A DNA stretch of 64,000 bases from Acidobacteriota bacterium. Its GTDB lineage: Bacteria > Acidobacteriota > Blastocatellia > Pyrinomonadales > Pyrinomonadaceae. Within the stretch, counting starts at the first letter, position 1; each line of letters starts with the position of its first letter. The notes below the pieces were generated by a model that was not told the origin of the DNA, searched no databases, and was given only the letters and a program-made list of their open reading frames with translations. A program made the position numbers and the translations under genes. Shown here one piece after another: positions 1-64,000 of this stretch. Location of the stretch: assembly GCA_020199835.1 (NCBI GenBank), contig JAIVJV010000011.1, positions 62,001 to 126,000 of the forward strand, given 5' to 3'.

Positions 1-1
1 C

Positions 2-250
2 GACTCCACGCACAACGGCAAGGTTATACATGGCACGAACATCATATTAATTGCGGATTGCCACCGCACCGTACGTCTGGAGTTCTTTCTAGGCAACGCT
101 GAAGCGCGCGTAGACAGCATCGACAAAATCGATCTACTCCTCGGCATCTTTGCGCAGTACCGCGAATGTCTCAAGGCGCAGATTGAGTTAATTGACAGAG
201 AGGAATTTTCAAGTGCGCACCGCGACTGCAAACGTAAACCCTCCAAATAG
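2..250 (+). CDS. C-terminal fragment of an unknown protein (cut by window edge)
   Basis: An open frame runs in from the left edge and stops at TAG 248-250, giving about 82 residues without an internal stop. The translation has a hydrophobic strand (IILIADCH), then a helix-like stretch rich in Leu, Ile and charged residues (DKIDLLLGIF, YRECLKAQIE) and a basic tail. I do not recognise the family. Uninterrupted reading and protein-like composition are the only support. The start lies outside the window. It overlaps the following regulator fragment by 59 bases in another frame, which suggests that one of the two is damaged or that their junction is recent. Confidence 0.45.
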   Translation, partial: DSTHNGKVIHGTNIILIADCHRTVRLEFFLGNAEARVDSIDKIDLLLGIFAQYRECLKAQIELIDREEFSSAHRDCKRKPSK

Positions 251-449
251 CTATGGGCCGACTCGCGTCTCTGAATTTGAACATAGGAAACGAACACCCG
301 ACCTCATATTGCTACTGCGCTACGCCCGTCTCGCCGGTATCCCGCTTGTATATATTGCTGATGATGATCTCGATCTACAGACATTCCAGCAAAAGCATTA
401 TGAGATCACGGTTCCTCCTCTGATGTTTCAGAATCGGGCTGGGCTTTAG
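192..449 (+). pseudogene. Truncated XRE/HTH-type regulator, C-terminal half only
   Basis: Residues from about 20 onward carry the second half of a short Cro/C1-type helix-turn-helix protein: VSEFEHRKRTPDL, then LLRYARLAGIP and DDDLDL. This matches the recognition-helix end and conserved tail of small XRE proteins, where LGLSQ-type text normally precedes it. That first helix pair is missing: the 15-20 residues before are unlike an HTH, and no start codon with a ribosome site is visible (the frame opens at a TTG). The sequence directly upstream in the same frame contains stops. I therefore read it as a remnant, not a working repressor. Its 3-prime end overlaps the convergent Ntn-hydrolase gene by 44 bases. 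Confidence 0.55.
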
Positions 450-1473
450 TGTCTGGACTTGTGCGTGACAAGCCAAACAAGCGAACCGCGCCCGCTTCTT
501 CGTCTATGTCCACATAAAGGCCAAGCGGCACGATCTGGAACGGGGCGGGTGTGTAATTCGCATCGTTGAAGGTGCGCCGCATTGCCGCCTGAGCCGATTG
601 TTGAATGTAGTTCTCTCGCCACTCAAGCACGTAATCAATCAAGTTTTGTAAATAGCCCCTGAACTCGTCGTTATGAATGGATAAATCCGGGCACATCAGT
701 ATCAATTCCGATAGCCGCTCATTGAAATTTGTAACGCGGCTTTCAAGCTCTTGAATAGTGTCGCGTTCTAGCGGCTGGATACCGCGATTACTCGCGATCA
801 TGATTTGAGTATCGCCACCGATCACGTTGCTTGTTTTCTTTGCCAGCAAGAATAAGTGAATCCCCAAATTGATAGAACGATTCCTAACCCACCCCTCTTG
901 ATACAGTCGCTCAACCTCGTGTCTGTAAATAGCCTCGTCCCAACCGATCATCGAATAGCCGCTCACGGGCTTGATTGTTGAGCCGCGCAATTCATATAGC
1001 AGCGGGTCGCTCTCGCCACTCGCGTGCTTGACGCAAAGGATAAATGCGGTGCTTTTGTCGTATGCGGGAGAGACAGCGACTTCGTTGCGATGAAAGTCCA
1101 ACAAAAGTTCGCGAATCTTGGACTTGACCGTCGCGCTATCATGCTTACCCTGCCAAGATGTTATTTCGTCCGTTAGCCGATCGGTGAACCCGTCAACCAA
1201 TGGCCCGTCACCGGAGCCGCCTATTACGAACTCGTATTCACCGGCGAGCTGTGGCCGAATCTTGTCAACACTGCAACGGTAGTCCGCATAGTAGCCCTCG
1301 GGGGTGGGAACAGTCAGAGTCTCTTGCGAATCGGCACAGATAACAATGGCGTCATAGCAACGAAACGCAGCAATTAAAGTCACACGCTTCCTCTTTCCAA
1401 GCCGCTTCTGATTCGACTGGAAACCCGTTAGACTGAATGAGGGTCGCGGCTTATAGCGCGATAGTGAGTCCAT
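406..1473 (-). CDS. Proteasome-like Ntn-hydrolase family protein
   Basis: The N-terminal third resembles a 20S proteasome beta-type fold. Thr32 opens the strand TLIAAF, a DAIV turn follows, and the ICADS motif puts Asp48 exactly 16 residues after Thr32, the T1/D17 spacing of proteasome beta subunits. SVDKIRP supplies a candidate for the catalytic Lys (Lys71), and VIGGSGDGPLVDGF matches the later Gly-rich strand-helix turn. The remaining 200 residues are helical and specific to this protein. Translation may really begin at the GTG at 1383-1381, which would make the protein start Met-Thr, so that Met removal exposes Thr1 as in HslV. The ATG at 1473 would add a basic 30-residue leader or propeptide. 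Substrate and partner are unknown. GC looks lower than in the rest of the window, so it may be an accessory gene. Confidence 0.6.
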   Translation of the reverse strand: MDSLSRYKPRPSFSLTGFQSNQKRLGKRKRVTLIAAFRCYDAIVICADSQETLTVPTPEGYYADYRCSVDKIRPQLAGEYEFVIGGSGDGPLVDGFTDRLTDEITSWQGKHDSATVKSKIRELLLDFHRNEVAVSPAYDKSTAFILCVKHASGESDPLLYELRGSTIKPVSGYSMIGWDEAIYRHEVERLYQEGWVRNRSINLGIHLFLLAKKTSNVIGGDTQIMIASNRGIQPLERDTIQELESRVTNFNERLSELILMCPDLSIHNDEFRGYLQNLIDYVLEWRENYIQQSAQAAMRRTFNDANYTPAPFQIVPLGLYVDIDEEAGAVRLFGLSRTSPDTKAQPDSETSEEEP

Positions 1474-1504
1474 AGTGCCCTTTTGTCAAGTATATAATCT
1501 GCAC

Positions 1505-1534
1505 TTGGACTCATTTTGCCGCGCAAGCTATAAT
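1505..1534 (+). promoter_or_regulatory. Sigma-70-like promoter for the aminotransferase operon
   Basis: TTGGAC at 1505-1510 and TATAAT at 1529-1534 are separated by 18 bases. The next gene start on this strand is 1578. The -10 box is a perfect consensus; the -35 is a partial match. Confidence 0.55.
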
Positions 1535-1577
1535 CCCCAGTCCCAACCACAACTCTGGAAGGAACGTTTCCAAAATA

Positions 1578-2747
1578 GTGACAACCTCGCCAACGGTTTT
1601 GCGCCTGGCTTCGCGACTCACAGACGTCGGTTTTTCAGATATCGTCAAGCTTCGCAACCGCATCATGGAACTGCGGGCGCAGGGCGAAACTGTCTACCAG
1701 TTTGAAGGCGGCGAGCCGTTCATGCCGACGCCTGAACCGATCAAGGAAGCCATGACGCGAGCACTCGCGGAAAACAAGACGCGCTACGCTCCCTCCTCCG
1801 GTATTCCGGAACTGCGCGAAGCCATTGCCGAAAAACTCCGCACGCGAAATCGAATACCCGCGGAAGCGAAAGACGTCATCGTCGTTAACGGCGGCATGCA
1901 GGCGCTGTTTGGCGCGTTTCAATCGGTCGTCAATCCGGGCGATGAAGTGCTGCTGTTCTCGCCTTACTGGACGCCGATCAAAGATCTCGTGGCCCACTGC
2001 CAGGGACGCAGCGTGTTGGTCCCAACCGACGAAGCACGCGAAGTTGGGCTGGCACAAACACTCGCGCGCTATGCAACTCCCCGCACGAAAGCGATCTATT
2101 ACAACACGCCACAGAATCCGAACGGCGTCGTGTTGACTACTGACGAAGCGAAGGCCGTCGCCGCGTTTGTGCAGGAACGCGATCTCATCGTGATCGCAGA
2201 CGAAGCTTACGAAGATCTCGTCTACGACGGCGAGCATTTTTCGATCGCGTCACTCGACGGTATGGTCGAACGCACGATCACCTGCTTCACGTTTTCCAAG
2301 TCGTACGCGATGACGGGTTGGCGACTCGGTTACGCAGTCGCAAGCGAACCGTGGATGACGGGTTTGAAAAAAGCGACGCTCTATTCATCTAACGGCGTCT
2401 CGACGCCGACGCAGTGGGCCGGTGTCGCAGCGTTGAACCTGGACCAGTCGTTACTGGACAAGGCAAGAGATGAATATCGCGTGCGTCGAGATCTCCTCTT
2501 GTCCGGGCTTAATGAGATCGGGCTCACTTGCGCCTCGCCGGCGGGCGCCTTTTACGCCTTTCCGGATGTACGACTGATCCATCCCTACAGCCGCGAAGCA
2601 GCCGACATATTTCTGAACCGCGCGCAGGTCGCGACCGTTCCCGGAATCGTTTTTGGCGTGGACGGCGAGAGTCATCTGCGTTTCTCTTTTTCTACTTCAA
2701 TCGAAACCATAGAAGCCGGGCTTGATTCGCTTCGCCGCAACCTCTAA
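1578..2747 (+). CDS. Class I/II PLP-dependent aminotransferase
   Basis: Fold-type I aminotransferase of aspartate aminotransferase type, 389 residues, the usual family length. Seen in order: the N-terminal substrate loop (FEGGEPFMPTP), the cofactor loop VVNGGMQALF, YNTPQNPNG with the PLP-contacting Asn, IADEAYEDL with the Asp that pairs with the pyridine nitrogen, and SKSYAMTGWRLG, where the Lys of SKSY forms the Schiff base. A C-terminal LRFSFSTS supplies the Arg for the substrate carboxylate. It probably moves an amino group between an amino acid and 2-oxoglutarate in the cytoplasm. The exact substrate cannot be read from the sequence. The GTG start at 1578 follows a clear promoter. thiL begins 3 bases after its stop, so the two are probably co-transcribed. 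Confidence 0.9.
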   Translation: MTTSPTVLRLASRLTDVGFSDIVKLRNRIMELRAQGETVYQFEGGEPFMPTPEPIKEAMTRALAENKTRYAPSSGIPELREAIAEKLRTRNRIPAEAKDVIVVNGGMQALFGAFQSVVNPGDEVLLFSPYWTPIKDLVAHCQGRSVLVPTDEAREVGLAQTLARYATPRTKAIYYNTPQNPNGVVLTTDEAKAVAAFVQERDLIVIADEAYEDLVYDGEHFSIASLDGMVERTITCFTFSKSYAMTGWRLGYAVASEPWMTGLKKATLYSSNGVSTPTQWAGVAALNLDQSLLDKARDEYRVRRDLLLSGLNEIGLTCASPAGAFYAFPDVRLIHPYSREAADIFLNRAQVATVPGIVFGVDGESHLRFSFSTSIETIEAGLDSLRRNL

Positions 2748-2750
2748 CGG

Positions 2751-3740
2751 ATGACTCGGAGCGAGTTTCAATTCATCGATTCACTGCGCCAACGATTCGG
2801 TGCGGAGATCGGTGACGATGCGGCGATCTTTTCGAGCACCGCGGAAAAAGAGACGGTAATCACCACTGATCTGCTGGTCGAAGACATCGACTTTCGCCGC
2901 ACGACAGCGCCGCCGTTGCTGTTGGGCCATAAAGCACTCGCAGTTTCACTCTCCGATATCGCCGCGATGGGCGCGAGACCGCGCTGGTCGCTGGTTTCGA
3001 TCGGCGTGCCGGACGATGTTTGGCAGACTGGGTTTGTGGACCAGTTTTACGAAGGGCACGCCGGCATCGCGAGCCGTTATGACGTGCGCTTGATCGGCGG
3101 CGACACGTCGCGCACAACGGAACAGATCGTCATCGATTCAATTGTAGTTGGCGAATGTAATATCGGTCAGGCGGTGAAGCGTTGCGCCGCTGTGCCGGGC
3201 GATCAGATCTTCGTGACGGGGTCGCTCGGCGGCGCTGCCGCTGGCCTGCGACTCATCGAACGCGGCGCGCATCTCGCGGAACAGAAACTCGACGACGACG
3301 ACTCGCAAAAAATCGATCACGTACTGTTGCGCCAACTTCGGCCGGAACCGCGTGTCGGTTGGGGGATGGTGCTCGGCGAAGAACGTCTCGCGACTGCGAT
3401 GATCGACGTTAGCGACGGGCTTTCGTCAGACTTGAATCACTTGTGCACGGCGAGTGGCGTCGGTGCGTTGATCGAGTCATCGTTGCTGCCGATTGACCAG
3501 CAGGTCGTTGAATTGTGCGGCCGCCGCGCACTCGACCCGTTGCAACTCGCGTTGCACGGCGGGGAAGATTTTGAGCTGCTGTTTACGGTCCGCCCCGAGA
3601 ATGTTACCCGCCTGCCGCGCCGCGTCGACGGCACACAGATTACGCGGATTGGGGAAGTGCTGCTTCACACCGACGGCGTTCGCATTTCTGAAGGCTCCCG
3701 AATCTGGGAGCTAAACCCCGGCGGCTGGAAACATTTTTAG
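2751..3740 (+). CDS. thiL: Thiamine-monophosphate kinase
   Basis: ThiL phosphorylates thiamine monophosphate to the active cofactor thiamine diphosphate using ATP. The 329 residues show the family pattern: GDDAAIF near residue 21 (metal-binding Asp pair), TTDLLVEDIDF, then GHKALAVSLSDIAAMGARP, the signature of the AIR-synthase-like N-terminal domain. GGDTSRT and MIDVSDGLSSDL carry further Asp ligands, and GGEDFELLF lies near the C-terminus. The start ATG is 3 bases after the preceding aminotransferase stop, so translation is probably coupled. There is no thi biosynthesis gene nearby, so the gene placement looks like a housekeeping mixture and not a thiamine operon. Confidence 0.95.
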   Translation: MTRSEFQFIDSLRQRFGAEIGDDAAIFSSTAEKETVITTDLLVEDIDFRRTTAPPLLLGHKALAVSLSDIAAMGARPRWSLVSIGVPDDVWQTGFVDQFYEGHAGIASRYDVRLIGGDTSRTTEQIVIDSIVVGECNIGQAVKRCAAVPGDQIFVTGSLGGAAAGLRLIERGAHLAEQKLDDDDSQKIDHVLLRQLRPEPRVGWGMVLGEERLATAMIDVSDGLSSDLNHLCTASGVGALIESSLLPIDQQVVELCGRRALDPLQLALHGGEDFELLFTVRPENVTRLPRRVDGTQITRIGEVLLHTDGVRISEGSRIWELNPGGWKHF

Positions 3741-3763
3741 AAGAAGTTTATCCTCAACAACCC

Positions 3764-5164
3764 ATGCTGAAATTTCGCAACACCCTCTCGGGCCGTATTG
3801 AAGAGTTCCGCCCCCTCAATGAAGGCGAGGTGCGTTTCTACTACTGTGGTCCAACCGTCTGGGACTACGGCCACATCGGCAACTTTCGCAGCGCCGTCGC
3901 TGCCGACATCGTCCGCCGCTACCTCAAGTTCAAAGGCTACAAAGTCACGCACGTGATGAACATCACGGACGTCGAAGACCGCATCATCGCGAAGTCACAG
4001 GAAGCTGGACTGGGCATCGACGACTACACCGCGAAGTACATCGACGCGCTGTGGGAAGACGCTGACGCGCTCGGTTGCGAGCGTCCGGACATCATCCCGC
4101 GCGCAACGCGTCACATTCCGGAGATGGTCTCGCTCATCGAAAAGTTATTGGTAACGAACCACGCTTATCGATCCGACGGTTCGATCTACTACCGCATCGC
4201 TTCGTTCCCGGAATACGGCAAGCTCTCCAAGATCAACTTCGCCGGCAACATTGCAGGCGCAAGTGAAAGAGTCGATACGGACAAGTACGAAAAGGAAGAC
4301 GCGCGCGACTTCGCGTTGTGGAAGGAGCCTGCGAGCGAAACCGAACCAGCGTGGGACACGGAAATCGGGCGGGGTCGTCCGGGCTGGCATATCGAGTGCT
4401 CCGCGATGTCGATGAAGTATCTCGGCGAGAGTTTCGACATTCACGCGGGTGGTATCGATCTTGTCTTTCCGCATCACGAAAACGAAATCGCGCAGAGCGA
4501 GGGTGCGACCGGAAAACAGTTTGTGCGTTACTGGATTCACTTCGAACACCTCAAAGTCGAAGGCGAAACGATGTCAAAGTCGAAGGGCAACTACTACACG
4601 TTTCGCGATATTGCTGCGAAGGGTTTTTCGCCGGCTGCGATCCGTTACTTTCTGTTGAGTGTGCCTTACAACAAACAGCTTAACTTCACGTTTGACGCGC
4701 TTGCGGGCGCGGAAAAGACGGTGGCGGGGTTGCGTGACTTTCGCGCGCGTTTGAGTGAAGCGAAGACAGAACCTGGATCAAACGACGCGCTGCATGAAGC
4801 GGCGCAACGTGCTTTGAGCGAGTTTGAAGCGGCGATGGACGATGATCTAAATACTTCAGTCGCGCTCGCCGTGGTCCATAATCTCTCGCGCGAGGTAAAT
4901 ACGGCGCTCGCACGTAAACAAGTCAAAGTCGAAAACCAGCGCGAGTTACTCGAAGTCATCGATCGCATCGACACCGTGTTGAATATCTTCGGCAAGAGCC
5001 AACGCGAGATGCTCGACAGCGAAGTGCAGGCAATGCTAGACGACCGACAGGAAGCGCGCCGCCGCCGGGACTTTGGACGCGCGGACGAGATCCGTCGCGA
5101 ACTCGCGGAGCGCGGCATCATTCTTGAAGACACCAAAGATGGCGTTCGCTGGAAACGTAAGTAA
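3764..5164 (+). CDS. cysS: Cysteinyl-tRNA synthetase
   Basis: Class I aminoacyl-tRNA synthetase charging tRNA-Cys, 466 residues as usual. YYCGPTVWDYGHIGNFRS near the N-terminus contains both the first zinc-ligand Cys and the HIGH motif (as HIGN). WHIECSAM and HHENEIAQSE supply the remaining zinc ligands that select cysteine. TMSKSKGNY is the KMSKS loop, with Thr in place of the first Lys. The C-terminal region has the DALR anticodon-binding type helices and ends in ILEDTKDGVRWKRK. It begins 23 bases after thiL. The next gene, a GH47 glycosidase, starts inside its last codons, so the two are very likely translated from one message. Confidence 0.97.
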   Translation: MLKFRNTLSGRIEEFRPLNEGEVRFYYCGPTVWDYGHIGNFRSAVAADIVRRYLKFKGYKVTHVMNITDVEDRIIAKSQEAGLGIDDYTAKYIDALWEDADALGCERPDIIPRATRHIPEMVSLIEKLLVTNHAYRSDGSIYYRIASFPEYGKLSKINFAGNIAGASERVDTDKYEKEDARDFALWKEPASETEPAWDTEIGRGRPGWHIECSAMSMKYLGESFDIHAGGIDLVFPHHENEIAQSEGATGKQFVRYWIHFEHLKVEGETMSKSKGNYYTFRDIAAKGFSPAAIRYFLLSVPYNKQLNFTFDALAGAEKTVAGLRDFRARLSEAKTEPGSNDALHEAAQRALSEFEAAMDDDLNTSVALAVVHNLSREVNTALARKQVKVENQRELLEVIDRIDTVLNIFGKSQREMLDSEVQAMLDDRQEARRRRDFGRADEIRRELAERGIILEDTKDGVRWKRK

Positions 5165-6551
5165 AACGTTACACAGATTGTACGGATTGTTTTTTGCGAT
5201 CTGTATCATTTGTGGTACTTGCTCCGCTCAAGAAGTAAACCGCAAAAAACTCGCGGCTGAAGTCAAAGCGGAGTTTCTGCACGCCTGGAACGGCTACAAG
5301 AAATACGCGTGGGGCCACGACGATCTAAAGCCGCTCTCGAAAACTCACCACGATTGGTATGGCCAAACGCTCTTGATGACACCCGTCGATGCGCTCGACA
5401 CGATGATCATCATGGGTTTGACGGACGAAGCAAACGCGACGAAGCAATACATTCTCGAAAACCTGTCGTTTGATAAAGACATTGACGTCCAGAACTTCGA
5501 GATTACGATCCGCCTGCTCGGCGGGCTGCTCACCAATTATCAACTCACGAACGACAAACGTTTTCTGACGCTCGCCGAAGATCTCGGCAATCGGTTGTTA
5601 CCGGTCTTCAATTCGCCGACGGGCATGCCTTACCGCTACGTCAACCTGAAAATTGGTAAGACGCGCGATCCGATCAGCAATCCCGCCGAGACGGGAACGC
5701 TGCTGGTCGAGTTTGGTACGCTGAGCAAGTTCACCGGCAAACCTGTTTTCTACGACAAGGCGAAGCGCGCCCTGGTGGAAACGTACAACCGGCGTTCGAA
5801 GATCGGGCTAGTCGGCGAATGGATCAACGTGGAAACAGGCCAATGGACCAAGACGGACAGTCACATCAGCGGCGCGATCGATAGTTACTACGAGTATCTT
5901 TTGAAGTGCTGGCTGTTGTTTGGCGACGCGGATTGCAAGCGCATGTGGGACGCGAGCATCGTTGCGATTAACAAGTATCTGGCGGACGAAGTGAAGCGCA
6001 CGATGAGCGGGCGTCCCGTGGACTCGGCCGTCTTAAATGAACTCTGGTACGGTCACGCCGACATGAACACCGGCGCACGCCGCGCCACGACTTACGGCGC
6101 ACTCGATGCGTTTTTTCCCGCAGTGCTGGCGTTATCCGGTGATCTGAAACGCGCGCAACGGTTGCAGACGTCTTCGTACGCGATGTGGGCGGTCGCGGGA
6201 ATCGAGCCGGAGCAGTTTGATTATCGGGCGCGAAAGATCACGTCGCCGGGTTATCCGCTGCGGCCGGAGATCGTGGAGGCAACGTACTATCTCTATCAAT
6301 TCACAAAAGACTCGCGCCACCTTCAAACGGGTGAACTGCTGTGGAAACAGTTCGTGCAGTACTGCCGCACAGACGTGGCTTACGCGGCGTTGAAGAACGT
6401 CATGACAAAAGAAAAGTCAGACTCGATGCAGAGTTTTCTTTTTGCGGAGACGTTCAAGTATTTCTACCTGCTGTTTGCGCCTCCCGATACACTCGACTTC
6501 CGCAACATCATCTTCAACACGGAAGCGCACCCGATCCGTAAATTCAAATAA
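5139..6551 (+). CDS. GH47 alpha-mannosidase-like glycoside hydrolase, secreted
   Basis: About 470 residues. The start at ATG 5139 is chosen because it is followed directly by a signal peptide (basic Lys-Thr-Leu-His-Arg, hydrophobic LFFAICIICG, then CSA before Gln); an upstream in-frame start would add unrelated residues read from cysS. The mature protein opens with the GH47 hallmark AWNGYKKYAWGHDDLKPLS and continues with TPVDALDTMIIMGL, the FEITIRLLGGLL helix, LRPEIVEATYYLYQ and, at the C-terminus, NTEAHPI, the strand with the conserved Thr that binds the active-site calcium. Characterised GH47 enzymes trim alpha-1,2-linked mannose. Most are eukaryotic ER/Golgi enzymes; bacterial members are known but uncommon. 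Overlap with cysS is 26 bases. Location is predicted to be the periplasm or outside the cell. Confidence 0.88.
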   Translation: MAFAGNVSKTLHRLYGLFFAICIICGTCSAQEVNRKKLAAEVKAEFLHAWNGYKKYAWGHDDLKPLSKTHHDWYGQTLLMTPVDALDTMIIMGLTDEANATKQYILENLSFDKDIDVQNFEITIRLLGGLLTNYQLTNDKRFLTLAEDLGNRLLPVFNSPTGMPYRYVNLKIGKTRDPISNPAETGTLLVEFGTLSKFTGKPVFYDKAKRALVETYNRRSKIGLVGEWINVETGQWTKTDSHISGAIDSYYEYLLKCWLLFGDADCKRMWDASIVAINKYLADEVKRTMSGRPVDSAVLNELWYGHADMNTGARRATTYGALDAFFPAVLALSGDLKRAQRLQTSSYAMWAVAGIEPEQFDYRARKITSPGYPLRPEIVEATYYLYQFTKDSRHLQTGELLWKQFVQYCRTDVAYAALKNVMTKEKSDSMQSFLFAETFKYFYLLFAPPDTLDFRNIIFNTEAHPIRKFK

Positions 6552-6559
6552 ACACGCGA

Positions 6560-6590
6560 GAAGGTGGACTCGTAATCGAGATCCACCTTC
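6560..6590. terminator. Hairpin between two convergent genes
   Basis: GAAGGTGGA, CTCG, loop TAAT, CGAG, one unpaired A, then TCCACCTTC. The stem is 13 pairs with a single bulge, between the GH47 stop and the oligopeptidase stop. No T-run follows on either strand, so efficiency as an intrinsic terminator is uncertain. Confidence 0.5.
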
Positions 6591-6613
6591 CGTTGCGCTA
6601 CTGATTTACCAGC

Positions 6614-8824
6614 TTACTTGTATTCGACGCCCAGGTTCTCAAACAGAAACGCGTAAATATCGCGCGTCTGCTCGATTGCTTTCGTCGTGCTGCTCGCGCC
6701 GTGAGCCGACTTCGTGTCGATCCTGATAAGGATCGGATTGTCGCCACCCTGCGCCGCTTGCAACACCGCGGCGTACTTGTAGTTGTGCGCGGGCACGACG
6801 CGATCGTCGTGATCCGCGGTCGTGATCAACGTCGCCGGATACTTCACTCCCGGTTTCACGTTGTGGATCGGGGAGTACGCATACAACGCTTTGAACTCCG
6901 CTTCGCTGGCTTCACTCGAACCGTAGTCCGCGATCCAGTTCCAACCGATCGTGAACTTCTGGAAGCGCAGCATATCCATCACGCCCGCCTGTTCAATCAC
7001 GGCGCGAAACAGTTCCGGACGTTGATTAGAAACTACGCCGACGAGCAGACCGCCGTTTGATCCACCCTGAATCGCGAGCTTGTTCGACGACGTGTATTTG
7101 TTCGCGATTAGCCATTCAGCCCCCGCGATGAAGTCGTCAAACACGTTCTGCTTTTTCAGCTTCGTGCCGGCTTCGTGCCACTTCTCGCCGTACTCACCGC
7201 CGCCGCGGATATTCGCCGAAGCATAAACGACGCCTTGTTCGAGCAACGCCAAACGGAGCGAACTGAAGCTCGGCGCAGTCACGGAATTGAAACCGCCGTA
7301 GCCGTAGAGCAGCGTCGGATTGTTACCGTCGAGCTTGAGGCCTTTCTTGTAAACGAGAAACATCGGCACGCGCGTGCCGTCTTTGCTGTTGTAAAAAACC
7401 TGCTTGGTTTCGTAGTTCTCCGGTTTGAAACCGGGGATATCCACGGTGCGAAACACTGTCGATTTCTTCGTGGCGATGTCGTACTTGTAAATCGTCGGCG
7501 GGAAGTTGAACGAAGTGAAGCTATAGAACACGTGCTTGTCATCGTTCAGACCACCAAAGCCGCCGGCAGTGCCGAGGCCCGGCAGTACGATCTCGTTTTC
7601 GAGTTTGCCATCGAGACTAAACACGTACGCGCGGGTCGCTACGTCCTTGCGCCAGGAGGCGAAGAGTTTGCCGCCCGCGCTGCCGGTGCTCTGCAGCGGC
7701 TCAGTTCTTTCGGGCAATACGTCTTTCCAGTTTTTCTCGTCGGGATTTTGTGGATCGACCAGTACGACACGGCCGTTAGGCGCATTGCGATCGGTGCGAA
7801 TCAACAACTTGTCGTCAACGTTATCAATGACGCCAAAGTTGTCGTTACCAATCTCGCCGACGATCGGCGCGAACTTCGAATCCGGCTTCGACAGATCTTT
7901 GTAAAAGATCGCGTTTCCTTTTTTGCCCTTGCCGCGTTCAGAGATGCTCAGGATCGCAAACCGTTCATCTTCGGTGGTGCCGACGTTCTGGAAGCGCTGC
8001 GGGTTTTGCTTGTCTTCGTAAACGAGCACGTCCTCGGACTGCTGCGTGGCGACCTTGTGGAAGTAAACGGTCTGAAACTCGTTCTTCGACGAGAGCTCGC
8101 GGCCTTTTTCCGGCGCGGGATAACGGCTGTAATAGAAACCATCGCCGTGCCACGACACGCCCGAAGCCTTCATCCACATGAGTTCGTCATTCAGCTTCTT
8201 GCGCGTGGCGACTTCCATCACGCTCATCGCGACCCAGTCAGACCCGCCTTGCGAGATGCCGTAAGCGAGATACTTGCCGTCCTTCGAAAGCGAGAACGCG
8301 CTCAGGACGGCGGTGCCGTCGGCCGAGAATTTGTTTGGATCCAGAAAGACCTCGGGAGTGCCGTTCACGCCTTGTTGAATGTAGTAGACGCTCTGGTTTT
8401 GCAGGCCGTCGTTCTTGGTGAAGAAGTAAGTATCACCGCGGCGAAACGGCGCCGAGATACGTGGATAATTGAAAAGTTGCGTGAGCCGCGCTTTCAGTTT
8501 TTCGCGATACGGAATCTTATCGAGATAGCCGAAGGTCACGCGGTTCTGTTCTTCGATCCACGCTTTCGTCTCAGCGGAAGTCTCGTCTTCGAGCCAGCGA
8601 TACGGATCGGCGACCTTGGTGCCGAAGTAGTCTTCGACGACGTCGACCTTCTTCGTTTCCGGATAAACGATCTTGCTTTTCGGATCTTTCTTCGTTTCGT
8701 CGTGCGCGCGCGTCGCGTGCGACACAAATGGCGCAACCGCAGCGAGCGAAAGCAAGAGCGCGAAGAGCGCAAAAGCAGACAGGTATCTCACACGGGCGGC
8801 ACGTTCACGAGCAGTAGTTTTCAT
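6614..8824 (-). CDS. Prolyl oligopeptidase (S9A), exported
   Basis: Serine peptidase cutting short peptides after proline, 736 residues. Residues 1-40 form a signal peptide (basic start, LSAFALFALLLSLAAVAPF, then SHA). Residues from 55 contain the S9A start YPETKKV with DPYRWLED, followed by a seven-bladed beta-propeller to about 450. The C-terminal alpha/beta hydrolase holds the triad: Ser589 in GGSNGG, Asp674 in ADHDDRVVP and His708 in SAHGAS. RGGGEYG is the conserved loop before the nucleophile. All expected catalytic residues are present, so it should be active, probably in the periplasm. It is transcribed alone and faces the GH47 gene. Confidence 0.95.
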   Translation of the reverse strand: MKTTARERAARVRYLSAFALFALLLSLAAVAPFVSHATRAHDETKKDPKSKIVYPETKKVDVVEDYFGTKVADPYRWLEDETSAETKAWIEEQNRVTFGYLDKIPYREKLKARLTQLFNYPRISAPFRRGDTYFFTKNDGLQNQSVYYIQQGVNGTPEVFLDPNKFSADGTAVLSAFSLSKDGKYLAYGISQGGSDWVAMSVMEVATRKKLNDELMWMKASGVSWHGDGFYYSRYPAPEKGRELSSKNEFQTVYFHKVATQQSEDVLVYEDKQNPQRFQNVGTTEDERFAILSISERGKGKKGNAIFYKDLSKPDSKFAPIVGEIGNDNFGVIDNVDDKLLIRTDRNAPNGRVVLVDPQNPDEKNWKDVLPERTEPLQSTGSAGGKLFASWRKDVATRAYVFSLDGKLENEIVLPGLGTAGGFGGLNDDKHVFYSFTSFNFPPTIYKYDIATKKSTVFRTVDIPGFKPENYETKQVFYNSKDGTRVPMFLVYKKGLKLDGNNPTLLYGYGGFNSVTAPSFSSLRLALLEQGVVYASANIRGGGEYGEKWHEAGTKLKKQNVFDDFIAGAEWLIANKYTSSNKLAIQGGSNGGLLVGVVSNQRPELFRAVIEQAGVMDMLRFQKFTIGWNWIADYGSSEASEAEFKALYAYSPIHNVKPGVKYPATLITTADHDDRVVPAHNYKYAAVLQAAQGGDNPILIRIDTKSAHGASSTTKAIEQTRDIYAFLFENLGVEYK

Positions 8825-9107
8825 ATTTCCTTATCTCCAACAGGCAGGGTCTGGTTTGGTCGAGTACTTTAACAACCCAGCTTGTCGGAGGCAAACGGCG
8901 GCTGCTAGAATCGCGTCGTGATTAATCCCCAACCGTTGCACTACCGTCCGCTTGAGTCTCGCGCGAACCTCTTCGCCGACTAGCCGTACCGTGTTCATAA
9001 CTCCGCACGCTTTAACGTCTGAAAACCACGGTTTTCGAGCGCCATAGTTCTCAAGCCGCAAGAGTTTTCGACCCGCAATAGTCCCTCTTTGACAAGGAGA
9101 AACGAAC
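8825..9107. other. Divergent intergenic region, 283 bases
   Basis: Holds the upstream regions of the oligopeptidase (minus) and the class III aminotransferase (plus, ribosome site AGGAG at about 9098). A minus-strand frame of about 55 codons ending at 8831 reads like protein in part, but has no recognisable match or ribosome site, so I do not call it a gene. No RNA gene or repeat is visible. Confidence 0.4.
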
Positions 9108-10466
9108 ATGTCCACCGGCGTAATCGCACCCGCCCGCAGACCCGAGATCAAGACTGAACTGCCCGGACCAAAGGGCAAGAAAATCATTGAAGCAGATGCC
9201 CAATTTGTGAACCCGGCGTATCCACGCCCTTCATTCACACTCGTTGCCGAACGCGCGCGTGGCGTTTGGGTTGAAGACGTTGACGGCAACATATTCTTGG
9301 ACTGCAACGCCGGCGTCGCCGTCTGCTCAACGGGCCATTGCCATCCGGAAGTGGTCCAAGCCATTCAAGAACAGGCCGCGGAACTGATTCACATCTGCGG
9401 CACCGACTACTATTACCGTCACATGCCGCAGCTCGCGGAAAAACTCGACGCGATCGTGCCCGTGCAATCACCCACACGAACGCACTTCGCCAACAGCGGC
9501 ACCGAAGCAGTCGAGACCGCGTTGAAACTCGCGATGCACGCCACCGGCCGTGAAAAGTTCATTGGCTTCTTCAATAGTTTTCACGGACGCACCATGGGCT
9601 CGCTCTCATTGACTTCATCGAGGGCCGCGCAACGCAAAGGTTTCAAACGTCAAGCGCTCGACGTGGTCCATGTGCCGTATCCGAACGACTTTCGCAATCC
9701 ATTCAATCCTGCAGACTGCGGCGACGGCGGCGCCGGCGAGGGCGCGCTAAACTGGATCGAAGAACGTTTGTTCAAAACAACAACGCCACCCGAAGAAGTC
9801 GCCGGCATCGTTGTCGAAGCGGTGCAAGGCGAAGGCGGATACGTGCCGGCCCCGCAGAACTTCCTCGAGGGACTGCGAGAGATCTGCGATCGTCACGGCA
9901 TTCTGTTGATCGTCGACGAAGTGCAGTCAGGCATGGGACGCACCGGCAAGATGTTCGCTCTGGACCACTATGGTGTGAAGGCCGACATCGTCTGCATCGC
10001 GAAGGGCATTGCTTCGGGTCTACCGCTTGGCGCGTGCGTCGCGCGTGCTGATCTGATGGATTGGAAGCCCGGCGCACACGCGTCGACGTTTGGCGGCAAT
10101 CCAATCTGCATCGCGTCAGCGTTGAAGACGATTGAGTTGCTCGAAGGTGGTCTGATACAGAACTCGGCGGAAGTCGGAGCCTATTTGAAAGCCGGGCTCG
10201 AGCGGCTCAAGCAGAAGTATGAGTGCATCGGCGATGTGCGCGGTATGGGTTTGATGCTCGGCGTTGAGTTTGTCGAGAACAAGACTTCGTTGAAGCCGGC
10301 GCCGGAGTTACGTGACAGGATCGAGGTGGCGTGTTTCGAGCGCGGACTGATCATCCTCGGCGCAGGAACGCAGACGATTCGGTGGTCGCCGCCGTTGGTG
10401 TTGACGAAAGAGAACGTTGACGTAGCGCTTGATATTTTCGACCAGGCGATCGCCGCGTCAGTTTAG
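9108..10466 (+). CDS. Class III aminotransferase (GABA/acetylornithine type)
   Basis: Fold-type I, class III PLP aminotransferase of 452 residues. Seen: GNIFLDCNAGVAVCSTGHCHP, FANSGTEAVETALKLA (phosphate-binding loop), FNSFHGRTMGSLSLTSS, VEAVQGEGGYVPAP, LLIVDEVQSGMGRTGK with the Asp that contacts the PLP nitrogen, and CIAKGIASGLPLG with the Schiff-base Lys. This arrangement fits 4-aminobutyrate or acetylornithine/ornithine transaminases acting on an omega-amino group. The substrate cannot be decided from the sequence, and there is no arginine or GABA gene next to it. A good ribosome site (AAGGAG, 9 bases before ATG) supports the start. It converges on the amidohydrolase gene with a 24-base gap. 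Confidence 0.9.
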   Translation: MSTGVIAPARRPEIKTELPGPKGKKIIEADAQFVNPAYPRPSFTLVAERARGVWVEDVDGNIFLDCNAGVAVCSTGHCHPEVVQAIQEQAAELIHICGTDYYYRHMPQLAEKLDAIVPVQSPTRTHFANSGTEAVETALKLAMHATGREKFIGFFNSFHGRTMGSLSLTSSRAAQRKGFKRQALDVVHVPYPNDFRNPFNPADCGDGGAGEGALNWIEERLFKTTTPPEEVAGIVVEAVQGEGGYVPAPQNFLEGLREICDRHGILLIVDEVQSGMGRTGKMFALDHYGVKADIVCIAKGIASGLPLGACVARADLMDWKPGAHASTFGGNPICIASALKTIELLEGGLIQNSAEVGAYLKAGLERLKQKYECIGDVRGMGLMLGVEFVENKTSLKPAPELRDRIEVACFERGLIILGAGTQTIRWSPPLVLTKENVDVALDIFDQAIAASV

Positions 10467-10490
10467 CTGGGACGCAGTTCAAAGTTTGGG

Positions 10491-11828
10491 TTAGCTTAAC
10501 TTCTGCGCGATCTCGTTGAGACGCGCTCGTAGTCGATCTTCATCGACACCTATGACTCGCTGGTCGCGATATACTTCGCGGCCAGCGATTATAGTTAGGA
10601 CCACGTCGCGGCCCGACGATGAAAACAGCAGCGCCGTCAGCGGATCGTAAACCGGCACCTGGTGCGCGCCATCCAGTCTCACCACAACCAGATCGGCTTG
10701 AGAACCTTCGCTAAGAACCCCAATTTCCCTTTCAAAACCGAGGCAATGGGCACCACCCGCTGTTGCGGCAGTCACCATTTGTGAGGCCGATGGGGAAAAG
10801 CTTAAATTCCGGGCAAATAAACAAGCAAATCGGGCTTCTTCGACTAGATCACAAGTGTTGTTGCTCGCGACCGAATCGCTTCCGAGTCCAACAGTGATTC
10901 CATTTGCGAGAAACTCACCTAACGGCGCACGCCCGTGCCCCAACTTCGCATTCGACTTCGGACAATGCGCAACCTTGCTGCCCGTTTCTCGCAAAGTCTC
11001 GATGTCTTTTTCGTCTACTCTAATGCAGTGAGCCAGCAGCGGTTGGCAATCAAGTATTCCGACTCGGTGGAGGTATTGGATGGTTGACATCCGCGGCGGC
11101 GTCCACTCAATTTCTCGCTTTGCCAAACCGTCAGCAAACAGTCCCCTCCCCTCGCGTAAAAACTCTTCTTCGGCCTGTGACTCCGCCGCATGCATCATCA
11201 ACGGCAATCGTTCCATCTGCGCGAAGTCCGCAATCAACTCAAGCTGCGGTCCACTAACCGTGTACGGCGCGTGCGGCGACACACCAACACGCACCAACTC
11301 CGTTTCGATCTCGCGCAACTCCGCAACCTTCGTTTGCAACTTCTCGAAATTCTCGCGAGCCAAACGCGCGTCCGGTCCAAACGACTCCTGAAACACTACA
11401 CCGCGCAAACCAACTTCCTGCAACGCGCGCATGCTCAGCATCGCTGAATCGCTCGCATCGCCAACACACGTAATCCCCGCGCGCACCGCTTCACACGCGC
11501 CCCAGGTGGCAGAGTCGCGAATGTCATTCGCCGTCATGCGTTCGAGTCGCGCGAGCGTCAACTTCCTGAGCCAGGCAAAAAAATCGCTCTCTTCGTTTTC
11601 GAGATAACCACGCAGGGCGGTGAGTTCAAGGTGTGTGTGTGCGTTAACGAGGCCGGGAAGAATGGCGGAAGAACCAAAGTTTTCGACGCGCGCGTCAGGA
11701 AATCGTGCCGCAATCTCCGCTGCGCTGCCGACGCCTGCGATCAGTGGCCCATCGACGGCAACTGCGCCGTGATCGATCGGCGCTGACGAAACCGGCAGCA
11801 CCCAACGCGCGGAATAGATCGTGATCAT
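10491..11828 (-). CDS. Amidohydrolase, chlorohydrolase/SsnA-type deaminase family
   Basis: Metal-dependent hydrolase of the ATZ/TRZ (cytosine/S-adenosylhomocysteine/aminofutalosine deaminase) group, about 445 residues from the ATG at 11828. I chose this start because the frame upstream reads through the lytic transglycosylase gene and because ATGA overlaps that gene's stop. Metal ligands are visible in order: NAHTHLEL, SPHAPYTVSGP, MMHAAESQ, LAHCIRV and GLGSDSVASNN, where the Asp completes the site. An N-terminal beta-sandwich segment and a C-terminal ADLVVVRLDG strand frame the TIM barrel. A role in the futalosine route to menaquinone or in adenosine/methylthioadenosine deamination is possible but not shown. 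Confidence 0.85.
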   Translation of the reverse strand: MITIYSARWVLPVSSAPIDHGAVAVDGPLIAGVGSAAEIAARFPDARVENFGSSAILPGLVNAHTHLELTALRGYLENEESDFFAWLRKLTLARLERMTANDIRDSATWGACEAVRAGITCVGDASDSAMLSMRALQEVGLRGVVFQESFGPDARLARENFEKLQTKVAELREIETELVRVGVSPHAPYTVSGPQLELIADFAQMERLPLMMHAAESQAEEEFLREGRGLFADGLAKREIEWTPPRMSTIQYLHRVGILDCQPLLAHCIRVDEKDIETLRETGSKVAHCPKSNAKLGHGRAPLGEFLANGITVGLGSDSVASNNTCDLVEEARFACLFARNLSFSPSASQMVTAATAGGAHCLGFEREIGVLSEGSQADLVVVRLDGAHQVPVYDPLTALLFSSSGRDVVLTIIAGREVYRDQRVIGVDEDRLRARLNEIAQKLS

Positions 11829-12397
11829 CTGTTCGCGTTCTTGAGTTGGCGATAACGGTCCATGATCGAGATCACGTACGCTCGAGTCGAAGGAATGTCG
11901 ATGCGCCTGATGAACTCCGCGCCACTCTGCGGCGGCGCGCCTTGCGCAACTCGACTCCATTCAGCGGCGCGGCTCGGCCCGGCATTGTAACCTGCAACCA
12001 TGCGCGTCTCTGCATCCGGCACGTCCTGAAACTGCTTGTAGATCTTCTCCAGGTACCAGCAACCGATCTGAATGTTGCGTTCCGGATCGCGCAACAGACT
12101 CTGCGGGTCGGCCGCCATCTGCCGTTGAAGATCGGACATGCCTGTCGCGGTAGCCCACTCACGGCCAACGGTCGGCGTGACTTGCATCAGACCGATCTCG
12201 CCGTCAGCGCCGTTTTTCCACGGACTGAAATAAGTCTCTTCATAAATGATGCTCCACACGAGGTCCGGATCTACGCGATAAATTGCCGCCTGACGAGCAA
12301 TCAGCGCGTCAAAGCGATGCGTCCAGTATTGATTGAAGAGATACGCGCCGAGGAGCAGTGTGAGGATTATAAAAACAGCGGCAAGAACTCGTTTCAT
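11825..12397 (-). CDS. Lytic transglycosylase, Slt type
   Basis: A 190-residue membrane-anchored murein-cleaving enzyme. Residues 5-22 form a single N-terminal membrane anchor. The SLT domain follows: YEETYF with the catalytic Glu54, NGADGEIGLMQVTP, NIQIGCWYLEKI and VAGYNAGPSRAAEW, all standard for the goose-lysozyme-like Slt fold. It cleaves the MurNAc-GlcNAc bond and forms a 1,6-anhydro end in the periplasm. Its stop overlaps the amidohydrolase start by 4 bases (ATGA), so they are translated together despite unrelated functions. Confidence 0.92.
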   Translation of the reverse strand: MKRVLAAVFIILTLLLGAYLFNQYWTHRFDALIARQAAIYRVDPDLVWSIIYEETYFSPWKNGADGEIGLMQVTPTVGREWATATGMSDLQRQMAADPQSLLRDPERNIQIGCWYLEKIYKQFQDVPDAETRMVAGYNAGPSRAAEWSRVAQGAPPQSGAEFIRRIDIPSTRAYVISIMDRYRQLKNANR

Positions 12398-12421
12398 CCA
12401 GTTCGGGGAAAGTATCGGGCG

Positions 12422-13204
12422 CTAATTCTTTTTTCTGAGTGCCGACCAGAAACTGGCGTGGTCGTACGAGTGGTCCACGCCTTCGTAACGCGAGCGCAAC
12501 GCATGTTCGTCAAGCACGTGTCCTTGCAGCCAAACTTCGGCTTCCAGAAAAGCGCCTACCGCCAGTTGACCGCGCAGCGCTCGCCGGTTGACGAGCACTT
12601 CGAGCTTGATACGTTCGAGGTCGAGGTGAATCCAGAACAGTTCACCGCCGGAAAGCGGATTTCTCAACGGTTTGAAAGCGATGATGCGGCCGCACAAGCT
12701 CCAGTCGTTTTCGTGTGCGGCGCGAGCGGGCGCGGCCTTCTCGAGCGGCGTCCAGAGGGTTTTCACTTTGCCGCGGCGCACGCGCGCGCGATACGCGAGA
12801 CCGCAGAGACCGATGTGTAGTTCCTGTGCGCCGAATCCGCCTGGTCCTACTTCCGTCAGGTTCTGCAACTCAAACAAAACTTCGCAATCGGTGCCTTCGC
12901 GATAACCGTGAATGACCGCCTCACCTTCTTCGTCGTATTCGGTCAACGCCCACGGCGCGATGGTTTGGGTGTAGCGAGCGCGAAAGCCGGGACGGCAATC
13001 AGCGTAGAACACGTCACTGCCCGATTCGTAAAGAACGGTCCAGACTTCAAGACCTTCACCGAGTTTCCAGCAACGGCCGTGCAGCACGGCGCCACGGCGG
13101 GTCAGTTGAGATGCCTCGCCCTGATCGCCGGCTCGTTCGGCAAGATAATTGAAAGCCTTCTCGCTTGAAACCTCCAGACCAATCGTTTCGAAAGTAGGGT
13201 TCAT
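12422..13204 (-). CDS. Conserved-looking protein of unknown function
   Basis: 260 residues, soluble, with no signal peptide or membrane segment. The first part (about 1-120) is rich in strands and aromatic residues (GRCWKLGEGLEVWTVLYE, ADCRPGFRARYTQ). The second part (from 130) has an internally similar beta-rich layout, with repeated acidic and Trp positions (WSLCGRIIAFKPLRNP, LFWIHLDLERI). This could be two copies of one beta-barrel domain, but I cannot assign a family. It lies 24 bases upstream of the transglycosylase on the same strand, so co-transcription is likely. Confidence 0.75.
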   Translation of the reverse strand: MNPTFETIGLEVSSEKAFNYLAERAGDQGEASQLTRRGAVLHGRCWKLGEGLEVWTVLYESGSDVFYADCRPGFRARYTQTIAPWALTEYDEEGEAVIHGYREGTDCEVLFELQNLTEVGPGGFGAQELHIGLCGLAYRARVRRGKVKTLWTPLEKAAPARAAHENDWSLCGRIIAFKPLRNPLSGGELFWIHLDLERIKLEVLVNRRALRGQLAVGAFLEAEVWLQGHVLDEHALRSRYEGVDHSYDHASFWSALRKKN

Positions 13205-13232
13205 AGTGACCAGTAGTATTCGGTGGAACCTA

Positions 13233-13460
13233 TTATTGCGCGCTGCGCTTGCGCTGTCTATGTTTCGCGGTGTTGCCGTTGCTGCTTTCAGCGCGCGGCG
13301 CGCGAGTTCTAAAGCCGCGGATCACGCGTTGTGGACCATGCAGCGGCCGCACGCCCGATCGGACCATCTCCGCAAAGAGGTCAACGTCGTAATCAGCTTC
13401 ACGCGACATCTCTTCGCGAATCGTGTGCAGCACTTCCAGAAACTTTGGGCGACGATACAT
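13233..13460 (-). CDS. Small protein downstream of PIN gene; possible antitoxin
   Basis: 75 residues. The first 35 are clearly protein-like and amphipathic (KFLEVLHTIREEMSREADYDVDLFAEMVRSG), with acidic residues arranged as in small helical antitoxins. The rest is basic and disordered and may be non-conserved. It follows the PIN-domain gene on the same strand after 57 bases. Gene order and size fit a toxin-antitoxin pair written toxin first, but there is no recognised DNA-binding motif, so the antitoxin role is an inference. It could also be a small protein that only tags along with PIN genes. Confidence 0.5.
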   Translation of the reverse strand: MYRRPKFLEVLHTIREEMSREADYDVDLFAEMVRSGVRPLHGPQRVIRGFRTRAPRAESSNGNTAKHRQRKRSAQ

Positions 13461-13517
13461 CGGTTTTGCTCTGATGCTTTGATCTTAGCGCTTTGTACAA
13501 CGAACTAAGCTCAAAGC

Positions 13518-13994
13518 TTAACTAACCCTTTCAGTAGCTTCAGAAACTAAAAACTCCGGCGTGACGATCATTGGAACATAAAAACCCGCCGCTGTATTGA
13601 ACAATCTGATCCTGGCTTGTCGCCGCACGTTTGCCAGGTGTCCGAAGTTCCACGTTACCAAATAATCGATCTTGTGACACGACGCAATCGCAACGTGCAG
13701 TGCATCGGCAATGTATTTGCGATGAAAAATGCCGCGCGCGATATACCCTTCTGCGAGTATCGCCGCTTCCTCTGTCAGATCAACCTGCTCGAGATCGCGA
13801 ATCAGTTTAAGATAAGAAGTGCGATGCGGCTCCTTCACGCGCGCGAGCTCCGACGTCACCAAGGGTGAGATCACCGTGCGGTAGTCGGGCATCTCGTGTT
13901 CCCACCAACGGATCGTCAAGTCGCGGCGAAACGGTTCGCCGTTGTCGAGATACGCGCCGATGACGGATGTTTCCAGATAAAGAGCCTGCTTCAT
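13518..13994 (-). CDS. PIN-domain ribonuclease, VapC-like
   Basis: 158 residues with PIN-fold acidic positions: LYLETSVIGAYLD (Glu replaces the usual first Asp, as in one PIN subgroup), VTSELARVKE (second acidic site) and IADALHVAIAS with LVTWNFGHLAN (third and fourth sites). PIN proteins are Mg-dependent ribonucleases, and VapC toxins cut tRNA or rRNA. The start overlaps the stop of the upstream TPR-protease gene by 4 bases. A short acidic-helix gene follows, so a toxin-antitoxin role is plausible. No partner with a recognisable AbrB, RHH or Phd fold is seen. Confidence 0.85.
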   Translation of the reverse strand: MKQALYLETSVIGAYLDNGEPFRRDLTIRWWEHEMPDYRTVISPLVTSELARVKEPHRTSYLKLIRDLEQVDLTEEAAILAEGYIARGIFHRKYIADALHVAIASCHKIDYLVTWNFGHLANVRRQARIRLFNTAAGFYVPMIVTPEFLVSEATERVS

Positions 13995-15652
13995 TGACCT
14001 GTTCTTGCTTCCTGGTTGATATTCTCTACGCTGTTCGGCCTTCGGTTCAACGGCTCAAGCCGCATCGAGCCGCGCGCAAAGTCAAAATAAATTCGAAAGT
14101 GCCGCAAAAAGTTTCCGCCGAGAATGCCGCTCTGCGTGAACCCCGCGGTTTCGTTCACTGGTTCCATATCAAGCACGGCTGCGTTGATCTTTTCAAGTTT
14201 ACTCGGCCCCAAACTCAAACGGGGCAACTGTAAAAGCTTCACATCGTCAGTCACGCCGGCAGCGCCAAACACACGCATCGTCGACGGTTGCAACAACGCG
14301 AGAAGCTGTTCTTCCTGCGAAAGTTTTTCAGAAACGACGGTGATACTCGCAGCCGTATCGACGATGAAGTTCAACCCTTTTTCAAAACCATCAAGCGTGA
14401 CTTCGCCGCTCAAAAATCCACTCGACGTCGTGCGCAGAGGCACTTCAACCGTATCCTTATCGTCAGGCGCAACCGGCGCCAGTGACAGCAATCCTTCGGG
14501 CCGGCGAACGGTCCAGGGCTCGATATTGTTGGTCTGATTCTGCCGCACGAGCGACATGCGGCGCGTGCCGTAATCGAGTGACGTCAGATACTTCGCCACT
14601 ACAGACAAACCGAGATAGCCATCGACCGGAATGTGCGTGTCAAAAAACTTCCGGATGTATATCGGAACGCTTTCCACTCTGACGTCGCCCATCTCGATCG
14701 AACTGAGATAGCCGTAAACAATCTCAAACTTTCCACCACCGCCAACCGCGCGTGCCAGACCACCGCGCGCGACCGGCCTGATGTTCAAACGTTTCGCAGT
14801 CTCTTCAGAGATCACAGACATTCCCGAGCCGGTGTCGAGCACAAATTTGAGCAACTCTCGCCCGCCGTTCACACGAACTTGCAGGATCGGCCGGTTGTCA
14901 GTGGCTTCAAATGAAATCGTCGTGCGATCGCCGCCCGCTGTAACGTAAAGCGACCCCTGCTTGCCGAGGTAACGCAGAAACGCGATGAGACCCAAAATGC
15001 GTTCGCGGCGGTCAGTGTCAGTCTTCGGCGCAATGATCAGGAATCGCTCGTAAGCGTCAGCGGCTTCTCTGTACTTCTCACTTCGCGCGGCTGCTTGTCC
15101 GAGACTGAAAACGTAATCGGGCTCCTCGGGATCCATGCTGGCCGCGCGTCGCAGTCCGTTGATGGCCAGATTCAAACGGTTCTCATAAAAATCGACCATC
15201 GCGAGCCCGGCGACGGCCAATGCTTCATTCGGATTGAGTGCGAGTGCAGTGCGAAACTCCTCGACGGACAAGCGAAACTCACCTGCGCTGAGAATCGCCG
15301 TGCCCAGCAACGCATGACCACGCGCAGACAGCGGATCCAGCATGATGACGCGCGCGGCGTTGTCGTAGGCGCCTTGCAGATTTCTCTGTTTGAGTTGTGT
15401 AAAGCTCAAACCGAGTCGCGCTTCTTTGTCGTGCGCGTCTTTCTCAAGCAGTTCGCGAAAGATCTTTTCGGCTTGCGGATACTCCCCTTTGCGAACAGCG
15501 CGGTAACCTTTGCTGTACGCCTTCTTGTCGGAGTTGAAAGCGTGACCGTCTGGCGCGAGTCCGGCGAAGACCAGGCAAAACACGAAAGCGGCCACACCGC
15601 AGGCCGCCCTTCGAAGCAAATACGGCTTGTTGCTACACTGCATGATGTTCAC
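13991..15652 (-). CDS. Exported TPR protein with two retropepsin-like aspartyl protease domains
   Basis: 553 residues. A signal peptide covers residues 12-38. Residues 45-210 are TPR repeats (KGEYPQAEKIFRELLEKD, YDNAARVIMLDP, FRLSVEEFRTALALNP and others). Two pepsin-like half domains follow. The first has VLDTGSGMSVIS at 271-282 with the catalytic DTGSG. The second has IVDTAASITVVS at 430-441, where DTAAS replaces DTGS. Each is followed by its own Leu-Gly strand (DGYLGLS; GILGGNFL). Retropepsins normally dimerise, so two halves in one chain can form one active site, as in pepsin. The substrate is unknown. The gene abuts the DNA glycosylase upstream with no spacer and overlaps the PIN gene downstream. 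Confidence 0.85.
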   Translation of the reverse strand: MNIMQCSNKPYLLRRAACGVAAFVFCLVFAGLAPDGHAFNSDKKAYSKGYRAVRKGEYPQAEKIFRELLEKDAHDKEARLGLSFTQLKQRNLQGAYDNAARVIMLDPLSARGHALLGTAILSAGEFRLSVEEFRTALALNPNEALAVAGLAMVDFYENRLNLAINGLRRAASMDPEEPDYVFSLGQAAARSEKYREAADAYERFLIIAPKTDTDRRERILGLIAFLRYLGKQGSLYVTAGGDRTTISFEATDNRPILQVRVNGGRELLKFVLDTGSGMSVISEETAKRLNIRPVARGGLARAVGGGGKFEIVYGYLSSIEMGDVRVESVPIYIRKFFDTHIPVDGYLGLSVVAKYLTSLDYGTRRMSLVRQNQTNNIEPWTVRRPEGLLSLAPVAPDDKDTVEVPLRTTSSGFLSGEVTLDGFEKGLNFIVDTAASITVVSEKLSQEEQLLALLQPSTMRVFGAAGVTDDVKLLQLPRLSLGPSKLEKINAAVLDMEPVNETAGFTQSGILGGNFLRHFRIYFDFARGSMRLEPLNRRPNSVENINQEARTGQ

Positions 15653-16321
15653 CTACTTCAGGATTTCGCCCGTTTTCATTGACCACAGCACTAAATCAAG
15701 TTCGTTGAAATCCACTCGAATATCTTTCGCGAAGCGAATCAGTTCCTGCTCCAACTCGAGATACGTCTTACGTGTCTGCGGCGGCTTGGCGGAATCAACC
15801 ACTCCTATTTCCGCGAGACATCGCATCACGTGCTTATCGAGAATAGCGTGGCCTTTGACGCCGATGTTCCGCAAAAAATGACTGGCTTCTTTATACCCCA
15901 GGCCTTTGACTTGCTTTTCCTGGGCCAGCCAGTCGCGGCGTTCAAAAGGATCACGAAAGCTCCGTAAACGTTTCCGCAGCGCCATGTCGAAGCTTGCGCG
16001 GAAGTAATCTCGCGTCGTCACGATGTACTGCGGCCGGGCGTTTGGAAAACGATGCGCGCCCGCTTGCCTGAGTGCCGCAGTCATCGCTTCAGCTTCGCCC
16101 TCGAGCAGCAGCGGTCTCACGGCATCAACTGAATCCAGGCCCATGCGCGCTGAAGCGCCGGCAGTGAAGATACAGTACGCGAGTTCCTCCCACAGCCGCG
16201 CGTCAGATCCTTTGCGCCAAACTTCTTCAAACTCGCCGAGCCGCTTGCGAATCTCTTTGCGTCGCGCCCGGTGAGTGGCAACCACTCGTTCAACTGTGAC
16301 GGATTCTTGATTGCGTGGCAC
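15653..16321 (-). CDS. N-glycosylase/DNA lyase, Ogg2 type (8-oxoguanine repair)
   Basis: 222 residues of the HhH-GPD superfamily. ELAYCIFTAGASARMG lies in the N-terminal helical part. VKGLGYKEASHFLRNIG is the helix-hairpin-helix with the catalytic Lys, and HAILDKHVMRCL contains the assisting Asp. This matches the Ogg2 group, best known from archaea and some bacteria, which removes 8-oxoguanine and cleaves the strand by beta-elimination. The C-terminus ends in VLWSMKTGEILK, where Ogg2 enzymes keep a Lys-Thr-Gly-like tail. The start is a GTG at 16321. Its stop is immediately followed by the ATG of the TPR-protease gene. Confidence 0.87.
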   Translation of the reverse strand: MPRNQESVTVERVVATHRARRKEIRKRLGEFEEVWRKGSDARLWEELAYCIFTAGASARMGLDSVDAVRPLLLEGEAEAMTAALRQAGAHRFPNARPQYIVTTRDYFRASFDMALRKRLRSFRDPFERRDWLAQEKQVKGLGYKEASHFLRNIGVKGHAILDKHVMRCLAEIGVVDSAKPPQTRKTYLELEQELIRFAKDIRVDFNELDLVLWSMKTGEILK

Positions 16322-16457
16322 TGTAGTTTGTCAACGAGCCGATTCTATGAGCCGCTTGGAAATCTTGTCAACGAACTTATCCGTCTCAACCATCATCTCA
16401 TTCGTGCTATAAGTTTACTCTGTCTCGTGGTTTAGAACACGGAGACACCATACGAGA

Positions 16458-17771
16458 ATGACGACCCGATTGAGACCCCTCTTTGGCACACTGACGTTGC
16501 TGCTCAGCGTCTGTCTGTACGCTGACGCACAGCAACTGCCGCAACCTTCGCCTGAACCATCAGCGTCGCCGACGCCCGCTACTGAAACCACGCGCCCGCT
16601 CTACGGCGTGCAAGGCGTGCTCATCGAAACGCTCGACGGGAAGCTCATTTCGTCACAGGCGGAGAACGATCAGTTCAATCCCGCGTCGACACTGAAACTT
16701 GCCACCGCGCTCGTCGCGCTGAAAACCCTGGGCCCGGACCATCGCTTCGCGACTGCCGTCTGGACCGACGGACAGTTGGACAAAGCAACCGGAGTAGTCA
16801 ACGGAAATCTCTATCTCTCCGGACGCGATCCCTCGTTTCACTACGAACATGCGATTCTGCTCGCGCGCCAGTTGAACACGCTCGGCATCAAGCAAATAAC
16901 CGGTGATCTGTTTGTCGCGCCGGGGTTCACGATGAACTTCAGTGCCTCCGCCAAACGATCCGGCGAACAACTCTACGATACGCTTGATTCAACGCTGCGT
17001 CGCCCCGCCGCCGTAATGGCATGGAACTACGAACGCGCGATGCTGAACGATCGCGCAAGTCTGGAAAAAGTGCACAGTGTCGCGGTGCTGGGAGGTGTCG
17101 ATGTAGCGCCGGTCGCCGCAGGAGCGAAACTACTGTTTACGCAGAAGTCGAGCCGGCTCGTCGATATTCTCAAGGTGCTGCTGTGTTATTCGAATAACTT
17201 CATGGCCGACCGCATCGGCGAAACGCTCGGCGGTCCGGAGTCAGTGCGGCAGCAGTTGATCGCCTCGCTCCAATTGATGCCGGAGGATTTGAAGATCGCG
17301 ACCTTGAGTGGACTCGGCGTCAATCGAATCTCGCCGCGCGTGATGATGAAGGTCTATCGCGCGCTTTTGGCGGAGCTGAAGAAAAACAAGCTGACCCCGT
17401 CGGCAATCATGCCGGTTGCGGGTATCGATCCCGGCACACTCGAAGATCGCTTCACCGGAATGGCGTGGCGCGGCAGCGTGATCGCGAAGACGGGTACGTT
17501 GCTCAGAACTGACGGCGGCGCGAGTTCGCTTGTGGGCCAGATGAGAGCGGCGACCGGCGAAACACTGCTGTTTGTAATCATGAACCAGCGTGGCAGCGTC
17601 TCGCGTTTTCGCGAGAACCAGGATTACCTCGTGATGCTGGTGCAAAACTCGCGCGGTGGACCAAAGGCTTTCGACTACAAACCTTCGCTGTTGACGATGC
17701 GGCTCGCCCAGACGGAAAGCGTGGTTGCGGACGGCGAGGAGTTTGAGCCACCATCCAAATCTCAGCAATAA
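16458..17771 (+). CDS. dacB: D-alanyl-D-alanine carboxypeptidase/endopeptidase (PBP4 class)
   Basis: Periplasmic penicillin-binding protein of 437 residues. A signal peptide ends at about ADA-QQ (residue 24), followed by a Pro/Ser/Thr-rich linker to about 45. Catalytic motifs: SxxK as PASTLK (Ser77, Lys80), SxN as YSNNF and KTG as IAKTGTLL. The distance between SxxK and SxN is filled by the extra domains typical of class C low-molecular-weight PBPs. It removes terminal D-Ala from peptidoglycan stems or cuts cross-links. It is a single-gene unit closed by a strong hairpin terminator. Confidence 0.93.
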   Translation: MTTRLRPLFGTLTLLLSVCLYADAQQLPQPSPEPSASPTPATETTRPLYGVQGVLIETLDGKLISSQAENDQFNPASTLKLATALVALKTLGPDHRFATAVWTDGQLDKATGVVNGNLYLSGRDPSFHYEHAILLARQLNTLGIKQITGDLFVAPGFTMNFSASAKRSGEQLYDTLDSTLRRPAAVMAWNYERAMLNDRASLEKVHSVAVLGGVDVAPVAAGAKLLFTQKSSRLVDILKVLLCYSNNFMADRIGETLGGPESVRQQLIASLQLMPEDLKIATLSGLGVNRISPRVMMKVYRALLAELKKNKLTPSAIMPVAGIDPGTLEDRFTGMAWRGSVIAKTGTLLRTDGGASSLVGQMRAATGETLLFVIMNQRGSVSRFRENQDYLVMLVQNSRGGPKAFDYKPSLLTMRLAQTESVVADGEEFEPPSKSQQ

Positions 17772-17789
17772 GTTCTCTGAAACAATTTT

Positions 17790-17825
17790 GCGCCCCGGCA
17801 ATCTGAACGTTACCGGGGCGCTTTG
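17790..17825 (+). terminator. Intrinsic terminator after the PBP4 gene
   Basis: GCGCCCCGG at 17790-17798 pairs perfectly with CCGGGGCGC at 17813-17821 around a 14-base loop, followed by a short T-rich stretch (TTTGT). It lies 19 bases after the dacB stop. Confidence 0.8.
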
Positions 17826-18138
17826 TCGTCCATTTGCATTTGCGGCGTGCGGCACCGCAAACGCAGCGGACGATTTCTTTAGGAGCCGTAAAACCTTTTC
17901 TTAAATCCGCTAAATCCCTTCACTGCTTCCTCCCGAAGTAAAGATTCAAAGGGTGTAAAGTTCCGCAGAAAATTTTGGGAACCGGACTTCCACTCGACGT
18001 CACCATAAGTAACACCTAAACCCCAGTCCGCTTTCACGACCTGATAGAACCCCCCGTTTTGCTCGTGATCCGCGGCGGCATGGTCGTTGCTCAAGGGCTG
18101 CGGGAAGTTCTGCCGAATTTCAGTTCCCAACCGGAGGA
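17826..18138. other. Gap of about 310 bases before the pilin operon
   Basis: No assigned gene. A minus-strand frame of 83 codons (17879-18130, TTG start) reads partly like protein, but it lacks a ribosome site or recognisable motif. The region ends with GGAGG at 18133-18137, which is the ribosome site of the first pseudopilin. It probably contains that operon's promoter, though I cannot pick a convincing -35/-10 pair. Confidence 0.35.
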
Positions 18139-18141
18139 GTG

Positions 18142-19185
18142 ATGACCGCCCACACCCGAATCGACCATTGCCGGAGGCCGAAAGCGCAAGCTGGTTTTTC
18201 GATGCTACAGATACTCGTTGTGCTCGGCGTGGTCAGCGTCGTGTCGGCGGTGGCCTTCTTCGGAATCGCTGCGGCGAAGCAGCGCATCCGTCTGACAAAC
18301 TCCTCCCGCCTGCTGGCGAGCTATGTTGAAAAAGCTCGCGTCGATTCGGTTAAGCGCCACCCCATGAGCGGAGCAGAGATGGCCGGAATCCAAGTGCTCG
18401 ACAAGACGAGGTATCGCGTGAAAATGGACTTCGACGGCGATGGAGTTGTCGAGACCAGAATCATCACGCTCGATTCGGGCGTCGAGTTCGCAACCGATCC
18501 GATTGCGCTCGCGTTTGACTGGCGCGGACGCCTCGTCGATCTACCCGACACGGACATCAAAATCTCGATCGCGATGCAGTGGGGCGACGACGAGAGCGAC
18601 CAACGAGTCGTCGACGTAACTCGTTCCGGTGACGTGACGATCGATAGCGACGTCTACCTCGACGACGTGCCGAATGTGAATGTGAACGATGACGGATTGA
18701 CGGATATAGACGGTGGTTCGACGATAAACGGTAATAACAACCCGCACCCGTCGCCGACACCCTCACCTGAAGCCAGTCCGTCGGCAACGCCGGACGCGAG
18801 CCCGTCGCCTGGCGCTTCTCCGTCGCCGACGCCAAGCCAGAGTCCGTCTCCCGACGCTTCGCCAACGCCCTCGCCGAGCGCGAGTCCCTCGGTGTCACCA
18901 GGCGCCAGTCCAACTCCGACGCCGGCGCCAACGCCCTGTACGGTCCAGGTCACGACGAGTCCGAGCCCGTTCTCATTCTCGAAACAGGGTAGCGGCACCG
19001 TCAGTTTCACGGTAAATCCGAGTGGGTCAGTTACGTTCTCGAGTGGGCCCAACAATCTCCAGGTGACGAAGGGTTCGGGCAACAATTTCGCTGTCAATTC
19101 ATTGAATAACACGCGCGGCAATTTCACGCTCGTGTTCACGACGCCATGCGGCTCGCAAAACGTGGGCGTCACGATTACGAACTGA
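18142..19185 (+). CDS. Type IV pilin-like (FimT/GspH-type) protein with Ser-Pro linker and extra C-terminal domain
   Basis: 347 residues from ATG 18142, which has GGAGG 4 bases upstream (a GTG at 18139 is the alternative). The prepilin site is AQAGFSMLQILVVLGVV: cleavage after Gly, then Phe+1, and a Gln at +5 where almost all pilins have Glu. The hydrophobic N-helix and an AKQRIRLTNSSRLLASYVEKAR segment are typical of FimT/GspH. A globular part follows (DFDGDGVVETRIITLDSG). From about residue 200 comes a 65-residue Ser/Pro/Ala/Thr linker, then a C-terminal beta-sandwich-like domain with two Cys. The extra domain could display a binding module at the pilus tip. First of four minor-pilin genes. 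Confidence 0.8.
   Translation: MTAHTRIDHCRRPKAQAGFSMLQILVVLGVVSVVSAVAFFGIAAAKQRIRLTNSSRLLASYVEKARVDSVKRHPMSGAEMAGIQVLDKTRYRVKMDFDGDGVVETRIITLDSGVEFATDPIALAFDWRGRLVDLPDTDIKISIAMQWGDDESDQRVVDVTRSGDVTIDSDVYLDDVPNVNVNDDGLTDIDGGSTINGNNNPHPSPTPSPEASPSATPDASPSPGASPSPTPSQSPSPDASPTPSPSASPSVSPGASPTPTPAPTPCTVQVTTSPSPFSFSKQGSGTVSFTVNPSGSVTFSSGPNNLQVTKGSGNNFAVNSLNNTRGNFTLVFTTPCGSQNVGVTITN
18742..18936 (+). repeat. Low-complexity Ser-Pro coding repeat
   Basis: Degenerate tandem repeats coding SPTPSP, SPSASP and related hexapeptides inside the first pilin-like gene. Rich in TCG CC and CCG triplets, so this stretch is prone to slippage and length change. The protein linker is probably extended and possibly glycosylated on Ser/Thr (inference). 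Confidence 0.75.
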
Positions 19186-19208
19186 CGGATCAGTTCGAGG
19201 AGAAGAGC

Positions 19209-19646
19209 ATGAAGCAACGGAGCAAAGCAGACAGCAACCAACGGCAAGAACAAGGCTTCACCTTGATGGAGACCGCGTGCGCGCTGCTGGTCATGATGAT
19301 TGGCGGTCTCGGAATCTGCGCCGTGTTTGCCTTTGCGATCGAGAACAACACCGGTTCACGCGATCGCGCTGCCTCAATTGCCGTGGCGCAACAGCAGATG
19401 GAACGATTCCGCAGCCGGACGTTTATCGATCCAGCGCTAACGGCGGGCACTTCAACGAACACAGTCACCAGCGCGGGCCGCACCTACACCGTCAAAACGA
19501 CGATCACCAACACGACTTCATCTCTGAAAACAATCACGATCGAAGTGACGCCTCTGCTGAGCAGCGATCCGTGGGCGCTGCAAACAGTAAAAATCAGCGT
19601 GCAACGTTCTACATTTGCTTTTGGTCCCTACATCGTTGGTTCGTAA
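19209..19646 (+). CDS. Minor pilin, PilV-like
   Basis: About 145 residues from the ATG at 19209, chosen because GAGGAGAAG precedes it and the longer frame would overlap the previous gene. The prepilin motif is EQGFTLMETACALLVMMIGG, with Phe+1 and Glu+5 intact. It is followed by FAFAIENNTGSRDRAASIAVAQQQMERFRS, characteristic of PilV/GspI-type minor pilins whose second region carries an AxxLAQxxxE-like helix. The C-terminal part is a small beta domain rich in Thr. It is probably exported, cleaved by PilD and inserted at the pilus initiating complex. Starts 23 bases after the preceding gene. Confidence 0.82.
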   Translation: MKQRSKADSNQRQEQGFTLMETACALLVMMIGGLGICAVFAFAIENNTGSRDRAASIAVAQQQMERFRSRTFIDPALTAGTSTNTVTSAGRTYTVKTTITNTTSSLKTITIEVTPLLSSDPWALQTVKISVQRSTFAFGPYIVGS

Positions 19647-19658
19647 GAGGTCAACGTC

Positions 19659-20348
19659 GTGAACAAAAAACGAGATTCGGAAAGCGGCTTTTCACTAATC
19701 GAACTGGTGATCGCGATGACCGTCACGATCGTTATCGCGACCATCGCATCGTCGCTCGTGGCGCAATCATTTCGCATGCGGGCCCGTGAAGACACGCGCT
19801 CAGACGCGATCGCAGACGCGCACCGCGCGCTCAACATCGTGACACGAGAGATCGCCAACTCGGGGTTCGGGCTGCCCGACAACGGGATCGTACCAGGCGA
19901 CACAGGAGCCAATGCGATTCGATTTCGCGCGAACCTAAATGCGTACATGCGCGACAGCGCCCACCAGCCAGTTTCCGGCAGCCAGGGCATTCTCGATCGT
20001 GACGAAGACATCAAGTACATGATGTACAACGACGACGCGGCCAATCGACATTATCTCGTGCGCTACGATGCCTACATCGCGAAGACCATCGGCCAGCGTG
20101 AGGCCACGACCGTGTTGGCCAATCGCCTCGACGGTTTTTCACTACAGTATTTTGACAGCGCGGGAAATGAAATCGTCGATTACGCAACAAATCCGATCGC
20201 TCTTGTCAGTGCCTGGCGAGTGCGTCTTACGGTCGGCGTCATACTTCCGGCCGAAGGCGCGCCGGAATCACCGGGTTATCAACCCGAAACGAGAATCGAT
20301 CTCCAGTCGGAAGTAGTTTTGCGTAACGCAAGTCAGATTACTTATTAG
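19659..20348 (+). CDS. Minor pilin, PilW-like
   Basis: 229 residues from a GTG start. Prepilin motif ESGFSLIELVIAMTVTIVIATIASSL, with Gly|Phe cleavage and Glu+5. Next comes a long region with alternating strands, RALNIVTREIANSGFGLPDNG, similar to the NDxRxAGY/SGFG block of PilW proteins. The C-terminal LQSEVVLRNAS is also typical. Translation follows the PilV-like gene after 12 bases. It should act in the pilus-tip priming complex together with the neighbouring minor pilins. Confidence 0.83.
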   Translation: MNKKRDSESGFSLIELVIAMTVTIVIATIASSLVAQSFRMRAREDTRSDAIADAHRALNIVTREIANSGFGLPDNGIVPGDTGANAIRFRANLNAYMRDSAHQPVSGSQGILDRDEDIKYMMYNDDAANRHYLVRYDAYIAKTIGQREATTVLANRLDGFSLQYFDSAGNEIVDYATNPIALVSAWRVRLTVGVILPAEGAPESPGYQPETRIDLQSEVVLRNASQITY

Positions 20349-20371
20349 TCAAAGAGCGAGGTTTAAGAGCG

Positions 20372-21628
20372 ATGCAGAAAGTTTACGATCGACGTGGCGA
20401 AAAAGGGGCGGCACTGGTGATCAGTATTCTGATCGCAACGCTGCTGCTGGCCGTCGCCGGCACCGTTATCTTGACGACCAGTATGTCCGCTGTCACCTCG
20501 ATCGACGCGACCGCGGAGATACAGGCGTACTACGGCGCCGAGACAGGATTGGAAGCAGCGCTAAACGTAATTCGCGGTCACGTTCAGCCAAACGGAATCG
20601 CCGGTACGACCCGTATGAGCTTTCTTAACGCGGTCAAGCGCACCACATCAAACCACGCCAGCGACACGGCTGCTGTCGCGCGCCTTTCCGCCTGGCTCAA
20701 TTACGACCAGAATGTCTGGCGCGTTAGACCATCTGGCGCCAATTACTCATACTCTGTTGTAGTGATGGACCCTGACGATCCGACCGGCGCTCTTCGAAAC
20801 GCCGATGCCGCCTACAGACCTACACGTCTTCAAGTGCAGTCGACGGGATATGGGCCAAAAGGCTCCGTCAAGCGCATGGAGATGGTTGTTCAGAAAGTGA
20901 GCTTTGATTTCGAACCCGATGCGATGCTCCTGGCCCGAAGTTCTGACGATGGATTACTTGCGAGCATGTCGTTTGATATCGGTACCAGCGCGGCGAAGCT
21001 TTACTCAGGTCACGATAATGCGGCCGTCAAACCAAATCTTCCTACGTTTGGCGTGACCAGCCTGGGAGATCTGGCCGTCGCCAACCTCGCTATTACCAAA
21101 GGATCAACAGTCGACGAAGTTAAGACTCATCAGGTTGATATCGCCGATTTGCCTTCATGGCTGCAAACCGCAGACGCTGCACGCGAGTTTTTGAACTACA
21201 TGCAGATCGTTGCGCGCAGCATGGGCCGTTACTACACCAGCTTATCGGGAATGGCGGGTTCCACCTCTTCGCCAGCGTATACGTTTGTAAACGGCGATGT
21301 GACGCTGGACGGCGGCGCCGGTTTGTTGATAGTAACAGGCGATCTCATACTAAACGGGAATGCGGTCTTTAACGGCACTATTCTCGTCCTTGGCGACGGC
21401 CAGGTAATTCGTGACGGAGGCGGCAACGGCACGATTCTCGGATCTATTTACGTGGCGAGATTCGCGCGCTCGTGGCCGTCGAGTGAAAACGGAGATCCGC
21501 ACCCGTTTCTCGCTCCCGTAGTCAACATCGGCGGCGGTGGTACCGCAAACTTCAAATACGACTCAAACTGGGTGCAAACATCGAAAGACGTACTCGGCGA
21601 CATCGTCCGCGACGTCCGCGAGTATTAG
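20372..21628 (+). CDS. Minor pilin, PilX/GspK-like
   Basis: 418 residues. The start EKGAALVISILIATLLLAVAG lacks Phe+1 and Glu+5. This is normal for PilX_N proteins, which have a Gly-Ala-Ala-Leu-Val processing site. AYYGAETGLEAALNVIR is the conserved helix after the membrane segment. Residues 300-400 hold repeated Gly-rich strands (VNGDVTLDGGAGLLIVTGD, LNGNAVFNGTILVLGDG) that read like a small parallel beta-helix. That part is unusually long for PilX and may form a surface-exposed domain. Last of the four pilin genes; the regulator gene follows after 74 bases. Confidence 0.82.
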   Translation: MQKVYDRRGEKGAALVISILIATLLLAVAGTVILTTSMSAVTSIDATAEIQAYYGAETGLEAALNVIRGHVQPNGIAGTTRMSFLNAVKRTTSNHASDTAAVARLSAWLNYDQNVWRVRPSGANYSYSVVVMDPDDPTGALRNADAAYRPTRLQVQSTGYGPKGSVKRMEMVVQKVSFDFEPDAMLLARSSDDGLLASMSFDIGTSAAKLYSGHDNAAVKPNLPTFGVTSLGDLAVANLAITKGSTVDEVKTHQVDIADLPSWLQTADAAREFLNYMQIVARSMGRYYTSLSGMAGSTSSPAYTFVNGDVTLDGGAGLLIVTGDLILNGNAVFNGTILVLGDGQVIRDGGGNGTILGSIYVARFARSWPSSENGDPHPFLAPVVNIGGGGTANFKYDSNWVQTSKDVLGDIVRDVREY

Positions 21629-21688
21629 CCGTTTTATCCTTTATTTATCCGCGCTAACAAAACCCTTCCCGTCCTCGCGCCTTTGCGG

Positions 21689-21702
21689 GATACTGTTCCC
21701 GG
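21689..21702 (+). promoter_or_regulatory. -10 box directly before the regulator start (possible leaderless mRNA)
   Basis: GATACT at 21689-21694 ends 8 bases before ATG 21703 and no Shine-Dalgarno sequence lies between. If transcription starts about 7 bases after the -10 box, the message begins at or beside the ATG. Confidence 0.4.
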
Positions 21703-23064
21703 ATGGCCGATATCCTACTTGTCGAAGACAAAGACAGCCTTCGCCGCGTGCTCCGCTTAACTCTCGAGAACGCCGGTTACACTGTCGCAGAAGCTGTCGA
21801 CGCCCGCGCCGCACTCAACGAAATCGCTAGCTCGCGCCACCGTCTCGTACTCACCGATCTGCGCATGCCAAACGGCTCCGGCCTCGACGTCCTGCGTTCC
21901 GCCCGCAGCGCCGACGCCGACGTTCCCGTCATCGTCATGACCGCCTTCGGTTCGATCGACGAAGCGGTCCAGGCCATGAAAGACGGCGCGCACGACTTTC
22001 TCCAAAAGCCCGTCGATTCGAATCACCTGCTCCTGCTCGTCGATCGCGCACTCGAACAGGCGCGCCTCCGAACCGAAAACGTTCTGTTGCGCGAGGAGTG
22101 GTCGCGCCGCTACGGCTTTCCGCGCATCATCGGCGAATCCGAAGTCGTCAAACGCACAGTCGCCGAAACCCAACGCGTGGCCCAAACCGAAGCGACCGTC
22201 CTGCTGCTCGGCGAATCCGGCACCGGCAAAGAACTCTTCGCGCGCGCGGTACATCATCTTTCCATGCGTCGCGACAAACCGTTCGTCGCAATCAACTGCG
22301 CGGCTATTCCGGAAACCCTGATCGAAAACGAACTCTTCGGCCACGAACGCGGCGCGTTCACCGGCGCGGCCGATCGACGGCAAGGCAAGTTTGAACTCGC
22401 CGCCGGCGGCACCGTCTTTTTAGACGAGATCGGCGAACTGCCACTCGGTGTTCAAGGCAAGCTGCTGCGCGCAATCGAAGAGAAGATGATAGATCGCATC
22501 GGTGGCCGCGCGCCGGTCGCGGTGGACGTGCGCGTCGTCGCCGCAACCAACAAAGATTTAAAGTCGGCAGTCGAAAACGGACAGTTTCGTGGTGATCTTT
22601 TCTTCCGTCTCGCAGTGTTTCCGATCGAGATTCCGCCACTTCGTGATCGCGACGAAGACGTGACGTTACTCGCGCGCCACTTTGCCGCCGAAATCGGACG
22701 CGAACTCCGCGGCCGTGAAGCACAACTCAGCGACGAAGCGATCGCCGCGTTGAAAGGTCATCGCTGGCCCGGCAACGTGCGCGAACTCGAAAACGCCATC
22801 GAACGCGCCTGCATACTCTCCGACACGATGACACTCGAGCCCGCGGACCTCGGCCTGAATGCGGCTCCGGAACCTGATGCGTTCGCGGAGCTGGATCTTT
22901 CCGGAACGCTTTCAGACGTCGCTCACCGCGTGGTGCGCGTTGCCGAACGCCGCAAGATTGAGAGCGCACTCGAAGCAAACGCGGGCAACAAGAGCAAGAC
23001 CGCTGAAGACCTGGGCGTCAGTTATAAAACGCTGCTGAACAAGATGAAGGAATATACTCTCTGA
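21703..23064 (+). CDS. Sigma-54-dependent response regulator, NtrC/PilR family
   Basis: 453 residues in three domains. The receiver (1-120) has the acidic pair Glu8-Asp9, the phosphorylated Asp52 in VLTDLRMP and a Lys in FLQKPV. The AAA+ domain (about 135-370) has Walker A GESGTGKE, the sigma-54-contacting loop ERGAFTGA, Walker [13 protein letters not shown] and a clear Arg-finger region. The C-terminus has a Fis-type HTH ([18 protein letters not shown]). It activates sigma-54 promoters when phosphorylated by an unlinked histidine kinase. The position after four pilin genes suggests a PilR-like role, but no kinase is adjacent and no -24/-12 site is evident upstream of the pilin genes by eye. 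Confidence 0.93.
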
Positions 23065-23070
23065 CGCCAG

Positions 23071-24792
23071 ATGAAGGACGACGTTAACCTCGAACAACCT
23101 GCCGGCGCCGTGGCGGGCGAGAGTTTCGAACAAGTCGGCGCCGGCACTCCAGCAGCAGCTCCGCAAACTCCAGCACCTCCTGCACCTCCAGTACCGCCGT
23201 CCCAAGCGAAACCGGATACGAGCACCGGCCGCTCAGCTTTCTTCGTAGGCGCGGGTATTCTGATCAGCCGCATCGTCGGTCTGATTCGCCAACGAATCTT
23301 TGCGCACTACTTCGGCAGTTCCGGCGAAGGCGATGCGTTCAGCGCCGCGTTTCGTATTCCAAATTTCCTGCAAAACGTCTTCGGCGAAGGCGCGCTTTCG
23401 GCGTCGTTCATTCCCGTTTACGCGAAGCTGCTCGCGCAGAAAGATGACGAACAGGCGGGACGAGTCGCAAACGCGATCTTCTGCATTCTCGCGCTCGTAA
23501 CGTCGATCATCGTGCTTATAGGCGTGCTCGCCACGCCGTACATTGTTACCGCGATCGCCGCGGGTTTTGAAGAAGAACGACGCGACCTCACGATCACCCT
23601 TGTCAGGATCTTCTTTCCCGGTGCTGGTCTACTCGTGCTCTCCGCGTGGTGTTTGGGTGTTCTCAACAGTCATCACCGGTTCTTCATTTCTTACACGGCG
23701 CCGGTCGCGTGGAATGCGGCGATCATCTTCGCGCTTGTCTTTTATGGTAACCGGCTCGACCTGGCGCAACTCGCGGAGGCAACCGCGTGGGGCTCGGTGG
23801 TTGGTAGCGCGTTGCAGTTCGGCGTGCAGTTACCGGCCGTGTTGCGGCTGCTCGAGAGTGTTCGTCCGGCGCTCGAGTTGGCGAGTGAACACGTGCGGCA
23901 GGTGTTGCGAAGTTTCTTTCCTGTGTTCATCAGTCGCGGCGTTGTGCAGATCAGCGCGTTTGTCGATGCCTTTCTGGCGAGCTTTTTGGGTGAGGGCGCA
24001 GTGGTGGCGCTCAACTACGCGCAGAGTCTTTACACGCTGCCGGTGAGTTTGTTTGGTATGTCCGTGTCGGCGGCGGAGTTGCCGGCGATGTCGAAGTCGC
24101 TGGGGGCGACGGAAGTGGTAGCGGAGACGTTACGGCATCGTTTGGACCAGGGGTTACAGCGTATCAGTTTCTTTATCGTGCCTTCAGCGATGGCGTTTCT
24201 GGCGCTTGGTGATGTGATCGCGGCGGTGTTGTATCAAACGGGTAAGTTTACGCGCGACGATTCAATTTACGTTTGGATCATTCTGGCGGGTGCTTCGATT
24301 GGGCTGTTGGCTTCGACGCTTGGACGGCTTTATTCGTCGACGTATTACGCGTTGCGCGACACGCGGACGCCGCTCATTTTTGCAGTGGTGCGTGTGGGAC
24401 TGACGACGGCGGTGGGTTACGTGTTTTCGATTCATCTGCCACGGTGGTTGGGTGTGGACCAGCGATTGGGCGTGGCGGGGTTGATGGTCTCGTCGAGTAT
24501 TGCGGGCTGGGTTGAGTATGTGTTGTTGCGGCGGAGTCTCAACGCGCGTATTGGACGAACGGGGTTGGCGTTTTCGTACACCGCGAAGTTGTTTGCGGCG
24601 GCATCGGCGGGCGTGGCCGTGGGATGGGGATTGAAGTTGCTGGTCATGGGTTGGCATCCGGTCCCCTTGGCGATCGTTGTGTTGGGTGGTTACGGCACGA
24701 CGTATTTTGCCGTCGGCTATCTCCTCGGCCTCAACCAGGCCCGTGCCATCCTCGGCCGCATATTTAGGGTCCTCAAAATGCGTGGCAAATAA
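23071..24792 (+). CDS. murJ: Lipid II flippase MurJ (MviN family)
   Basis: 573 residues. An Ala/Pro-rich cytoplasmic extension (about 1-48) precedes the MviN core, which begins with SAFFVGAGILISRIVGLIRQ and continues with GEGDAFSAAFRIPNFLQNVFGEGALSAS, the strongly conserved TM2 loop of MurJ with charged residues in the cavity. Some 14 membrane segments are visible to the C-terminus. It moves lipid-linked peptidoglycan precursor across the inner membrane. It starts 7 bases after the response regulator stop. Base usage in its 3-prime half shifts to G-rich third positions, without breaking the frame. Confidence 0.93.
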   Translation: MKDDVNLEQPAGAVAGESFEQVGAGTPAAAPQTPAPPAPPVPPSQAKPDTSTGRSAFFVGAGILISRIVGLIRQRIFAHYFGSSGEGDAFSAAFRIPNFLQNVFGEGALSASFIPVYAKLLAQKDDEQAGRVANAIFCILALVTSIIVLIGVLATPYIVTAIAAGFEEERRDLTITLVRIFFPGAGLLVLSAWCLGVLNSHHRFFISYTAPVAWNAAIIFALVFYGNRLDLAQLAEATAWGSVVGSALQFGVQLPAVLRLLESVRPALELASEHVRQVLRSFFPVFISRGVVQISAFVDAFLASFLGEGAVVALNYAQSLYTLPVSLFGMSVSAAELPAMSKSLGATEVVAETLRHRLDQGLQRISFFIVPSAMAFLALGDVIAAVLYQTGKFTRDDSIYVWIILAGASIGLLASTLGRLYSSTYYALRDTRTPLIFAVVRVGLTTAVGYVFSIHLPRWLGVDQRLGVAGLMVSSSIAGWVEYVLLRRSLNARIGRTGLAFSYTAKLFAAASAGVAVGWGLKLLVMGWHPVPLAIVVLGGYGTTYFAVGYLLGLNQARAILGRIFRVLKMRGK

Positions 24793-24867
24793 GCTGTAAC
24801 CTGGAAACTCCCTCGAATTAACCCTGTTTCTCCTACAGCTTAGGAAACTACGGACAAGGAGCCCCCA

Positions 24868-25575
24868 ATGCCCCCGATTTTCAACCTCCAGCGATTGCTC
24901 ACATTATCAGCGGCGCTCGTCGTCATGATGATGGCATCAGCAACCGTCTGGGCTGACCCGATCGTCATTACGACCGGAAACCCCGGAAACCAGGGTACCG
25001 ATAACGTCTTATTCAATAATCCCGCACTGACTCATTCAGGCCTCGTGGTCCAGGGTGACTTCAACGGCTCGGGCGCAGGTTTTATAGTCGATTTCACTTC
25101 CACTTCCGGCAGCGGCAATCTCGGCGTCAGCGGCGGCCAGGCAGTCCTCGTCGGCGGCACAGGCAATACGCCCTTTACGAATACCACGGTTCAACTCGAA
25201 AACGGCGCCACGTTCCAGAAGTTGATTCTCAACATCGACGTAACCAACGGTCTGACCCCACCGAATCAGGTGCAGTTCACCGTCAACTACACGCTGCTCG
25301 GAGGCCAGGTCTTTAACCAGGTCTTCACTGTAGACGCCAACGGCCAGAACTTCTTTGGTATTGAAGCTTTCGAAGGCGCCGTCATCAACAGCGTGACGAT
25401 CCAGGCCCTTGGCAATACCACGTTTGCCGATATCAACCAGTGGCGTCTCGGCGGGTTTGCCAGTCCACCGCAGACTGAAGTTCCGGAACCAGCGAGCTTG
25501 CTGCTGTTGGGTAGTGGTTTGGTGGGAACGGCTGGCGCGCTTCGTCGTCGCTTGAAAAATCGCTCGAATAAATAA
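24868..25575 (+). CDS. PEP-CTERM surface protein
   Basis: 235 residues. A signal peptide (LTLSAALVVMMMASATVWA) opens it, and a beta-rich Gly/Asn/Thr middle follows. The C-terminus is the PEP-CTERM sorting tag: VPEPASLLLLGSGLVG, a hydrophobic helix, then basic RRRLK. Exosortase systems (EpsH-type) recognise and process this tag and link the protein to the cell surface or exopolysaccharide. No exosortase gene is in the window. A good ribosome site (AAGGAG, 6 bases from the ATG at 24868) and a short leader support the start. The small gene after it is probably in the same transcript, which ends at a strong terminator. Confidence 0.88.
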   Translation: MPPIFNLQRLLTLSAALVVMMMASATVWADPIVITTGNPGNQGTDNVLFNNPALTHSGLVVQGDFNGSGAGFIVDFTSTSGSGNLGVSGGQAVLVGGTGNTPFTNTTVQLENGATFQKLILNIDVTNGLTPPNQVQFTVNYTLLGGQVFNQVFTVDANGQNFFGIEAFEGAVINSVTIQALGNTTFADINQWRLGGFASPPQTEVPEPASLLLLGSGLVGTAGALRRRLKNRSNK

Positions 25576-25594
25576 GACTGAGGAGTTGACCCCC

Positions 25595-25798
25595 ATGTAC
25601 ACGATGCCAATGATTCTTCCGCTCGATTCCACCGGTCGAATCTATGTACTCCAGGATAAAAACGGTCAGGTGGTGGGCACTGGCTCGCGGGAAGTTTGCG
25701 AAAAGCTGATGTACCTGATGGACGCGGGACTCTCCCCGGCAACTGATAATGGTCTCGGCATCCAGCTTAAGAACGTTCGCGCCGCGATCACGATCTAG
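25595..25798 (+). CDS. Small protein after the PEP-CTERM gene
   Basis: 67 residues, no membrane segment. ATG 25595 is preferred because GAGGAG lies about 8 bases before it; a TTG at 25586 is in frame. It contains LDSTGRIYVLQDKNGQVVGTG, a strand-rich N-terminal half like a small beta-hairpin repeat, and EVCEKLMYLMDAG, a helix. It is too regular to be a chance frame, but I do not recognise it. The gap to the PEP-CTERM gene is 19 bases. A paired role, for instance as a chaperone or sorting helper, is conceivable but unsupported. Confidence 0.6.
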   Translation: MYTMPMILPLDSTGRIYVLQDKNGQVVGTGSREVCEKLMYLMDAGLSPATDNGLGIQLKNVRAAITI

Positions 25799-25823
25799 CT
25801 TTCGAGCAAGGGTGACAAGGGTT

Positions 25824-25862
25824 CTGGAACAGGTGTTCGGCCTGTTCCAGAAATTTTTTTTT
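25824..25862 (+). terminator. Strong intrinsic terminator
   Basis: CTGGAACAGG at 25824-25833 pairs perfectly with CCTGTTCCAG at 25841-25850 around a 7-base loop and is followed by AAA and about nine T. It lies 26 bases after the small gene and closes the PEP-CTERM unit. Confidence 0.93.
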
Positions 25863-25949
25863 AGATTTATCTGGAGTCCGCCGGTGATTAGGTATTTACC
25901 TTAAGTATCCTGGAAAACGGACAGTTGGTGCAGCGGGCAGGCAGGCGGG

Positions 25950-25974
25950 GGCGGCTCCCGGGCCGCCGTTTTTG
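25950..25974 (+). terminator. Second hairpin-plus-T-run terminator
   Basis: GGCGGC, loop TCCCGG, GCCGCC, then GTTTTTG. Only about 90 bases downstream of the first terminator. It may be the end of a short unassigned RNA between them, or a back-up terminator. On this strand it also lies 50 bases before the nnrDE start. Confidence 0.7.
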
Positions 25975-26010
25975 CGTAAATTCCCCCACGGATCACCACC
26001 TTTAAACTGT

Positions 26011-26023
26011 TATCATTCCGGGC
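26011..26023 (+). promoter_or_regulatory. -10 box directly before nnrDE start
   Basis: TATCAT at 26011-26016 ends 7 bases before GTG 26024. No Shine-Dalgarno sequence is visible between. Fits a leaderless transcript. Confidence 0.4.
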
Positions 26024-27697
26024 GTGCAACCGGTAATCTTCGCTCAGCAAATGCGTGAGATCGATCGTCTCACCGTCGAAAACTACCACACCACCTCACT
26101 GCTGCTGATGGAATCGGCCAGCGCGGCCTGTCTCGACGCGATTCGCGGCCGTTTCAACGGCGACCTGTCAAACAAGCGCGGCCTTGTCCTCTGCGGCAAA
26201 GGCAACAACGGCGGCGATGGCGCGGCCCTCGCGCGCGGCCTCTGCCGCGCCGGCGTCCAATGCGACGTCGTCCTATTTGGCAAATTCGCGGAAACAGCCG
26301 GCGACGCCCACACCAACTTCGAATCCGTACGCCACCTGGCGAGCTTTGCAGCGGGCTCAGCCGAAGCTCCCGCGCCGCTCACGTTCATCGAGTGCGAAGG
26401 CGTTCACGCGTGGGAACAGATCGCCAAGCCACGCCGCACCTATGACGTGATCGTCGATGCGCTTTTCGGCACCGGTCTGACGCGCCCGCTCGAAGGCGTC
26501 TTTCTCAAGGTCATCGAACATCTCTCGTTGCTCAAACAAGCACGCGAACGTGCCGGCGGCGCGAAACCACTGATTCTCTCGATTGACGTCCCTTCCGGAC
26601 TCAACGCCGACAAATCGGATCTGATTGGACCAGCAGTCTGTGCTGACCTGACCGTCACGTTTACGGCGGCCAAGCCCGCCAACGTTCTGCCGCCGGCGTG
26701 TGAGCATAACGGCGAACTGATAGTCGCAGACATCGGTTCGCCTGCCTCGCTGATCGCAGCGATGAAACCGTGGTTGTTTCTAACCGAAGCCGAAGACGTG
26801 CAAAGCTGGCTGGTGAGCACGCGCTACAAGCCCGATTCGTACAAGAACAGTCACGGACACGTGTTGATTGCGGCTGGCTCGCGTGGTTACTCGGGCGCTG
26901 CGGCGCTGTGCGGCGACGCGGCCATGCGTAGCGGCGCGGGACTCGTCACTGTCGCCACGCCGAGCTCCGCACAAGCGCTCGTCGCGACCCGTGCGATGCC
27001 GGAAGTGATGACTACCGAACTCGCCGAAACCGATCGCGGCGCGATAAGTGACGAGGCTGTCGAGCACTTTTTGAGTCTCGCTTCGAAAGCGACTGTCATA
27101 GCGATTGGGCCAGGACTCACCTCAGACGACGAGCGTCCGCGAAGGTTTGTGCGCCAGATCGTAGAGCGTCGCACGCGTCCCTGTGTCATCGACGCCGATG
27201 GTCTGAACTGTCTCGCGCCGTGGCCCAACGAACTGAACGGCTCGGAAGCGCAGCCGCTGATCCTGACTCCGCACCCCGGCGAGATGTTGCGACTGCTCGG
27301 CACGGAAGACAAAGCAGCGCTCGCAGACCGGGTAGAAACCGCGCGCCGGTTTGCTACGACGCACAAAGTGATTCTCGTGCTGAAAGGTTCGCGGCCGCTC
27401 GTCGCAGCGCCAGACGGACGCGTGTTCATCAATCCGACCGGCAACGCGGGACTCGGCACCGCGGGTTCCGGCGACACGCTTACGGGTCTCATCTCCGGCT
27501 TCCTGGCGCAGGCTTACGCGACATTAAAAGACGACACCGATCCGCTCGCAGCAACGATCGCTGCGCTTTACGTCGGTGGTCTCGCCGGCGATCTCGCGGC
27601 ACGCGAACTAGGCATGCGCACGATGGTCGCGTCAGACATCCGCGAGCATTTCAGCCAAGCCGTGCAACTACTCGATCCGCAGGGAGAACAGCCGTAA
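26024..27697 (+). CDS. nnrD: Bifunctional NAD(P)H-hydrate epimerase / ADP-dependent dehydratase
   Basis: 557 residues with two fused repair domains. The N-terminal epimerase (1-230, NnrE/YjeF_N) has MREIDRLTVE, LLLMESAS and CGKGNNGGDGAALARGL. The C-terminal dehydratase (240-555, NnrD, ribokinase-like) has GSRGYSGAAALCGDAAMRSGAGLV, TPHPGEMLRLLG, KGSRPLVAAPDG and NAGLGTAGSGDTLTGLISG with the anion-hole GSGD. The enzyme converts damaged NADHX and NADPHX back to usable cofactors. The fusion is the common bacterial form. The GTG start lies directly after a -10-like box. tsaE starts 7 bases downstream, a neighbour pair seen in many bacteria. Confidence 0.95.
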   Translation: MQPVIFAQQMREIDRLTVENYHTTSLLLMESASAACLDAIRGRFNGDLSNKRGLVLCGKGNNGGDGAALARGLCRAGVQCDVVLFGKFAETAGDAHTNFESVRHLASFAAGSAEAPAPLTFIECEGVHAWEQIAKPRRTYDVIVDALFGTGLTRPLEGVFLKVIEHLSLLKQARERAGGAKPLILSIDVPSGLNADKSDLIGPAVCADLTVTFTAAKPANVLPPACEHNGELIVADIGSPASLIAAMKPWLFLTEAEDVQSWLVSTRYKPDSYKNSHGHVLIAAGSRGYSGAAALCGDAAMRSGAGLVTVATPSSAQALVATRAMPEVMTTELAETDRGAISDEAVEHFLSLASKATVIAIGPGLTSDDERPRRFVRQIVERRTRPCVIDADGLNCLAPWPNELNGSEAQPLILTPHPGEMLRLLGTEDKAALADRVETARRFATTHKVILVLKGSRPLVAAPDGRVFINPTGNAGLGTAGSGDTLTGLISGFLAQAYATLKDDTDPLAATIAALYVGGLAGDLAARELGMRTMVASDIREHFSQAVQLLDPQGEQP

Positions 27698-27704
27698 CGC
27701 CGCC

Positions 27705-28190
27705 ATGAACGATACCAGCGCGCAAATTCAGAACAGCGAGTCGGGCCTACCCAGCGGCGAGTTCGTCAGTTCGTCTCCGGAACAGACTTTCAACCACGGT
27801 CATCAACTCGGAGCACGGCTCGAAGGCGGCGAGATCTTGTTGCTGAGTGGACCACTCGGCGCGGGCAAGACGCTCTACGTCAAAGGAATCTGCGTGGCCT
27901 TAGGTGTGGCAGAAGACGAAGTAACAAGCCCGTCGTTCACGCTTGTAAATCCTTATAACGGCCGCTTGCGTCTCTATCACATCGATCTGTATCGACTCGA
28001 CGAAGGCGCCAGCGCGGCACACGCCGTAGACCTCGACGAACTGTTATCCGACGAGCGCGCCGTGATCGTAATCGAGTGGGCGGAGCGCATGGGCTCCTAT
28101 CCCCTTCCCGGCAACGTCTGGCACATCGAAATCTCCGGCGACGGCGACTCCCCCCGCCACATCCGCGTCACTCGTGTGTTAACATCGTGA
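27705..28190 (+). CDS. tsaE: tRNA threonylcarbamoyladenosine biosynthesis ATPase TsaE
   Basis: 161 residues. A Walker A (LSGPLGAGKTLYVKG) begins about residue 47 after a 25-residue N-terminal extension. VTSPSFTLVNPY, HIDLYRL and VIVIEWAERMG are the conserved switch and Glu-Trp-Ala motifs of TsaE. TsaE works with TsaB and TsaD to make the t6A37 modification of ANN-decoding tRNAs. tsaD lies 4 kb downstream in this window; tsaB is not next to either. It follows nnrDE with a 7-base gap. Confidence 0.93.
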   Translation: MNDTSAQIQNSESGLPSGEFVSSSPEQTFNHGHQLGARLEGGEILLLSGPLGAGKTLYVKGICVALGVAEDEVTSPSFTLVNPYNGRLRLYHIDLYRLDEGASAAHAVDLDELLSDERAVIVIEWAERMGSYPLPGNVWHIEISGDGDSPRHIRVTRVLTS

Positions 28191-28220
28191 ACGTTAATTA
28201 CACGAAGGAGACTTTTTGCG

Positions 28221-28643
28221 ATGCCTTATCCTGAAATCATGATTCGGCCGATGCGCGAGGATTTGACGCGGCTCGGCGTGGAAGAGTTGAGGACTGCCGA
28301 GGCAGTTGACGAGACCATTAAGAACAGCCAGGGCACGTTGATGGTGGTTGTTAATTCGATCTGCGGTTGCGCCGCGGGCAAGGCGCGCCCCGGAGTGGCA
28401 ATGGCGCTGCAACACGAGGTGAAGCCCGATAAAGTGGCGACTGTTTTTGCCGGCGCCGATATCGAAGCAACGGAACGCGCGCGCAGTTACTTCACGGGTT
28501 ATGGACCATCATCGCCATCGATCGCGCTTTTGAAAGACGGCGAGCTGGTTTACATGCTGGAGCGCCGCCAGATCGAAGGCCGCGACGCAAACCAGATCGC
28601 CGGCGAACTCACGCAGGCGTTTGAGAAGTATTGCGCGAACTAG
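28221..28643 (+). CDS. Bacilliredoxin-like thiol protein (BrxA/BrxB, YphP/YqiW family)
   Basis: 140 residues, cytoplasmic, thioredoxin-like. The family block NSICGCAAGKARPG contains the CGC active site (Cys48, Cys50). YFTGYGPSSPSIALLKDGELVYMLERRQIEG is also diagnostic. In Bacillus these proteins remove bacillithiol from oxidised proteins and have weak disulfide isomerase activity. Here the low-molecular-weight thiol is not known from the window, so the partner is open. A GGAG ribosome site 11 bases upstream supports the start. It follows tsaE on the same strand with a 30-base gap. Confidence 0.9.
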   Translation: MPYPEIMIRPMREDLTRLGVEELRTAEAVDETIKNSQGTLMVVVNSICGCAAGKARPGVAMALQHEVKPDKVATVFAGADIEATERARSYFTGYGPSSPSIALLKDGELVYMLERRQIEGRDANQIAGELTQAFEKYCAN

Positions 28644-28664
28644 GGAGACTTTGTACTTAGTACT

Positions 28665-28747
28665 AGCCACAGACTCACACGGAGGAACACGGACTAGGCG
28701 AATCATTGAAAACTTTTGTCCGTTTTCTCCGTGTAAATGCTTGGCCA
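28665..28747. repeat. Palindromic intergenic element, copy 1
   Basis: An imperfect hairpin: ACACGGAGGAACACGGAC on the left arm answers GTCCGTTTTCTCCGTGT on the right arm around a loop of about 27 bases, with outer CCACAG/TTGGCC-like remnants. It resembles the element at 33161-33236 in both arms (AACACGGAC / GTCCGTGTT). It lies between convergent genes and may act as a terminator. A related direct phrase is found near 39294 (CACAGATTGCACAGATTG). Confidence 0.5.
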
Positions 28748-28782
28748 AGCTTTGTGCTTAAGCGCTTCGAGACGCGTAACGT

Positions 28783-29196
28783 CTAACGGCCCAATAACCT
28801 CATCACTTCAGAGTGCAGCAACACCACGTCGGGAGATTGCTGTAGCGCGAGAAAATAGTTTTTCTGAAACTGCGTGCCTGACTCGGACGGCGCAAGCAGG
28901 TTCTTCGCGCGCTCGATCAACGCCTTCGCATCCTCTTCCGTCGGCGGCGTCTCGGTGTCTCGCGTGTCCAACGACTCGTCGATCTGCACGATCAGCTCCG
29001 ACAAACGGTGCAGCCAATCGAACCACGGGTCCTTCAGCACCAACTGCAAAAACTCATAACTATTCGCAATACGCCCGCGCGTACGCTCGTAGTCGCGCCG
29101 TTCCAGATCGAGCAGCAACTTGTGCAATCTCAACAACCCATGCCGCAGGTCCTTCAACCCATCACGCGTAAGCTCGGACACCCTCTCGTTACTCAT
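28783..29196 (-). CDS. Uncharacterised helical protein
   Basis: 137 residues, all-alpha by appearance: heptad-like Leu and charged patterns run through LRHGLLRLHKLLLDLERRDYERTRG and YEFLQLVLKDPWFDWLHRLSELIVQIDESLD. The segment TPPTEEDAKALIERAKNLLAPSESG is a more flexible turn. No Cys pairs, signal peptide or membrane segment is present. The pattern recalls small cytoplasmic proteins that dimerise through a helix bundle, but I know no function. Divergent from recG, with the starts about 55 bases apart. Confidence 0.75.
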   Translation of the reverse strand: MSNERVSELTRDGLKDLRHGLLRLHKLLLDLERRDYERTRGRIANSYEFLQLVLKDPWFDWLHRLSELIVQIDESLDTRDTETPPTEEDAKALIERAKNLLAPSESGTQFQKNYFLALQQSPDVVLLHSEVMRLLGR

Positions 29197-29238
29197 ATCG
29201 CCCCCTGTTGCCCAAGTATATCCGATGGTTCGCTATGC

Positions 29239-29251
29239 TATGATCCCGCCG
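29239..29251 (+). promoter_or_regulatory. -10 box directly before the preferred recG start
   Basis: TATGAT at 29239-29244 is separated by 7 bases from ATG 29252, with no Shine-Dalgarno sequence. The arrangement fits leaderless translation and decides between several in-frame ATGs (29225, 29240, 29252). Confidence 0.4.
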
Positions 29252-31525
29252 ATGCCCAGCGCCGTCTCCCTCAACACTCGAATTGAGGAGCTTCACAACT
29301 TTCGCATCGCACGCCTGGGAGATCAGCTCGCACACAGACTCGCGGTGGCCCTCGCTCCCCACGCAAACAAACGCACCGCCGCCGAAGTCACCGTGGAAGA
29401 TCTGCTCGACTATTTGCCGATGCGTTACGAAGATCGATCTCACCCGGCCGCAATCAGCGATCTTTCCGATGGATTGGAAGCTTCGCTCGAGTTACTCGTG
29501 CAACGCGCCCATGGTTACCAGGTCCGAAAAGGTTACGGCCGCTCGCGTCTCTTCATCTTCGAGGTCACTGCATACGACGCTACTCGCAGCGGCCGCGAAG
29601 TGGTCGTCTGGTGGTTCGTCTCGGGCCACCGTGCTTACGAGATCGTCACGTACTACAAAAACAAGCTCGTGCCCGGAACCCGTTTCATAACTTTCGGACG
29701 TTGGGAATGGAATGCAGCGAAGGGCACGTACAAACTCCAGTTACACCGGCCCGCCGACGAACTCGAAATCCTTCCCTCACCCGAACAACCAACGTTAACC
29801 GGCGAACCCGAAATCGATCTCGAACAGTCAGAAGAAAACGTGCCCGACCCGGCTCTCGCTGCGATTCACGTCGGCCGTCGCGTTCCGGTGTATCGCAAGC
29901 TTGGTCTATTCAACTCGAAACGCGTCCGCGAGATCGTTCACGCCGTCCTCGCGGGCATGGACGCACAGACGATCGGAGAAACACTTCCCGCGGATCTATT
30001 GCAACGCGTTCGCCTCGTCAGCCGCGCGCGCGCGCTGAACGAGATTCACTTCCCTCCACCTGATGCGTCGATGGAAGATTACGAACTCGCCCGCAGTTCC
30101 GCGCACCAGCGAATAATCTTCGAAGACTTCTTCTGGATCACGTTCGCGATCGGCCTCAAGCGTGGCCGGCGCACAAAGGAAGTGAAAAGCGCTCCGCTAA
30201 AGATCGATAAAACGGTCTACAAACATATCGCCGCGGTGTTGCCGTTCAAGTTGACGGAAGCCCAGGTAAAAGTCACGCGCGAGATCTTCAACGATCTGAA
30301 ATCGGCCGCGCCGATGAATCGTCTGCTCCAGGGCGACGTGGGCAGCGGCAAAACGATCGTCGCCGTCATCGCCATGCTCGCGGCGATGGAAAACGATCTG
30401 CAAACGGCGTTGATGGCGCCCACCGAGATCCTCGCCGAACAGCACGCGCGCAACATCAAACGCTTGTTGAGGCAGTCGCCATATCGAGTTGAATTACTGA
30501 CCGGTTCACTTCGCGCCGCCGAAAAGAAACAACTCCGCGCCGCGCTCAAAGCGGGTGAGATCCAGGCGTGCATCGGCACGCACGCGCTCGTTCAGGAAGG
30601 CGTCGCGTTTGCAAACCTCGGTCTCGTCGTCATCGACGAACAGCACCGTTTTGGCGTCATGCAACGCGCTGAACTGCGCGCCCGCGGCTTCAATCCCGAC
30701 GTGCTCGTGATGACCGCGACGCCCATTCCACGCTCACTCGCGATGACGGTTTACGGCGATCTCGACGTTTCGGTGATCGACAACTTACCGCCGGGTCGCA
30801 CGCCGATCGAAACGATCGTTGCGGGCGAAGATCAACGACAGGAAGTGAAGCGTTTGATCGCGCGCGAAGTGAAAGCCGGGCATCAGGTGTACGTGGTCTA
30901 TCCGCTGGTTGAAGAGTCAGAGAAGATGGATCTAAAAGACGCGACGCGCCGTTACGAGTATCTGCGCGACGTGGTCTTTCCGAAACTCCCGATCGGCTTG
31001 CTGCACGGCAAGATGAAACCAGTGGAGAAGGAGACGGTGATGAGCGCGTTCGTCGCGGGCGAGATCAAGATCCTCGTTTCCACGACGGTGATTGAAGTCG
31101 GCGTCGACGTGCCGAACGCGTCGGTGATGATCGTCGAGCATGCGGAACGATTCGGGCTGTCGCAACTCCATCAGTTGCGCGGCCGGGTCGGGCGCGGCGC
31201 GAAAAAGAGTTACTGTGTTTTGTTGACGAGTGACAAAAAGACGGCGATCGCGGAAGAGCGTCTCGGGATCATGGCGAAAACAACCGACGGTTTTGTGATT
31301 GCAGAGAAAGATCTCGAGTTGCGCGGGCCGGGTGAAGTGCTTGGCACGAGGCAGTCGGGTGTGCCGGAGTTTAAGGTTGGAAATATCGTGCGTGACCGCC
31401 CACTGTTGGAACGCGCACAACGCGAAGCCGAATTTTATTTAACGAAGGAGAAATCCCCTGCGACAGCTAAACTCGTCGCAACGATTATGAAAGACTCACG
31501 GTTCGGTTTGGCGGCAGTTGGGTAA
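29252..31525 (+). CDS. recG: ATP-dependent DNA helicase RecG
   Basis: About 757 residues from ATG 29252. An earlier in-frame start would add 44 or fewer residues unlike RecG; ATG 29225 is possible. The wedge domain occupies the first 260 residues with an OB-like fold (VVVWWFVSGHRAYEI). The helicase core has Walker A LLQGDVGSGKT, the DEQH box IDEQHRFGVMQR, MTATPIPRSLAMT, then LHGKMKPVEKE, VSTTVIEVGVDVPNAS and HQLRGRVGRG, all standard for RecG. It remodels stalled forks and branch-migrates Holliday junctions. rsmD follows after 6 bases on the same strand. Confidence 0.95.
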   Translation: MPSAVSLNTRIEELHNFRIARLGDQLAHRLAVALAPHANKRTAAEVTVEDLLDYLPMRYEDRSHPAAISDLSDGLEASLELLVQRAHGYQVRKGYGRSRLFIFEVTAYDATRSGREVVVWWFVSGHRAYEIVTYYKNKLVPGTRFITFGRWEWNAAKGTYKLQLHRPADELEILPSPEQPTLTGEPEIDLEQSEENVPDPALAAIHVGRRVPVYRKLGLFNSKRVREIVHAVLAGMDAQTIGETLPADLLQRVRLVSRARALNEIHFPPPDASMEDYELARSSAHQRIIFEDFFWITFAIGLKRGRRTKEVKSAPLKIDKTVYKHIAAVLPFKLTEAQVKVTREIFNDLKSAAPMNRLLQGDVGSGKTIVAVIAMLAAMENDLQTALMAPTEILAEQHARNIKRLLRQSPYRVELLTGSLRAAEKKQLRAALKAGEIQACIGTHALVQEGVAFANLGLVVIDEQHRFGVMQRAELRARGFNPDVLVMTATPIPRSLAMTVYGDLDVSVIDNLPPGRTPIETIVAGEDQRQEVKRLIAREVKAGHQVYVVYPLVEESEKMDLKDATRRYEYLRDVVFPKLPIGLLHGKMKPVEKETVMSAFVAGEIKILVSTTVIEVGVDVPNASVMIVEHAERFGLSQLHQLRGRVGRGAKKSYCVLLTSDKKTAIAEERLGIMAKTTDGFVIAEKDLELRGPGEVLGTRQSGVPEFKVGNIVRDRPLLERAQREAEFYLTKEKSPATAKLVATIMKDSRFGLAAVG

Positions 31526-31531
31526 GGGATC

Positions 31532-32074
31532 ATGAGGGTAATTGCGGGAGCTTTTAAAGGACGGAACCTGAAGAGTCCGCCATCGATGCAGGTGCGGCCC
31601 ACTTCGGATCGACTGCGCGAAACGCTCTTCAACGTTATCGCCGGGCGTGTTCCGGACGCGCGGTTTCTCGATCTGTGCGCGGGTTCGGGCGCTGTCGGCA
31701 TTGAAGCCCTCTCGCGCGGCGCGGCGCACGCGACGTTTGTCGATCGCTCGCGACGGAGTTGCCAGTTGATCGAATCAAACCTCGAGTTGTGTCGGGTGCC
31801 TGAGGAGCAGAGGGACATTTATTGTTCAGAGGTGAGCGAGTTCGTGAGACAGTGGGACGCGGATAAATTGGACCTCGCGTTCTTCGATCCGCCTTACAAG
31901 ACCGATTATTTACGCATTTTGGAGTTACTTGGCTCGGGAAAGATTCTAGAGCCTGGCGGATTGCTCGTGGCGGAGCATCACCACAAAACCGAACTGCCCG
32001 AAACGATTGGCAACCTCCGCCGCACGCGTGTACTCAAGCAAGGCGATTCCTCGTTGAGCTTCTACGTTTGTTAG
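31532..32074 (+). CDS. rsmD: 16S rRNA m2G966 methyltransferase RsmD
   Basis: 180 residues. [12 protein letters not shown] with [15 protein letters not shown] is the RsmD N-terminal signature. [20 protein letters not shown] is the SAM-binding motif I, and [12 protein letters not shown] is the catalytic D-P-P-Y motif. It methylates the N2 of G966 in the 30S subunit. The start ATG is 6 bases after recG; recG-rsmD is a frequent bacterial pair. The stop is followed by the promoter of tsaD, so the operon probably ends there. Confidence 0.93.
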
Positions 32075-32084
32075 AATCCCTCGA
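32072..32084 (+). promoter_or_regulatory. -10 box directly before tsaD start
   Basis: TAGAAT at 32072-32077 ends 7 bases before ATG 32085. The box overlaps the rsmD stop codon. No Shine-Dalgarno sequence is present between it and the ATG. Confidence 0.4.
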
Positions 32085-33161
32085 ATGTTAGTACTCGGTA
32101 TCGAAACTTCCTGCGACGAAACCGCCGCTGCGCTTGTGCGCGACGGCCGCGAGATCCTGTCGTCTGTGATCTCTTCGCAAGTCCCTATTCACAAGCGCTT
32201 TGGCGGTGTGGTGCCGGAGCTCGCCTCGCGCGAACATCTCGACAAGATCGTTCCGGTTGTCAACGAGGCGTTCGAGCGCGCGGGAGTGACCACCCGCGAT
32301 GTTGACGGCATTGCGGTCACAGTCGGACCAGGACTGGTCGGCTCCTTGCTCGTCGGCGTGTCTTACGCGAAAGCGATGGCCTACGCGTTGAAGAAACCTT
32401 TCGTCGGCGTGAATCACATTGAGGGCCACATCTACTCGGTGGCGTTCGAAAATCCGCCGATTGAATATCCGGCAGAAGCACTCATCGTCTCTGGCGGACA
32501 CACAAACATCTTCTTCATTCCGGAACCGGGAAAGTACAAAGTGCTCTCACGCACGCGCGACGACGCGGCCGGTGAAGCGTTTGACAAGGTCGCGAAGTTG
32601 CTGGGACTCGGGTATCCGGGTGGGCCAATCATCGAACGTCTCGCGCGCGAAGGTAACCCACACGCGGTGCCATTCTCGTTGCCGCGCATGGGCGACGGTT
32701 TGCCGGATTTCAGTTTCAGCGGGTTGAAGACTGCGGTCACGAAATACGTTCGCGAGAGCGGAGTCACGCCGGTTGAAAATGGCGGCGAGCCGTCGCAGGC
32801 GATCAAGGATCTCGCCGCCAGTTTTCAACACACGGTGGTGCAGTCGTTGGTGAAGACGATGGCACGTGTCGCAGAGGAGAATTATCCGAAGACGTTGATC
32901 ATTGCGGGTGGTGTTGCTTGCAACGGGAAGTTGCGCGAAGTCGCGAAGGAGACGGCTGGCCGGCTGGGTCTGCCGGTTTACTTCCCGTCACCGCACCTTT
33001 CGACGGACAACGCTGCGATGATCGCCGCCGCCGGAACCGTAAAACTGGAAGCGGGCCAACACGACGCTCTCGACCTCAACGCCGACGTTACGCTGCGCCT
33101 GCAAAACATGGATCTCGCAGAGGAAGCTGCTAAACGCGCAGGCGTGAGATATCGACTTTAG
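32085..33161 (+). CDS. tsaD: tRNA N6-adenosine threonylcarbamoyltransferase TsaD
   Basis: 358 residues of the Kae1/TsaD/YgjD ASKHA fold. [15 protein letters not shown] opens it. HIEGHIYS carries the two metal-binding His, VSGGHTNIF is a nucleotide-site motif, [17 protein letters not shown] follows, and the C-terminal [14 protein letters not shown] with [11 protein letters not shown] holds the remaining metal ligand. It transfers threonylcarbamoyl to A37 of tRNA, acting with TsaB and TsaE. It is separated from tsaE by four genes. The start ATG follows directly on a -10-like box. An imperfect palindromic element at 33161-33236 follows and may terminate the transcript. Confidence 0.97.
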
Positions 33162-33236
33162 CCACGGAAGAACACAGAAAACACGGACCAGCAAAAGCTG
33201 TCCGTGTTCCTGTTGTCTGTGTTTATCTGTGGTGTG
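33161..33236. repeat. Palindromic intergenic element, copy 2
   Basis: Outer arms CCACGG/CTGTGG, middle arms ACACAGA/TCTGTGT and inner arms AACACGGAC/GTCCGTGTT around a loop of about 11 bases make a long imperfect hairpin between the convergent tsaD and YARHG genes. The inner arm sequence recurs in the element at 28665-28747. The hairpin has no T-run and could serve as a bidirectional terminator or be a dispersed repeat family. Confidence 0.55.
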
Positions 33237-33268
33237 ACACCGTCACGCGGCGTCTAGTGTGGGCCTTA

Positions 33269-34429
33269 TCAACCCTCTATCGTGCTCATCGCAGTGACGG
33301 CACGCTTTTCGTACGCGGCAATGGTGGCAATGTTTTTCTTCTCCACCTCCGTTAGCGCCGCTTCCGTAAAGTTCGGGTCCGGCTTGTACCAGTCGAAACT
33401 GGAAAAATACTTCTGCAGCCACGGCTCTTTAAACACTTTGCCGTGACGCGCGTAGATCTCCTGCCGCATCTGGCTCGCATCTTCGAGAAACAATCCTTCC
33501 AAAAGCGCACGCGCGATCGGCTTCGTGCTCAGCTCCTCGTGAATCTGGTTCTCATACTTCACGATCGTTTCGACGTTGAGCTTATCGGTGGCGGAAAGCT
33601 GTTCGTCGTTGAATTCTTCGTCCGGCGTGTACCACGGTTGCGCGTAGAAGTACTGTCCGAGCCATGCCGTGCGGAAGATGCGGCCGTGCCGCGCGTAGAT
33701 CTCGTTTCTCAGCAATCGCAACTCATGAAGACTTAGACCTTGCAGCATCTGCTCCGAGATGGTGCGATTCTCGAAGAACTCCAGGTCGCCCGGCAGCAGC
33801 GCGACGTTACGCTGTTTCTTCTGCGCGCCGCTCAGGATCTCCAGATTCTTGCGCTCGATGGCGGTGAGCTTTTTAGGATCGTACTTGTCACTTGGGATGT
33901 ACCAGTAACGTTCTTCAAAATACTTCTGCAACCACGGCTCATCATCGAAACGCTTGCCATGAATCGCTTCGATCTCCGCGGTTAATACCTTCCACTCCGC
34001 GCCACTATGCTTGCCGAGTTTGCGGGCGGGAATCGCGCGGTCGCGCCAGTAACGCATGTCGCCCGGCTGAATCGTTTCGTGTTTGGCTGCCTCGGCTATA
34101 CGAATGAGATCGAGGTTGCGACGCTCCGTGTCGTTCAGCATCGAGTTCGCAAACTCGGGGTTCGGCTTGTACCACGGCTGCTCTTCGAGAAACAGCTTGA
34201 TCTCCATGTCCTTGAACACGCGTCCGTGGCGGCCAAAGATCAAGCCGCGCACGAGTTTCAGCTCATACAACTCGAGTTTCTGAATCTGCGCTTGCTTGAT
34301 CGCGTTGCGGCGGAAATTAAAGTTTTTCCAGGGCTCGAGGAAATCCTGTGCGCTGGCGGTAACAGACAACACGAGCAAAAACGCGCACAGTGAGAGAACG
34401 GTGCGAATGTGTCGGGAGGCGGAGATCAT
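33269..34429 (-). CDS. Exported protein with four YARHG repeats
   Basis: About 386 residues from the ATG at 34429, which has GGAAGGA 5 bases upstream; an upstream in-frame start would overlap dnaJ. A signal peptide ends near VTASA-QDF. Four YARHG-type modules follow, each with an R/H-G core, a hydrophobic helix, an aromatic strand and a Pro-Asp turn: GRHGRVFKD with WYKPNPEF, AIHGKRFDDEPWLQKYF with YWYIPSDKY, YARHGRIFRTAWLGQYF with WYTPDEEF, and YARHGKVFKEPWLQKYF with WYKPDPNF. YARHG domains are of unknown function and usually extracellular. Its start lies 19 bases after dnaJ, so it is an added gene of the heat-shock operon. Confidence 0.85.
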   Translation of the reverse strand: MISASRHIRTVLSLCAFLLVLSVTASAQDFLEPWKNFNFRRNAIKQAQIQKLELYELKLVRGLIFGRHGRVFKDMEIKLFLEEQPWYKPNPEFANSMLNDTERRNLDLIRIAEAAKHETIQPGDMRYWRDRAIPARKLGKHSGAEWKVLTAEIEAIHGKRFDDEPWLQKYFEERYWYIPSDKYDPKKLTAIERKNLEILSGAQKKQRNVALLPGDLEFFENRTISEQMLQGLSLHELRLLRNEIYARHGRIFRTAWLGQYFYAQPWYTPDEEFNDEQLSATDKLNVETIVKYENQIHEELSTKPIARALLEGLFLEDASQMRQEIYARHGKVFKEPWLQKYFSSFDWYKPDPNFTEAALTEVEKKNIATIAAYEKRAVTAMSTIEG

Positions 34430-34448
34430 AAAATCCTTCCATTCCGCG

Positions 34449-35570
34449 TCAGCCAAAGATGTCGCGGACTTTATCGACGAGTCCTTTATCTTCCAGGTCT
34501 TTATTTTCAACGTCGGCCAGTTGTTCGAGCAGCTTTCGTTGTTCTCGGGTCAGGGAGGTCGGGGTCATCACGGTCACTGAAACAAAGAGATCCCCTCGAC
34601 CGCGTCCGCCGAGCGCAGGCATGCCTTTCCCCCGGAGGCGAAAAACCGTACCGGTTTGGGTGCCCATCGGAATCTTGAGTTTTTCATCGGCATCGAGCGT
34701 CTTCACCATGATTTCCGCACCCAGCGCCGCCTGCGCAAACGTTATGGGCACTGCTTCGTAAAGATTGCTACCTTGTCGCTCAAACTGCTCATGCGCGGCA
34801 ACGTGGATAACCACGTAAAGATCGCCGGACACACCCCCCTGCACGCCCGACTCCCCTTCACCTGAAACGCGTAATCTGGAGCCGGTTTCGACACCTGCCG
34901 GAATTTTTACTTCCAACTGCTTCTCGCGTTCGACGCGTCCCGCGCCATGACACGTCTCGCAGGGATCCTTGATTGTCCTGCCCGCGCCGCGACAGACGTG
35001 ACACGTTCGCGCCACCGAGAAGAAGCCCTGCTGGTAACGAACCTGGCCCGTGCCACTGCAAGTCGAACAACTTTCCGGTTGCGTTCCCGCTTTAGTGCCG
35101 GCGCCTTTACACGTGTCGCAGGTTTCGAGACGCGGAATACGCAGTTGCGCCGTCATTCCTTTCGCGGCTTCTTCGAGCGAAATCTCCAGATCGTAACGAA
35201 GATCGGCGCCGCGTTGCGCGGTCGAACGCCCTCGACCACCGCGCGCGCCGCCAAACACGTCGCCAAAGCCAAACAGGTCGCCGAGTATGTCTTCGATCCC
35301 ACCGAAACCGGGCGCGCCCCAGTTTCCCGCGCCGGCGCTGCTCGAAACTCCTGCATGGCCGAACCGATCGTAACGCCGCCGCTGTTCGGCATCAGACAAC
35401 ACGCTGTACGCCTCGGCGGCTTCCTTGAACTTCTCTTCCGCCGTGGCATCGTTGGGATTTTTGTCGGGGTGATACTTCACTGCGAGCCGTCGATACGCGC
35501 TCTTGATCTCTTGATCAGTCGCAGTACGACTCACGGAGAGGACTTCGTAATAATCACGTTTGCTACTCAT
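34449..35570 (-). CDS. dnaJ: Chaperone DnaJ (Hsp40)
   Basis: 373 residues with the complete class A layout. The J domain (1-70) has [10 protein letters not shown] and the YHPDKNP loop that stimulates DnaK ATP hydrolysis. A Gly/Phe linker is rich in GFGGIEDIL. The zinc region holds four CxxCxGxG repeats: [24 protein letters not shown] and CETCHGAG. Two substrate-binding beta domains follow, with [15 protein letters not shown] and [10 protein letters not shown]. It acts in the cytosol with DnaK and GrpE. The start lies 15 bases after dnaK. Confidence 0.97.
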
Positions 35571-35585
35571 TCGATCTATCTCTAA

Positions 35586-37418
35586 CTAAACTTCGCTCCT
35601 GGTCGTCGTGTCAGGCGCTGCACTCAGCATCGCGGACGTGAGTTGTCCGGCCACGCCTTCCAGGCTCGTCAGAACCTTTCTCATCTCGCCAATTTCTTCC
35701 GACTTTACCGCGGCTTCGGCTGCGCCGAAAACACGTTCGGCAACCTCCTGCTGCTCTGCGGTCAACATCCCGCCGAATTTCGTAAACGACCGCCTGGTGT
35801 TCCGCAGCAGCGAATCCAGTTTGTGCTTCAGTAACAGGACTTCTTTAACGTTGCGATCGGTGTCGGCAAAGTCATCTGCTTCGCGGATTAACCGGTCGAT
35901 CTCCTCCGGAGCCAGGCCGGAGGTCGGCGTGATGCGCATCTGCTGCTCGCTTCCGGTTGTCTTGTCCTGCGCGGACACGGACACGATTCCGTTCGCGTCG
36001 ACTTCAAACGAAACTTCAATCTGCGGCACGCCGCGCGGGTTCGGCGGAATCCCAACCAGCTCAAATTTGCCCAACGAACGATTGGCTTTCGCAACCTCGC
36101 GTTCGCCCTGCAGCACGTGAATCTCCACCGACGACTGGTTATCGATAACCGTTGTAAACGTGCGGCTCTCGCGCAACGGGATGGTTGCATTGCGCTCAAT
36201 AATCTTCGTGAACAACCCGCCACGCGTCTCCAGGCCTAGACTCAAAGGCAGAACGTCTAGCAGCACGATGTCCTTCACGTCGCCACTCAAGACACCGCCC
36301 TGAATCGCGGCGCCCATGGCCACCACTTCGTCCGGATTGATCTCCGCCGAGGGCTTGCGCCCAAAGATCTTTTCCACCGTGCGCTCAACGATCGGAGAAC
36401 GGGTTTGACCGCCGACCAAAATCACTTTCTGAATGTCTGACGCTTGCAGTTCGGCGTCTTTCAGCGCGGTCAAGCATGGCTCGACAGTCTGTTCCACGAG
36501 ATCGCTGACAAGCGATTCAAGCTGGTCGCGCGTCAGTGTCTTGTTGAGATGTTTCGGCCCGGAAGCGTCAGCCGCGATGAACGGGAGGTTGATGGCTGTT
36601 TCCGTCGCTGACGACAGATCGCACTTCGCGCGTTCCGCGACTTCTTTCAATCGCTGCAACGCTAAACGGTCTTGCCGCAGATCGATGCCGGTGTCGGCGA
36701 GAAACTGTCCCGCCATCCAGCTCATGATCCGTTCGTCGAAGTCTTCGCCACCGAGAAACGTGTTTCCCGAGGTGGATAACACTTCGAACACGCCATCGTT
36801 CATCTCCAGGATCGAGATATCAAACGTGCCGCCGCCCAGGTCGTAAACCGCAAAGCGTTCCGAGCCTGACTTGCCCAGACCGTACGCGAGTGCGGCAGCC
36901 GTAGGCTCGTTGATGATGCGTTCGACTTTCAGCCCGGCGATCTTGCCCGCGTCTTTCGTCGCCTGCCGTTGCGTGTCGTCGAAGTAAGCGGGAACGGTGA
37001 TGATCGCCTCGGTCACCGCTTCGCCGAGAAATTCCTCGGCAGCGGCTTTCAAACGTTGCAGCACGATCCCCGACAACTCCGGCGGACTGTAGCTGCGGCC
37101 TTGCACCTGCACGCGCGCGTCGCCGTTTGACGAATCGACGATTTCAAACGCGGAAGTCTCGCGCGTGCGTTGCACTTCCCGCGATTGAAACTTGCGGCCG
37201 ATGAGCCGTTTGACGGCGTAGACCGTATTCGCGGCGTTGGTGACAGCCTGACGTTTCGCGATCTGGCCGACGAGACGTTCACCTTTTTCAGTGAAACCAA
37301 CGACACTGGGCGTCGTGCGGCCACCTTCTTTATTGGGGACAATCTGCACGGCGCCGCCTTCAAGCACGGCGACACAGCAGTTGGTCGTGCCTAAATCAAT
37401 GCCAATCGCTTTTCCCAT
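35586..37418 (-). CDS. dnaK: Chaperone DnaK (Hsp70), short C-terminus
   Basis: 610 residues. [19 protein letters not shown] opens the nucleotide domain. [29 protein letters not shown] and [15 protein letters not shown] are the ATPase motifs. The substrate domain contains [14 protein letters not shown] and [34 protein letters not shown]. The helical lid ends at about residue 600 with [12 protein letters not shown] and lacks the acidic EEVKD-like tail of many DnaKs, and the protein is about 25-30 residues shorter than usual. It folds nascent and stress-damaged proteins together with dnaJ and grpE in the same operon. I cannot tell whether a second, canonical dnaK exists elsewhere. Confidence 0.97.
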
Positions 37419-37460
37419 CGATCTCCGGTTCCAGGTGGTTATTCAACGTGCTGCAAGAGG

Positions 37461-38123
37461 CTACTTTCGTGTTGCAACTTTCACCAGGGCGGGACGAATC
37501 AGCTTATCGCCAAGGCGGTAGCCGGCAACAATCTCCTGTATGACAGTGTCGGGTTCGTACTCGTCGGTAGCTTCTGTGATCACTGCTTCATGAACGTGAG
37601 GATCAAAAGGTTCACCTACCGCGGGAATTTGCTTCACGCCGAGCGTGTCCAGCAGGCCGTTGAGCTGTTTCCAGATGAGATCGACGCCACTCAGGAAGTG
37701 ACGAAACTCATCAGACTCGGCCGCTTCGACGGAAGCCTCTGCTTCGAGCGCGCGTTTGAGATTGTCGGAAACCGGCAGCAACTTCGTCGCGATGTCGGCG
37801 ACCACGCGGTTGTAGGTTTCGTTCCGCTCGCGATCGACGCGCTTGCGGTAATTTTCAAAGTCTGCCTGGCGGCGGGCGAGTAGGCTCTTCAACTCCGCGT
37901 TCTCTCCCTCCACGCGCTTCAACTCGGATCGGGTCGCAATCAACTCGGCGGTGGCAGGCCCACCGACCCTTTCGCTTTCCGGCTCGTCTATTTCGGCCGC
38001 GAGCTCATCAAGCGGGATTTCTTCGCCGTTATCGGCTGAAAGAACTTCGTTTTCGCTCTCGGGATCGGCGTCCATAAATTTGATCGGGATGCGGAAGTGC
38101 TTGTCTTTCCTGTCTGACGTCAT
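37461..38123 (-). CDS. grpE: Nucleotide exchange factor GrpE
   Basis: 220 residues. The first 70 residues are acidic and disordered. A long coiled-coil (LKRVEGENAELKSLLARRQADFENYRKRVDRER) comes next, with the dimer helix and then the C-terminal beta-wing (VGEPFDPHVHEAVITEATDE, VIQEIVAGYRLGDKLIRPALVKVA), which contacts DnaK and releases ADP. The order hrcA, grpE, dnaK, dnaJ is the classical heat-shock arrangement. The gap to hrcA is 23 bases and to dnaK 42 bases. Confidence 0.95.
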   Translation of the reverse strand: MTSDRKDKHFRIPIKFMDADPESENEVLSADNGEEIPLDELAAEIDEPESERVGGPATAELIATRSELKRVEGENAELKSLLARRQADFENYRKRVDRERNETYNRVVADIATKLLPVSDNLKRALEAEASVEAAESDEFRHFLSGVDLIWKQLNGLLDTLGVKQIPAVGEPFDPHVHEAVITEATDEYEPDTVIQEIVAGYRLGDKLIRPALVKVATRK

Positions 38124-38146
38124 TAGGAAGGATTGGACCTCAACGA

Positions 38147-39262
38147 TTACGGGGCGGCTTGTTCGCCGAGACGATGCTCTATCAAACGCGCCATGTAGTT
38201 TACCATAGCCATTATCCGCGCATATTCAATTCTCATCGGCCCAACGACGCCGAGAGTGCCGACGCCTCCGTTCTGTCCGATCTGGTACGGCGCCGTGATC
38301 AGCGTGCAATTGCGCATCGAGTCGGTCGGGTGCTCGCGCCCGATGACCACGTGAACGTCGCCCGGGTACGGATGATCGTGCACACACTCGTTGAGAATTT
38401 TGATCAGCCGCGACTTCTCTTCAAACATGCGGAACAGATCGCGCATGCGTTCTACGTCGTCAAAATCCGGCTTGGTCAGAATGTTTGAAGCGCCGTCAAC
38501 GTAAACTTCGCCCGCGCTCGTGTCCTCGCCCTCAAGACTGCGCTCGCACAGCAACACCGCGTTTTGCAGCAGCCGGTCGTACAGCGCTTTCTCCTCTTTC
38601 ATCAACTCGACGATCTCGGCGCGTATGCTCAACAGGCTCTTGCCGCCAAACTCCGTGTTCAAATAACGCGCGGTGCGGTCGAGCTCGTCCTGATTGAACT
38701 CCTCGGACATCCGGATGACCTTATTGTGGATCATGCTGGCGGTCGAGACGAGCACGACGAGGATGCGTTTGTCGGGCAGTTGCACGAACTCGATGTGCTT
38801 CAGGCGATTCTCGGCCAGCGACGGTGAAATCACGATGCCGACGTTCTGCGAGAGCGCCGAGAGCACGTGCGAAGCCGTTTCCATCAACCGGTCCGGCGAC
38901 GAAGCGGGGTCAAAACCACTGGCCGAGAACAGGTGATCGATCGCCTTTAGATCGCTCCGCGACAGGCGCGCCTCGCCCAACATGTTGTCAACGTAGTAAC
39001 GGTAGCCTTTGTCGGTCGGCACGCGGCCGGCGGACGTGTGCGGTTGATCGACTAACCCCGCCTCTTCAAGTTCCGCCATCACGTTTCGAATCGTCGCGGG
39101 GCTCCAACCGTAGCCGTGAGCGAACCGATCGGACAGCACACGCGATCCCACGGCTTCACCGGTCACGAGGTGTTCCTTGATCAACGCAGCCAGAAGGATC
39201 TCCGCGCGGGAGTCCAAAACGCCTTTCTCGCTGGGTTGTAGATTTGAGGCTCTACGGGGCAT
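38147..39262 (-). CDS. hrcA: Heat-inducible transcription repressor HrcA
   Basis: About 371 residues from the ATG at 39262. The upstream in-frame extension reads through an untranslated-looking region, and a TATACT box lies just before this ATG. The N-terminal winged helix is visible: DSRAEILLAALIKEHLVTGEAVGSRVLSDRF, then SPATIRNVMAELEEAGLVDQPHTSAGRVPTDKGYRYYVD, the HrcA signature. The GAF-like middle and insert continue to the C-terminus with IGREHP and VGPMRIEYARIMAMVNYMARLI. HrcA binds the CIRCE element. I searched the 160-base gap upstream and saw no TTAGCACTC-N9-GAGTGCTAA palindrome, so its operator is not where expected. Confidence 0.93.
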   Translation of the reverse strand: MPRRASNLQPSEKGVLDSRAEILLAALIKEHLVTGEAVGSRVLSDRFAHGYGWSPATIRNVMAELEEAGLVDQPHTSAGRVPTDKGYRYYVDNMLGEARLSRSDLKAIDHLFSASGFDPASSPDRLMETASHVLSALSQNVGIVISPSLAENRLKHIEFVQLPDKRILVVLVSTASMIHNKVIRMSEEFNQDELDRTARYLNTEFGGKSLLSIRAEIVELMKEEKALYDRLLQNAVLLCERSLEGEDTSAGEVYVDGASNILTKPDFDDVERMRDLFRMFEEKSRLIKILNECVHDHPYPGDVHVVIGREHPTDSMRNCTLITAPYQIGQNGGVGTLGVVGPMRIEYARIMAMVNYMARLIEHRLGEQAAP

Positions 39263-39278
39263 ATCTTCGACGTTTTGC

Positions 39279-39284
39279 AGTATA
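39279..39284 (-). promoter_or_regulatory. -10 box for the hrcA heat-shock operon
   Basis: TATACT on the minus strand at 39284-39279, 16 bases before the ATG at 39262. A weak -35 candidate lies about 17-18 bases upstream. Confidence 0.4.
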
Positions 39285-39422
39285 AAGGTTTTGTCCACAG
39301 ATTGCACAGATTGCATGTAAGTTGTTGTATCACCGAGGCTTTTAGCTCCCTGGCCGCCGCGGGTTGACGGTTTTGGCTGCCCCTCCTTAAGATTGAACCT
39401 CCTTCGGTCGCGCATTACTCAC

Positions 39423-40142
39423 ATGAATGAAGTAAGTAAATATTTTGCAGATGCGTTTCGTCACATGGGCGGCAACCGCGGTGTGCCGGTGATCGAAGTG
39501 CGTTTTTATCCCTACGCTGGACTGCGACACACGATCCGCTTGCGCTCGGGACGCGTTTACGTGCGTCTCTCTGACATCTGCAAAGACGCGCCACCGGAAG
39601 CGATCCGCGCCCTCGCGTGGATTCTCGTAGCGCGACTGCTCGGCAAGAAAGTGCCAACAATTCACGACCGGGTTTATCGTGATTACTCTTTGACTCCTAC
39701 CGTGATGCGTTCGTCTGATCTCGCGCGACGCGGCCGCGGACGCAAGATGATCTCTACGGCCCAGGGCGAGGTTTACGATCTCGACCGGATGTTCACGAAA
39801 TTGAATCGTCGTTACTTCGACGGACAGATTCCGAAGCCGACCATCACATGGTCGCAACGACGCACGAGAAGCATTCTGGGTCATCACGATCACATCTACG
39901 ACAGCATCACGATCAGTAAGACACTCGATTCACAGGACGTGCCCGAGTGGTTCGTGGAGTACATCCTTTATCACGAGATGCTCCACATCAAACATCCGGC
40001 GCGTTTGATCAAAGGCCGGCGCTATTACCACACGAGTGCGTTTCGTCTCGATGAGCGACGCTTCCCATATTACGAGCAGGCACAGAAGTGGCTCGACCGC
40101 CTGGCCCGTCTCCGCAGAGTGCCGCGAGCACGCGCCGCCTGA
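39423..40142 (+). CDS. SprT-like zinc metalloprotease
   Basis: About 239 residues from ATG 39423 (a TTG 30 bases upstream is in frame). The core is YDLDRMFTKLNRRYFDGQIPKP, the SprT-domain helix, followed by YHEMLHIKHP: HExxH with a third His just after (HEMLHIKH), and FRLDERRFPYYEQAQKWL. SprT/Spartan proteins hydrolyse proteins cross-linked to DNA in eukaryotes; the bacterial role is mostly unknown. The first 130 residues are unlike Spartan and may be an extra fold with Arg-rich strands. The C-terminus is very basic (RLRRVPRARAA), which fits nucleic-acid binding. Divergent from hrcA. Confidence 0.75.
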   Translation: MNEVSKYFADAFRHMGGNRGVPVIEVRFYPYAGLRHTIRLRSGRVYVRLSDICKDAPPEAIRALAWILVARLLGKKVPTIHDRVYRDYSLTPTVMRSSDLARRGRGRKMISTAQGEVYDLDRMFTKLNRRYFDGQIPKPTITWSQRRTRSILGHHDHIYDSITISKTLDSQDVPEWFVEYILYHEMLHIKHPARLIKGRRYYHTSAFRLDERRFPYYEQAQKWLDRLARLRRVPRARAA

Positions 40143-40201
40143 AATTGTGGAACTATCGCGGTAGGTAAAAGTGAATACAATCGAGGTAGGTGGGCTCCTC
40201 A

Positions 40202-40247
40202 AAGAGGGCGGTCACTCTGGACATGGATTCAGAGGATCGCCCTTCTT
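40202..40247. terminator. Hairpin after the SprT-like gene
   Basis: AAGAGGGCG pairs with CGCCCTTCTT, and an inner CTCTG/CAGAG pair adds a second stem. Short pyrimidine tail (TTCTTAG). It probably terminates the SprT-like transcript or forms part of a small RNA (a TACAAT box lies at about 40175). Confidence 0.4.
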
Positions 40248-40271
40248 AGTTATAGGTTGAAGTTTAGGCCC

Positions 40272-40301
40272 TAGACAAAGCCGCAAATGCCTCGGTAGAC
40301 T
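40272..40301 (+). promoter_or_regulatory. Promoter for efp
   Basis: TAGACA at 40272-40277 and TAGACT at 40296-40301, spacing 18. The -35 matches consensus at five of six positions, the -10 at three or four. Transcription would start about 40308, 40 bases before the efp ATG, which has GGAGA about 12 bases upstream. Confidence 0.4.
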
Positions 40302-40348
40302 ACGCGTTTTGTTCAAACCTCTTATTTTCACATGGAGACTTCAGTTAT

Positions 40349-40912
40349 ATGGCTATTCCCGCAACCCAGATACGACGCGGCATGGTGATCGTTTTCGAGG
40401 GCCAACCCTGCAAGGTCGTCGACTTCCGCCACCACACGCCCGGCAACCTGCGCGCGATGGTGCAGACCAAGCTGCGAAACATTCGTACTGGCTCTTCTTT
40501 TGAACATCGTTTCCGCTCCCAGGACACTGTCGATCGCGCGAATCTCGAACAGCACGAGATGGAGTATCTTTATTCCGACGGCTCGCACCACCACTTCATG
40601 AACACAGAGAACTACGAGCAGATCGCTTTGAGCGAAGATGATCTCGGGGATGCGACGCCGTGGCTGACGCCAGGACTGAAACTTCAAGCGGAGTTTTATG
40701 AAGGCGCGCCCATCGGCATCGATCTGCCACCATCAATGGAGCTGACCGTGGTCCGAACCGAGCCGACGTTGAAGAGCGCTACGGTTTCCAACGTCAACAA
40801 GCCTGCGACCCTCGAAAACGGCGTGACGATTACAGTGCCTCCATTCATCAACGAAGGGGATCGGATCAGAGTGGATCCGACGGAAGGGCGTTACATCGAG
40901 CGGGCGAAATAA
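40349..40912 (+). CDS. efp: Elongation factor P with Asn at the tip position
   Basis: 187 residues in three beta domains: KOW-like domain I, OB domain II and III ([27 protein letters not shown]). The loop between strands 3 and 4 reads [15 protein letters not shown]. The residue that is Lys34 in E. coli, or Arg32 in the rhamnosylated group, is Asn33 here, with Leu34 and Arg35 after it. EF-P enters the E site and relieves ribosomes stalled on polyproline. Without the usual modification site, the protein must use either an unmodified tip or a different modification. Its stop overlaps the start of waaA by one base. The first domain is otherwise normal. Confidence 0.93.
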
Positions 40913-42246
40913 TGTACCTGGCTTACAGCCTCCTTCTATCCACAGGTCTGCTGCTGCTCTCACCTTACTTCCTGTTTCAGGCGCTCGTGCACCGCAAGTA
41001 CGTAGCAGGTGTGCGCGAGCGCCTTGGTTTTCTACCCAGGCTAAATAATCAACCCGTTGTCTGGTTGCACTGCGTTTCGGTTGGCGAGGCGCAGGCGGCG
41101 CGGCCGCTCGTCGAGCGGATTCGCAAAGAATTACCGCAACACGCGCTGGTCGTTTCGACTGTCACGTTGACGGGACAGAAACTCGCGCGCGATCTGTTTC
41201 GCGCGCAGGCGTTGAGCGTGTTCTATTTTCCGTTTGACTGGCGTTGGTCTGTGAGACGTGCTTTGAGAGCTATCAATCCGGCGGCGGTGCTGGTGATGGA
41301 AACGGAGTTATGGCCGAACTTTTTGCGGGAGTGTAAGAGCCGGGACATTCCGGTGGCGCTGGTTAATGGGAGGATTTCGCGTAAGTCGTTTGTCCGCTAT
41401 TTGCAGATCAGGTTTTTTTTGCGGCGGGTGTTGGAGTGTTTGACGATCGCGGTGATGCAGTCTGACAGGGATGCAGAGAGGATTCGTGAGCTGGGGATGG
41501 CCACCGAGCGAGTTTTCAGCGTTGGGAACTTAAAGTTTGAGGCTGGGACCGCGGATCAAAAGACCGATGTCAAAACGCGATTTGGGCTACAAGCGAACGT
41601 CCCGCTTGTACTCGCGGCCAGTACTCACGCGCCGGAAGAAAAGATCGTGCTCGAGAGTTTCAAGAAGTTGCAAGAGTCGCAGCCGAGTACGCGATTAATG
41701 ATAGCTCCGCGACATCCCGAACGTTTCATTGAAGTCGCGCAGTTAATTCAGGCTTCGGGGTTGAGTTGGACGCGACGCACAAGTGCGCCCGCGCCGGAAG
41801 ATGCCAGCGCCGCCGTGATTTTGCTCGACACGATCGGTGAGTTAACTTCGGTGTACTCGCACGCGACTATCGTTTTCGTCGGCGGCAGCATCGTCGATCG
41901 TGGCGGACACAACGTGCTCGAACCCGCGGCGCACGGCGTGGCCGTAGTCACCGGCGCGCACACACACAACTTCCACGCGATCGTCGACCTGCTCACCGAA
42001 GCGAAGGCAATCGTGCAACTGGGGCCACTCGAAGGCGAAGCAGCCGTGGTTGCATTGGCCGAAGCGCTGCGGCGGCTGCTCGTTGATGCCGAATGGCGTA
42101 ACGAGTTGGGCAGCCGCGCGAAACAGATCGTCGCCGCAAACCAGGGCGCTACAGAGAGAACGATGAAACTGATCGCGCCGCTCTTTGCCGCGCCGGTGGC
42201 CGCGAGCCCGCCTTCGGATTCACTACTGCCGGCCAACGCCACCTAG
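40912..42246 (+). CDS. waaA: 3-deoxy-D-manno-octulosonic acid transferase (Kdo transferase)
   Basis: 444 residues, GT30 family. An N-terminal membrane anchor is followed by WLHCVSVGEAQAARPLV and VSTVTLTGQKLARD, with the catalytic Glu of VGEA. VMETELWPNF, VNGRISRKSFVRY and CLTIAVMQSDRDAERI lie in the acceptor domain. ASTHAPEEKIVLESF, IAPRHPERF and VGGSIVDRGGHNVLEPAAHG form the nucleotide-sugar site. It attaches Kdo to lipid A on the inner leaflet of the cytoplasmic membrane, so the cell must make lipopolysaccharide of the common type. Coupled to efp by a one-base overlap. Confidence 0.93.
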   Translation: MYLAYSLLLSTGLLLLSPYFLFQALVHRKYVAGVRERLGFLPRLNNQPVVWLHCVSVGEAQAARPLVERIRKELPQHALVVSTVTLTGQKLARDLFRAQALSVFYFPFDWRWSVRRALRAINPAAVLVMETELWPNFLRECKSRDIPVALVNGRISRKSFVRYLQIRFFLRRVLECLTIAVMQSDRDAERIRELGMATERVFSVGNLKFEAGTADQKTDVKTRFGLQANVPLVLAASTHAPEEKIVLESFKKLQESQPSTRLMIAPRHPERFIEVAQLIQASGLSWTRRTSAPAPEDASAAVILLDTIGELTSVYSHATIVFVGGSIVDRGGHNVLEPAAHGVAVVTGAHTHNFHAIVDLLTEAKAIVQLGPLEGEAAVVALAEALRRLLVDAEWRNELGSRAKQIVAANQGATERTMKLIAPLFAAPVAASPPSDSLLPANAT

Positions 42247-42250
42247 AACC

Positions 42251-43249
42251 ATGAAGTCACTCGTCCTGCCACCGCTGAGTGCGTTGTACGGCGCGGTCAC
42301 GCGCACGCGGCTCGCACTTTATCAGCGCGGCACTTTTCACACGACAAAACTCGATCGGCCGGTGATTAGCGTCGGCAACATTACAGCGGGTGGAACCGGA
42401 AAGACGCCCCTCGTCGAGTGGGTCGCCAGAAACGTTGCCGGCGCCGGCAAAAACGCGTGCATCCTGACGCGTGGTTACGGACGCGAGAATCCGCAACGGC
42501 AAGTCGTCGTCTCAGACGGAAAAACAATACTCGCCACACCCGCGGAAGCCGGCGACGAACCTTTTTTGCTCGCCACAAAACTACTCGGCTCAGCCGCGGT
42601 GATCTGCAACGCCGATCGCATCAGTGCCGGCCGCTTCGCGATCGAAACTCTGGGCGCTGACTGCTTCGTCCTCGACGACGGCTTTCAACACCTGCGTCTC
42701 GCGCGCGATCTCAACATCGTGACGATCGACGCAACGAATCCGTGGGGCGGCGGCCAGCTTCTGCCTTACGGCCGCTTGCGTGAACCCGTTTCAAACCTCA
42801 GCCGCGCGGACTGTGTGGTGCTGACACGCTGCGATCAAGCCGAGAACCTGGAAGCACTGCACGCCGAGATCCATGCTTTGATCCGCGGCCTTCCCCTGTT
42901 TCATTCGACCATGAAACCGGTCCGCAGCCTTCTTCCTTCTGGCCCAGTCGCAGCGTTCTGCGCAGTCGGCAACGCAACCTCATTTTTCAGACAGCTAAAA
43001 GAGTCAGATCACGAAGTCGTGTTCGAAAAGTCGTTCACAGATCATCACGCCTATACTCAGAACGATGTTGACGAACTGATCCGCGCCGCAACACGCGCTG
43101 GGGCTACAAGCCTGATCACCACGGCAAAAGACGCCGTGAAGCTCCGCTCACTCCACTTCTCACTTCCCTGGCACGTCTTCGAGATCGAGATCTTGATCGA
43201 AGACGAAGCCGCTTTAACTCAGCTAATCAAAACTGCGGCGGGACTGTAG
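42251..43249 (+). CDS. lpxK: Tetraacyldisaccharide 4-prime-kinase
   Basis: About 332 residues from ATG 42251; an upstream in-frame ATG would overlap waaA by 60 bases. VISVGNITAGGTGKTPLVEW is the Walker A. TRGYGR, SDGKTILATPAEAGDEPFLLA and LDDGFQHLRLARDLNIVTIDAT carry the catalytic Asp and His pair. TTAKDAVKL is the late LpxK motif. It phosphorylates the 4-prime position of the lipid A disaccharide at the inner membrane. waaA-lpxK is a common pair. Its last 23 bases overlap the end of the convergent kinase gene. Confidence 0.94.
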   Translation: MKSLVLPPLSALYGAVTRTRLALYQRGTFHTTKLDRPVISVGNITAGGTGKTPLVEWVARNVAGAGKNACILTRGYGRENPQRQVVVSDGKTILATPAEAGDEPFLLATKLLGSAAVICNADRISAGRFAIETLGADCFVLDDGFQHLRLARDLNIVTIDATNPWGGGQLLPYGRLREPVSNLSRADCVVLTRCDQAENLEALHAEIHALIRGLPLFHSTMKPVRSLLPSGPVAAFCAVGNATSFFRQLKESDHEVVFEKSFTDHHAYTQNDVDELIRAATRAGATSLITTAKDAVKLRSLHFSLPWHVFEIEILIEDEAALTQLIKTAAGL

Positions 43250-44840
43250 GTGTCGGTAGCGGCGGCGGCGGTTTCTCGGGCGTCTTCGTCGGCGCGGGTG
43301 AAGGCACACCTTGCGGTATGCTGCGCGTCGGCTCGGGCAACGGCGGTGCTTTACGATTCGTGTTTTCGTTAGTGTTGCTGTTGCTGTTCTCGTTCGTATT
43401 CGCGTTCGGCGTGGGACTCACGTCTTCGAGAGGATCGGCCGGCACTTCGGCGTTCGCATTGGGACTCGCATTCACGTTTGCAGGACGAGCCACCGTTCCG
43501 CCTGCGGGAATCCCTTCCTCACCTTTGCCGGTCGGCGTAGCTCCGGGTTGCACGGGCTGACTGTTTGGATCTGCCGCAAGTGTGTTCTGCTGCGTTTGGT
43601 TCGCATTCGGGTCAGCAACGGCGGAATTGCTCTTCAACGCGTAAATCACGGCAAACACGACGAGCAACCCGACCACGGACGGAATGAGCACCTTCATCGG
43701 ATGGAAACTCGAAGCGGCCGCGACCGGTGGCGGTGTTGTCGGCCCGGAGACCGGAACCGTAACCGGGACGCGCCGTGGAGTAGCAGCCGGCGGTGGCGGT
43801 TCCTGTCTTGTTCGCACCATAGTGACTTCATCCGGTTCGTCACTGGCACGCTGCGTGGGCGCGCGGCTCGCCATCTGCGCAGGCACCGGCGCGAAGGTCG
43901 CGAGTCCCGACGCGATCGTCAGGTCTTCGACCAATTCCGCGACCGTCTGGTAACGGTTTCCCGGGAGCTTCGCCATCGCGCGCGTAATCACTCTGGCGAC
44001 CGTCGGCGGTACGTCGCTGCGCTCGTCCAGCACCGACGGCACCGGTTCCTGCAAGTGCTTCATCATCACCATCGTCGGCGAATCAGCAGTGAACGGCACG
44101 TGACCAACTAACATCTCGTACAGGATCACGCCGAGCGAATAGATGTCTGAACGCGCGTCGATCTCGCCTTCCTGTGAACACTGCTCGGGCGACATGTACT
44201 GCGGCGTGCCAATCACGAGATTCGGCGCCGTAAGTCCCGCGTCGCGTTTTCCGTCCAGCTCGTTGATCTTGGCGATGCCGAAGTCCAGCACCTTCGCGTG
44301 ATCGCCCGCCGTCGTGTCGACGAGCATGATGTTATCGCTTTTCAGATCGCGATGAATGACGCCCTGTTGATGAGCTGCATGAAGCGCGTCTCCAACCTGA
44401 CGAATGATCCCCACGACTCGCAACAACGGCAGTGGCCCATCATCGCGAATCACCTGCTTCAACGTGCGGCCACTCAAAAACTCCATCACGAGAAACACGA
44501 TGCCGTTCTCGTCTTCGCCAAAATCAGTGACGCTCAACGCGTTCGGGTGCGAGATACGCGACGCCGCGCGTGCTTCCCGCGAGAAACGCGCCACGATCTT
44601 TTCGTCCGCGGCAAGAGACGGACGTAGCACTTTGATGGCCACTGTCTTTTCCATCAACACGTGAGTCGCGCGATAGACCGTGCCCATGCCGCCTTCGTTC
44701 AGGCGTTCATCGATGCGATATTTTCCGGCGAGAGTGGAACCGAGCAGTGAGTCTTCAGTGGTTTCGAGCGCAACGCCGTCCGCCGGGCAAAGTGTATTGG
44801 TGTCAGGATATTCGATTCCGCACTGCGGGCATGTTTTCAT
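43227..44840 (-). CDS. Membrane Ser/Thr protein kinase with N-terminal zinc ribbon
   Basis: 537 residues. Cys4, Cys7 and Cys18 near the start (CPQCG and LCPADG) form a zinc-ribbon-like cap that is one Cys short of a full site. The Hanks-type kinase domain occupies about 40-310: GGMGTVY loop, Lys70 in VAIK, HRDLKSDN with catalytic Asp165, LDFGIAK, GTPQYMSPEQ and SDIYSLGVILYEML. A Pro/Thr linker (about 320-380) is followed by one membrane segment at 383-401 and an outside tail rich in Asn, Ser, Thr and Pro (NTNENSNSNTNENTN). Such Ser/Thr kinases are frequent in acidobacteria. The target is unknown. Upstream lies the end of the atp operon terminator, not a shared promoter. Confidence 0.92.
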   Translation of the reverse strand: MKTCPQCGIEYPDTNTLCPADGVALETTEDSLLGSTLAGKYRIDERLNEGGMGTVYRATHVLMEKTVAIKVLRPSLAADEKIVARFSREARAASRISHPNALSVTDFGEDENGIVFLVMEFLSGRTLKQVIRDDGPLPLLRVVGIIRQVGDALHAAHQQGVIHRDLKSDNIMLVDTTAGDHAKVLDFGIAKINELDGKRDAGLTAPNLVIGTPQYMSPEQCSQEGEIDARSDIYSLGVILYEMLVGHVPFTADSPTMVMMKHLQEPVPSVLDERSDVPPTVARVITRAMAKLPGNRYQTVAELVEDLTIASGLATFAPVPAQMASRAPTQRASDEPDEVTMVRTRQEPPPPAATPRRVPVTVPVSGPTTPPPVAAASSFHPMKVLIPSVVGLLVVFAVIYALKSNSAVADPNANQTQQNTLAADPNSQPVQPGATPTGKGEEGIPAGGTVARPANVNASPNANAEVPADPLEDVSPTPNANTNENSNSNTNENTNRKAPPLPEPTRSIPQGVPSPAPTKTPEKPPPPLPTPTVPPQF

Positions 44841-44964
44841 CTGCGGTTGCGCCTCGTGGTCATGCTGTGGCGAGGGGGTAGCGCCAGACTATCACACTAC
44901 TGTATAAAACTCCGAAACCGGGCCAAACTTCGAAAGCCCCATAACAACTCGCGTACATAATTAT

Positions 44965-44990
44965 AGGGGCGGCCACTGAGAGCCGCCCCT
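44965..44990 (-). terminator. Hairpin after atpE
   Basis: AGGGGCGGC pairs with GCCGCCCCT around an 8-base loop, 25 bases downstream of the atpE stop, followed on the minus strand by AT-rich ATAATTATG. Closes the long nuo-atp gene row. Confidence 0.75.
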
Positions 44991-45015
44991 GTGAACGTCT
45001 TCGATGTAGATATGA

Positions 45016-45351
45016 CTAGCTGGGTTTGACGACCGCGAAAACTACCAGCAGCGCAAACAGCACCAGCGATTCGATCAGCGCCAGGCCCAGAATCATCATC
45101 GTCTGGATACGACCGGCAGCGCCGGGGTTCCGAGCTGCGCCTTCGCACGCCGCCGCGCCGATGCGCGACTGTCCGAGTGCGCCGCCAATGACGGCGATGC
45201 CGAAACCGATGCCCGCCGCGAGTGCGCGATACTTGCTGACCGAACTAGCATTGTCAGCGGCGCCCGTGGCTGCTTCGGCTTGCGCAAATACGGTCATGGC
45301 GCTCATGAGAATGCCAACCACCGCGAACAGCAACATTCTGAATTTGCTCAT
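45016..45351 (-). CDS. atpE: ATP synthase F0 subunit c with signal peptide
   Basis: 111 residues. Unusually for subunit c, it begins with a signal-peptide-like segment (MLLFAVVGILMSAMTVFAQA) before a hairpin of two membrane helices. Helix 1 has ALAAGIGFGIAVIGGALGQS with Gln61 in the position of Gln32 in Ilyobacter; helix 2 has MILGLALIESLVLFALL with the ion-binding Glu94 followed by Ser95. Gln plus Glu-Ser is the main part of the sodium-type site, but the following Thr is Leu and the Tyr is Phe, and a Pro is missing, so sodium coupling is not certain. Signal-peptide c subunits occur in several bacterial phyla. The gap to atpB is 233 bases. Confidence 0.92.
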   Translation of the reverse strand: MSKFRMLLFAVVGILMSAMTVFAQAEAATGAADNASSVSKYRALAAGIGFGIAVIGGALGQSRIGAAACEGAARNPGAAGRIQTMMILGLALIESLVLFALLVVFAVVKPS

Positions 45352-45584
45352 CCTTGTTTCTCCGATTTAACACCTGATTGCATTCGCGAGCAGAACCCGA
45401 CGTTATTATTGCGCCTGCATCCGGTATTCACCGCCCCTCTTACAACGGCGCTCCAGCGAAACAGACACGGACTTGCTATGAATGTACGGGTACTGCTCTA
45501 ACCCCGTAATGCAACCTTCACTTACCCGGCAACGTGTGCAGACGCATTGACTACACCGCTCACCGTGCATTGATAAAGCCGGTA
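45352..45584. other. Gap between atpB and atpE
   Basis: 233 bases, long for this cluster. It holds no gene I can support and no strong hairpin. Promoter-like hexamers for atpE may lie here, and this would allow separate, stronger expression of the c ring. Confidence 0.3.
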
Positions 45585-46505
45585 TTAAGTTAAGACGGGC
45601 GCAACCATCTCGTCGCCGTGGTAGTGCTCCTCGCCGGGCGCGGCATGATGCTCATGCGGCGGATGCGAGACCTCACTGATGTACAACTGCGAGAGCAATA
45701 TAAAAACAAACGTTTGAATCAAAGCCACGAACACGCTCAAAGGCATCAGCGCAATCGGCGCGAACCACGTGTACGGCGGCGCCAGCGACGAGACCGTCAG
45801 CATCACCTTCTCGTCAGCGAACAGGTTACCGAAGAGACGGATGCCGAGTGAAAACGGACGGATCAGATTACTGATCACTTCGATCGGAAAGATGAGCGGC
45901 GCGATCCACCAGACCGGACCCATAAGGTGTTTGAGATGACCGCCGATTCCGTTCTCTTTAATGCCGATGTAGTTGTAGTAAAGAAACGAGCTCAAGCCGA
46001 GCGCGAACGTGACGCTGGTCGCCGCCGTCGGACTCATAAACAACGGAAAGAGTCCCATCAGGTTGCAAACAAGGATCAGCACCGCAAACGTCATCACTAC
46101 CGGGAAGTATTGCAAACCGTGTGGCCCAATGATGTCCTGGATCATGTTGCGCACCGCAAGCACGCTGACCTCCAGCGTTTGTTGTGCGCCCCCCGGTTCC
46201 GACTCCGATAACTTGCCCTTGAAGATCCAGATGATCACCACACTCAGGATGCAGGCGATGAAGAACATCACGGTGTACCACGGGATCGCGTTCTCCGGGG
46301 TGTAAGGACCGAAAGCCGACTCGGCACTCGAACCGAACTTACCGAGAAGCCAATCCCACTTCGGCTTGGTATGCTTGAGTTGAAATGCGTATGCGGATTC
46401 GCCGAACCAGTGGTTCACAAGCTCCACGATGATGGGTGTATGGTGTTCGGCTTCTTCCGCGTGCTGTGCCGCTTCGGGAGCGGCTTCGTCCAACCAGAAC
46501 ATCAA
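45585..46505 (-). CDS. atpB: ATP synthase F0 subunit a
   Basis: 306 residues. An amphipathic His/Glu-rich N-terminus precedes six membrane segments. The ion-channel helix is FSLGIRLFGNLFADE, with the Arg required for rotation and the conserved Asn. TLEVSVLAVRNMIQDIIG and FVFILLSQLYISEV are also typical. A His-rich C-terminal tail (EHHAAPGEEHYHG) is unusual. Its start overlaps atpI by 4 bases (ATGA). It works with subunit c in ion translocation in the inner membrane. The genes for b, delta and F1 subunits are not in the window. Confidence 0.94.
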   Translation of the reverse strand: MMFWLDEAAPEAAQHAEEAEHHTPIIVELVNHWFGESAYAFQLKHTKPKWDWLLGKFGSSAESAFGPYTPENAIPWYTVMFFIACILSVVIIWIFKGKLSESEPGGAQQTLEVSVLAVRNMIQDIIGPHGLQYFPVVMTFAVLILVCNLMGLFPLFMSPTAATSVTFALGLSSFLYYNYIGIKENGIGGHLKHLMGPVWWIAPLIFPIEVISNLIRPFSLGIRLFGNLFADEKVMLTVSSLAPPYTWFAPIALMPLSVFVALIQTFVFILLSQLYISEVSHPPHEHHAAPGEEHYHGDEMVAPVLT

Positions 46506-46903
46506 CTAATTTCCTCTCGCTCGATAATTGCGAAATAGAACTCTCTTAAAGCTTCGACCATCATGGCGACAACAAAGCTGCATAAACCGGCAAGCACCGC
46601 CGGCAGTGAAACGAGGTCCAGCGTGTGAGTCGCGAAAACGACTCCCGCGATCACCACGTAACGAAGCACAAACTGCGCGAGTCTGAATTGCGCCGCGCCG
46701 CCGTGGGCCGAAAGCTGGATGGCCGCGGCGGCCGAGTTTTTCAGCCAGTGATAACTGAACAGGGCCAGTAATCCGCCGAGCAGCAAACCGGTGGTGACTC
46801 GCCACGGACTAAACAACGCAGACGCAGCCACACTCAGCCCGGTGGCAATCGCCATCGTCCGGAAAATCCTCAGATTGATAGCATTATTCGCAGGATCGAC
46901 CAT
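46502..46903 (-). CDS. atpI: ATP synthase subunit I-like membrane protein
   Basis: 133 residues with four predicted membrane segments: IFRTMAIATGLSVAASALF, TTGLLLGGLLALFSYHWLK, FVLRYVVIAGVVF and LPAVLAGLCSFVVAMMVEALREF. It belongs by position and topology to the AtpI/UncI group, which assists c-ring assembly. It lies between atpZ and atpB, which is the standard position, and overlaps the atpB start. The symbol atpI is given by context; the sequence family is very divergent. Confidence 0.8.
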   Translation of the reverse strand: MVDPANNAINLRIFRTMAIATGLSVAASALFSPWRVTTGLLLGGLLALFSYHWLKNSAAAAIQLSAHGGAAQFRLAQFVLRYVVIAGVVFATHTLDLVSLPAVLAGLCSFVVAMMVEALREFYFAIIEREEIS

Positions 46904-46925
46904 GTACGGTGCCGCCGATTTTAAT

Positions 46926-47141
46926 TTAATACGTCTTTGAACTCAAACGGACAAACTCATATAGCCCGACCGCCGAGCCGAGCACGATTCCGCCCACGAG
47001 TAGCCACGGCTGCGTGCCGAACCAACGATCGAGCAGGTAACCAAGCCCGCAAAACGACACCACGGAGGCGAAGAGCGTGAGCGCGGCGGCATAGGCAAAG
47101 CCGCTCTTCCGATTTTCGTCCTCGTTTGATGACTGCGCCAT
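46926..47141 (-). CDS. atpZ: AtpZ/AtpQ-like small membrane protein
   Basis: 71 residues. A charged N-terminus (SSNEDENRKS) is followed by two membrane helices (YAAALTLFASVVSFCGLGYLLDRWFG and PWLLVGGIVLGSAVGLYEFVRL). The pattern of Gly-rich helices around a Leu-Leu-Asp-Arg loop with Trp-Phe-Gly is characteristic of the AtpZ family next to F0 genes. It has been linked to magnesium or calcium uptake with AtpI in some bacteria. Start 4 bases after the radical SAM stop. Confidence 0.85.
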   Translation of the reverse strand: MAQSSNEDENRKSGFAYAAALTLFASVVSFCGLGYLLDRWFGTQPWLLVGGIVLGSAVGLYEFVRLSSKTY

Positions 47142-47145
47142 CGTG

Positions 47146-48264
47146 TCACCAGGTCTCGCGCGTCAGAAAGTTTTTCGGCACTTCGTAGAGCAGTGCGCGA
47201 CGCGAATGACGCATTGAGTCGTGAATAAAACAGACGTGCGTGCACCAGCACGATTTGCCGCCGTCGATCTCTGTCAACTCGTCTGTGCGGGACTGCGTGG
47301 ACCATAACGCGCCAAAGTCGTAATCGAAATCAGCGAGCGTGGCAAACTTCTCGCGCAGCTCGCACGCGCGCACGTCACCGTTGTAATCGATAACGGCCGT
47401 TGTTTCACCCGCTGTGCAGGGAAACGGCCAGGCGGTGGGTTGCGCGAAGTTGGCGTGCTGGGTGCGATAGTGCGTGGTGATCGTGCCGACGTACGCGACG
47501 TTTTTGACGAAACGTTTGCTCGCGTCGTCATCGGCGAACATGCGATCACCGTAACGCTTCGTCAGGTTTGCGACTTTCGCGTACATCGCCGGCAGGATTT
47601 CGGGCGGCACTTGCTTGATCTGATCGCCGACGAGTGTTTCGCCGCGGATGATGTTGAAGTATTGGCCATCGAGTCGATAGTTCTGCCACATGAACTCGGC
47701 GAGCTGGTCGATCTCGGTGTAATTCTCTGCGCAGACGACGGTGTTCACGTTCAAACGAAAGCGATCCGTGTACTTGTCTTTTAAAGGATGGAGAGATTCG
47801 ATGCAGTCGAGAGCCTTGGTCCAGTTGCCGGGCACGCCGCGAATGCGATCATGTGTTTCGCCGTAGCCGTCGAGCGCGATGTTCAGGTAGAGGTCTAACG
47901 GATGCTTCGCCAAAGCACGATCTACGATCTCGAAAACGCGCGATTTGATCAGCGCGTTCGTGGGAATGATGATCCGCTTGACGCCGTTGTTCGTGACGAA
48001 AAGATCGATGACGTCTGAGATGTCACGCCGCAGCGTGGGCTCGCCGCCTGACAGCCACAGGTCCGTGATCTGCGGCATCGTCAGCGAAATTTTTTCGAGC
48101 TGCGCGAATGTCAGGTCGCCGGGTTGGTTCAACTCTTCGTGATAGAAACACGTTTGGCAGAAAGCATTGCAACGCGACGTCACAAACAGGATCACTGTTC
48201 CGAGACGTTTCTCGCGCTTCGACGAACGCAACAGTTGTACGAATTGGACCGCTTTGCTGGTCAT
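47146..48264 (-). CDS. Radical SAM protein with SPASM-type C-terminus
   Basis: 372 residues. VTSRCNAFCQTCFYHEEL is the CxxxCxxC motif that binds the SAM-cleaving 4Fe-4S cluster. DLWLSGGEPTLRRD follows as in peptide-modifying radical SAM enzymes. After the barrel, Cys residues reappear in FPCTAGETTAVIDYNGDVRACELRE and GGKSCWCTHVCFIHDSMRHS, a SPASM/twitch-like auxiliary cluster region. The substrate is unknown. It is read from the same stretch as the GT2 gene upstream (one-base overlap) and atpZ downstream, so it may act with that glycosyltransferase on a lipid or peptide. Confidence 0.88.
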   Translation of the reverse strand: MTSKAVQFVQLLRSSKREKRLGTVILFVTSRCNAFCQTCFYHEELNQPGDLTFAQLEKISLTMPQITDLWLSGGEPTLRRDISDVIDLFVTNNGVKRIIIPTNALIKSRVFEIVDRALAKHPLDLYLNIALDGYGETHDRIRGVPGNWTKALDCIESLHPLKDKYTDRFRLNVNTVVCAENYTEIDQLAEFMWQNYRLDGQYFNIIRGETLVGDQIKQVPPEILPAMYAKVANLTKRYGDRMFADDDASKRFVKNVAYVGTITTHYRTQHANFAQPTAWPFPCTAGETTAVIDYNGDVRACELREKFATLADFDYDFGALWSTQSRTDELTEIDGGKSCWCTHVCFIHDSMRHSRRALLYEVPKNFLTRETW

Positions 48265-49445
48265 TACGAGTCGCGAGAGATAATGACAGCTTCGTTAGGT
48301 GATAGCAAATTATAGGTAATGCCGCGCCACGTTATGCGGCGTGAGAATGCCGCCACGATCGCGTTGTATAGAAAAAGGAGCGAAGCAAAGGGCCACAGGA
48401 AGATGTGAGCGGCCAGATCGCGGCGCAGTGCGGCGCGGTAATTAGCCAGCGGGAGGTTAACTGCGCGCCAGCGAATAAAGCTTTTTGCGGCGCCGAGTGC
48501 GAAGATCAGCACCAGCACACTCAACAACACTGCGAACGACTGGCCTCGCCACAAACGCACCAGCAACAACACAATCCCCCCGAAAAACGCGATCGCAAAC
48601 AGCGCCGATCCGAGCAGCAGCGGGAGCCACAGATGCGACGCGTAAACGCGTGTGATCTTGATCTGGCGCGTCGTGAACTCTACGAGTTCATCCCACCCGC
48701 AGTCGCCAACCGAAGGCACGAGACAGTGCGGCGTGAAATGAATCGGCAATTTGGCCTCTTTCAACACCCGGGTGATGGTGAAGTCGTCGGAAACTGTGCC
48801 GCGCCAGTGGTCCGCCACCTTCAACTCTTCAAACGTTGAACGGCGAATCGCTGTCGAACCACCCCAACAGAAGTTTTTCGTTGCCTCCGCGCCGAGCGCA
48901 GATGCGATCGATGCATTCCAGACGCCGCGCAGTCGCGAAGCCACGCCACCCCTTTCCGGCACGAACCAGCGATAGCCCGTGGAAGCTCCTAGCTTTTCAT
49001 CAGCAAGCGGCGCGACGAGCTTGCGTAACCAATCCGTTTGTGGTCGTGCGTCAGTATCGACAAAGACGATCACTTCGCAACGCGGATCAACCTGGCCCAC
49101 GGCCACGATCAAGTTGTGAACCTTCTGCCCGGTGCCGGTTGCAGGGCCACTGATCACCGTTCGCGCATTTAACTGTTGGACCAGTGCAAGAGATGGATCT
49201 TGCCGGTTGTCAAAAACAAAGAGAACTTCGTATTCGGGGTAGTTCTGAGTGAGTAACGGACCAACGTTTTCGACAAACCCACTTTCAAGGCCACGTGTTG
49301 GCGCGATCACCGATACAAAAGGATAAAACTCCGGCACCGCACGACTCGTCTCCTGCTCAACGTAAGCCGAAAAACGCAGCCCACCCCGCAGCGACTTGAT
49401 ACCAATCCAGACAGCGACAGCGGCGACGAAATAGTAGACGTACAC
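48264..49445 (-). CDS. GT2-family membrane glycosyltransferase, ceramide-glucosyltransferase-like
   Basis: About 393 residues from a GTG at 49445, which is 2 bases past the nuoN stop; an earlier in-frame start would run into nuoN. An N-terminal membrane helix (YFVAAVAVWIGI) anchors the GT-A domain: FYPFVSVIAPTRGLE, VLFVFDN, IVFVDTDARPQTDWL (DxD) and GGSTAIRRSTFEEL. VSDDFTITRVLKEA holds the catalytic Asp, and TTRQIKITRVY is the processive-type QxxRW-like block. Three or four C-terminal membrane helices follow. It resembles GT21/HpnI-type enzymes acting on lipids. The adjacent radical SAM gene points to a joint pathway, unproven. Confidence 0.85.
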   Translation of the reverse strand: MYVYYFVAAVAVWIGIKSLRGGLRFSAYVEQETSRAVPEFYPFVSVIAPTRGLESGFVENVGPLLTQNYPEYEVLFVFDNRQDPSLALVQQLNARTVISGPATGTGQKVHNLIVAVGQVDPRCEVIVFVDTDARPQTDWLRKLVAPLADEKLGASTGYRWFVPERGGVASRLRGVWNASIASALGAEATKNFCWGGSTAIRRSTFEELKVADHWRGTVSDDFTITRVLKEAKLPIHFTPHCLVPSVGDCGWDELVEFTTRQIKITRVYASHLWLPLLLGSALFAIAFFGGIVLLLVRLWRGQSFAVLLSVLVLIFALGAAKSFIRWRAVNLPLANYRAALRRDLAAHIFLWPFASLLFLYNAIVAAFSRRITWRGITYNLLSPNEAVIISRDS

Positions 49446-49447
49446 TA

Positions 49448-51028
49448 CTAAAACAACTGCCGCCAGCCGACGATCAAATCCTGCGACAGCTTGATCAAGG
49501 GATGCGGGAAGATGCCGATGATGACTACGCCGATCACCGATACGATCAGCGCAGTTTGCAGCGCCGGTGAAAGCGCGAGCGGGCGGTTGTCGGCAAGGCG
49601 ATCGCCGAGATACATAACCTTGATGAAGCGGAAGTAGTAGTAGAAAGAAACGACGGTGTTGAGGATGGCCCAAATGGCGAGCCAGATGTACCAGCTCTTT
49701 CCTTCCGGCCCAGTGCCGCGTTGAATCAGACCACCGAAGAGGAACCACTTGCCGATAAAGCCGCCAGTGAACGGCAGACCGCCGAGTGACAACATAAAGA
49801 TCGTCATCATCGCGGCGAGCCCCGGCGCTTTCTGACCGAGTCCGGTGAGATCGTCAACGTTGTCGCCGATAATGCCGTGGCGGCGCAGGCTGATGATGAT
49901 GCCAAACGCGCCCATGTTCATGAGCGTGTAGACGAACAGGTAAACGATCAATCCGATGTAGCCGTAGAGATTGTTGGCGACGAGCGCGAGCAATAAATAA
50001 CCGGCGTTGGAGATTGAAGAATACGCGAGCAGACGTTTGGAGTTTTCCTGGTTAACTGCCGCCCAGTTGCCGACCATGATCGTGATCGCAGCGACGAGTC
50101 CGAGCAACGGCGCCCAGTCAGCGCTCATTCCGCCAAGAGCTTCGGTGAAGATTCGCGCGAACAACGCAAAGCTGGCGGCTTTCGATCCGGTTGAAAGAAA
50201 CGCAGTAACTGACGTCGGCGCGCCTTCGTAAACATCCGGCGCCCACATGTGAAACGGCACTGCCGCAACCTTGAAGAACAGTCCCGCGCCCAGCGCGATC
50301 ATGCCCAACAGCATCATCGGACGCAGTTTCGCGATGTCGTCCGGAATGCCGCCTTGACGCGCCGAATCAATCGCGTTCTGCACCACGGGACCAAGCCGTC
50401 CGAGTTCGGCGCCAATCTCGCCGATGTTGGTCGAACCGGCGAGGCCGTAAAGCAACGACATGCCGTACAGCAGCACGCCCGACGAAAACGCGCCCAGCAA
50501 AAAGTATTTCATCGCTGCTTCGTTCGAACGCTTTTCGCGCTTGGTGAACGCGACGAGCACGTAGAACGTGATCGCCATCAGCTCGAGACTGATGTAGAGC
50601 GTGATGAGATCGTAACCGCAGGCGAGAAACATCATGCCGACAGTCGCGAAGAGCACGAGCGCGTAGTATTCGCCGTGTTGTTCGCCTTCGATGTCGAGAT
50701 AGCGCGTTGCAATACCGATCGCGAGTCCGGCTGAGACGAGAAAGATCGCCTTAAATAGGAGCGCGAAACCGTCGATGCGGACCATGCCGTAGAAACCGTC
50801 GAACGGCAGCAAATGACGAATGAACCACCACTGCACCACGAGTGAAACAAAAGCGAGCCCGATCGCCGTGAGCGCGAAGTAAGCGGTGAGTTTGCTCTTG
50901 CGGTACGGAAGTATTACTTCCATGACGAGCGCCGCACACGCGCACACCGTCAGGATCAACTCAGGAATGATCAGTTGCAGGTCCGAAACATTGAGGAGAG
51001 ACGTGGTGTTGGCTTGCAAGAGAAACAT
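49448..51028 (-). CDS. nuoN: NADH-quinone oxidoreductase subunit N
   Basis: 526 residues, about 14 membrane segments, antiporter-like. YISLELMAITFYVLVAF carries the conserved Glu of helix 5, and KVAAVPFHMWAPDVYEGAPTSVTAFLSTGSKAASFAL is the signature of helices 7-8 with a key Lys. KRLLAYSSISNAGYLLL has the second Lys. It contributes one of the proton half-channels of complex I in the inner membrane. The gap to nuoM is 7 bases. Confidence 0.95.
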   Translation of the reverse strand: MFLLQANTTSLLNVSDLQLIIPELILTVCACAALVMEVILPYRKSKLTAYFALTAIGLAFVSLVVQWWFIRHLLPFDGFYGMVRIDGFALLFKAIFLVSAGLAIGIATRYLDIEGEQHGEYYALVLFATVGMMFLACGYDLITLYISLELMAITFYVLVAFTKREKRSNEAAMKYFLLGAFSSGVLLYGMSLLYGLAGSTNIGEIGAELGRLGPVVQNAIDSARQGGIPDDIAKLRPMMLLGMIALGAGLFFKVAAVPFHMWAPDVYEGAPTSVTAFLSTGSKAASFALFARIFTEALGGMSADWAPLLGLVAAITIMVGNWAAVNQENSKRLLAYSSISNAGYLLLALVANNLYGYIGLIVYLFVYTLMNMGAFGIIISLRRHGIIGDNVDDLTGLGQKAPGLAAMMTIFMLSLGGLPFTGGFIGKWFLFGGLIQRGTGPEGKSWYIWLAIWAILNTVVSFYYYFRFIKVMYLGDRLADNRPLALSPALQTALIVSVIGVVIIGIFPHPLIKLSQDLIVGWRQLF

Positions 51029-51035
51029 GTCTTCG

Positions 51036-52745
51036 TTATCTCTCCGCGCGTTCTGTTTGTGCCGGCGCCGCGGTTCCGGGAATCACGTAGTCCGGCCTGA
51101 CCTGCTTCACAATCGCGTTCACCGGTTGGTGAATGTACTCAAGAAACGGCTTCGGGTAGACGCCGATCCACAGCGAGAGAATCATGAGCGGCACCATGTA
51201 GACCCACTCGCGGACGTTCATATCGCGCAGCGTTTCGTTCTTCGGGTTATCGATGTTGCCGAAGAACATCCGCTGATAGAGCCACAGGAAGTAACCGGCG
51301 TTGAGAATGATGCCGAGCGCGGCCCAGGCGGCCCAGTACGGATTGGCTTCAAACGAGCCTCGCAGCGCCAGGAACTCCGAGATGAACACCGCGAGCAGAG
51401 GCAGACCGATCGCGGTCATAACCATGCCGAGAAAGAGCGCCGCGTAACCCGGCATCACGTGCGACAGGCCGCCAAACTCCGCGACGTTACGCGTGTGACG
51501 GCGTTCGTAAATGATGCCGACGAGCAGGAAGAGCGCGCCGGAGTAGATGCCGTGATTGATCATCTGCATCACGCCGCCGTTGACGCCGTTTGGATTGAGT
51601 GCAAAGAGTCCGAGCATCACCATGCCCATCGACGACACAGACGAGTAAGCGACGAGCTTCTTCACGTCGCCGTCTTTTTTCACTACGAAATACATCGCCG
51701 CGAGCGCGCCGTAAATGATGCTGACGATGGCGAGGAAGACGACCACGCTGCGTACGCCAAACGTGCCGAAGCTCGTGACCCAGGTGCTTTGATCTCGCGA
51801 CGCGGCGGGAAACATCGGCAGGTTGAAACGAAAAAAACCGTAAGTTCCGAGTTTCAGCAGGATGCCCGCGAGAATGACCGAGCCCGCGGTTGGCGCTTCG
51901 ACGTGCGCGTCGGGCAGCCACGTGTGAAACGGAAACATCGGCACCTTGATCGCAAAGCCGAGCGCGAAGGCGACGAACAGAAGAATCTGAAGCGTGCCCA
52001 TCGGCAGCACTGAGCCGAGCGCCTGCATGTAAAGAATATTGAAAGTGCCGGTGCCGTTTCCGACCGCGGTCTGCAAGGAGTTCGTGACCATCTGTACGGC
52101 AGCATCGTTGCCGGCGAGCAACCTGACAGTCTCCTGCGTGATCTGGCTCGTCAACGCTGTGTCCTGTGTGAGGAAGTACATCTTCAACACACCCAGCAAC
52201 ATCACCACCGACCCGACGAGCGTGTACAGAAAGAACTTGATCGCCGCGTACAAACGATTCTCACCACCCCAGATGCCGATCAGGAAGTACATCGGCACCA
52301 GCGACACCTCGAAGAAGAGGTAAAACAGGAAGAGGTCCATTGAACTAAACACGCCGATCACGGCCGTCTGCAACAACAGCAACAGAACGTAATATTCTTT
52401 CTCGCGTTTCTGGATGTATTCCCACGACGACAGCGATGCGATCCACCCGAGCAGCGTCGTCAAGACGATCAGCAGCACCGCGACGCCATCGACGCCCATC
52501 TGGTAGCGCGCGCCGATGATCGGGATCCACTGGTAGTCTTCCAGAAACTGCATGCCGCCCATGCCGCGGTTGTATCTCAACAGCCACAACGACAGCAGGA
52601 AGTCGAGACCGAACCACACGGTCGCAAATCTCTTGATCAGGCTCGACTGATCTTTCTTCATGAGCGCCAGGATGAGGATGGCGCCGAGGGCCGGCAGCCA
52701 GGTGATGAAAGAAAGAATGTAGTTATCCATAATGTTTGTGATCAC
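51036..52745 (-). CDS. nuoM: NADH-quinone oxidoreductase subunit M
   Basis: 569 residues, antiporter-like membrane subunit. YFLFEVSLVPMYFLIGIWGGENR contains the conserved Glu. KVPMFPFHTWLPDAHVEAPTAGSVILAGILLKLGTYGF is the classical NuoM motif with the channel Lys. KKLVAYSSVSSMGMVMLG follows. It is slightly longer than the usual 510 residues, with an insertion at about 200-235 (TVRLLAGNDAAVQMV and on). It takes part in the second proton pathway. A GTG start overlaps the nuoL stop (GTGA); a later ATG 15 bases on is possible. Confidence 0.95.
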   Translation of the reverse strand: MITNIMDNYILSFITWLPALGAILILALMKKDQSSLIKRFATVWFGLDFLLSLWLLRYNRGMGGMQFLEDYQWIPIIGARYQMGVDGVAVLLIVLTTLLGWIASLSSWEYIQKREKEYYVLLLLLQTAVIGVFSSMDLFLFYLFFEVSLVPMYFLIGIWGGENRLYAAIKFFLYTLVGSVVMLLGVLKMYFLTQDTALTSQITQETVRLLAGNDAAVQMVTNSLQTAVGNGTGTFNILYMQALGSVLPMGTLQILLFVAFALGFAIKVPMFPFHTWLPDAHVEAPTAGSVILAGILLKLGTYGFFRFNLPMFPAASRDQSTWVTSFGTFGVRSVVVFLAIVSIIYGALAAMYFVVKKDGDVKKLVAYSSVSSMGMVMLGLFALNPNGVNGGVMQMINHGIYSGALFLLVGIIYERRHTRNVAEFGGLSHVMPGYAALFLGMVMTAIGLPLLAVFISEFLALRGSFEANPYWAAWAALGIILNAGYFLWLYQRMFFGNIDNPKNETLRDMNVREWVYMVPLMILSLWIGVYPKPFLEYIHQPVNAIVKQVRPDYVIPGTAAPAQTERAER

Positions 52746-55315
52746 ATGATCGCCGCGAACATGTTTCGCAGCGCGGTTGCAATGTCGCGCGCGAAGAAGG
52801 CAGCTACGGCAATCATCAGTCCCAGAACCATCACGAGCGCATAGTTTTGCGTCAAACCGGTTTGCGCGGCGCGCAACAACGGCGACATCAGACGCACGAT
52901 GAACGCGCCGATCGTGTTGACGAGTCCGTCGACGAAATATTTGTCCACGCCACCAACCACGCGACTGAAACCTCGACTCACCGTCGCCAGACCGTTGACA
53001 ATGCCATCAACGATTTTGAAATCAAACGTAAAGACAGCGCGCGCGGCATCCATCGTGCGCCGAGTGATGGCCCAACCGTAAAACTCGTCAACCCAGTACT
53101 TGTTGTAACTCGCGTGGTAAAGCGGCCGTAGTCGCTGCGCCCAAATATTCGGCAACGCGGGTCGCCAGACGTAGAACAAGAAGCCGAGCAAGATTCCAAT
53201 ACCCGCGGCGATTAGCGAGATGATGATGAAGATCCACTCCGTCAGCAGGTGACTATGGACCACGTTATCGACTGCGTGAGCCAGGTTAAATCCGTGACTA
53301 ATCGGCGCAGATCCGTGTTCACTGGCTGCTACGGGAGCGGATTCATGGCTTTCAGCCGCTTCTCCGTGGCCACCCTCAGCGTGCTTAAAATCTCCAGTAG
53401 CTGGATCCCAGATGATCGGATTCAGCCAGTTGACGATGTTCAGCCTGCCGCCGGGATGCTCCGCACCGGTAATGAAATTGAACGCCGGACCAACGCCAAC
53501 GAAACCACCGATCGTTGCGAGTATTGCAAGCACAACCAGCGGTACCCACATCGACGGGGGCGACTCATGTGGGATGTGCGCGCCGTGGTGATGCCCATGG
53601 TCTTCGTCAGCATGTCCATGCGTCGTGACGTGATGAGCAACATCTTCATGCACTGGTCCAACATGTTCGCCCGGTTGGTGCCGCGGACGATCTCCGGCTG
53701 CCGGATGCACGGCATCGTGCGGCGCGAGACCTTTGTCATAAGCCGAAGCGTGCGCTTCATCCGCTTCGCCACCCGCATGTGCTTCGAGAAATCTCTCGCG
53801 GCCCCAGAACGTCATCGCCATCAGCCGCGTCATGTAAAACGCGGTGCAGATCGCGGCAATCGTTCCGACCAGCCAAATGAGCCAGCCGAGTGGAATCTGC
53901 GTCGTCGAAGCCGCGTTCCAAAGAATCTCGTCCTTGGACCAGAAACCACTGAACGGAATGATGCCGCAGATCGCGAGCCAGCCCGCGAAAAACGTCCAGT
54001 ACGTGTACGGCATGTACTTCTTCAAACCGCCCATGCGGCGCATGTCCTGTTCGTGGTGCATGCCGTGAATCACGCTGCCCGCGCCGAGGAACATGAGCGC
54101 TTTGAAGAACGCGTGCGTCATAACGTGGAAGATGGCGATGACAAACGCGCCCACGCCGCAGGCCATGAACATGAAACCGAGTTGGGAGACAGTCGAGTAA
54201 GCGAGAACCTTTTTTATATCGTTTTGGGTGATACCGATCGTCGCCGCAAAGATTGCGGTCGCGGCGCCGACGAGCGCAACGACCAGCAGCATCGTTTGCG
54301 AGTGCTGGAAAATGACGTTGGTACGGGTCACCATGTAGAGACCGGCAGTGACCATCGTCGCGGCGTGAATCAGTGCGGACACTGGAGTTGGACCAGCCAT
54401 CGCGTCCGGTAGCCAGACGTGCAGCGGGAGTTGCGCGGATTTACCACACGCGCCGATGAACAGCCCCAAAGCAATCCATGAGAGCACGCCCCATTGACCG
54501 AGTGGTTCGCGGGGAAACGCCCGAGCCTGGTCGAACACTTCCGTGTACTGCGCGCTGCCGAAGACGGCGATGATGCCGAAGATCGCGAGCGCAAAACCAA
54601 AGTCGCCGACGCGGTTGGTGATGAACGCTTTGCGTGAAGCGTTCGCGGCTTCCTGGCGATCAAAGTAGTAGCCGATGAGCAAGTACGAGCAGAGACCCAC
54701 ACCTTCCCAACCGACAAACATCATCAGAAAGTTTGAGCCCATCACAAGCACGAGCATCGCAAACATGAACAAACCCATGTAAGCGAAGAAGCGATAGAAG
54801 CCGGTCTCGCCGTGCATGTAACCGGTGGCGAAGATGAAGATGCACAAGCCGACGCCGGTGACGACCAGCATAAAAATCGACGACAGCGGATCTAACTGAT
54901 AGCTCCACTCGATGTTGAGCAAGGCGTAGCGCGGGCTTGTGTTGCCGGCAACAAACACCCCTTGATACTGAGCGCGTTCTTCCGGCGTCATTGCCGCAAA
55001 CCGTTCCGCCGCTTGTTTTTGCGCTTCGACGGCGCTGCGTTCGTGAAGTCCCTGGTTGATGCTCACCGCGCCGCCGGGAATCCAGTTGAAACTAAAACCG
55101 TCCTGACTGGTGAGGTAAGGATTCGGCCACTGCGCGTGGCTACCAAATCCATATGAATAGACGGCGACGACGCTGATCAGAAACGCCAGCGCAACGGATC
55201 CCACCGCGATGCCGCCAATCACCGTCTCGGAAAAGCGCAGCTTGCGGCCGAGGAGGCCGTTGATAGCGGCGCCGAGCAGTGGTAGCAGGGGAACTAACCA
55301 GATGTATTTGTACAT
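52742..55315 (-). CDS. nuoL: NADH-quinone oxidoreductase subunit L with His-rich insertions
   Basis: 857 residues against about 610-650 in most bacteria. Core: VGWEGVGLCSYLLIGYYF, AFITNRVGDFGFALAIFG, KSAQLPLHVWLPDAMAGPTPVSALIHAATMVTAGLYM and KKVLAYSTVSQLGFMFMACG, with the channel Lys and Glu residues intact. Three inserts lengthen it: a helix-rich stretch at about 86-130, a loop at 513-584 with 17 His, and a second His-containing loop at 644-690. The C-terminus carries the long lateral helix and final membrane segment of NuoL. The His-rich loops could bind metal ions or protons at the membrane surface (inference). nuoM overlaps its stop. Confidence 0.95.
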   Translation of the reverse strand: MYKYIWLVPLLPLLGAAINGLLGRKLRFSETVIGGIAVGSVALAFLISVVAVYSYGFGSHAQWPNPYLTSQDGFSFNWIPGGAVSINQGLHERSAVEAQKQAAERFAAMTPEERAQYQGVFVAGNTSPRYALLNIEWSYQLDPLSSIFMLVVTGVGLCIFIFATGYMHGETGFYRFFAYMGLFMFAMLVLVMGSNFLMMFVGWEGVGLCSYLLIGYYFDRQEAANASRKAFITNRVGDFGFALAIFGIIAVFGSAQYTEVFDQARAFPREPLGQWGVLSWIALGLFIGACGKSAQLPLHVWLPDAMAGPTPVSALIHAATMVTAGLYMVTRTNVIFQHSQTMLLVVALVGAATAIFAATIGITQNDIKKVLAYSTVSQLGFMFMACGVGAFVIAIFHVMTHAFFKALMFLGAGSVIHGMHHEQDMRRMGGLKKYMPYTYWTFFAGWLAICGIIPFSGFWSKDEILWNAASTTQIPLGWLIWLVGTIAAICTAFYMTRLMAMTFWGRERFLEAHAGGEADEAHASAYDKGLAPHDAVHPAAGDRPRHQPGEHVGPVHEDVAHHVTTHGHADEDHGHHHGAHIPHESPPSMWVPLVVLAILATIGGFVGVGPAFNFITGAEHPGGRLNIVNWLNPIIWDPATGDFKHAEGGHGEAAESHESAPVAASEHGSAPISHGFNLAHAVDNVVHSHLLTEWIFIIISLIAAGIGILLGFLFYVWRPALPNIWAQRLRPLYHASYNKYWVDEFYGWAITRRTMDAARAVFTFDFKIVDGIVNGLATVSRGFSRVVGGVDKYFVDGLVNTIGAFIVRLMSPLLRAAQTGLTQNYALVMVLGLMIAVAAFFARDIATALRNMFAAIM

Positions 55316-55316
55316 T

Positions 55317-55727
55317 TCACCACTTCAGCAGATCGATTTCGTCTACCCAGATGGTTTCTTTATTGCGATAAAGCGCGATGACGATTCCGAGACCAATCGC
55401 GGCTTCTGCCGCGGCCACGACGATCACAAAGACGGTGAAGATCTGTCCGGCCAGCGCATTGACGCTGCCGGTCTCCTGCAAGTAGCGCGAGAACGCGACG
55501 AAGTTGAGATTCGCGGCGTTGAGTATCAGCTCGATCGACATGAAGATCACGATGATGTTGCGGCGCGTTAACACGCCGGCTACACCGATGATGAACAACA
55601 GCGCGCCGATGACCAGAAACTTCGACAGGTCCGGGTGCGTCGCTGCGTGCTTCATTTGCGCGAGGCGATCGTTCCCGACGACTTCCTGAAACAAGAACGC
55701 CAGAATCGGAATGAAAGAGTTGAGCAT
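55317..55727 (-). CDS. nuoK: NADH-quinone oxidoreductase subunit K
   Basis: 136 residues; the last 100 are standard Nuo[45 protein letters not shown], with the conserved Glu in the second helix, and [22 protein letters not shown] with the second Glu. An N-terminal extension of about 35 residues adds a hydrophobic start and HAATHPDL. It forms part of the central proton path in complex I. Only 1 base lies between its stop and the nuoL start; 3 bases separate it from nuoJ. Confidence 0.94.
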
Positions 55728-55730
55728 GTT

Positions 55731-56414
55731 TTATTCTGACTGTGGTTCCAACTTCGCTAGCTCGGAATCGCGCGCGATCTCTTCCTGCAAGAGCTCGGGG
55801 TCGACGTCGTCAGCCGACGCTTCCTGCTTGAGCGTGCGCGCGAGCATTACCGAACCGATGATGGCCACCAGCAACAGCACACTCGCGATCTCAAACGGCA
55901 ACGAGGCATAACGATAGAGACTGTTACCAACGGCTTCCGTGTCTTTGGTTATCATGCTCGTGCCGGTCGCACCCGGTGGACCAGTTTCGGTTGGGCGCGT
56001 CCCGGCGCCAAGGGCGTTTTCCGGTATCGGACGCGATTTCTGCAAACCGCGATAGCCTTCGTTGACTGCATACAACACGCCCGCGACAAGCAGAAAGCAG
56101 AAGATCAAACTCGCCGTCACTTGCCGCCGGTTGTTGAAGATCTCCTCCCGGCCGTGTTCCTCAGCGCCGACGTTGACGAGCATGATTACAAACAGAAACA
56201 GGACCATCACGCCGCCGACGTAAACGAGTATCTGCACGCCGGCGATGAACTCCGCGCCCGCGAGCACAAACAGCGCCGCGACGGAGACGAGCGACGAGAT
56301 CAGAAACAGCGCACTATGCACGGCATTGCGCGCCATCACCGTCAGCAGCGCGGCAAAGATCGCCGCCAGCGCGAAGATCCAGAAGAAGAGCGCTTCGTAG
56401 CCGGAGAGAATCAT
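55731..56414 (-). CDS. nuoJ: NADH-quinone oxidoreductase subunit J
   Basis: 227 residues, five membrane helices. FWIFALAAIFAALLTVMARNAVHSALFLISSLVSVAALFVLAGAEFIAGVQILVYVGGVMVLFLFVIMLV is typical NuoJ in the first half, including the pi-bulge helix with VYVGG. A C-terminal region of 60 residues between helices 4 and 5 is longer than in E. coli. The start ATG at 56414 lies inside the first unit of a 7-bp repeat array (56413-56446), which separates it from the upstream gene of unknown function. Its ribosome site must therefore lie in repeat sequence; none is evident. Confidence 0.93.
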   Translation of the reverse strand: MILSGYEALFFWIFALAAIFAALLTVMARNAVHSALFLISSLVSVAALFVLAGAEFIAGVQILVYVGGVMVLFLFVIMLVNVGAEEHGREEIFNNRRQVTASLIFCFLLVAGVLYAVNEGYRGLQKSRPIPENALGAGTRPTETGPPGATGTSMITKDTEAVGNSLYRYASLPFEIASVLLLVAIIGSVMLARTLKQEASADDVDPELLQEEIARDSELAKLEPQSE

Positions 56415-56446
56415 TGTCGATTGCCAATTGCCAATTGCCGATTGCG
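56413..56446 (+). repeat. Left array of 7-bp repeats flanking the four-helix-bundle gene
   Basis: Perfectly spaced units on the plus strand: ATTGTCG, ATTGCCA, ATTGCCA, ATTGCCG, ATTGCG. It begins in the nuoJ start codon. The same heptad appears inverted on the other side of the inner gene (56856-56886). Confidence 0.8.
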
Positions 56447-56452
56447 TTTCAT

Positions 56453-56815
56453 TTATCCGTTTCCTAAGTTAGAGCGGGCTGTGATGCGTGAGCTCGCCAT
56501 GATCCGAGTTAATTCGTTAGCCTCGTCCAGCAACGGCTGAACAAGCGTGGGCCTTAGTAGTGAACCTTCGATTATCAGCTCTAGCCAGAAAGCGCTTTCG
56601 TCCGCTTCTTCTTCAACTACTCCAAGCTTTGCAACGAACTCCGCTCTCGATCTACCTCTACACGCCGCTCGATAGTTTAACCCCACTGAGGTTCCCGCCC
56701 TGACCAGTTGACCAGCTATAGCTCTTCCTTGAGTACTCTTTGGTAAAGCGTCAACCAACTTTAAAATTCGCAGAGCGAACAGCTTGGTCCGCTTCTTCAA
56801 CTCGTCCGCGTCCAT
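56453..56815 (-). CDS. Four-helix-bundle protein (23S rRNA-intervening-sequence family) inside the nuo operon
   Basis: 120 residues from ATG 56815, with GGAGAC about 10 bases upstream. The text KLFALRILKLVDALPKSTQGRAIAGQLVRAGTSVGLNYRAACRGRSRAEFVAKLGVVEEEADESAFWLELI shows the whole family pattern: four amphipathic helices, the Pro-Lys turn, the Arg-Ala-Gly-Thr-Ser-Val-Asn-type loop and the Lys-x-Gly-x-x-x-x-Glu-Ala-x-Glu segment. Relatives were first found as insertions in 23S rRNA genes and resemble the accessory Avd proteins of diversity-generating retroelements. It sits between nuoI and nuoJ, is not a known complex I part, and is bordered by inverted heptad arrays. Likely an inserted cassette that keeps the operon's direction. 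Confidence 0.9.
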   Translation of the reverse strand: MDADELKKRTKLFALRILKLVDALPKSTQGRAIAGQLVRAGTSVGLNYRAACRGRSRAEFVAKLGVVEEEADESAFWLELIIEGSLLRPTLVQPLLDEANELTRIMASSRITARSNLGNG

Positions 56816-56855
56816 GACGTGAGGTCTCCAATGAACGCCCAGCTTGATGCCAAAT

Positions 56856-56886
56856 TGGCAATCGGAAATCGGCAATCGCCAATGCC
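56856..56886 (-). repeat. Right array of 7-bp repeats, inverted relative to the left one
   Basis: Read on the minus strand from the nuoI stop: GGC, then ATTGGCG, ATTGCCG, ATTTCCG, ATTGCCA, with a decayed fifth unit. It starts on the base after the nuoI stop codon. Both arrays read inward to the four-helix-bundle gene. Confidence 0.8.
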
Positions 56887-57420
56887 CTAGCTTGTGTACT
56901 TCACGGTTTCCCGGCCCTGCTCGAGCATCTCGCGATTCCAGACGAAGCCGGCGCGCGAATACGTCGCCAGCTCGAACTCCTGCGTCAGCTCCAGACAAGC
57001 CGTCGGGCATGCTTCCTGACACAACGCGCAGAACATGCAACGCGAAGTGTCAAAGATAAACTCGTCGAGCACTTTCTTGCGGCGCGGTTTGCCGGCGACG
57101 ATGATCTCGACGTCCATTGCAATCACGTCGATGCAATCTTCGGGACAGGCAATCGCGCAAAGATTACAAGCAATGCAAAGCGTGTCGTGCGTTTCCGGAT
57201 CCATGTTCAAACGCGGCGCGCCATGAAAACGCGGCGCGACGTCCGGACGCACTTTAGGATACTGCTCGGTGTAGATTCCCTTGCCTGCGACCGAGTCTTT
57301 ATCCGTGATCGCGCCGATGTTGTATTTCAACGTGAGCCCGAGTCCTTTGATCAGATCGATCATGAAGAATCGTTTCAGCTTTTGGGACCACGTCGGTTTT
57401 GGAGTTTTCACTAACGGCAT
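56887..57420 (-). CDS. nuoI: NADH-quinone oxidoreductase subunit I (ferredoxin-type)
   Basis: 177 residues. Two 4Fe-4S sites of CxxCxxCxxxCP type are complete: Cys82, 85, 88, 92 and Cys128, 131, 134, 138. The first contributes to cluster N6a, the second to N6b. It links electron flow to the membrane arm close to the quinone site. The N-terminal helix LIKGLGLTLKYNIG is the usual membrane-surface helix. The stop TAG at 56889-56887 is followed immediately by the repeat array. Start 5 bases after nuoH. Confidence 0.96.
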   Translation of the reverse strand: MPLVKTPKPTWSQKLKRFFMIDLIKGLGLTLKYNIGAITDKDSVAGKGIYTEQYPKVRPDVAPRFHGAPRLNMDPETHDTLCIACNLCAIACPEDCIDVIAMDVEIIVAGKPRRKKVLDEFIFDTSRCMFCALCQEACPTACLELTQEFELATYSRAGFVWNREMLEQGRETVKYTS

Positions 57421-57425
57421 TGGAA

Positions 57426-58733
57426 CTACACCTCACTTACGGAAACTGCCGGTTTGCCTTTTGGCAAATTCACTAACCTGATATTGCGCCGCTGGGTCTT
57501 CAAATTGAAGTCGCGCGAACGCCAGTTGATGCGGGCAAGCAGCGCTGCGATGATAAACACGCCCGCGAAGCCAATCACGATCATTATCCCTTTGCCGGTC
57601 GCCGTCAGGTTCAAGCCGCGATCGAGCGATTCGATCGTTCTCATTCCGCGGTAACCGTTCAGCGCCTGCACCAGGAAAATCGCAATTGCCGACAATGCGA
57701 TGTTGATCAGCGCGGACGGAATCAACCACTTCCAGCCGATGTCCATCAACTGGTCGTAACGGAAACGCGGCAAGGTCCAACGCAACCAGAAATAGATGTA
57801 AAGAATAATTGAAACCTTAACCAAAAACACCAGCAGGCTGACGATCACGTACAGGTTGTGATACCCGGCCGTCTCCAGCCGGTAGACAAACGGAAAGTAC
57901 CAGCCGCCCAGATACACGGTCGCCGCCACGGCGGAAACAACCACCATCGCCGCGTATTCGGCCATGAAAAACAACGACCAGCGCATGCCGGAGTATTCGG
58001 TGTGGAAACCCGCGACGAGTTCTGACTCCGCTTCCGGCAGATCAAACGGCGCGCGATTGTTCTCGGCGATGCCGCTGATCAGAAACAGCATAAAACCCGC
58101 GGGTTGATACAGGATGAACCAAATCGAATCCGACCCTTGCGCGCCGACAATGCCCGAAAGCGACAACGTGCGCGCAAACATCAACGCGCCGATCAGCGAG
58201 AGTCCCATCGCAACTTCGTACGAGACCATCTGCGCGCTCGAACGCAAACCACCGAGCAGCGCGTATTTCGAATTAGACGACCAGCCGGCAAGAATTAAGG
58301 CCAGCACGCCCACGCTCGAAACCGCCAGCACCAGCAACAGACCGATATTGACGTCGGCGATCACCGCCCAGTCCGGTCCAAACGGAACCACGGAAAAAAC
58401 TATAAAGGCCGATGCCACGGCGATGTATGGCGCGAAAAAGAAGATCCAGCGATCAGCTTTCTCGGGAATAAAGTCTTCTTTAGTCAGCAGCTTGAGACCG
58501 TCGGCGATGGGTTGCAACAGTCCCCATGGCCCAACGCGCATCGGCCCAAGACGCGCCTGCATGAAGGCGGAAATCTTTCGCTCGAGATACGTCGCGTACG
58601 CCACCCAGAGCGCGACCAGAGTAACGACCAGGCCGATCTGAATCAGCGGCCAGATGAAAAAGTTGATCGTTTCCTGGCTGAAGAATCTCAGCAAAAGATC
58701 GTTAAGGACGTTTACCGGACCAAGAAGCAGCAT
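57426..58733 (-). CDS. nuoH: NADH-quinone oxidoreductase subunit H
   Basis: 435 residues, somewhat longer than usual, with eight or nine membrane helices. AYATYLERKISAFMQARLGPMRVGPWGLLQPIADGLKLLTKEDFIPEKAD is the quinone-site signature with conserved Glu and Arg. ENNRAPFDLPEAESELVAGFHTEYSGMRWSLFFMAEYA is the second hallmark. RWTLPRFRYDQLMDIGWKWLIP closes it. It forms the quinone chamber together with NuoB and NuoD. The gap to nuoD is 3 bases. Confidence 0.96.
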   Translation of the reverse strand: MLLLGPVNVLNDLLLRFFSQETINFFIWPLIQIGLVVTLVALWVAYATYLERKISAFMQARLGPMRVGPWGLLQPIADGLKLLTKEDFIPEKADRWIFFFAPYIAVASAFIVFSVVPFGPDWAVIADVNIGLLLVLAVSSVGVLALILAGWSSNSKYALLGGLRSSAQMVSYEVAMGLSLIGALMFARTLSLSGIVGAQGSDSIWFILYQPAGFMLFLISGIAENNRAPFDLPEAESELVAGFHTEYSGMRWSLFFMAEYAAMVVVSAVAATVYLGGWYFPFVYRLETAGYHNLYVIVSLLVFLVKVSIILYIYFWLRWTLPRFRYDQLMDIGWKWLIPSALINIALSAIAIFLVQALNGYRGMRTIESLDRGLNLTATGKGIMIVIGFAGVFIIAALLARINWRSRDFNLKTQRRNIRLVNLPKGKPAVSVSEV

Positions 58734-58736
58734 GAA

Positions 58737-59870
58737 TCAGCGATCGATCTCTCCTAACACAATATCGAGCGTGCCAATGATTGCTACGACGTCGGCCACC
58801 AGGTGACCAACGCACATCTGTTTGAGCGCCTGCAAATTGATGAATGACGGCGGTCTGACTCTGACGCGATAAGGCTGCGCTGTGCCGTCTGAAACTAAAT
58901 AACAACCGATTTCACCTTTCGGTCCTTCGATCGAGTGGTAATAATCGCCTACAGGTGGTTTGACCACTTTCGGCAATTTCGCATTTACCGGACCGTCAGG
59001 AAGGTTTTCAAGCGCCTGCAAAATGATGCGACGCGACTGTCGCATCTCTTCGAGTCGAACTAAATATCGATCATACGTATCGCCGTTTTCGCCGAGTGGA
59101 ACGTCGAAATCCACGTCGGCATACGCCGCGTACGGCCGCGACTTTCGCACGTCCCACGGAACACCCGAACCGCGCAGCGACGGCCCCGACAAGCCGATGG
59201 CAATCGCATCTGCGGCGGAAATGACGCCAATACCGACCGTGCGACTTAGCCAGATGCGATTTTCCGAAAGCACCGTCTCGTATTCGTCAAGCCGTTTGGG
59301 AAAGTTGTTCGCAAACTGGCGTACGTCTTTTTCAAAGTCGTCGTACGCGTCGTTTGGCATGCCGCCGACGCGCCACGCGTGACACGTCAAACGCGCGCCA
59401 AACTGACGTTCGAAGATCTTCAAAATCTCTTCGCGTTCGCGCAGCGCCCAAAGCAACACGGTTATCGCCCCGATGTCCAGCGCGTGCGTGGCGAGCCAGA
59501 GCAGGTGCGACGCGATGCGGTTGAACTCGGTCAGGATGGTGCGCAGGTAGTGGGCTCGCGGCGGGACGGCGAGTCCCATCATCTGCTCGACGGTTTCAAC
59601 CCATACGAGACCGTTGGAAACCGCAGCGATGTAATCGAGACGATCCCAGTAAGGCGCGATCATCGTGTACATGCGGTTTTCGGCAATCTTCTCCATGCCG
59701 CGATGCAGGTACCCGATGTCGCAGTCGAGATCGATAACGGTTTCGCCGTCGAGTCTCAGGACCACGCGCAACACGCCGTGCGTTGACGGGTGTTGCGGAC
59801 CCATGTTCAGCACCATCTCCGGGCTGTCGAGCAGGGTCTCTTGCGTTGTTGCGATTTCTACCTGATGCAT
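58737..59870 (-). CDS. nuoD: NADH-quinone oxidoreductase subunit D (49-kDa type)
   Basis: 377 residues. [23 protein letters not shown] is the N-terminal motif with the quinone-site His, [14 protein letters not shown] follows, and [34 protein letters not shown] and [14 protein letters not shown] are standard. [20 protein letters not shown] and [22 protein letters not shown] end it. It is not fused to NuoC, which lies upstream beyond an unknown gene. It overlaps the upstream gene's stop by one base. Confidence 0.96.
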
Positions 59871-60121
59871 TAATTCGTATTATCCGCGGCCTTATAACAT
59901 CCCGTCACACGCCACGGCTCAATCACGAGTCCGATCTCCTCAGCATCACCGCGCGACTTTTGCTGCACGAGCTTCAACACGATCGCACTCGCCGCACTCG
60001 CTTTATTCCAAACATTTCGCGGTTGCGCCGACTCCGTCAAAACGAACCCCGCGCTCTCGGCCGCGTCGGGCGAATCGAAAACCTTTGCCTCGTAATGAGC
60101 GGCGATCTCTTTAGGCGTCAT
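59870..60121 (-). CDS. Small unknown protein between nuoC and nuoD
   Basis: 83 residues, soluble, no Cys cluster. It begins [19 protein letters not shown] and continues with [35 protein letters not shown], a likely helix, and [16 protein letters not shown], a strand. Start overlaps the nuoC stop by 4 bases and its stop overlaps the nuoD start by one base, so it is translated in lock-step with both. That is good evidence that it is a real gene. The function is unknown; an assembly factor or accessory subunit is the natural guess, and nothing more can be seen. Confidence 0.75.
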
Positions 60122-61026
60122 TTGTCTTTCGGCATTACTTCTTTACCGCCGCGAAAGATGTCGCGCATCAATTTCTCCTGCGGCACCGACAAGATCTCCA
60201 ACCCGTACGCGCGTCGCTGTTGCAACTGCTCCATGTGCACTTCGTTCATCTCCGGCAAGTGCTTTGCGGTCCACGCGTTTTCAATAAACTCCAGCGGATA
60301 ATCCTTGCGCATCGGATGTCCATCCCAGTCAGTCGGCAACAACAACCGGCGCAAGTCCGGATGACCAGTGAACGGAATGCCAAACAGATCGTAGACCTCG
60401 CGTTCAAGCCAATTCGCTGCCGGCCAAACACCGGTGACACTCGCGACACCGACGTTTTCATCAGTGTCGACTTTCAAACGGACCCGCTGATTCAAGTCGA
60501 TCGAAAACAAGTTGTAGACGACTTCGAATGGTCCCGCGCCACGCTCGGGATAGTGAACACAGGTCAAATCAGAAAGGTAATCGAAGCGCGACTCTCCATC
60601 TCGCTTGAGAAACTCACAGACCTCCACGATTCCTTCACGATCGACTCGCACCGAGAGTTGACCAACAAACTCAAGCGCTTCGCCAACGCCCGCGCCAAAC
60701 TGCGCTTTCAGTTTCTGGACGAGCGGATGATTGCTCGCATCCGTGGGCTTCGGTCCTTCTTCTTTCTTCTTGACTGGAGGTTTCGGTGCGCTCGGCGCGC
60801 CCGGCGCTCCGGCGGGTGTCGCAGGTTTGTCCGCTGCGAGCGACTCCTTCACGGCCGCGACACGCGATTTAGCCTGCTCGACCATCGCGGCCTTTTCGGC
60901 GTCGGCGCCTGCCAGTTCGCCTGCGGGTGGAATCGCAGAAGGTGAGGGCGTCCCGGACGAGTCGGCTGGCGACCCGTCCGGCCGCATAGGTTCTTCGGAA
61001 CCAGGCTGCTTCGTGTCTTCTGACAT
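60118..61026 (-). CDS. nuoC: NADH-quinone oxidoreductase subunit C with long Pro/Ala-rich N-terminus
   Basis: 302 residues. The last 200 are the 30-kDa subunit: VVYNLFSIDLNQRVRLKV and WPAANWLEREVYDLFGIPFTGHPDLRRLLLPTDWDGHPMRKDYPLE, the diagnostic EREVYDxFG...DW.GHP.RKDYP stretch. The first 95 residues are disordered, rich in Ala, Pro, Ser and Lys (PAGAPGAPSAPKPPVKKKEEG). Such extensions are not part of E. coli or Thermus NuoC. First gene of the row; nuoA and nuoB are not found before it. A -10 box lies at 61138. Confidence 0.95.
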   Translation of the reverse strand: MSEDTKQPGSEEPMRPDGSPADSSGTPSPSAIPPAGELAGADAEKAAMVEQAKSRVAAVKESLAADKPATPAGAPGAPSAPKPPVKKKEEGPKPTDASNHPLVQKLKAQFGAGVGEALEFVGQLSVRVDREGIVEVCEFLKRDGESRFDYLSDLTCVHYPERGAGPFEVVYNLFSIDLNQRVRLKVDTDENVGVASVTGVWPAANWLEREVYDLFGIPFTGHPDLRRLLLPTDWDGHPMRKDYPLEFIENAWTAKHLPEMNEVHMEQLQQRRAYGLEILSVPQEKLMRDIFRGGKEVMPKDK

Positions 61027-61132
61027 AGATGCCTAGTGCTCGGCTATACCTACACTTCGATTAGCAGAATAAAACAATGCGTTGGGATGCATTTTTACTG
61101 CTATTAAGAGAAGACTTGAAATTCGGAAACGG

Positions 61133-61138
61133 ATTATA
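61133..61138 (-). promoter_or_regulatory. TATAAT box for the nuo operon
   Basis: Perfect TATAAT on the minus strand at 61138-61133, about 107 bases before the nuoC start. A TGGACG -35 candidate lies 19 bases upstream. This gives a leader of about 100 bases. The region is shared with the divergent methyltransferase gene. Confidence 0.5.
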
Positions 61139-61165
61139 GCAGAAGTAGTGTAAATTCCGTCCACC

Positions 61166-62110
61166 TTGACTCGCGCACCCGCCAACAGAACGTTGACGCT
61201 CTCCGAAGAGGAGTTGGCACACTCCCAAAAAGCACTCTCGAGCATCAGTTCAGCCGTTACCGCAGACGAAGTTTGCGATCGAATTTTCTGTCAGGACGTT
61301 TTTACCGCGCTGGCTCATCTGCCGAGTGGTTTCGTCGATCTGATGTTTGCGGATCCACCTTACAACCTCACGAAGACGTTCAACGATCGGCGCTTCAGGA
61401 AAACTACCGTTGATCAATACGCCGACTGGCTGGATTCGTGGCTCTCGCAAACCGTGCGGCTATTGAAACCCACCGCTTCTGTTTACATCTGCGGCGACTG
61501 GGAATCATCGGGCGCGATTCATTGCGTCGGTGAGAAGTACTTCATTCCGCGCAATCGAATCACGTGGGAACGAGAGAAAGGCCGCGGCGCAAAGTCAAAC
61601 TGGAAAAAGTGCTCCGAGGACATCTGGTTTTTTACGGTTTCTGACGATTACCACTTCGACGTCGAGGCTGTGAGGCTCAAACGACAGGTGATCGCGCCTT
61701 ATACGGATCCGAACGGCGCGCCCAAGGACTGGGAAGACACCGAGGACGGGCGTTTTCGGCTCACGCATCCGTCAAATCTGTGGACGGATCTGACGGTTCC
61801 CTACTGGTCAATGCCCGAGAACACCGACCATCCCACGCAGAAACCCGAGAAACTGCTGGCGAAAATCATTCTCGCCAGCTCTCGCCCGGGCGACCTCGTT
61901 TTCGATCCCTTTAACGGCTCCGGCACTACGACGGTCGTCGCCAAAAAACTCGGACGCCACCACCTCGGCGTCGAGTTGGAGGAGATTTTTTGCTGCTATG
62001 CTCAAAAGCGCCTCGACCTGGCGGCTGAGGACCGCACTATTCAGGGGTACACTGATGGCACGTTTTGGGAGAGAAACACCTTTTCCAAACAGGCTCGAAA
62101 ACGCAACTAA
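61166..62110 (+). CDS. Orphan DNA methyltransferase, beta class
   Basis: 314 residues. Motif IV is FADPPYN near residue 62 and motif I is FDPFNGSGTT near residue 257. Catalytic motif before SAM motif is the beta-class order, shared by N6-adenine and N4-cytosine enzymes such as HinfI and CcrM relatives. In between lie a WIDSW-like helix, NRITWEREKGRGAKSNWKKCSEDIWFF and SNLWTDLTVPYWSMPENTDHPTQKPEKLL with the His-Pro-Thr-Gln-Lys-Pro block. No restriction endonuclease gene stands next to it, so it may serve gene regulation or protection. The start is a TTG; target specificity cannot be read by eye. Confidence 0.9.
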   Translation: MTRAPANRTLTLSEEELAHSQKALSSISSAVTADEVCDRIFCQDVFTALAHLPSGFVDLMFADPPYNLTKTFNDRRFRKTTVDQYADWLDSWLSQTVRLLKPTASVYICGDWESSGAIHCVGEKYFIPRNRITWEREKGRGAKSNWKKCSEDIWFFTVSDDYHFDVEAVRLKRQVIAPYTDPNGAPKDWEDTEDGRFRLTHPSNLWTDLTVPYWSMPENTDHPTQKPEKLLAKIILASSRPGDLVFDPFNGSGTTTVVAKKLGRHHLGVELEEIFCCYAQKRLDLAAEDRTIQGYTDGTFWERNTFSKQARKRN

Positions 62111-62117
62111 CGCTCGG

Positions 62118-62147
62118 CTTGACGTGTCTAACCACCGGCACCTATCA
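62118..62147 (+). promoter_or_regulatory. Promoter for rpmE
   Basis: TTGACG at 62118-62123 and TATCAT at 62142-62147, spacing 18. It lies 8 bases after the methyltransferase stop and 63 bases before the rpmE start. A clear five-of-six -35 match. Confidence 0.6.
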
Positions 62148-62210
62148 TGTCTTGTTTGAAAACGCAGCCCCTGCGGTTGCCTAAAGAGTCGATCGAAGAG
62201 TAAAAGAGTA

Positions 62211-62441
62211 ATGAAACCTGGAATTCACCCGGAATACGTAGAAATCACCGTTAGCTGTGCTTGCGGAGAGACTTTTAAAACGCGCTCCACTAAAAAAGGC
62301 GACCTGCACGTCGAAATCTGTTCCGCTTGCCACCCATTCTTTACCGGCAAGCAGAAACTCGTCGACACCGCGGGACGCGTGGATCGCTTCAACAAACGCT
62401 ACGGCAAGAAACCGGCAGAAGAAACTGCCGCTGCGAAATAA
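62211..62441 (+). CDS. rpmE: 50S ribosomal protein L31, zinc-binding form
   Basis: 76 residues. The C+ zinc pattern is complete: Cys16 and Cys18 in SCACGE, Cys37 and Cys40 in [12 protein letters not shown]. The block IHPEY at the start and [13 protein letters not shown] at the end are the usual L31 text. In many bacteria the zinc form is replaced by a zinc-free one when zinc is low. Start ATG with a weak AAGAG ribosome site 6 bases upstream. A promoter precedes it and a hairpin follows. Confidence 0.96.
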
Positions 62442-62506
62442 CCCCTGATTGATGGGTTTACGCAACCAACATTAGCAACCACATTCGAACGCCGGCGTGA
62501 TTGGTC

Positions 62507-62543
62507 GGTCGCTCCTCGTCGTGCAGATAAAGCACGAGCGACC
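62507..62543 (+). terminator. Hairpin after rpmE
   Basis: GGTCGCT pairs with AGCGACC and an inner CGTGC with GCACG, with a 6-base bulge on the left side and loop AGATAAA. A short T-C rich tail follows (TTCCC). Probably the rpmE terminator. Confidence 0.5.
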
Positions 62544-62568
62544 TTCCCAACCATAGCCGGCCTTTTCG

Positions 62569-62574
62569 TATCCT
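62569..62574 (+). promoter_or_regulatory. -10 box directly before the yqhQ-like start
   Basis: TATCCT ends 6 bases before ATG 62581, again without a Shine-Dalgarno sequence. Same layout as at the nnrDE, recG and tsaD starts. Confidence 0.35.
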
Positions 62575-62580
62575 AAAATT

Positions 62581-63780
62581 ATGAGTACACCAGAACGAGA
62601 TCTCATCGTCGGCGGCCAGGCCGTTATCGAAGGTGTCATGATGCGCACGCCAAACGCCTACGCGATCGCCGTGCGCAAGCCTGACGGCACGATTGTCAAC
62701 ACTGCCGCGCGTCTGCCGAAATGGAGCGACAAGTATCCGATACTAAAGCTGCCGGTGCTGCGCGGCGGCGCGGTTCTCGTTCAATCGATGGGCCTCGGGA
62801 TCAAGGCGCTCAACTACTCCGCCAACGAAGCCTTTGTAGAGATCGAAGACGCCAGGACGGAAAACGTGAAAGTAGCGCTCTCGCCCGCAGTGATCGAAGG
62901 CGAAGGCGACTTCGCGGGATTGACTGGCGCCGTGCCCGGTCTGATTCCCGTGCCGACGCAGAAACGCTCGCGTGACGAACTCAAGAAAGGGACGACCGCG
63001 GCGGCTGCGGGATCGATCGTCTTCGCGTTGATCTTTAACATCCTGCTCTTCGTTGCCGCGCCGTTGTTGTTGACGAACGCGTTGTTTATCGCAGCCGGTT
63101 GGGCCGCCGCACCGCAAGCAGTTTCAAGCACAGCGCCTGTTCCGGCCGCGGATGGTTCTCCCACCGTTACGGAAGCAGCGCCGGTTCCGTGGTATGAGAA
63201 CGCGTGGTCCAATGTGCGCTGGTATCTTCATCCGGTGCGGCCTTCAGTCGCGTTCAACCTGATCGACGGCCTTATTCGCATGACGTTTTTCCTGATCATG
63301 ATCGTCACCTTCTCGCTGTTGAAGGACATCAGGCGCGTCTTCGAGTATCACGGCGCGGAACACAAGACAGTATTTACCTGGGAAGCCGGATTGCCGCTCA
63401 CAGTCGAGAACGCGCGGCCGCAGCCACGACAGCATCCGCGTTGCGGCACCAGCTTTCTGATGGTCGTCATGATCGTTGCAATCGTTCTGTTCTCAGTGAT
63501 TAAGTTTGACTCGTTGGTGCTGAACTTTCTCATTCGCCTCGCGCTGATGCCGGTAGTCGCGGGCATTTCGTACGAGATCATTCGCTTGTCGGCAAAGAAA
63601 GAAAGCAGTTGGATCTTCAAAATGATGACGCGTCCCGGTGTGTGGCTGCAAAACATCACCACGCAGGAGCCCGACGATCAGCAGCTCGAAGTAGCGATCG
63701 AAGCTTTGAAGGAGTCGCTCAAACTGGAGCCCAAATTGGAGTTGCAGCCAGGCGAACCATTGCCGGCGCCCTTATCGTGA
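62581..63780 (+). CDS. DUF1385 membrane protein (YqhQ family)
   Basis: 399 residues. The N-terminal motif [28 protein letters not shown] identifies the DUF1385/YqhQ family. [30 protein letters not shown] follows, then at least four membrane helices and [44 protein letters not shown], the central signature with His, Glu and Cys. [12 protein letters not shown]-like text and [24 protein letters not shown] close it. The function is unknown. In many genomes, as here, it stands next to prfA, with 7 bases between stop and start. Confidence 0.92.
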
Positions 63781-63787
63781 GGTTTTC

Positions 63788-64000
63788 ATGTTAGAAAAAC
63801 TCGATCAGATTGTTAGCCGTTACGAAGAGTTGACGCAGGAGTTGTCGTCGCCGGAGCTGATTTCCAATCCTTCGGCTTACGGCAAGGCCGCGAAACAGCA
63901 TCGCAACCTCGAAGAAGTTGTTAAGAAGTACCAGGCGTGGAAAGGGTTGAAAGCGGAACTCGCCGGCGCGCGCGAGTTATACGATACGTCTGACGATGAA
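63788..64000 (+). CDS. prfA: Peptide chain release factor 1 (start only, cut by window edge)
   Basis: 71 codons are visible from ATG 63788 to the edge. The start LEKLDQIVSRYEELTQELSSPELISNPSAYGKAAKQHRNLEEVVKKYQ matches the N-terminal helical domain of RF1, whose family begins MLxKLxxIxxRYEEL. The catalytic GGQ and PxT anticodon-like motif lie beyond the window. RF1 ends translation at UAA and UAG. It follows the yqhQ-like gene at once, so the two are co-transcribed. Confidence 0.93.
   Translation, partial: MLEKLDQIVSRYEELTQELSSPELISNPSAYGKAAKQHRNLEEVVKKYQAWKGLKAELAGARELYDTSDDE

Follow-up and report, generated by a model that had tools for sequence, protein, structure and literature searches.

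A small gene lodged in the complex I operon of an Acidobacteriota bacterium is enclosed by two inverted arrays of a 7-nucleotide word, and gene and arrays together form a compact element that very probably belongs to a widespread kind of small mobile element. We analyzed this element within a 64,000-nucleotide stretch of contig JAIVJV010000011.1, hereafter the window, and compared it with loci in relatives and in distant phyla. The gene belongs to the IVP/S23 proteins, which have been annotated for decades and for which we know of no function. Bacterial intergenic heptanucleotide repeats have been attributed to slippage or left open. We join the two as parts of one mobile element, and the data point to an overlooked class of such elements without a known transposase. 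The main addition to the earlier reading of this DNA is that the heptad, judged by sequence comparison, is specific to the protein.

An earlier note, made from the letters alone, described a non-complex-I gene between nuoI and nuoJ flanked by inverted arrays of ATTGCCR heptads at 7-bp spacing. Both observations stand. The list of open reading frames places a minus-strand gene of 120 codons between the nuoI stop and the nuoJ start, and its product, P0001, matches PF05635 (E=1.2e-13; 51.7 bits against a curated cut-off of 33.8) and TIGR02436 (E=6e-21; 74.7 bits against 24). Five anchors per arm can be read directly: ATT at 56413, 56420, 56427, 56434, and 56441 in the left arm, and AAT at 56853, 56860, 56867, 56874, and 56881 in the inverted right arm, with a spacing of exactly 7 bp in each (Table 1). 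The note also pictured a compact, insertable unit of about 470 bp that carries a helical protein, lacks a transposase, and has spared its neighbors; the measured element is 471 bp, and both neighbors are intact. As to where the arrays start, the left one does run into the nuoJ start codon, but the right one, placed by the note on the base after the nuoI stop, lies 3 nt (56884-56886) from that codon.

Table 1. Features of the IVP element and its neighbors (window coordinates)
Feature	Position	Strand	Evidence
IVP / S23 four-helix-bundle gene, 120 aa (P0001)	56453..56815	-	PF05635, TIGR02436; AlphaFold2 model; fold matches
Left (nuoJ-side) arm, five ATT anchors (ATTGTCG ATTGCCA ATTGCCA ATTGCCG ATT)	56413..56443	+	direct reading; tandem repeat call; inverted partner and genome-wide family
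Right (nuoI-side) arm, five anchors (minus strand ATTGGCG ATTGCCG ATTTCCG ATTGCCA ATT)	56853..56883	-	direct reading; tandem repeat call
GGAG, probable ribosome-binding site, 10 nt before IVP start codon	56826..56829	-	direct reading; inference
Whole element, 471 bp	56413..56883	-	arm borders; relatives at same site; RNA fold
nuoJ, intact neighbor, start codon/arm overlap 2 nt	55731..56414	-	ORF list
nuoI, intact neighbor, stop codon 3 nt from arm	56887..57420	-	ORF list

The arms are not a product of chance, because three lines of evidence agree: both are Tandem Repeats Finder calls, their ungapped inverted identity (22/34) exceeds that of 20,000 pairs of places drawn at random from the window (mean 11.6, maximum 21), and the genome-wide search for ATTGCC arrays described below far outnumbers its reversed control. 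In the predicted RNA fold, the arms pair as a stem that closes the IVP reading frame. The IVP is the only gene between them, with no second gene or transposase inside the element, and an Rfam search of 55700-57500 returned no match.

The AlphaFold2 model of P0001 consists of four helices (pLDDT 95.5). Its best fold matches are chains A-E of 2RLD and 2GSC, and it also matches Avd (4DWL) and the Avd of the DGR ribonucleoprotein 8UB7. The five chains in each of the crystal entries 2RLD, 2GSC, and 4DWL suggest that P0001 is a pentamer; with five chains matching five heptads per arm, one subunit may serve each heptad. Positions Q36, S43, N47, and E73 are at least 95% conserved in both IVP subfamilies, and R39 at least 86%; no recognized catalytic domain was found in P0001.

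The architecture recurs widely. We sampled 80 IVP loci from Acidobacteriota, Verrucomicrobiota, Lentisphaerota, Thermodesulfobacteriota, Cloacimonadota, Patescibacteria, Chloroflexota, Planctomycetota, Bacteroidota, and others, and period-7 arrays were present in 129/160 of their flanks, against 9/160 control flanks 900 bp away; periods 4-6 and 8-13 gave 0-7 in the same flanks. A larger set of 187 IVPs from two subfamilies, the canonical Pfam one included, repeats this result: 85 + 83 of 101 and 60 + 62 of 86 have arrays (control flanks, 2 + 3 and 1 + 8), with about 15-30% of the flanks devoid of an array by the period-7 test. The two arms of one locus are inverted copies of each other, with a similarity of 0.805 compared with 0.500 as direct repeats and 0.513 to other loci. 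The number of anchors per arm peaks at five in the P0001 subfamily (37/72 left, 29/72 right) and spreads from 4 to 6 in the canonical subfamily, and the median element length over 127 loci is 484 bp. A search for 23S-resident copies in 16 IVP loci, whose arms are for the most part weak or missing, gave no rRNA match.

The letters of the heptad vary strongly between elements: the twelve armed IVPs of a single genome (G100) carry about ten words. The repeat letters are not a fixed border; they change from element to element together with the protein. The more identical two IVPs are, the more similar are their heptads (Spearman 0.448; the largest value in 200 Mantel permutations was 0.071), and the relation is alike for pairs within one genome, within one family, and across phyla, so host phylogeny does not explain it. 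Among 51 IVPs that share a genome with other IVPs, 50 have a nearest relative in another genome whose heptad is closer to theirs than those of the IVPs in their own genome (0.735 vs 0.445). On these comparisons, the heptad follows the IVP protein and not the host. At the level of residues, the E68 column ranks first or second for covariation in each of two subfamilies and lies above the permutation 95% limit in both; other covarying columns are R55 in one subfamily and D72/A71/W77 in the other. Within the P0001 subfamily, the base that precedes ATT is mostly G where residue 55 is R and mostly T where it is Q. This pairing resembles a base-reading contact and is offered as a lead only, and the residue-level covariation may be partly phylogenetic.

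Arrays of this kind, which the earlier note had proposed to look for, are common elsewhere in the window genome. A pattern of three ATTGCC units, allowing up to two mismatches, has 64 matches in 4.87 Mb, while the reversed-pattern control has 0; most matches form inverted pairs around a short unrelated spacer. A scan without fixed letters detected 10 inverted period-7 pairs in 1.26 Mb; inverted pairs at periods 5, 6, 8, 9, 10, and 11 numbered 0, 0, 1, 1, 0, and 0, and there were no direct pairs of period 7. A strict array threshold overlooked degenerate arms, and the coding/intergenic split obtained with it is left out of the results, as the greedy ORF mask labeled 93% as coding. The note had also proposed a search for further heptad-flanked copies of the gene; the genome (83% complete) holds a single IVP gene, and the other heptad pairs are therefore without one. 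Anchors per arm in the IVP-less ATTGCC pairs again peak at five (9/13 and 7/13), and these pairs look non-autonomous. A second heptad family, ACTTTGT, occurs in the window genome (C12 and C16) as inverted pairs without an IVP of their own; IVPs of the ACTTTGT type are found in G094 and G098, of the same genus. A further genome of this genus (G088, an 88% complete MAG) has 62 ATTGCC array matches, and an IVP gene was not found in it, as if the short pairs had outlived their carrier.

Different heptad pairs recur in the spacer between nuoI and nuoJ. Across 30 members of the family, window genome included, an IVP with ATTGCCR arms occupies this spacer in the window genome and seven others; at one locus (L202) a different IVP, 39% identical, is present with TGATGAA arms. 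Spacers also hold IVP-less inverted pairs of many different heptads, one (L182) has a single-arm remnant, and one (L197) is an empty junction in which the nuoI TGA overlaps the nuoJ ATG. Empty sites, which the earlier note had proposed to look for in relatives, are thus present at this joint, besides other heptad pairs and another IVP. That note had named two contrary outcomes: the same gene at the same place in distant relatives without repeats, and a genome with no other arrays together with relatives lacking empty sites. Both were looked for, and neither was found. In one spacer (L181, in G098), a TCAGTAG-type pair lies nested within an AGCTTTG-type pair, as if one element had inserted into another.

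IVPs at nuoI-nuoJ make up most of one clade of the IVP tree. The same clade includes two loci of one MAG assembly, L101 at nuoI-nuoJ and L107 between nuoA and nuoB, and a member sited elsewhere (L106). Changes of site on this tree overstate insertions, as L094 (from G113, the genome of the nuoI-nuoJ locus L194) and L141 were not labeled as nuoI-nuoJ; at L141, nuoI precedes the IVP and nuoJ follows it. At L099, the gene upstream of the IVP (at 3001) is the end of FabH, and nuoJ follows, giving the contig order fabH-IVP-nuoJ; this join could be a recombination between two element copies or a misassembly. On a Bernardetia plasmid (L343), an IVP directly follows a FabH gene.

Insertion polymorphism at the strain level, which extends the empty-site comparison beyond the family, is seen on cyanobacterial plasmids. 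Trichormus and Scytonema plasmids carry an IVP at a place where the plasmids of Nostoc and Aulosira, which share about 98% identity with them, read uninterrupted as ..AAAAAGTAATTAACAAATAAATATG.., and (G)TAAT stands on both sides of the insert. At exactly this insertion site, a Brasilonema plasmid has an IVP-less arm pair; a Nostoc plasmid has a truncated IVP at the site. Three further plasmids (H88, H90, and H91) match the element alone, at 78-82% identity, at unrelated sites. On Calothrix plasmids, the element lies where only a few bases would separate a stop codon from a start codon, and the place is uninterrupted in Tolypothrix, Aulosira, and Nostoc relatives. RNR genes of Nostoc and Calothrix provide another empty-site comparison, in which TTAG flanks the insert less exactly than at the (G)TAAT site. 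Candidate target-site duplications are (G)TAAT at the one exact site and possibly TTAG as a second; across 80 loci, flanking direct repeats show no excess (33 vs 40.3 expected for 4-mers).

What can be observed, then, is an architecture that recurs across phyla, insertion at operon joints that spares both neighbors, insertion polymorphism, occurrence at unrelated sites, and covariation of heptad and protein. As an explanation of the whole, we favor, with moderate confidence, a mobile element whose own IVP pentamer recognizes its arms; the recognition and the chemistry of movement, we infer. The element would consist of the IVP gene and two inverted arms, each of about five repeats of a 7-nt word matched to its own IVP. 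Recognition of its own heptads by the IVP is the step we consider likely. An IVP homopentamer would bind an arm with one subunit per heptad, most easily when the arm is single-stranded RNA or DNA, since five 7-nt units can wrap a five-fold ring. The heptad recognition would make mobile both the element and the IVP-less arm pairs, which may be non-autonomous or internally deleted forms; cutting, joining, or copying would fall to host enzymes or to an activity outside those so far recognized. For the IVP as the mobility factor itself, we see an even chance. The fullest version is more tentative still: a kingdom-wide mobile class without transposase, reverse transcriptase, or known recombinase, in which a pentameric bundle of 120-residue subunits recognizes the five-heptad ends of its own element, one subunit per heptad.

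The main rival shares the first step, heptad recognition, and departs from there. In it, the IVP pentamer binds the five heptads of its own 5' leader, as TRAP binds its repeats, and this self-regulating RNA-binding cassette would control its own or its neighbors' expression or the processing of their mRNA, while spreading passively by host recombination and gene transfer. One arm does lie in the leader just before the start codon; the arms pair as an RNA stem around the reading frame, like the RNase III-processed stem described for the Coxiella intervening sequence (PMC4990558); Avd, of the same fold, is part of the ribonucleoprotein 8UB7; and covariation needs recognition only, not mobility. 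By itself, however, such a cassette leaves unexplained why one element occurs at unrelated sites with the arms as its borders, the many IVP-less pairs, and the recurrence of different heptad pairs in one spacer, and we regard it as unlikely, if worth keeping in view. A movement through RNA is a good deal less probable: a hairpin transcript would be copied to DNA by a reverse transcriptase acting in trans, with the IVP as an Avd-like chaperone, which would suit the fold common to IVP, Avd, and the DGR ribonucleoprotein, the pairing of the arms in RNA, and the lack of a general target-site duplication. RVT_1 searches gave no match in the window genome, in G086 (8 IVPs), in G095 (7), or in G098 (3), and this argues only weakly against an enzyme in trans, because the genomes searched are incomplete MAGs. 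That the heptads arose by polymerase slippage with the IVP gene incidental is barely credible and already contradicted by the inverted pairing and the covariation: heptanucleotides are the commonest long simple repeat in the majority of genomes that one survey covered, and slippage has been proposed for them (Mrazek 2007, as cited in PMC4679880), and one Planktothrix stretch varies by about 37 bp between strains, but slippage makes no inverted partner arrays, gives no narrow unit number, and does not yield heptads that follow a protein across phyla.

Several known systems resemble a mobile element with IVP-matched arms in part. Intervening sequences with an S23/IVP reading frame, 428-444 nt long, occur in the 23S rRNA of Coxiella, Leptospira, Xanthomonas, and Brucella; that of Coxiella has a closing stem of about 28 bp around the frame, preceded by tandem GACAGAT heptamers whose number varies between strains, and the account of it names transposition as one hypothesis of its origin (PMC4990558). 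They share with the present elements the protein family, a similar size (428-444 nt vs 471), complementary stem-forming ends around the frame, and heptamers before it. In contrast, the present elements lie between protein-coding genes in many operons, have dispersed IVP-less arm pairs and heptads matched to the protein, and show insertion polymorphism. The window copy is not a 23S intervening sequence, as it lies outside an rRNA gene; its architecture is the same, and 23S intervening sequences look like special cases of the general element.

The STRRs of cyanobacteria are 7-bp repeats that form hairpins and lie between genes, hupS and hupL among them, with function given as unknown (PMC2670836), and evolutionary transposition is listed as a possible origin of repeats of this type (PMC2408588). 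The Planktothrix, Nostoc, Calothrix, and other IVP loci are like them in 7-bp units and intergenic hairpins, a likeness of architecture only; the STRR descriptions, as far as the consulted parts of PMC2670836 and PMC2408588 go, draw no link to an IVP, whereas the arrays of cyanobacterial plasmid IVP loci are paired arms. STRRs would probably be special cases of the general element as well. The TAACTGA heptamers of Beggiatoaceae are intergenic tandem repeats, often before start codons; unlike the present arms, they are described as direct repeats, and the consulted part of PMC4679880 does not mention an S23 or four-helix protein.

REP/REPIN sequences with RAYT, and MITEs, are many short palindromic non-autonomous copies beside a carrier gene. 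The present element appears to work in a like manner, through short non-autonomous copies and a carrier gene; it differs in having no HUH or DDE transposase and in arms that are period-7 arrays of variable letters. With the IVP as the sole gene between the arms, it lacks the transposase that would place it among insertion sequences or transposons. Avd of DGRs has the same fold and five chains in 4DWL; unlike a DGR that carries Avd, the window genome yields no reverse transcriptase by RVT_1 search. Earlier work bears on the repeat borders, which the previous note thought might be undescribed: an account of IVP with heptad arms as a general element was not found in the open-access literature searched (subscription papers and preprints fall mostly outside it), but heptamers before an S23 frame (PMC4990558) and 7-bp hairpin STRRs (PMC2670836) are already known.

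A kingdom-wide class of this kind, if true, would bring IVP genes, 23S intervening sequences, many intergenic heptanucleotide arrays, and STRRs under one explanation, and the pairing of protein and heptad would form a recognition code that can be read. IVP function becomes testable, as a target word is predicted for each protein. If each subunit of the pentamer reads one heptad, natural protein-heptad pairs would already supply the specificity code of a very small ring that binds nucleic acid.

Some plasmid loci have further features. On plasmid pANA02 of Anabaena sp. 90 (L345), an IVP element with long GGTGACA arrays is inserted in a type I-D CRISPR operon, with cas6 on one side and cas4 on the other; a comparison with L352 was rejected as a clean empty site, as the other plasmid carries unrelated sequence there. 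On a Planktothrix agardhii plasmid (L334), very long mixed arrays of CCCCAAT and CGTAAAT types surround an IVP in the stretch 2895-3535. The neighbors of this IVP are DISARM drmD and an MmeI-like gene, and two other Planktothrix strains have a version of the stretch that is shorter by about 37 bp.
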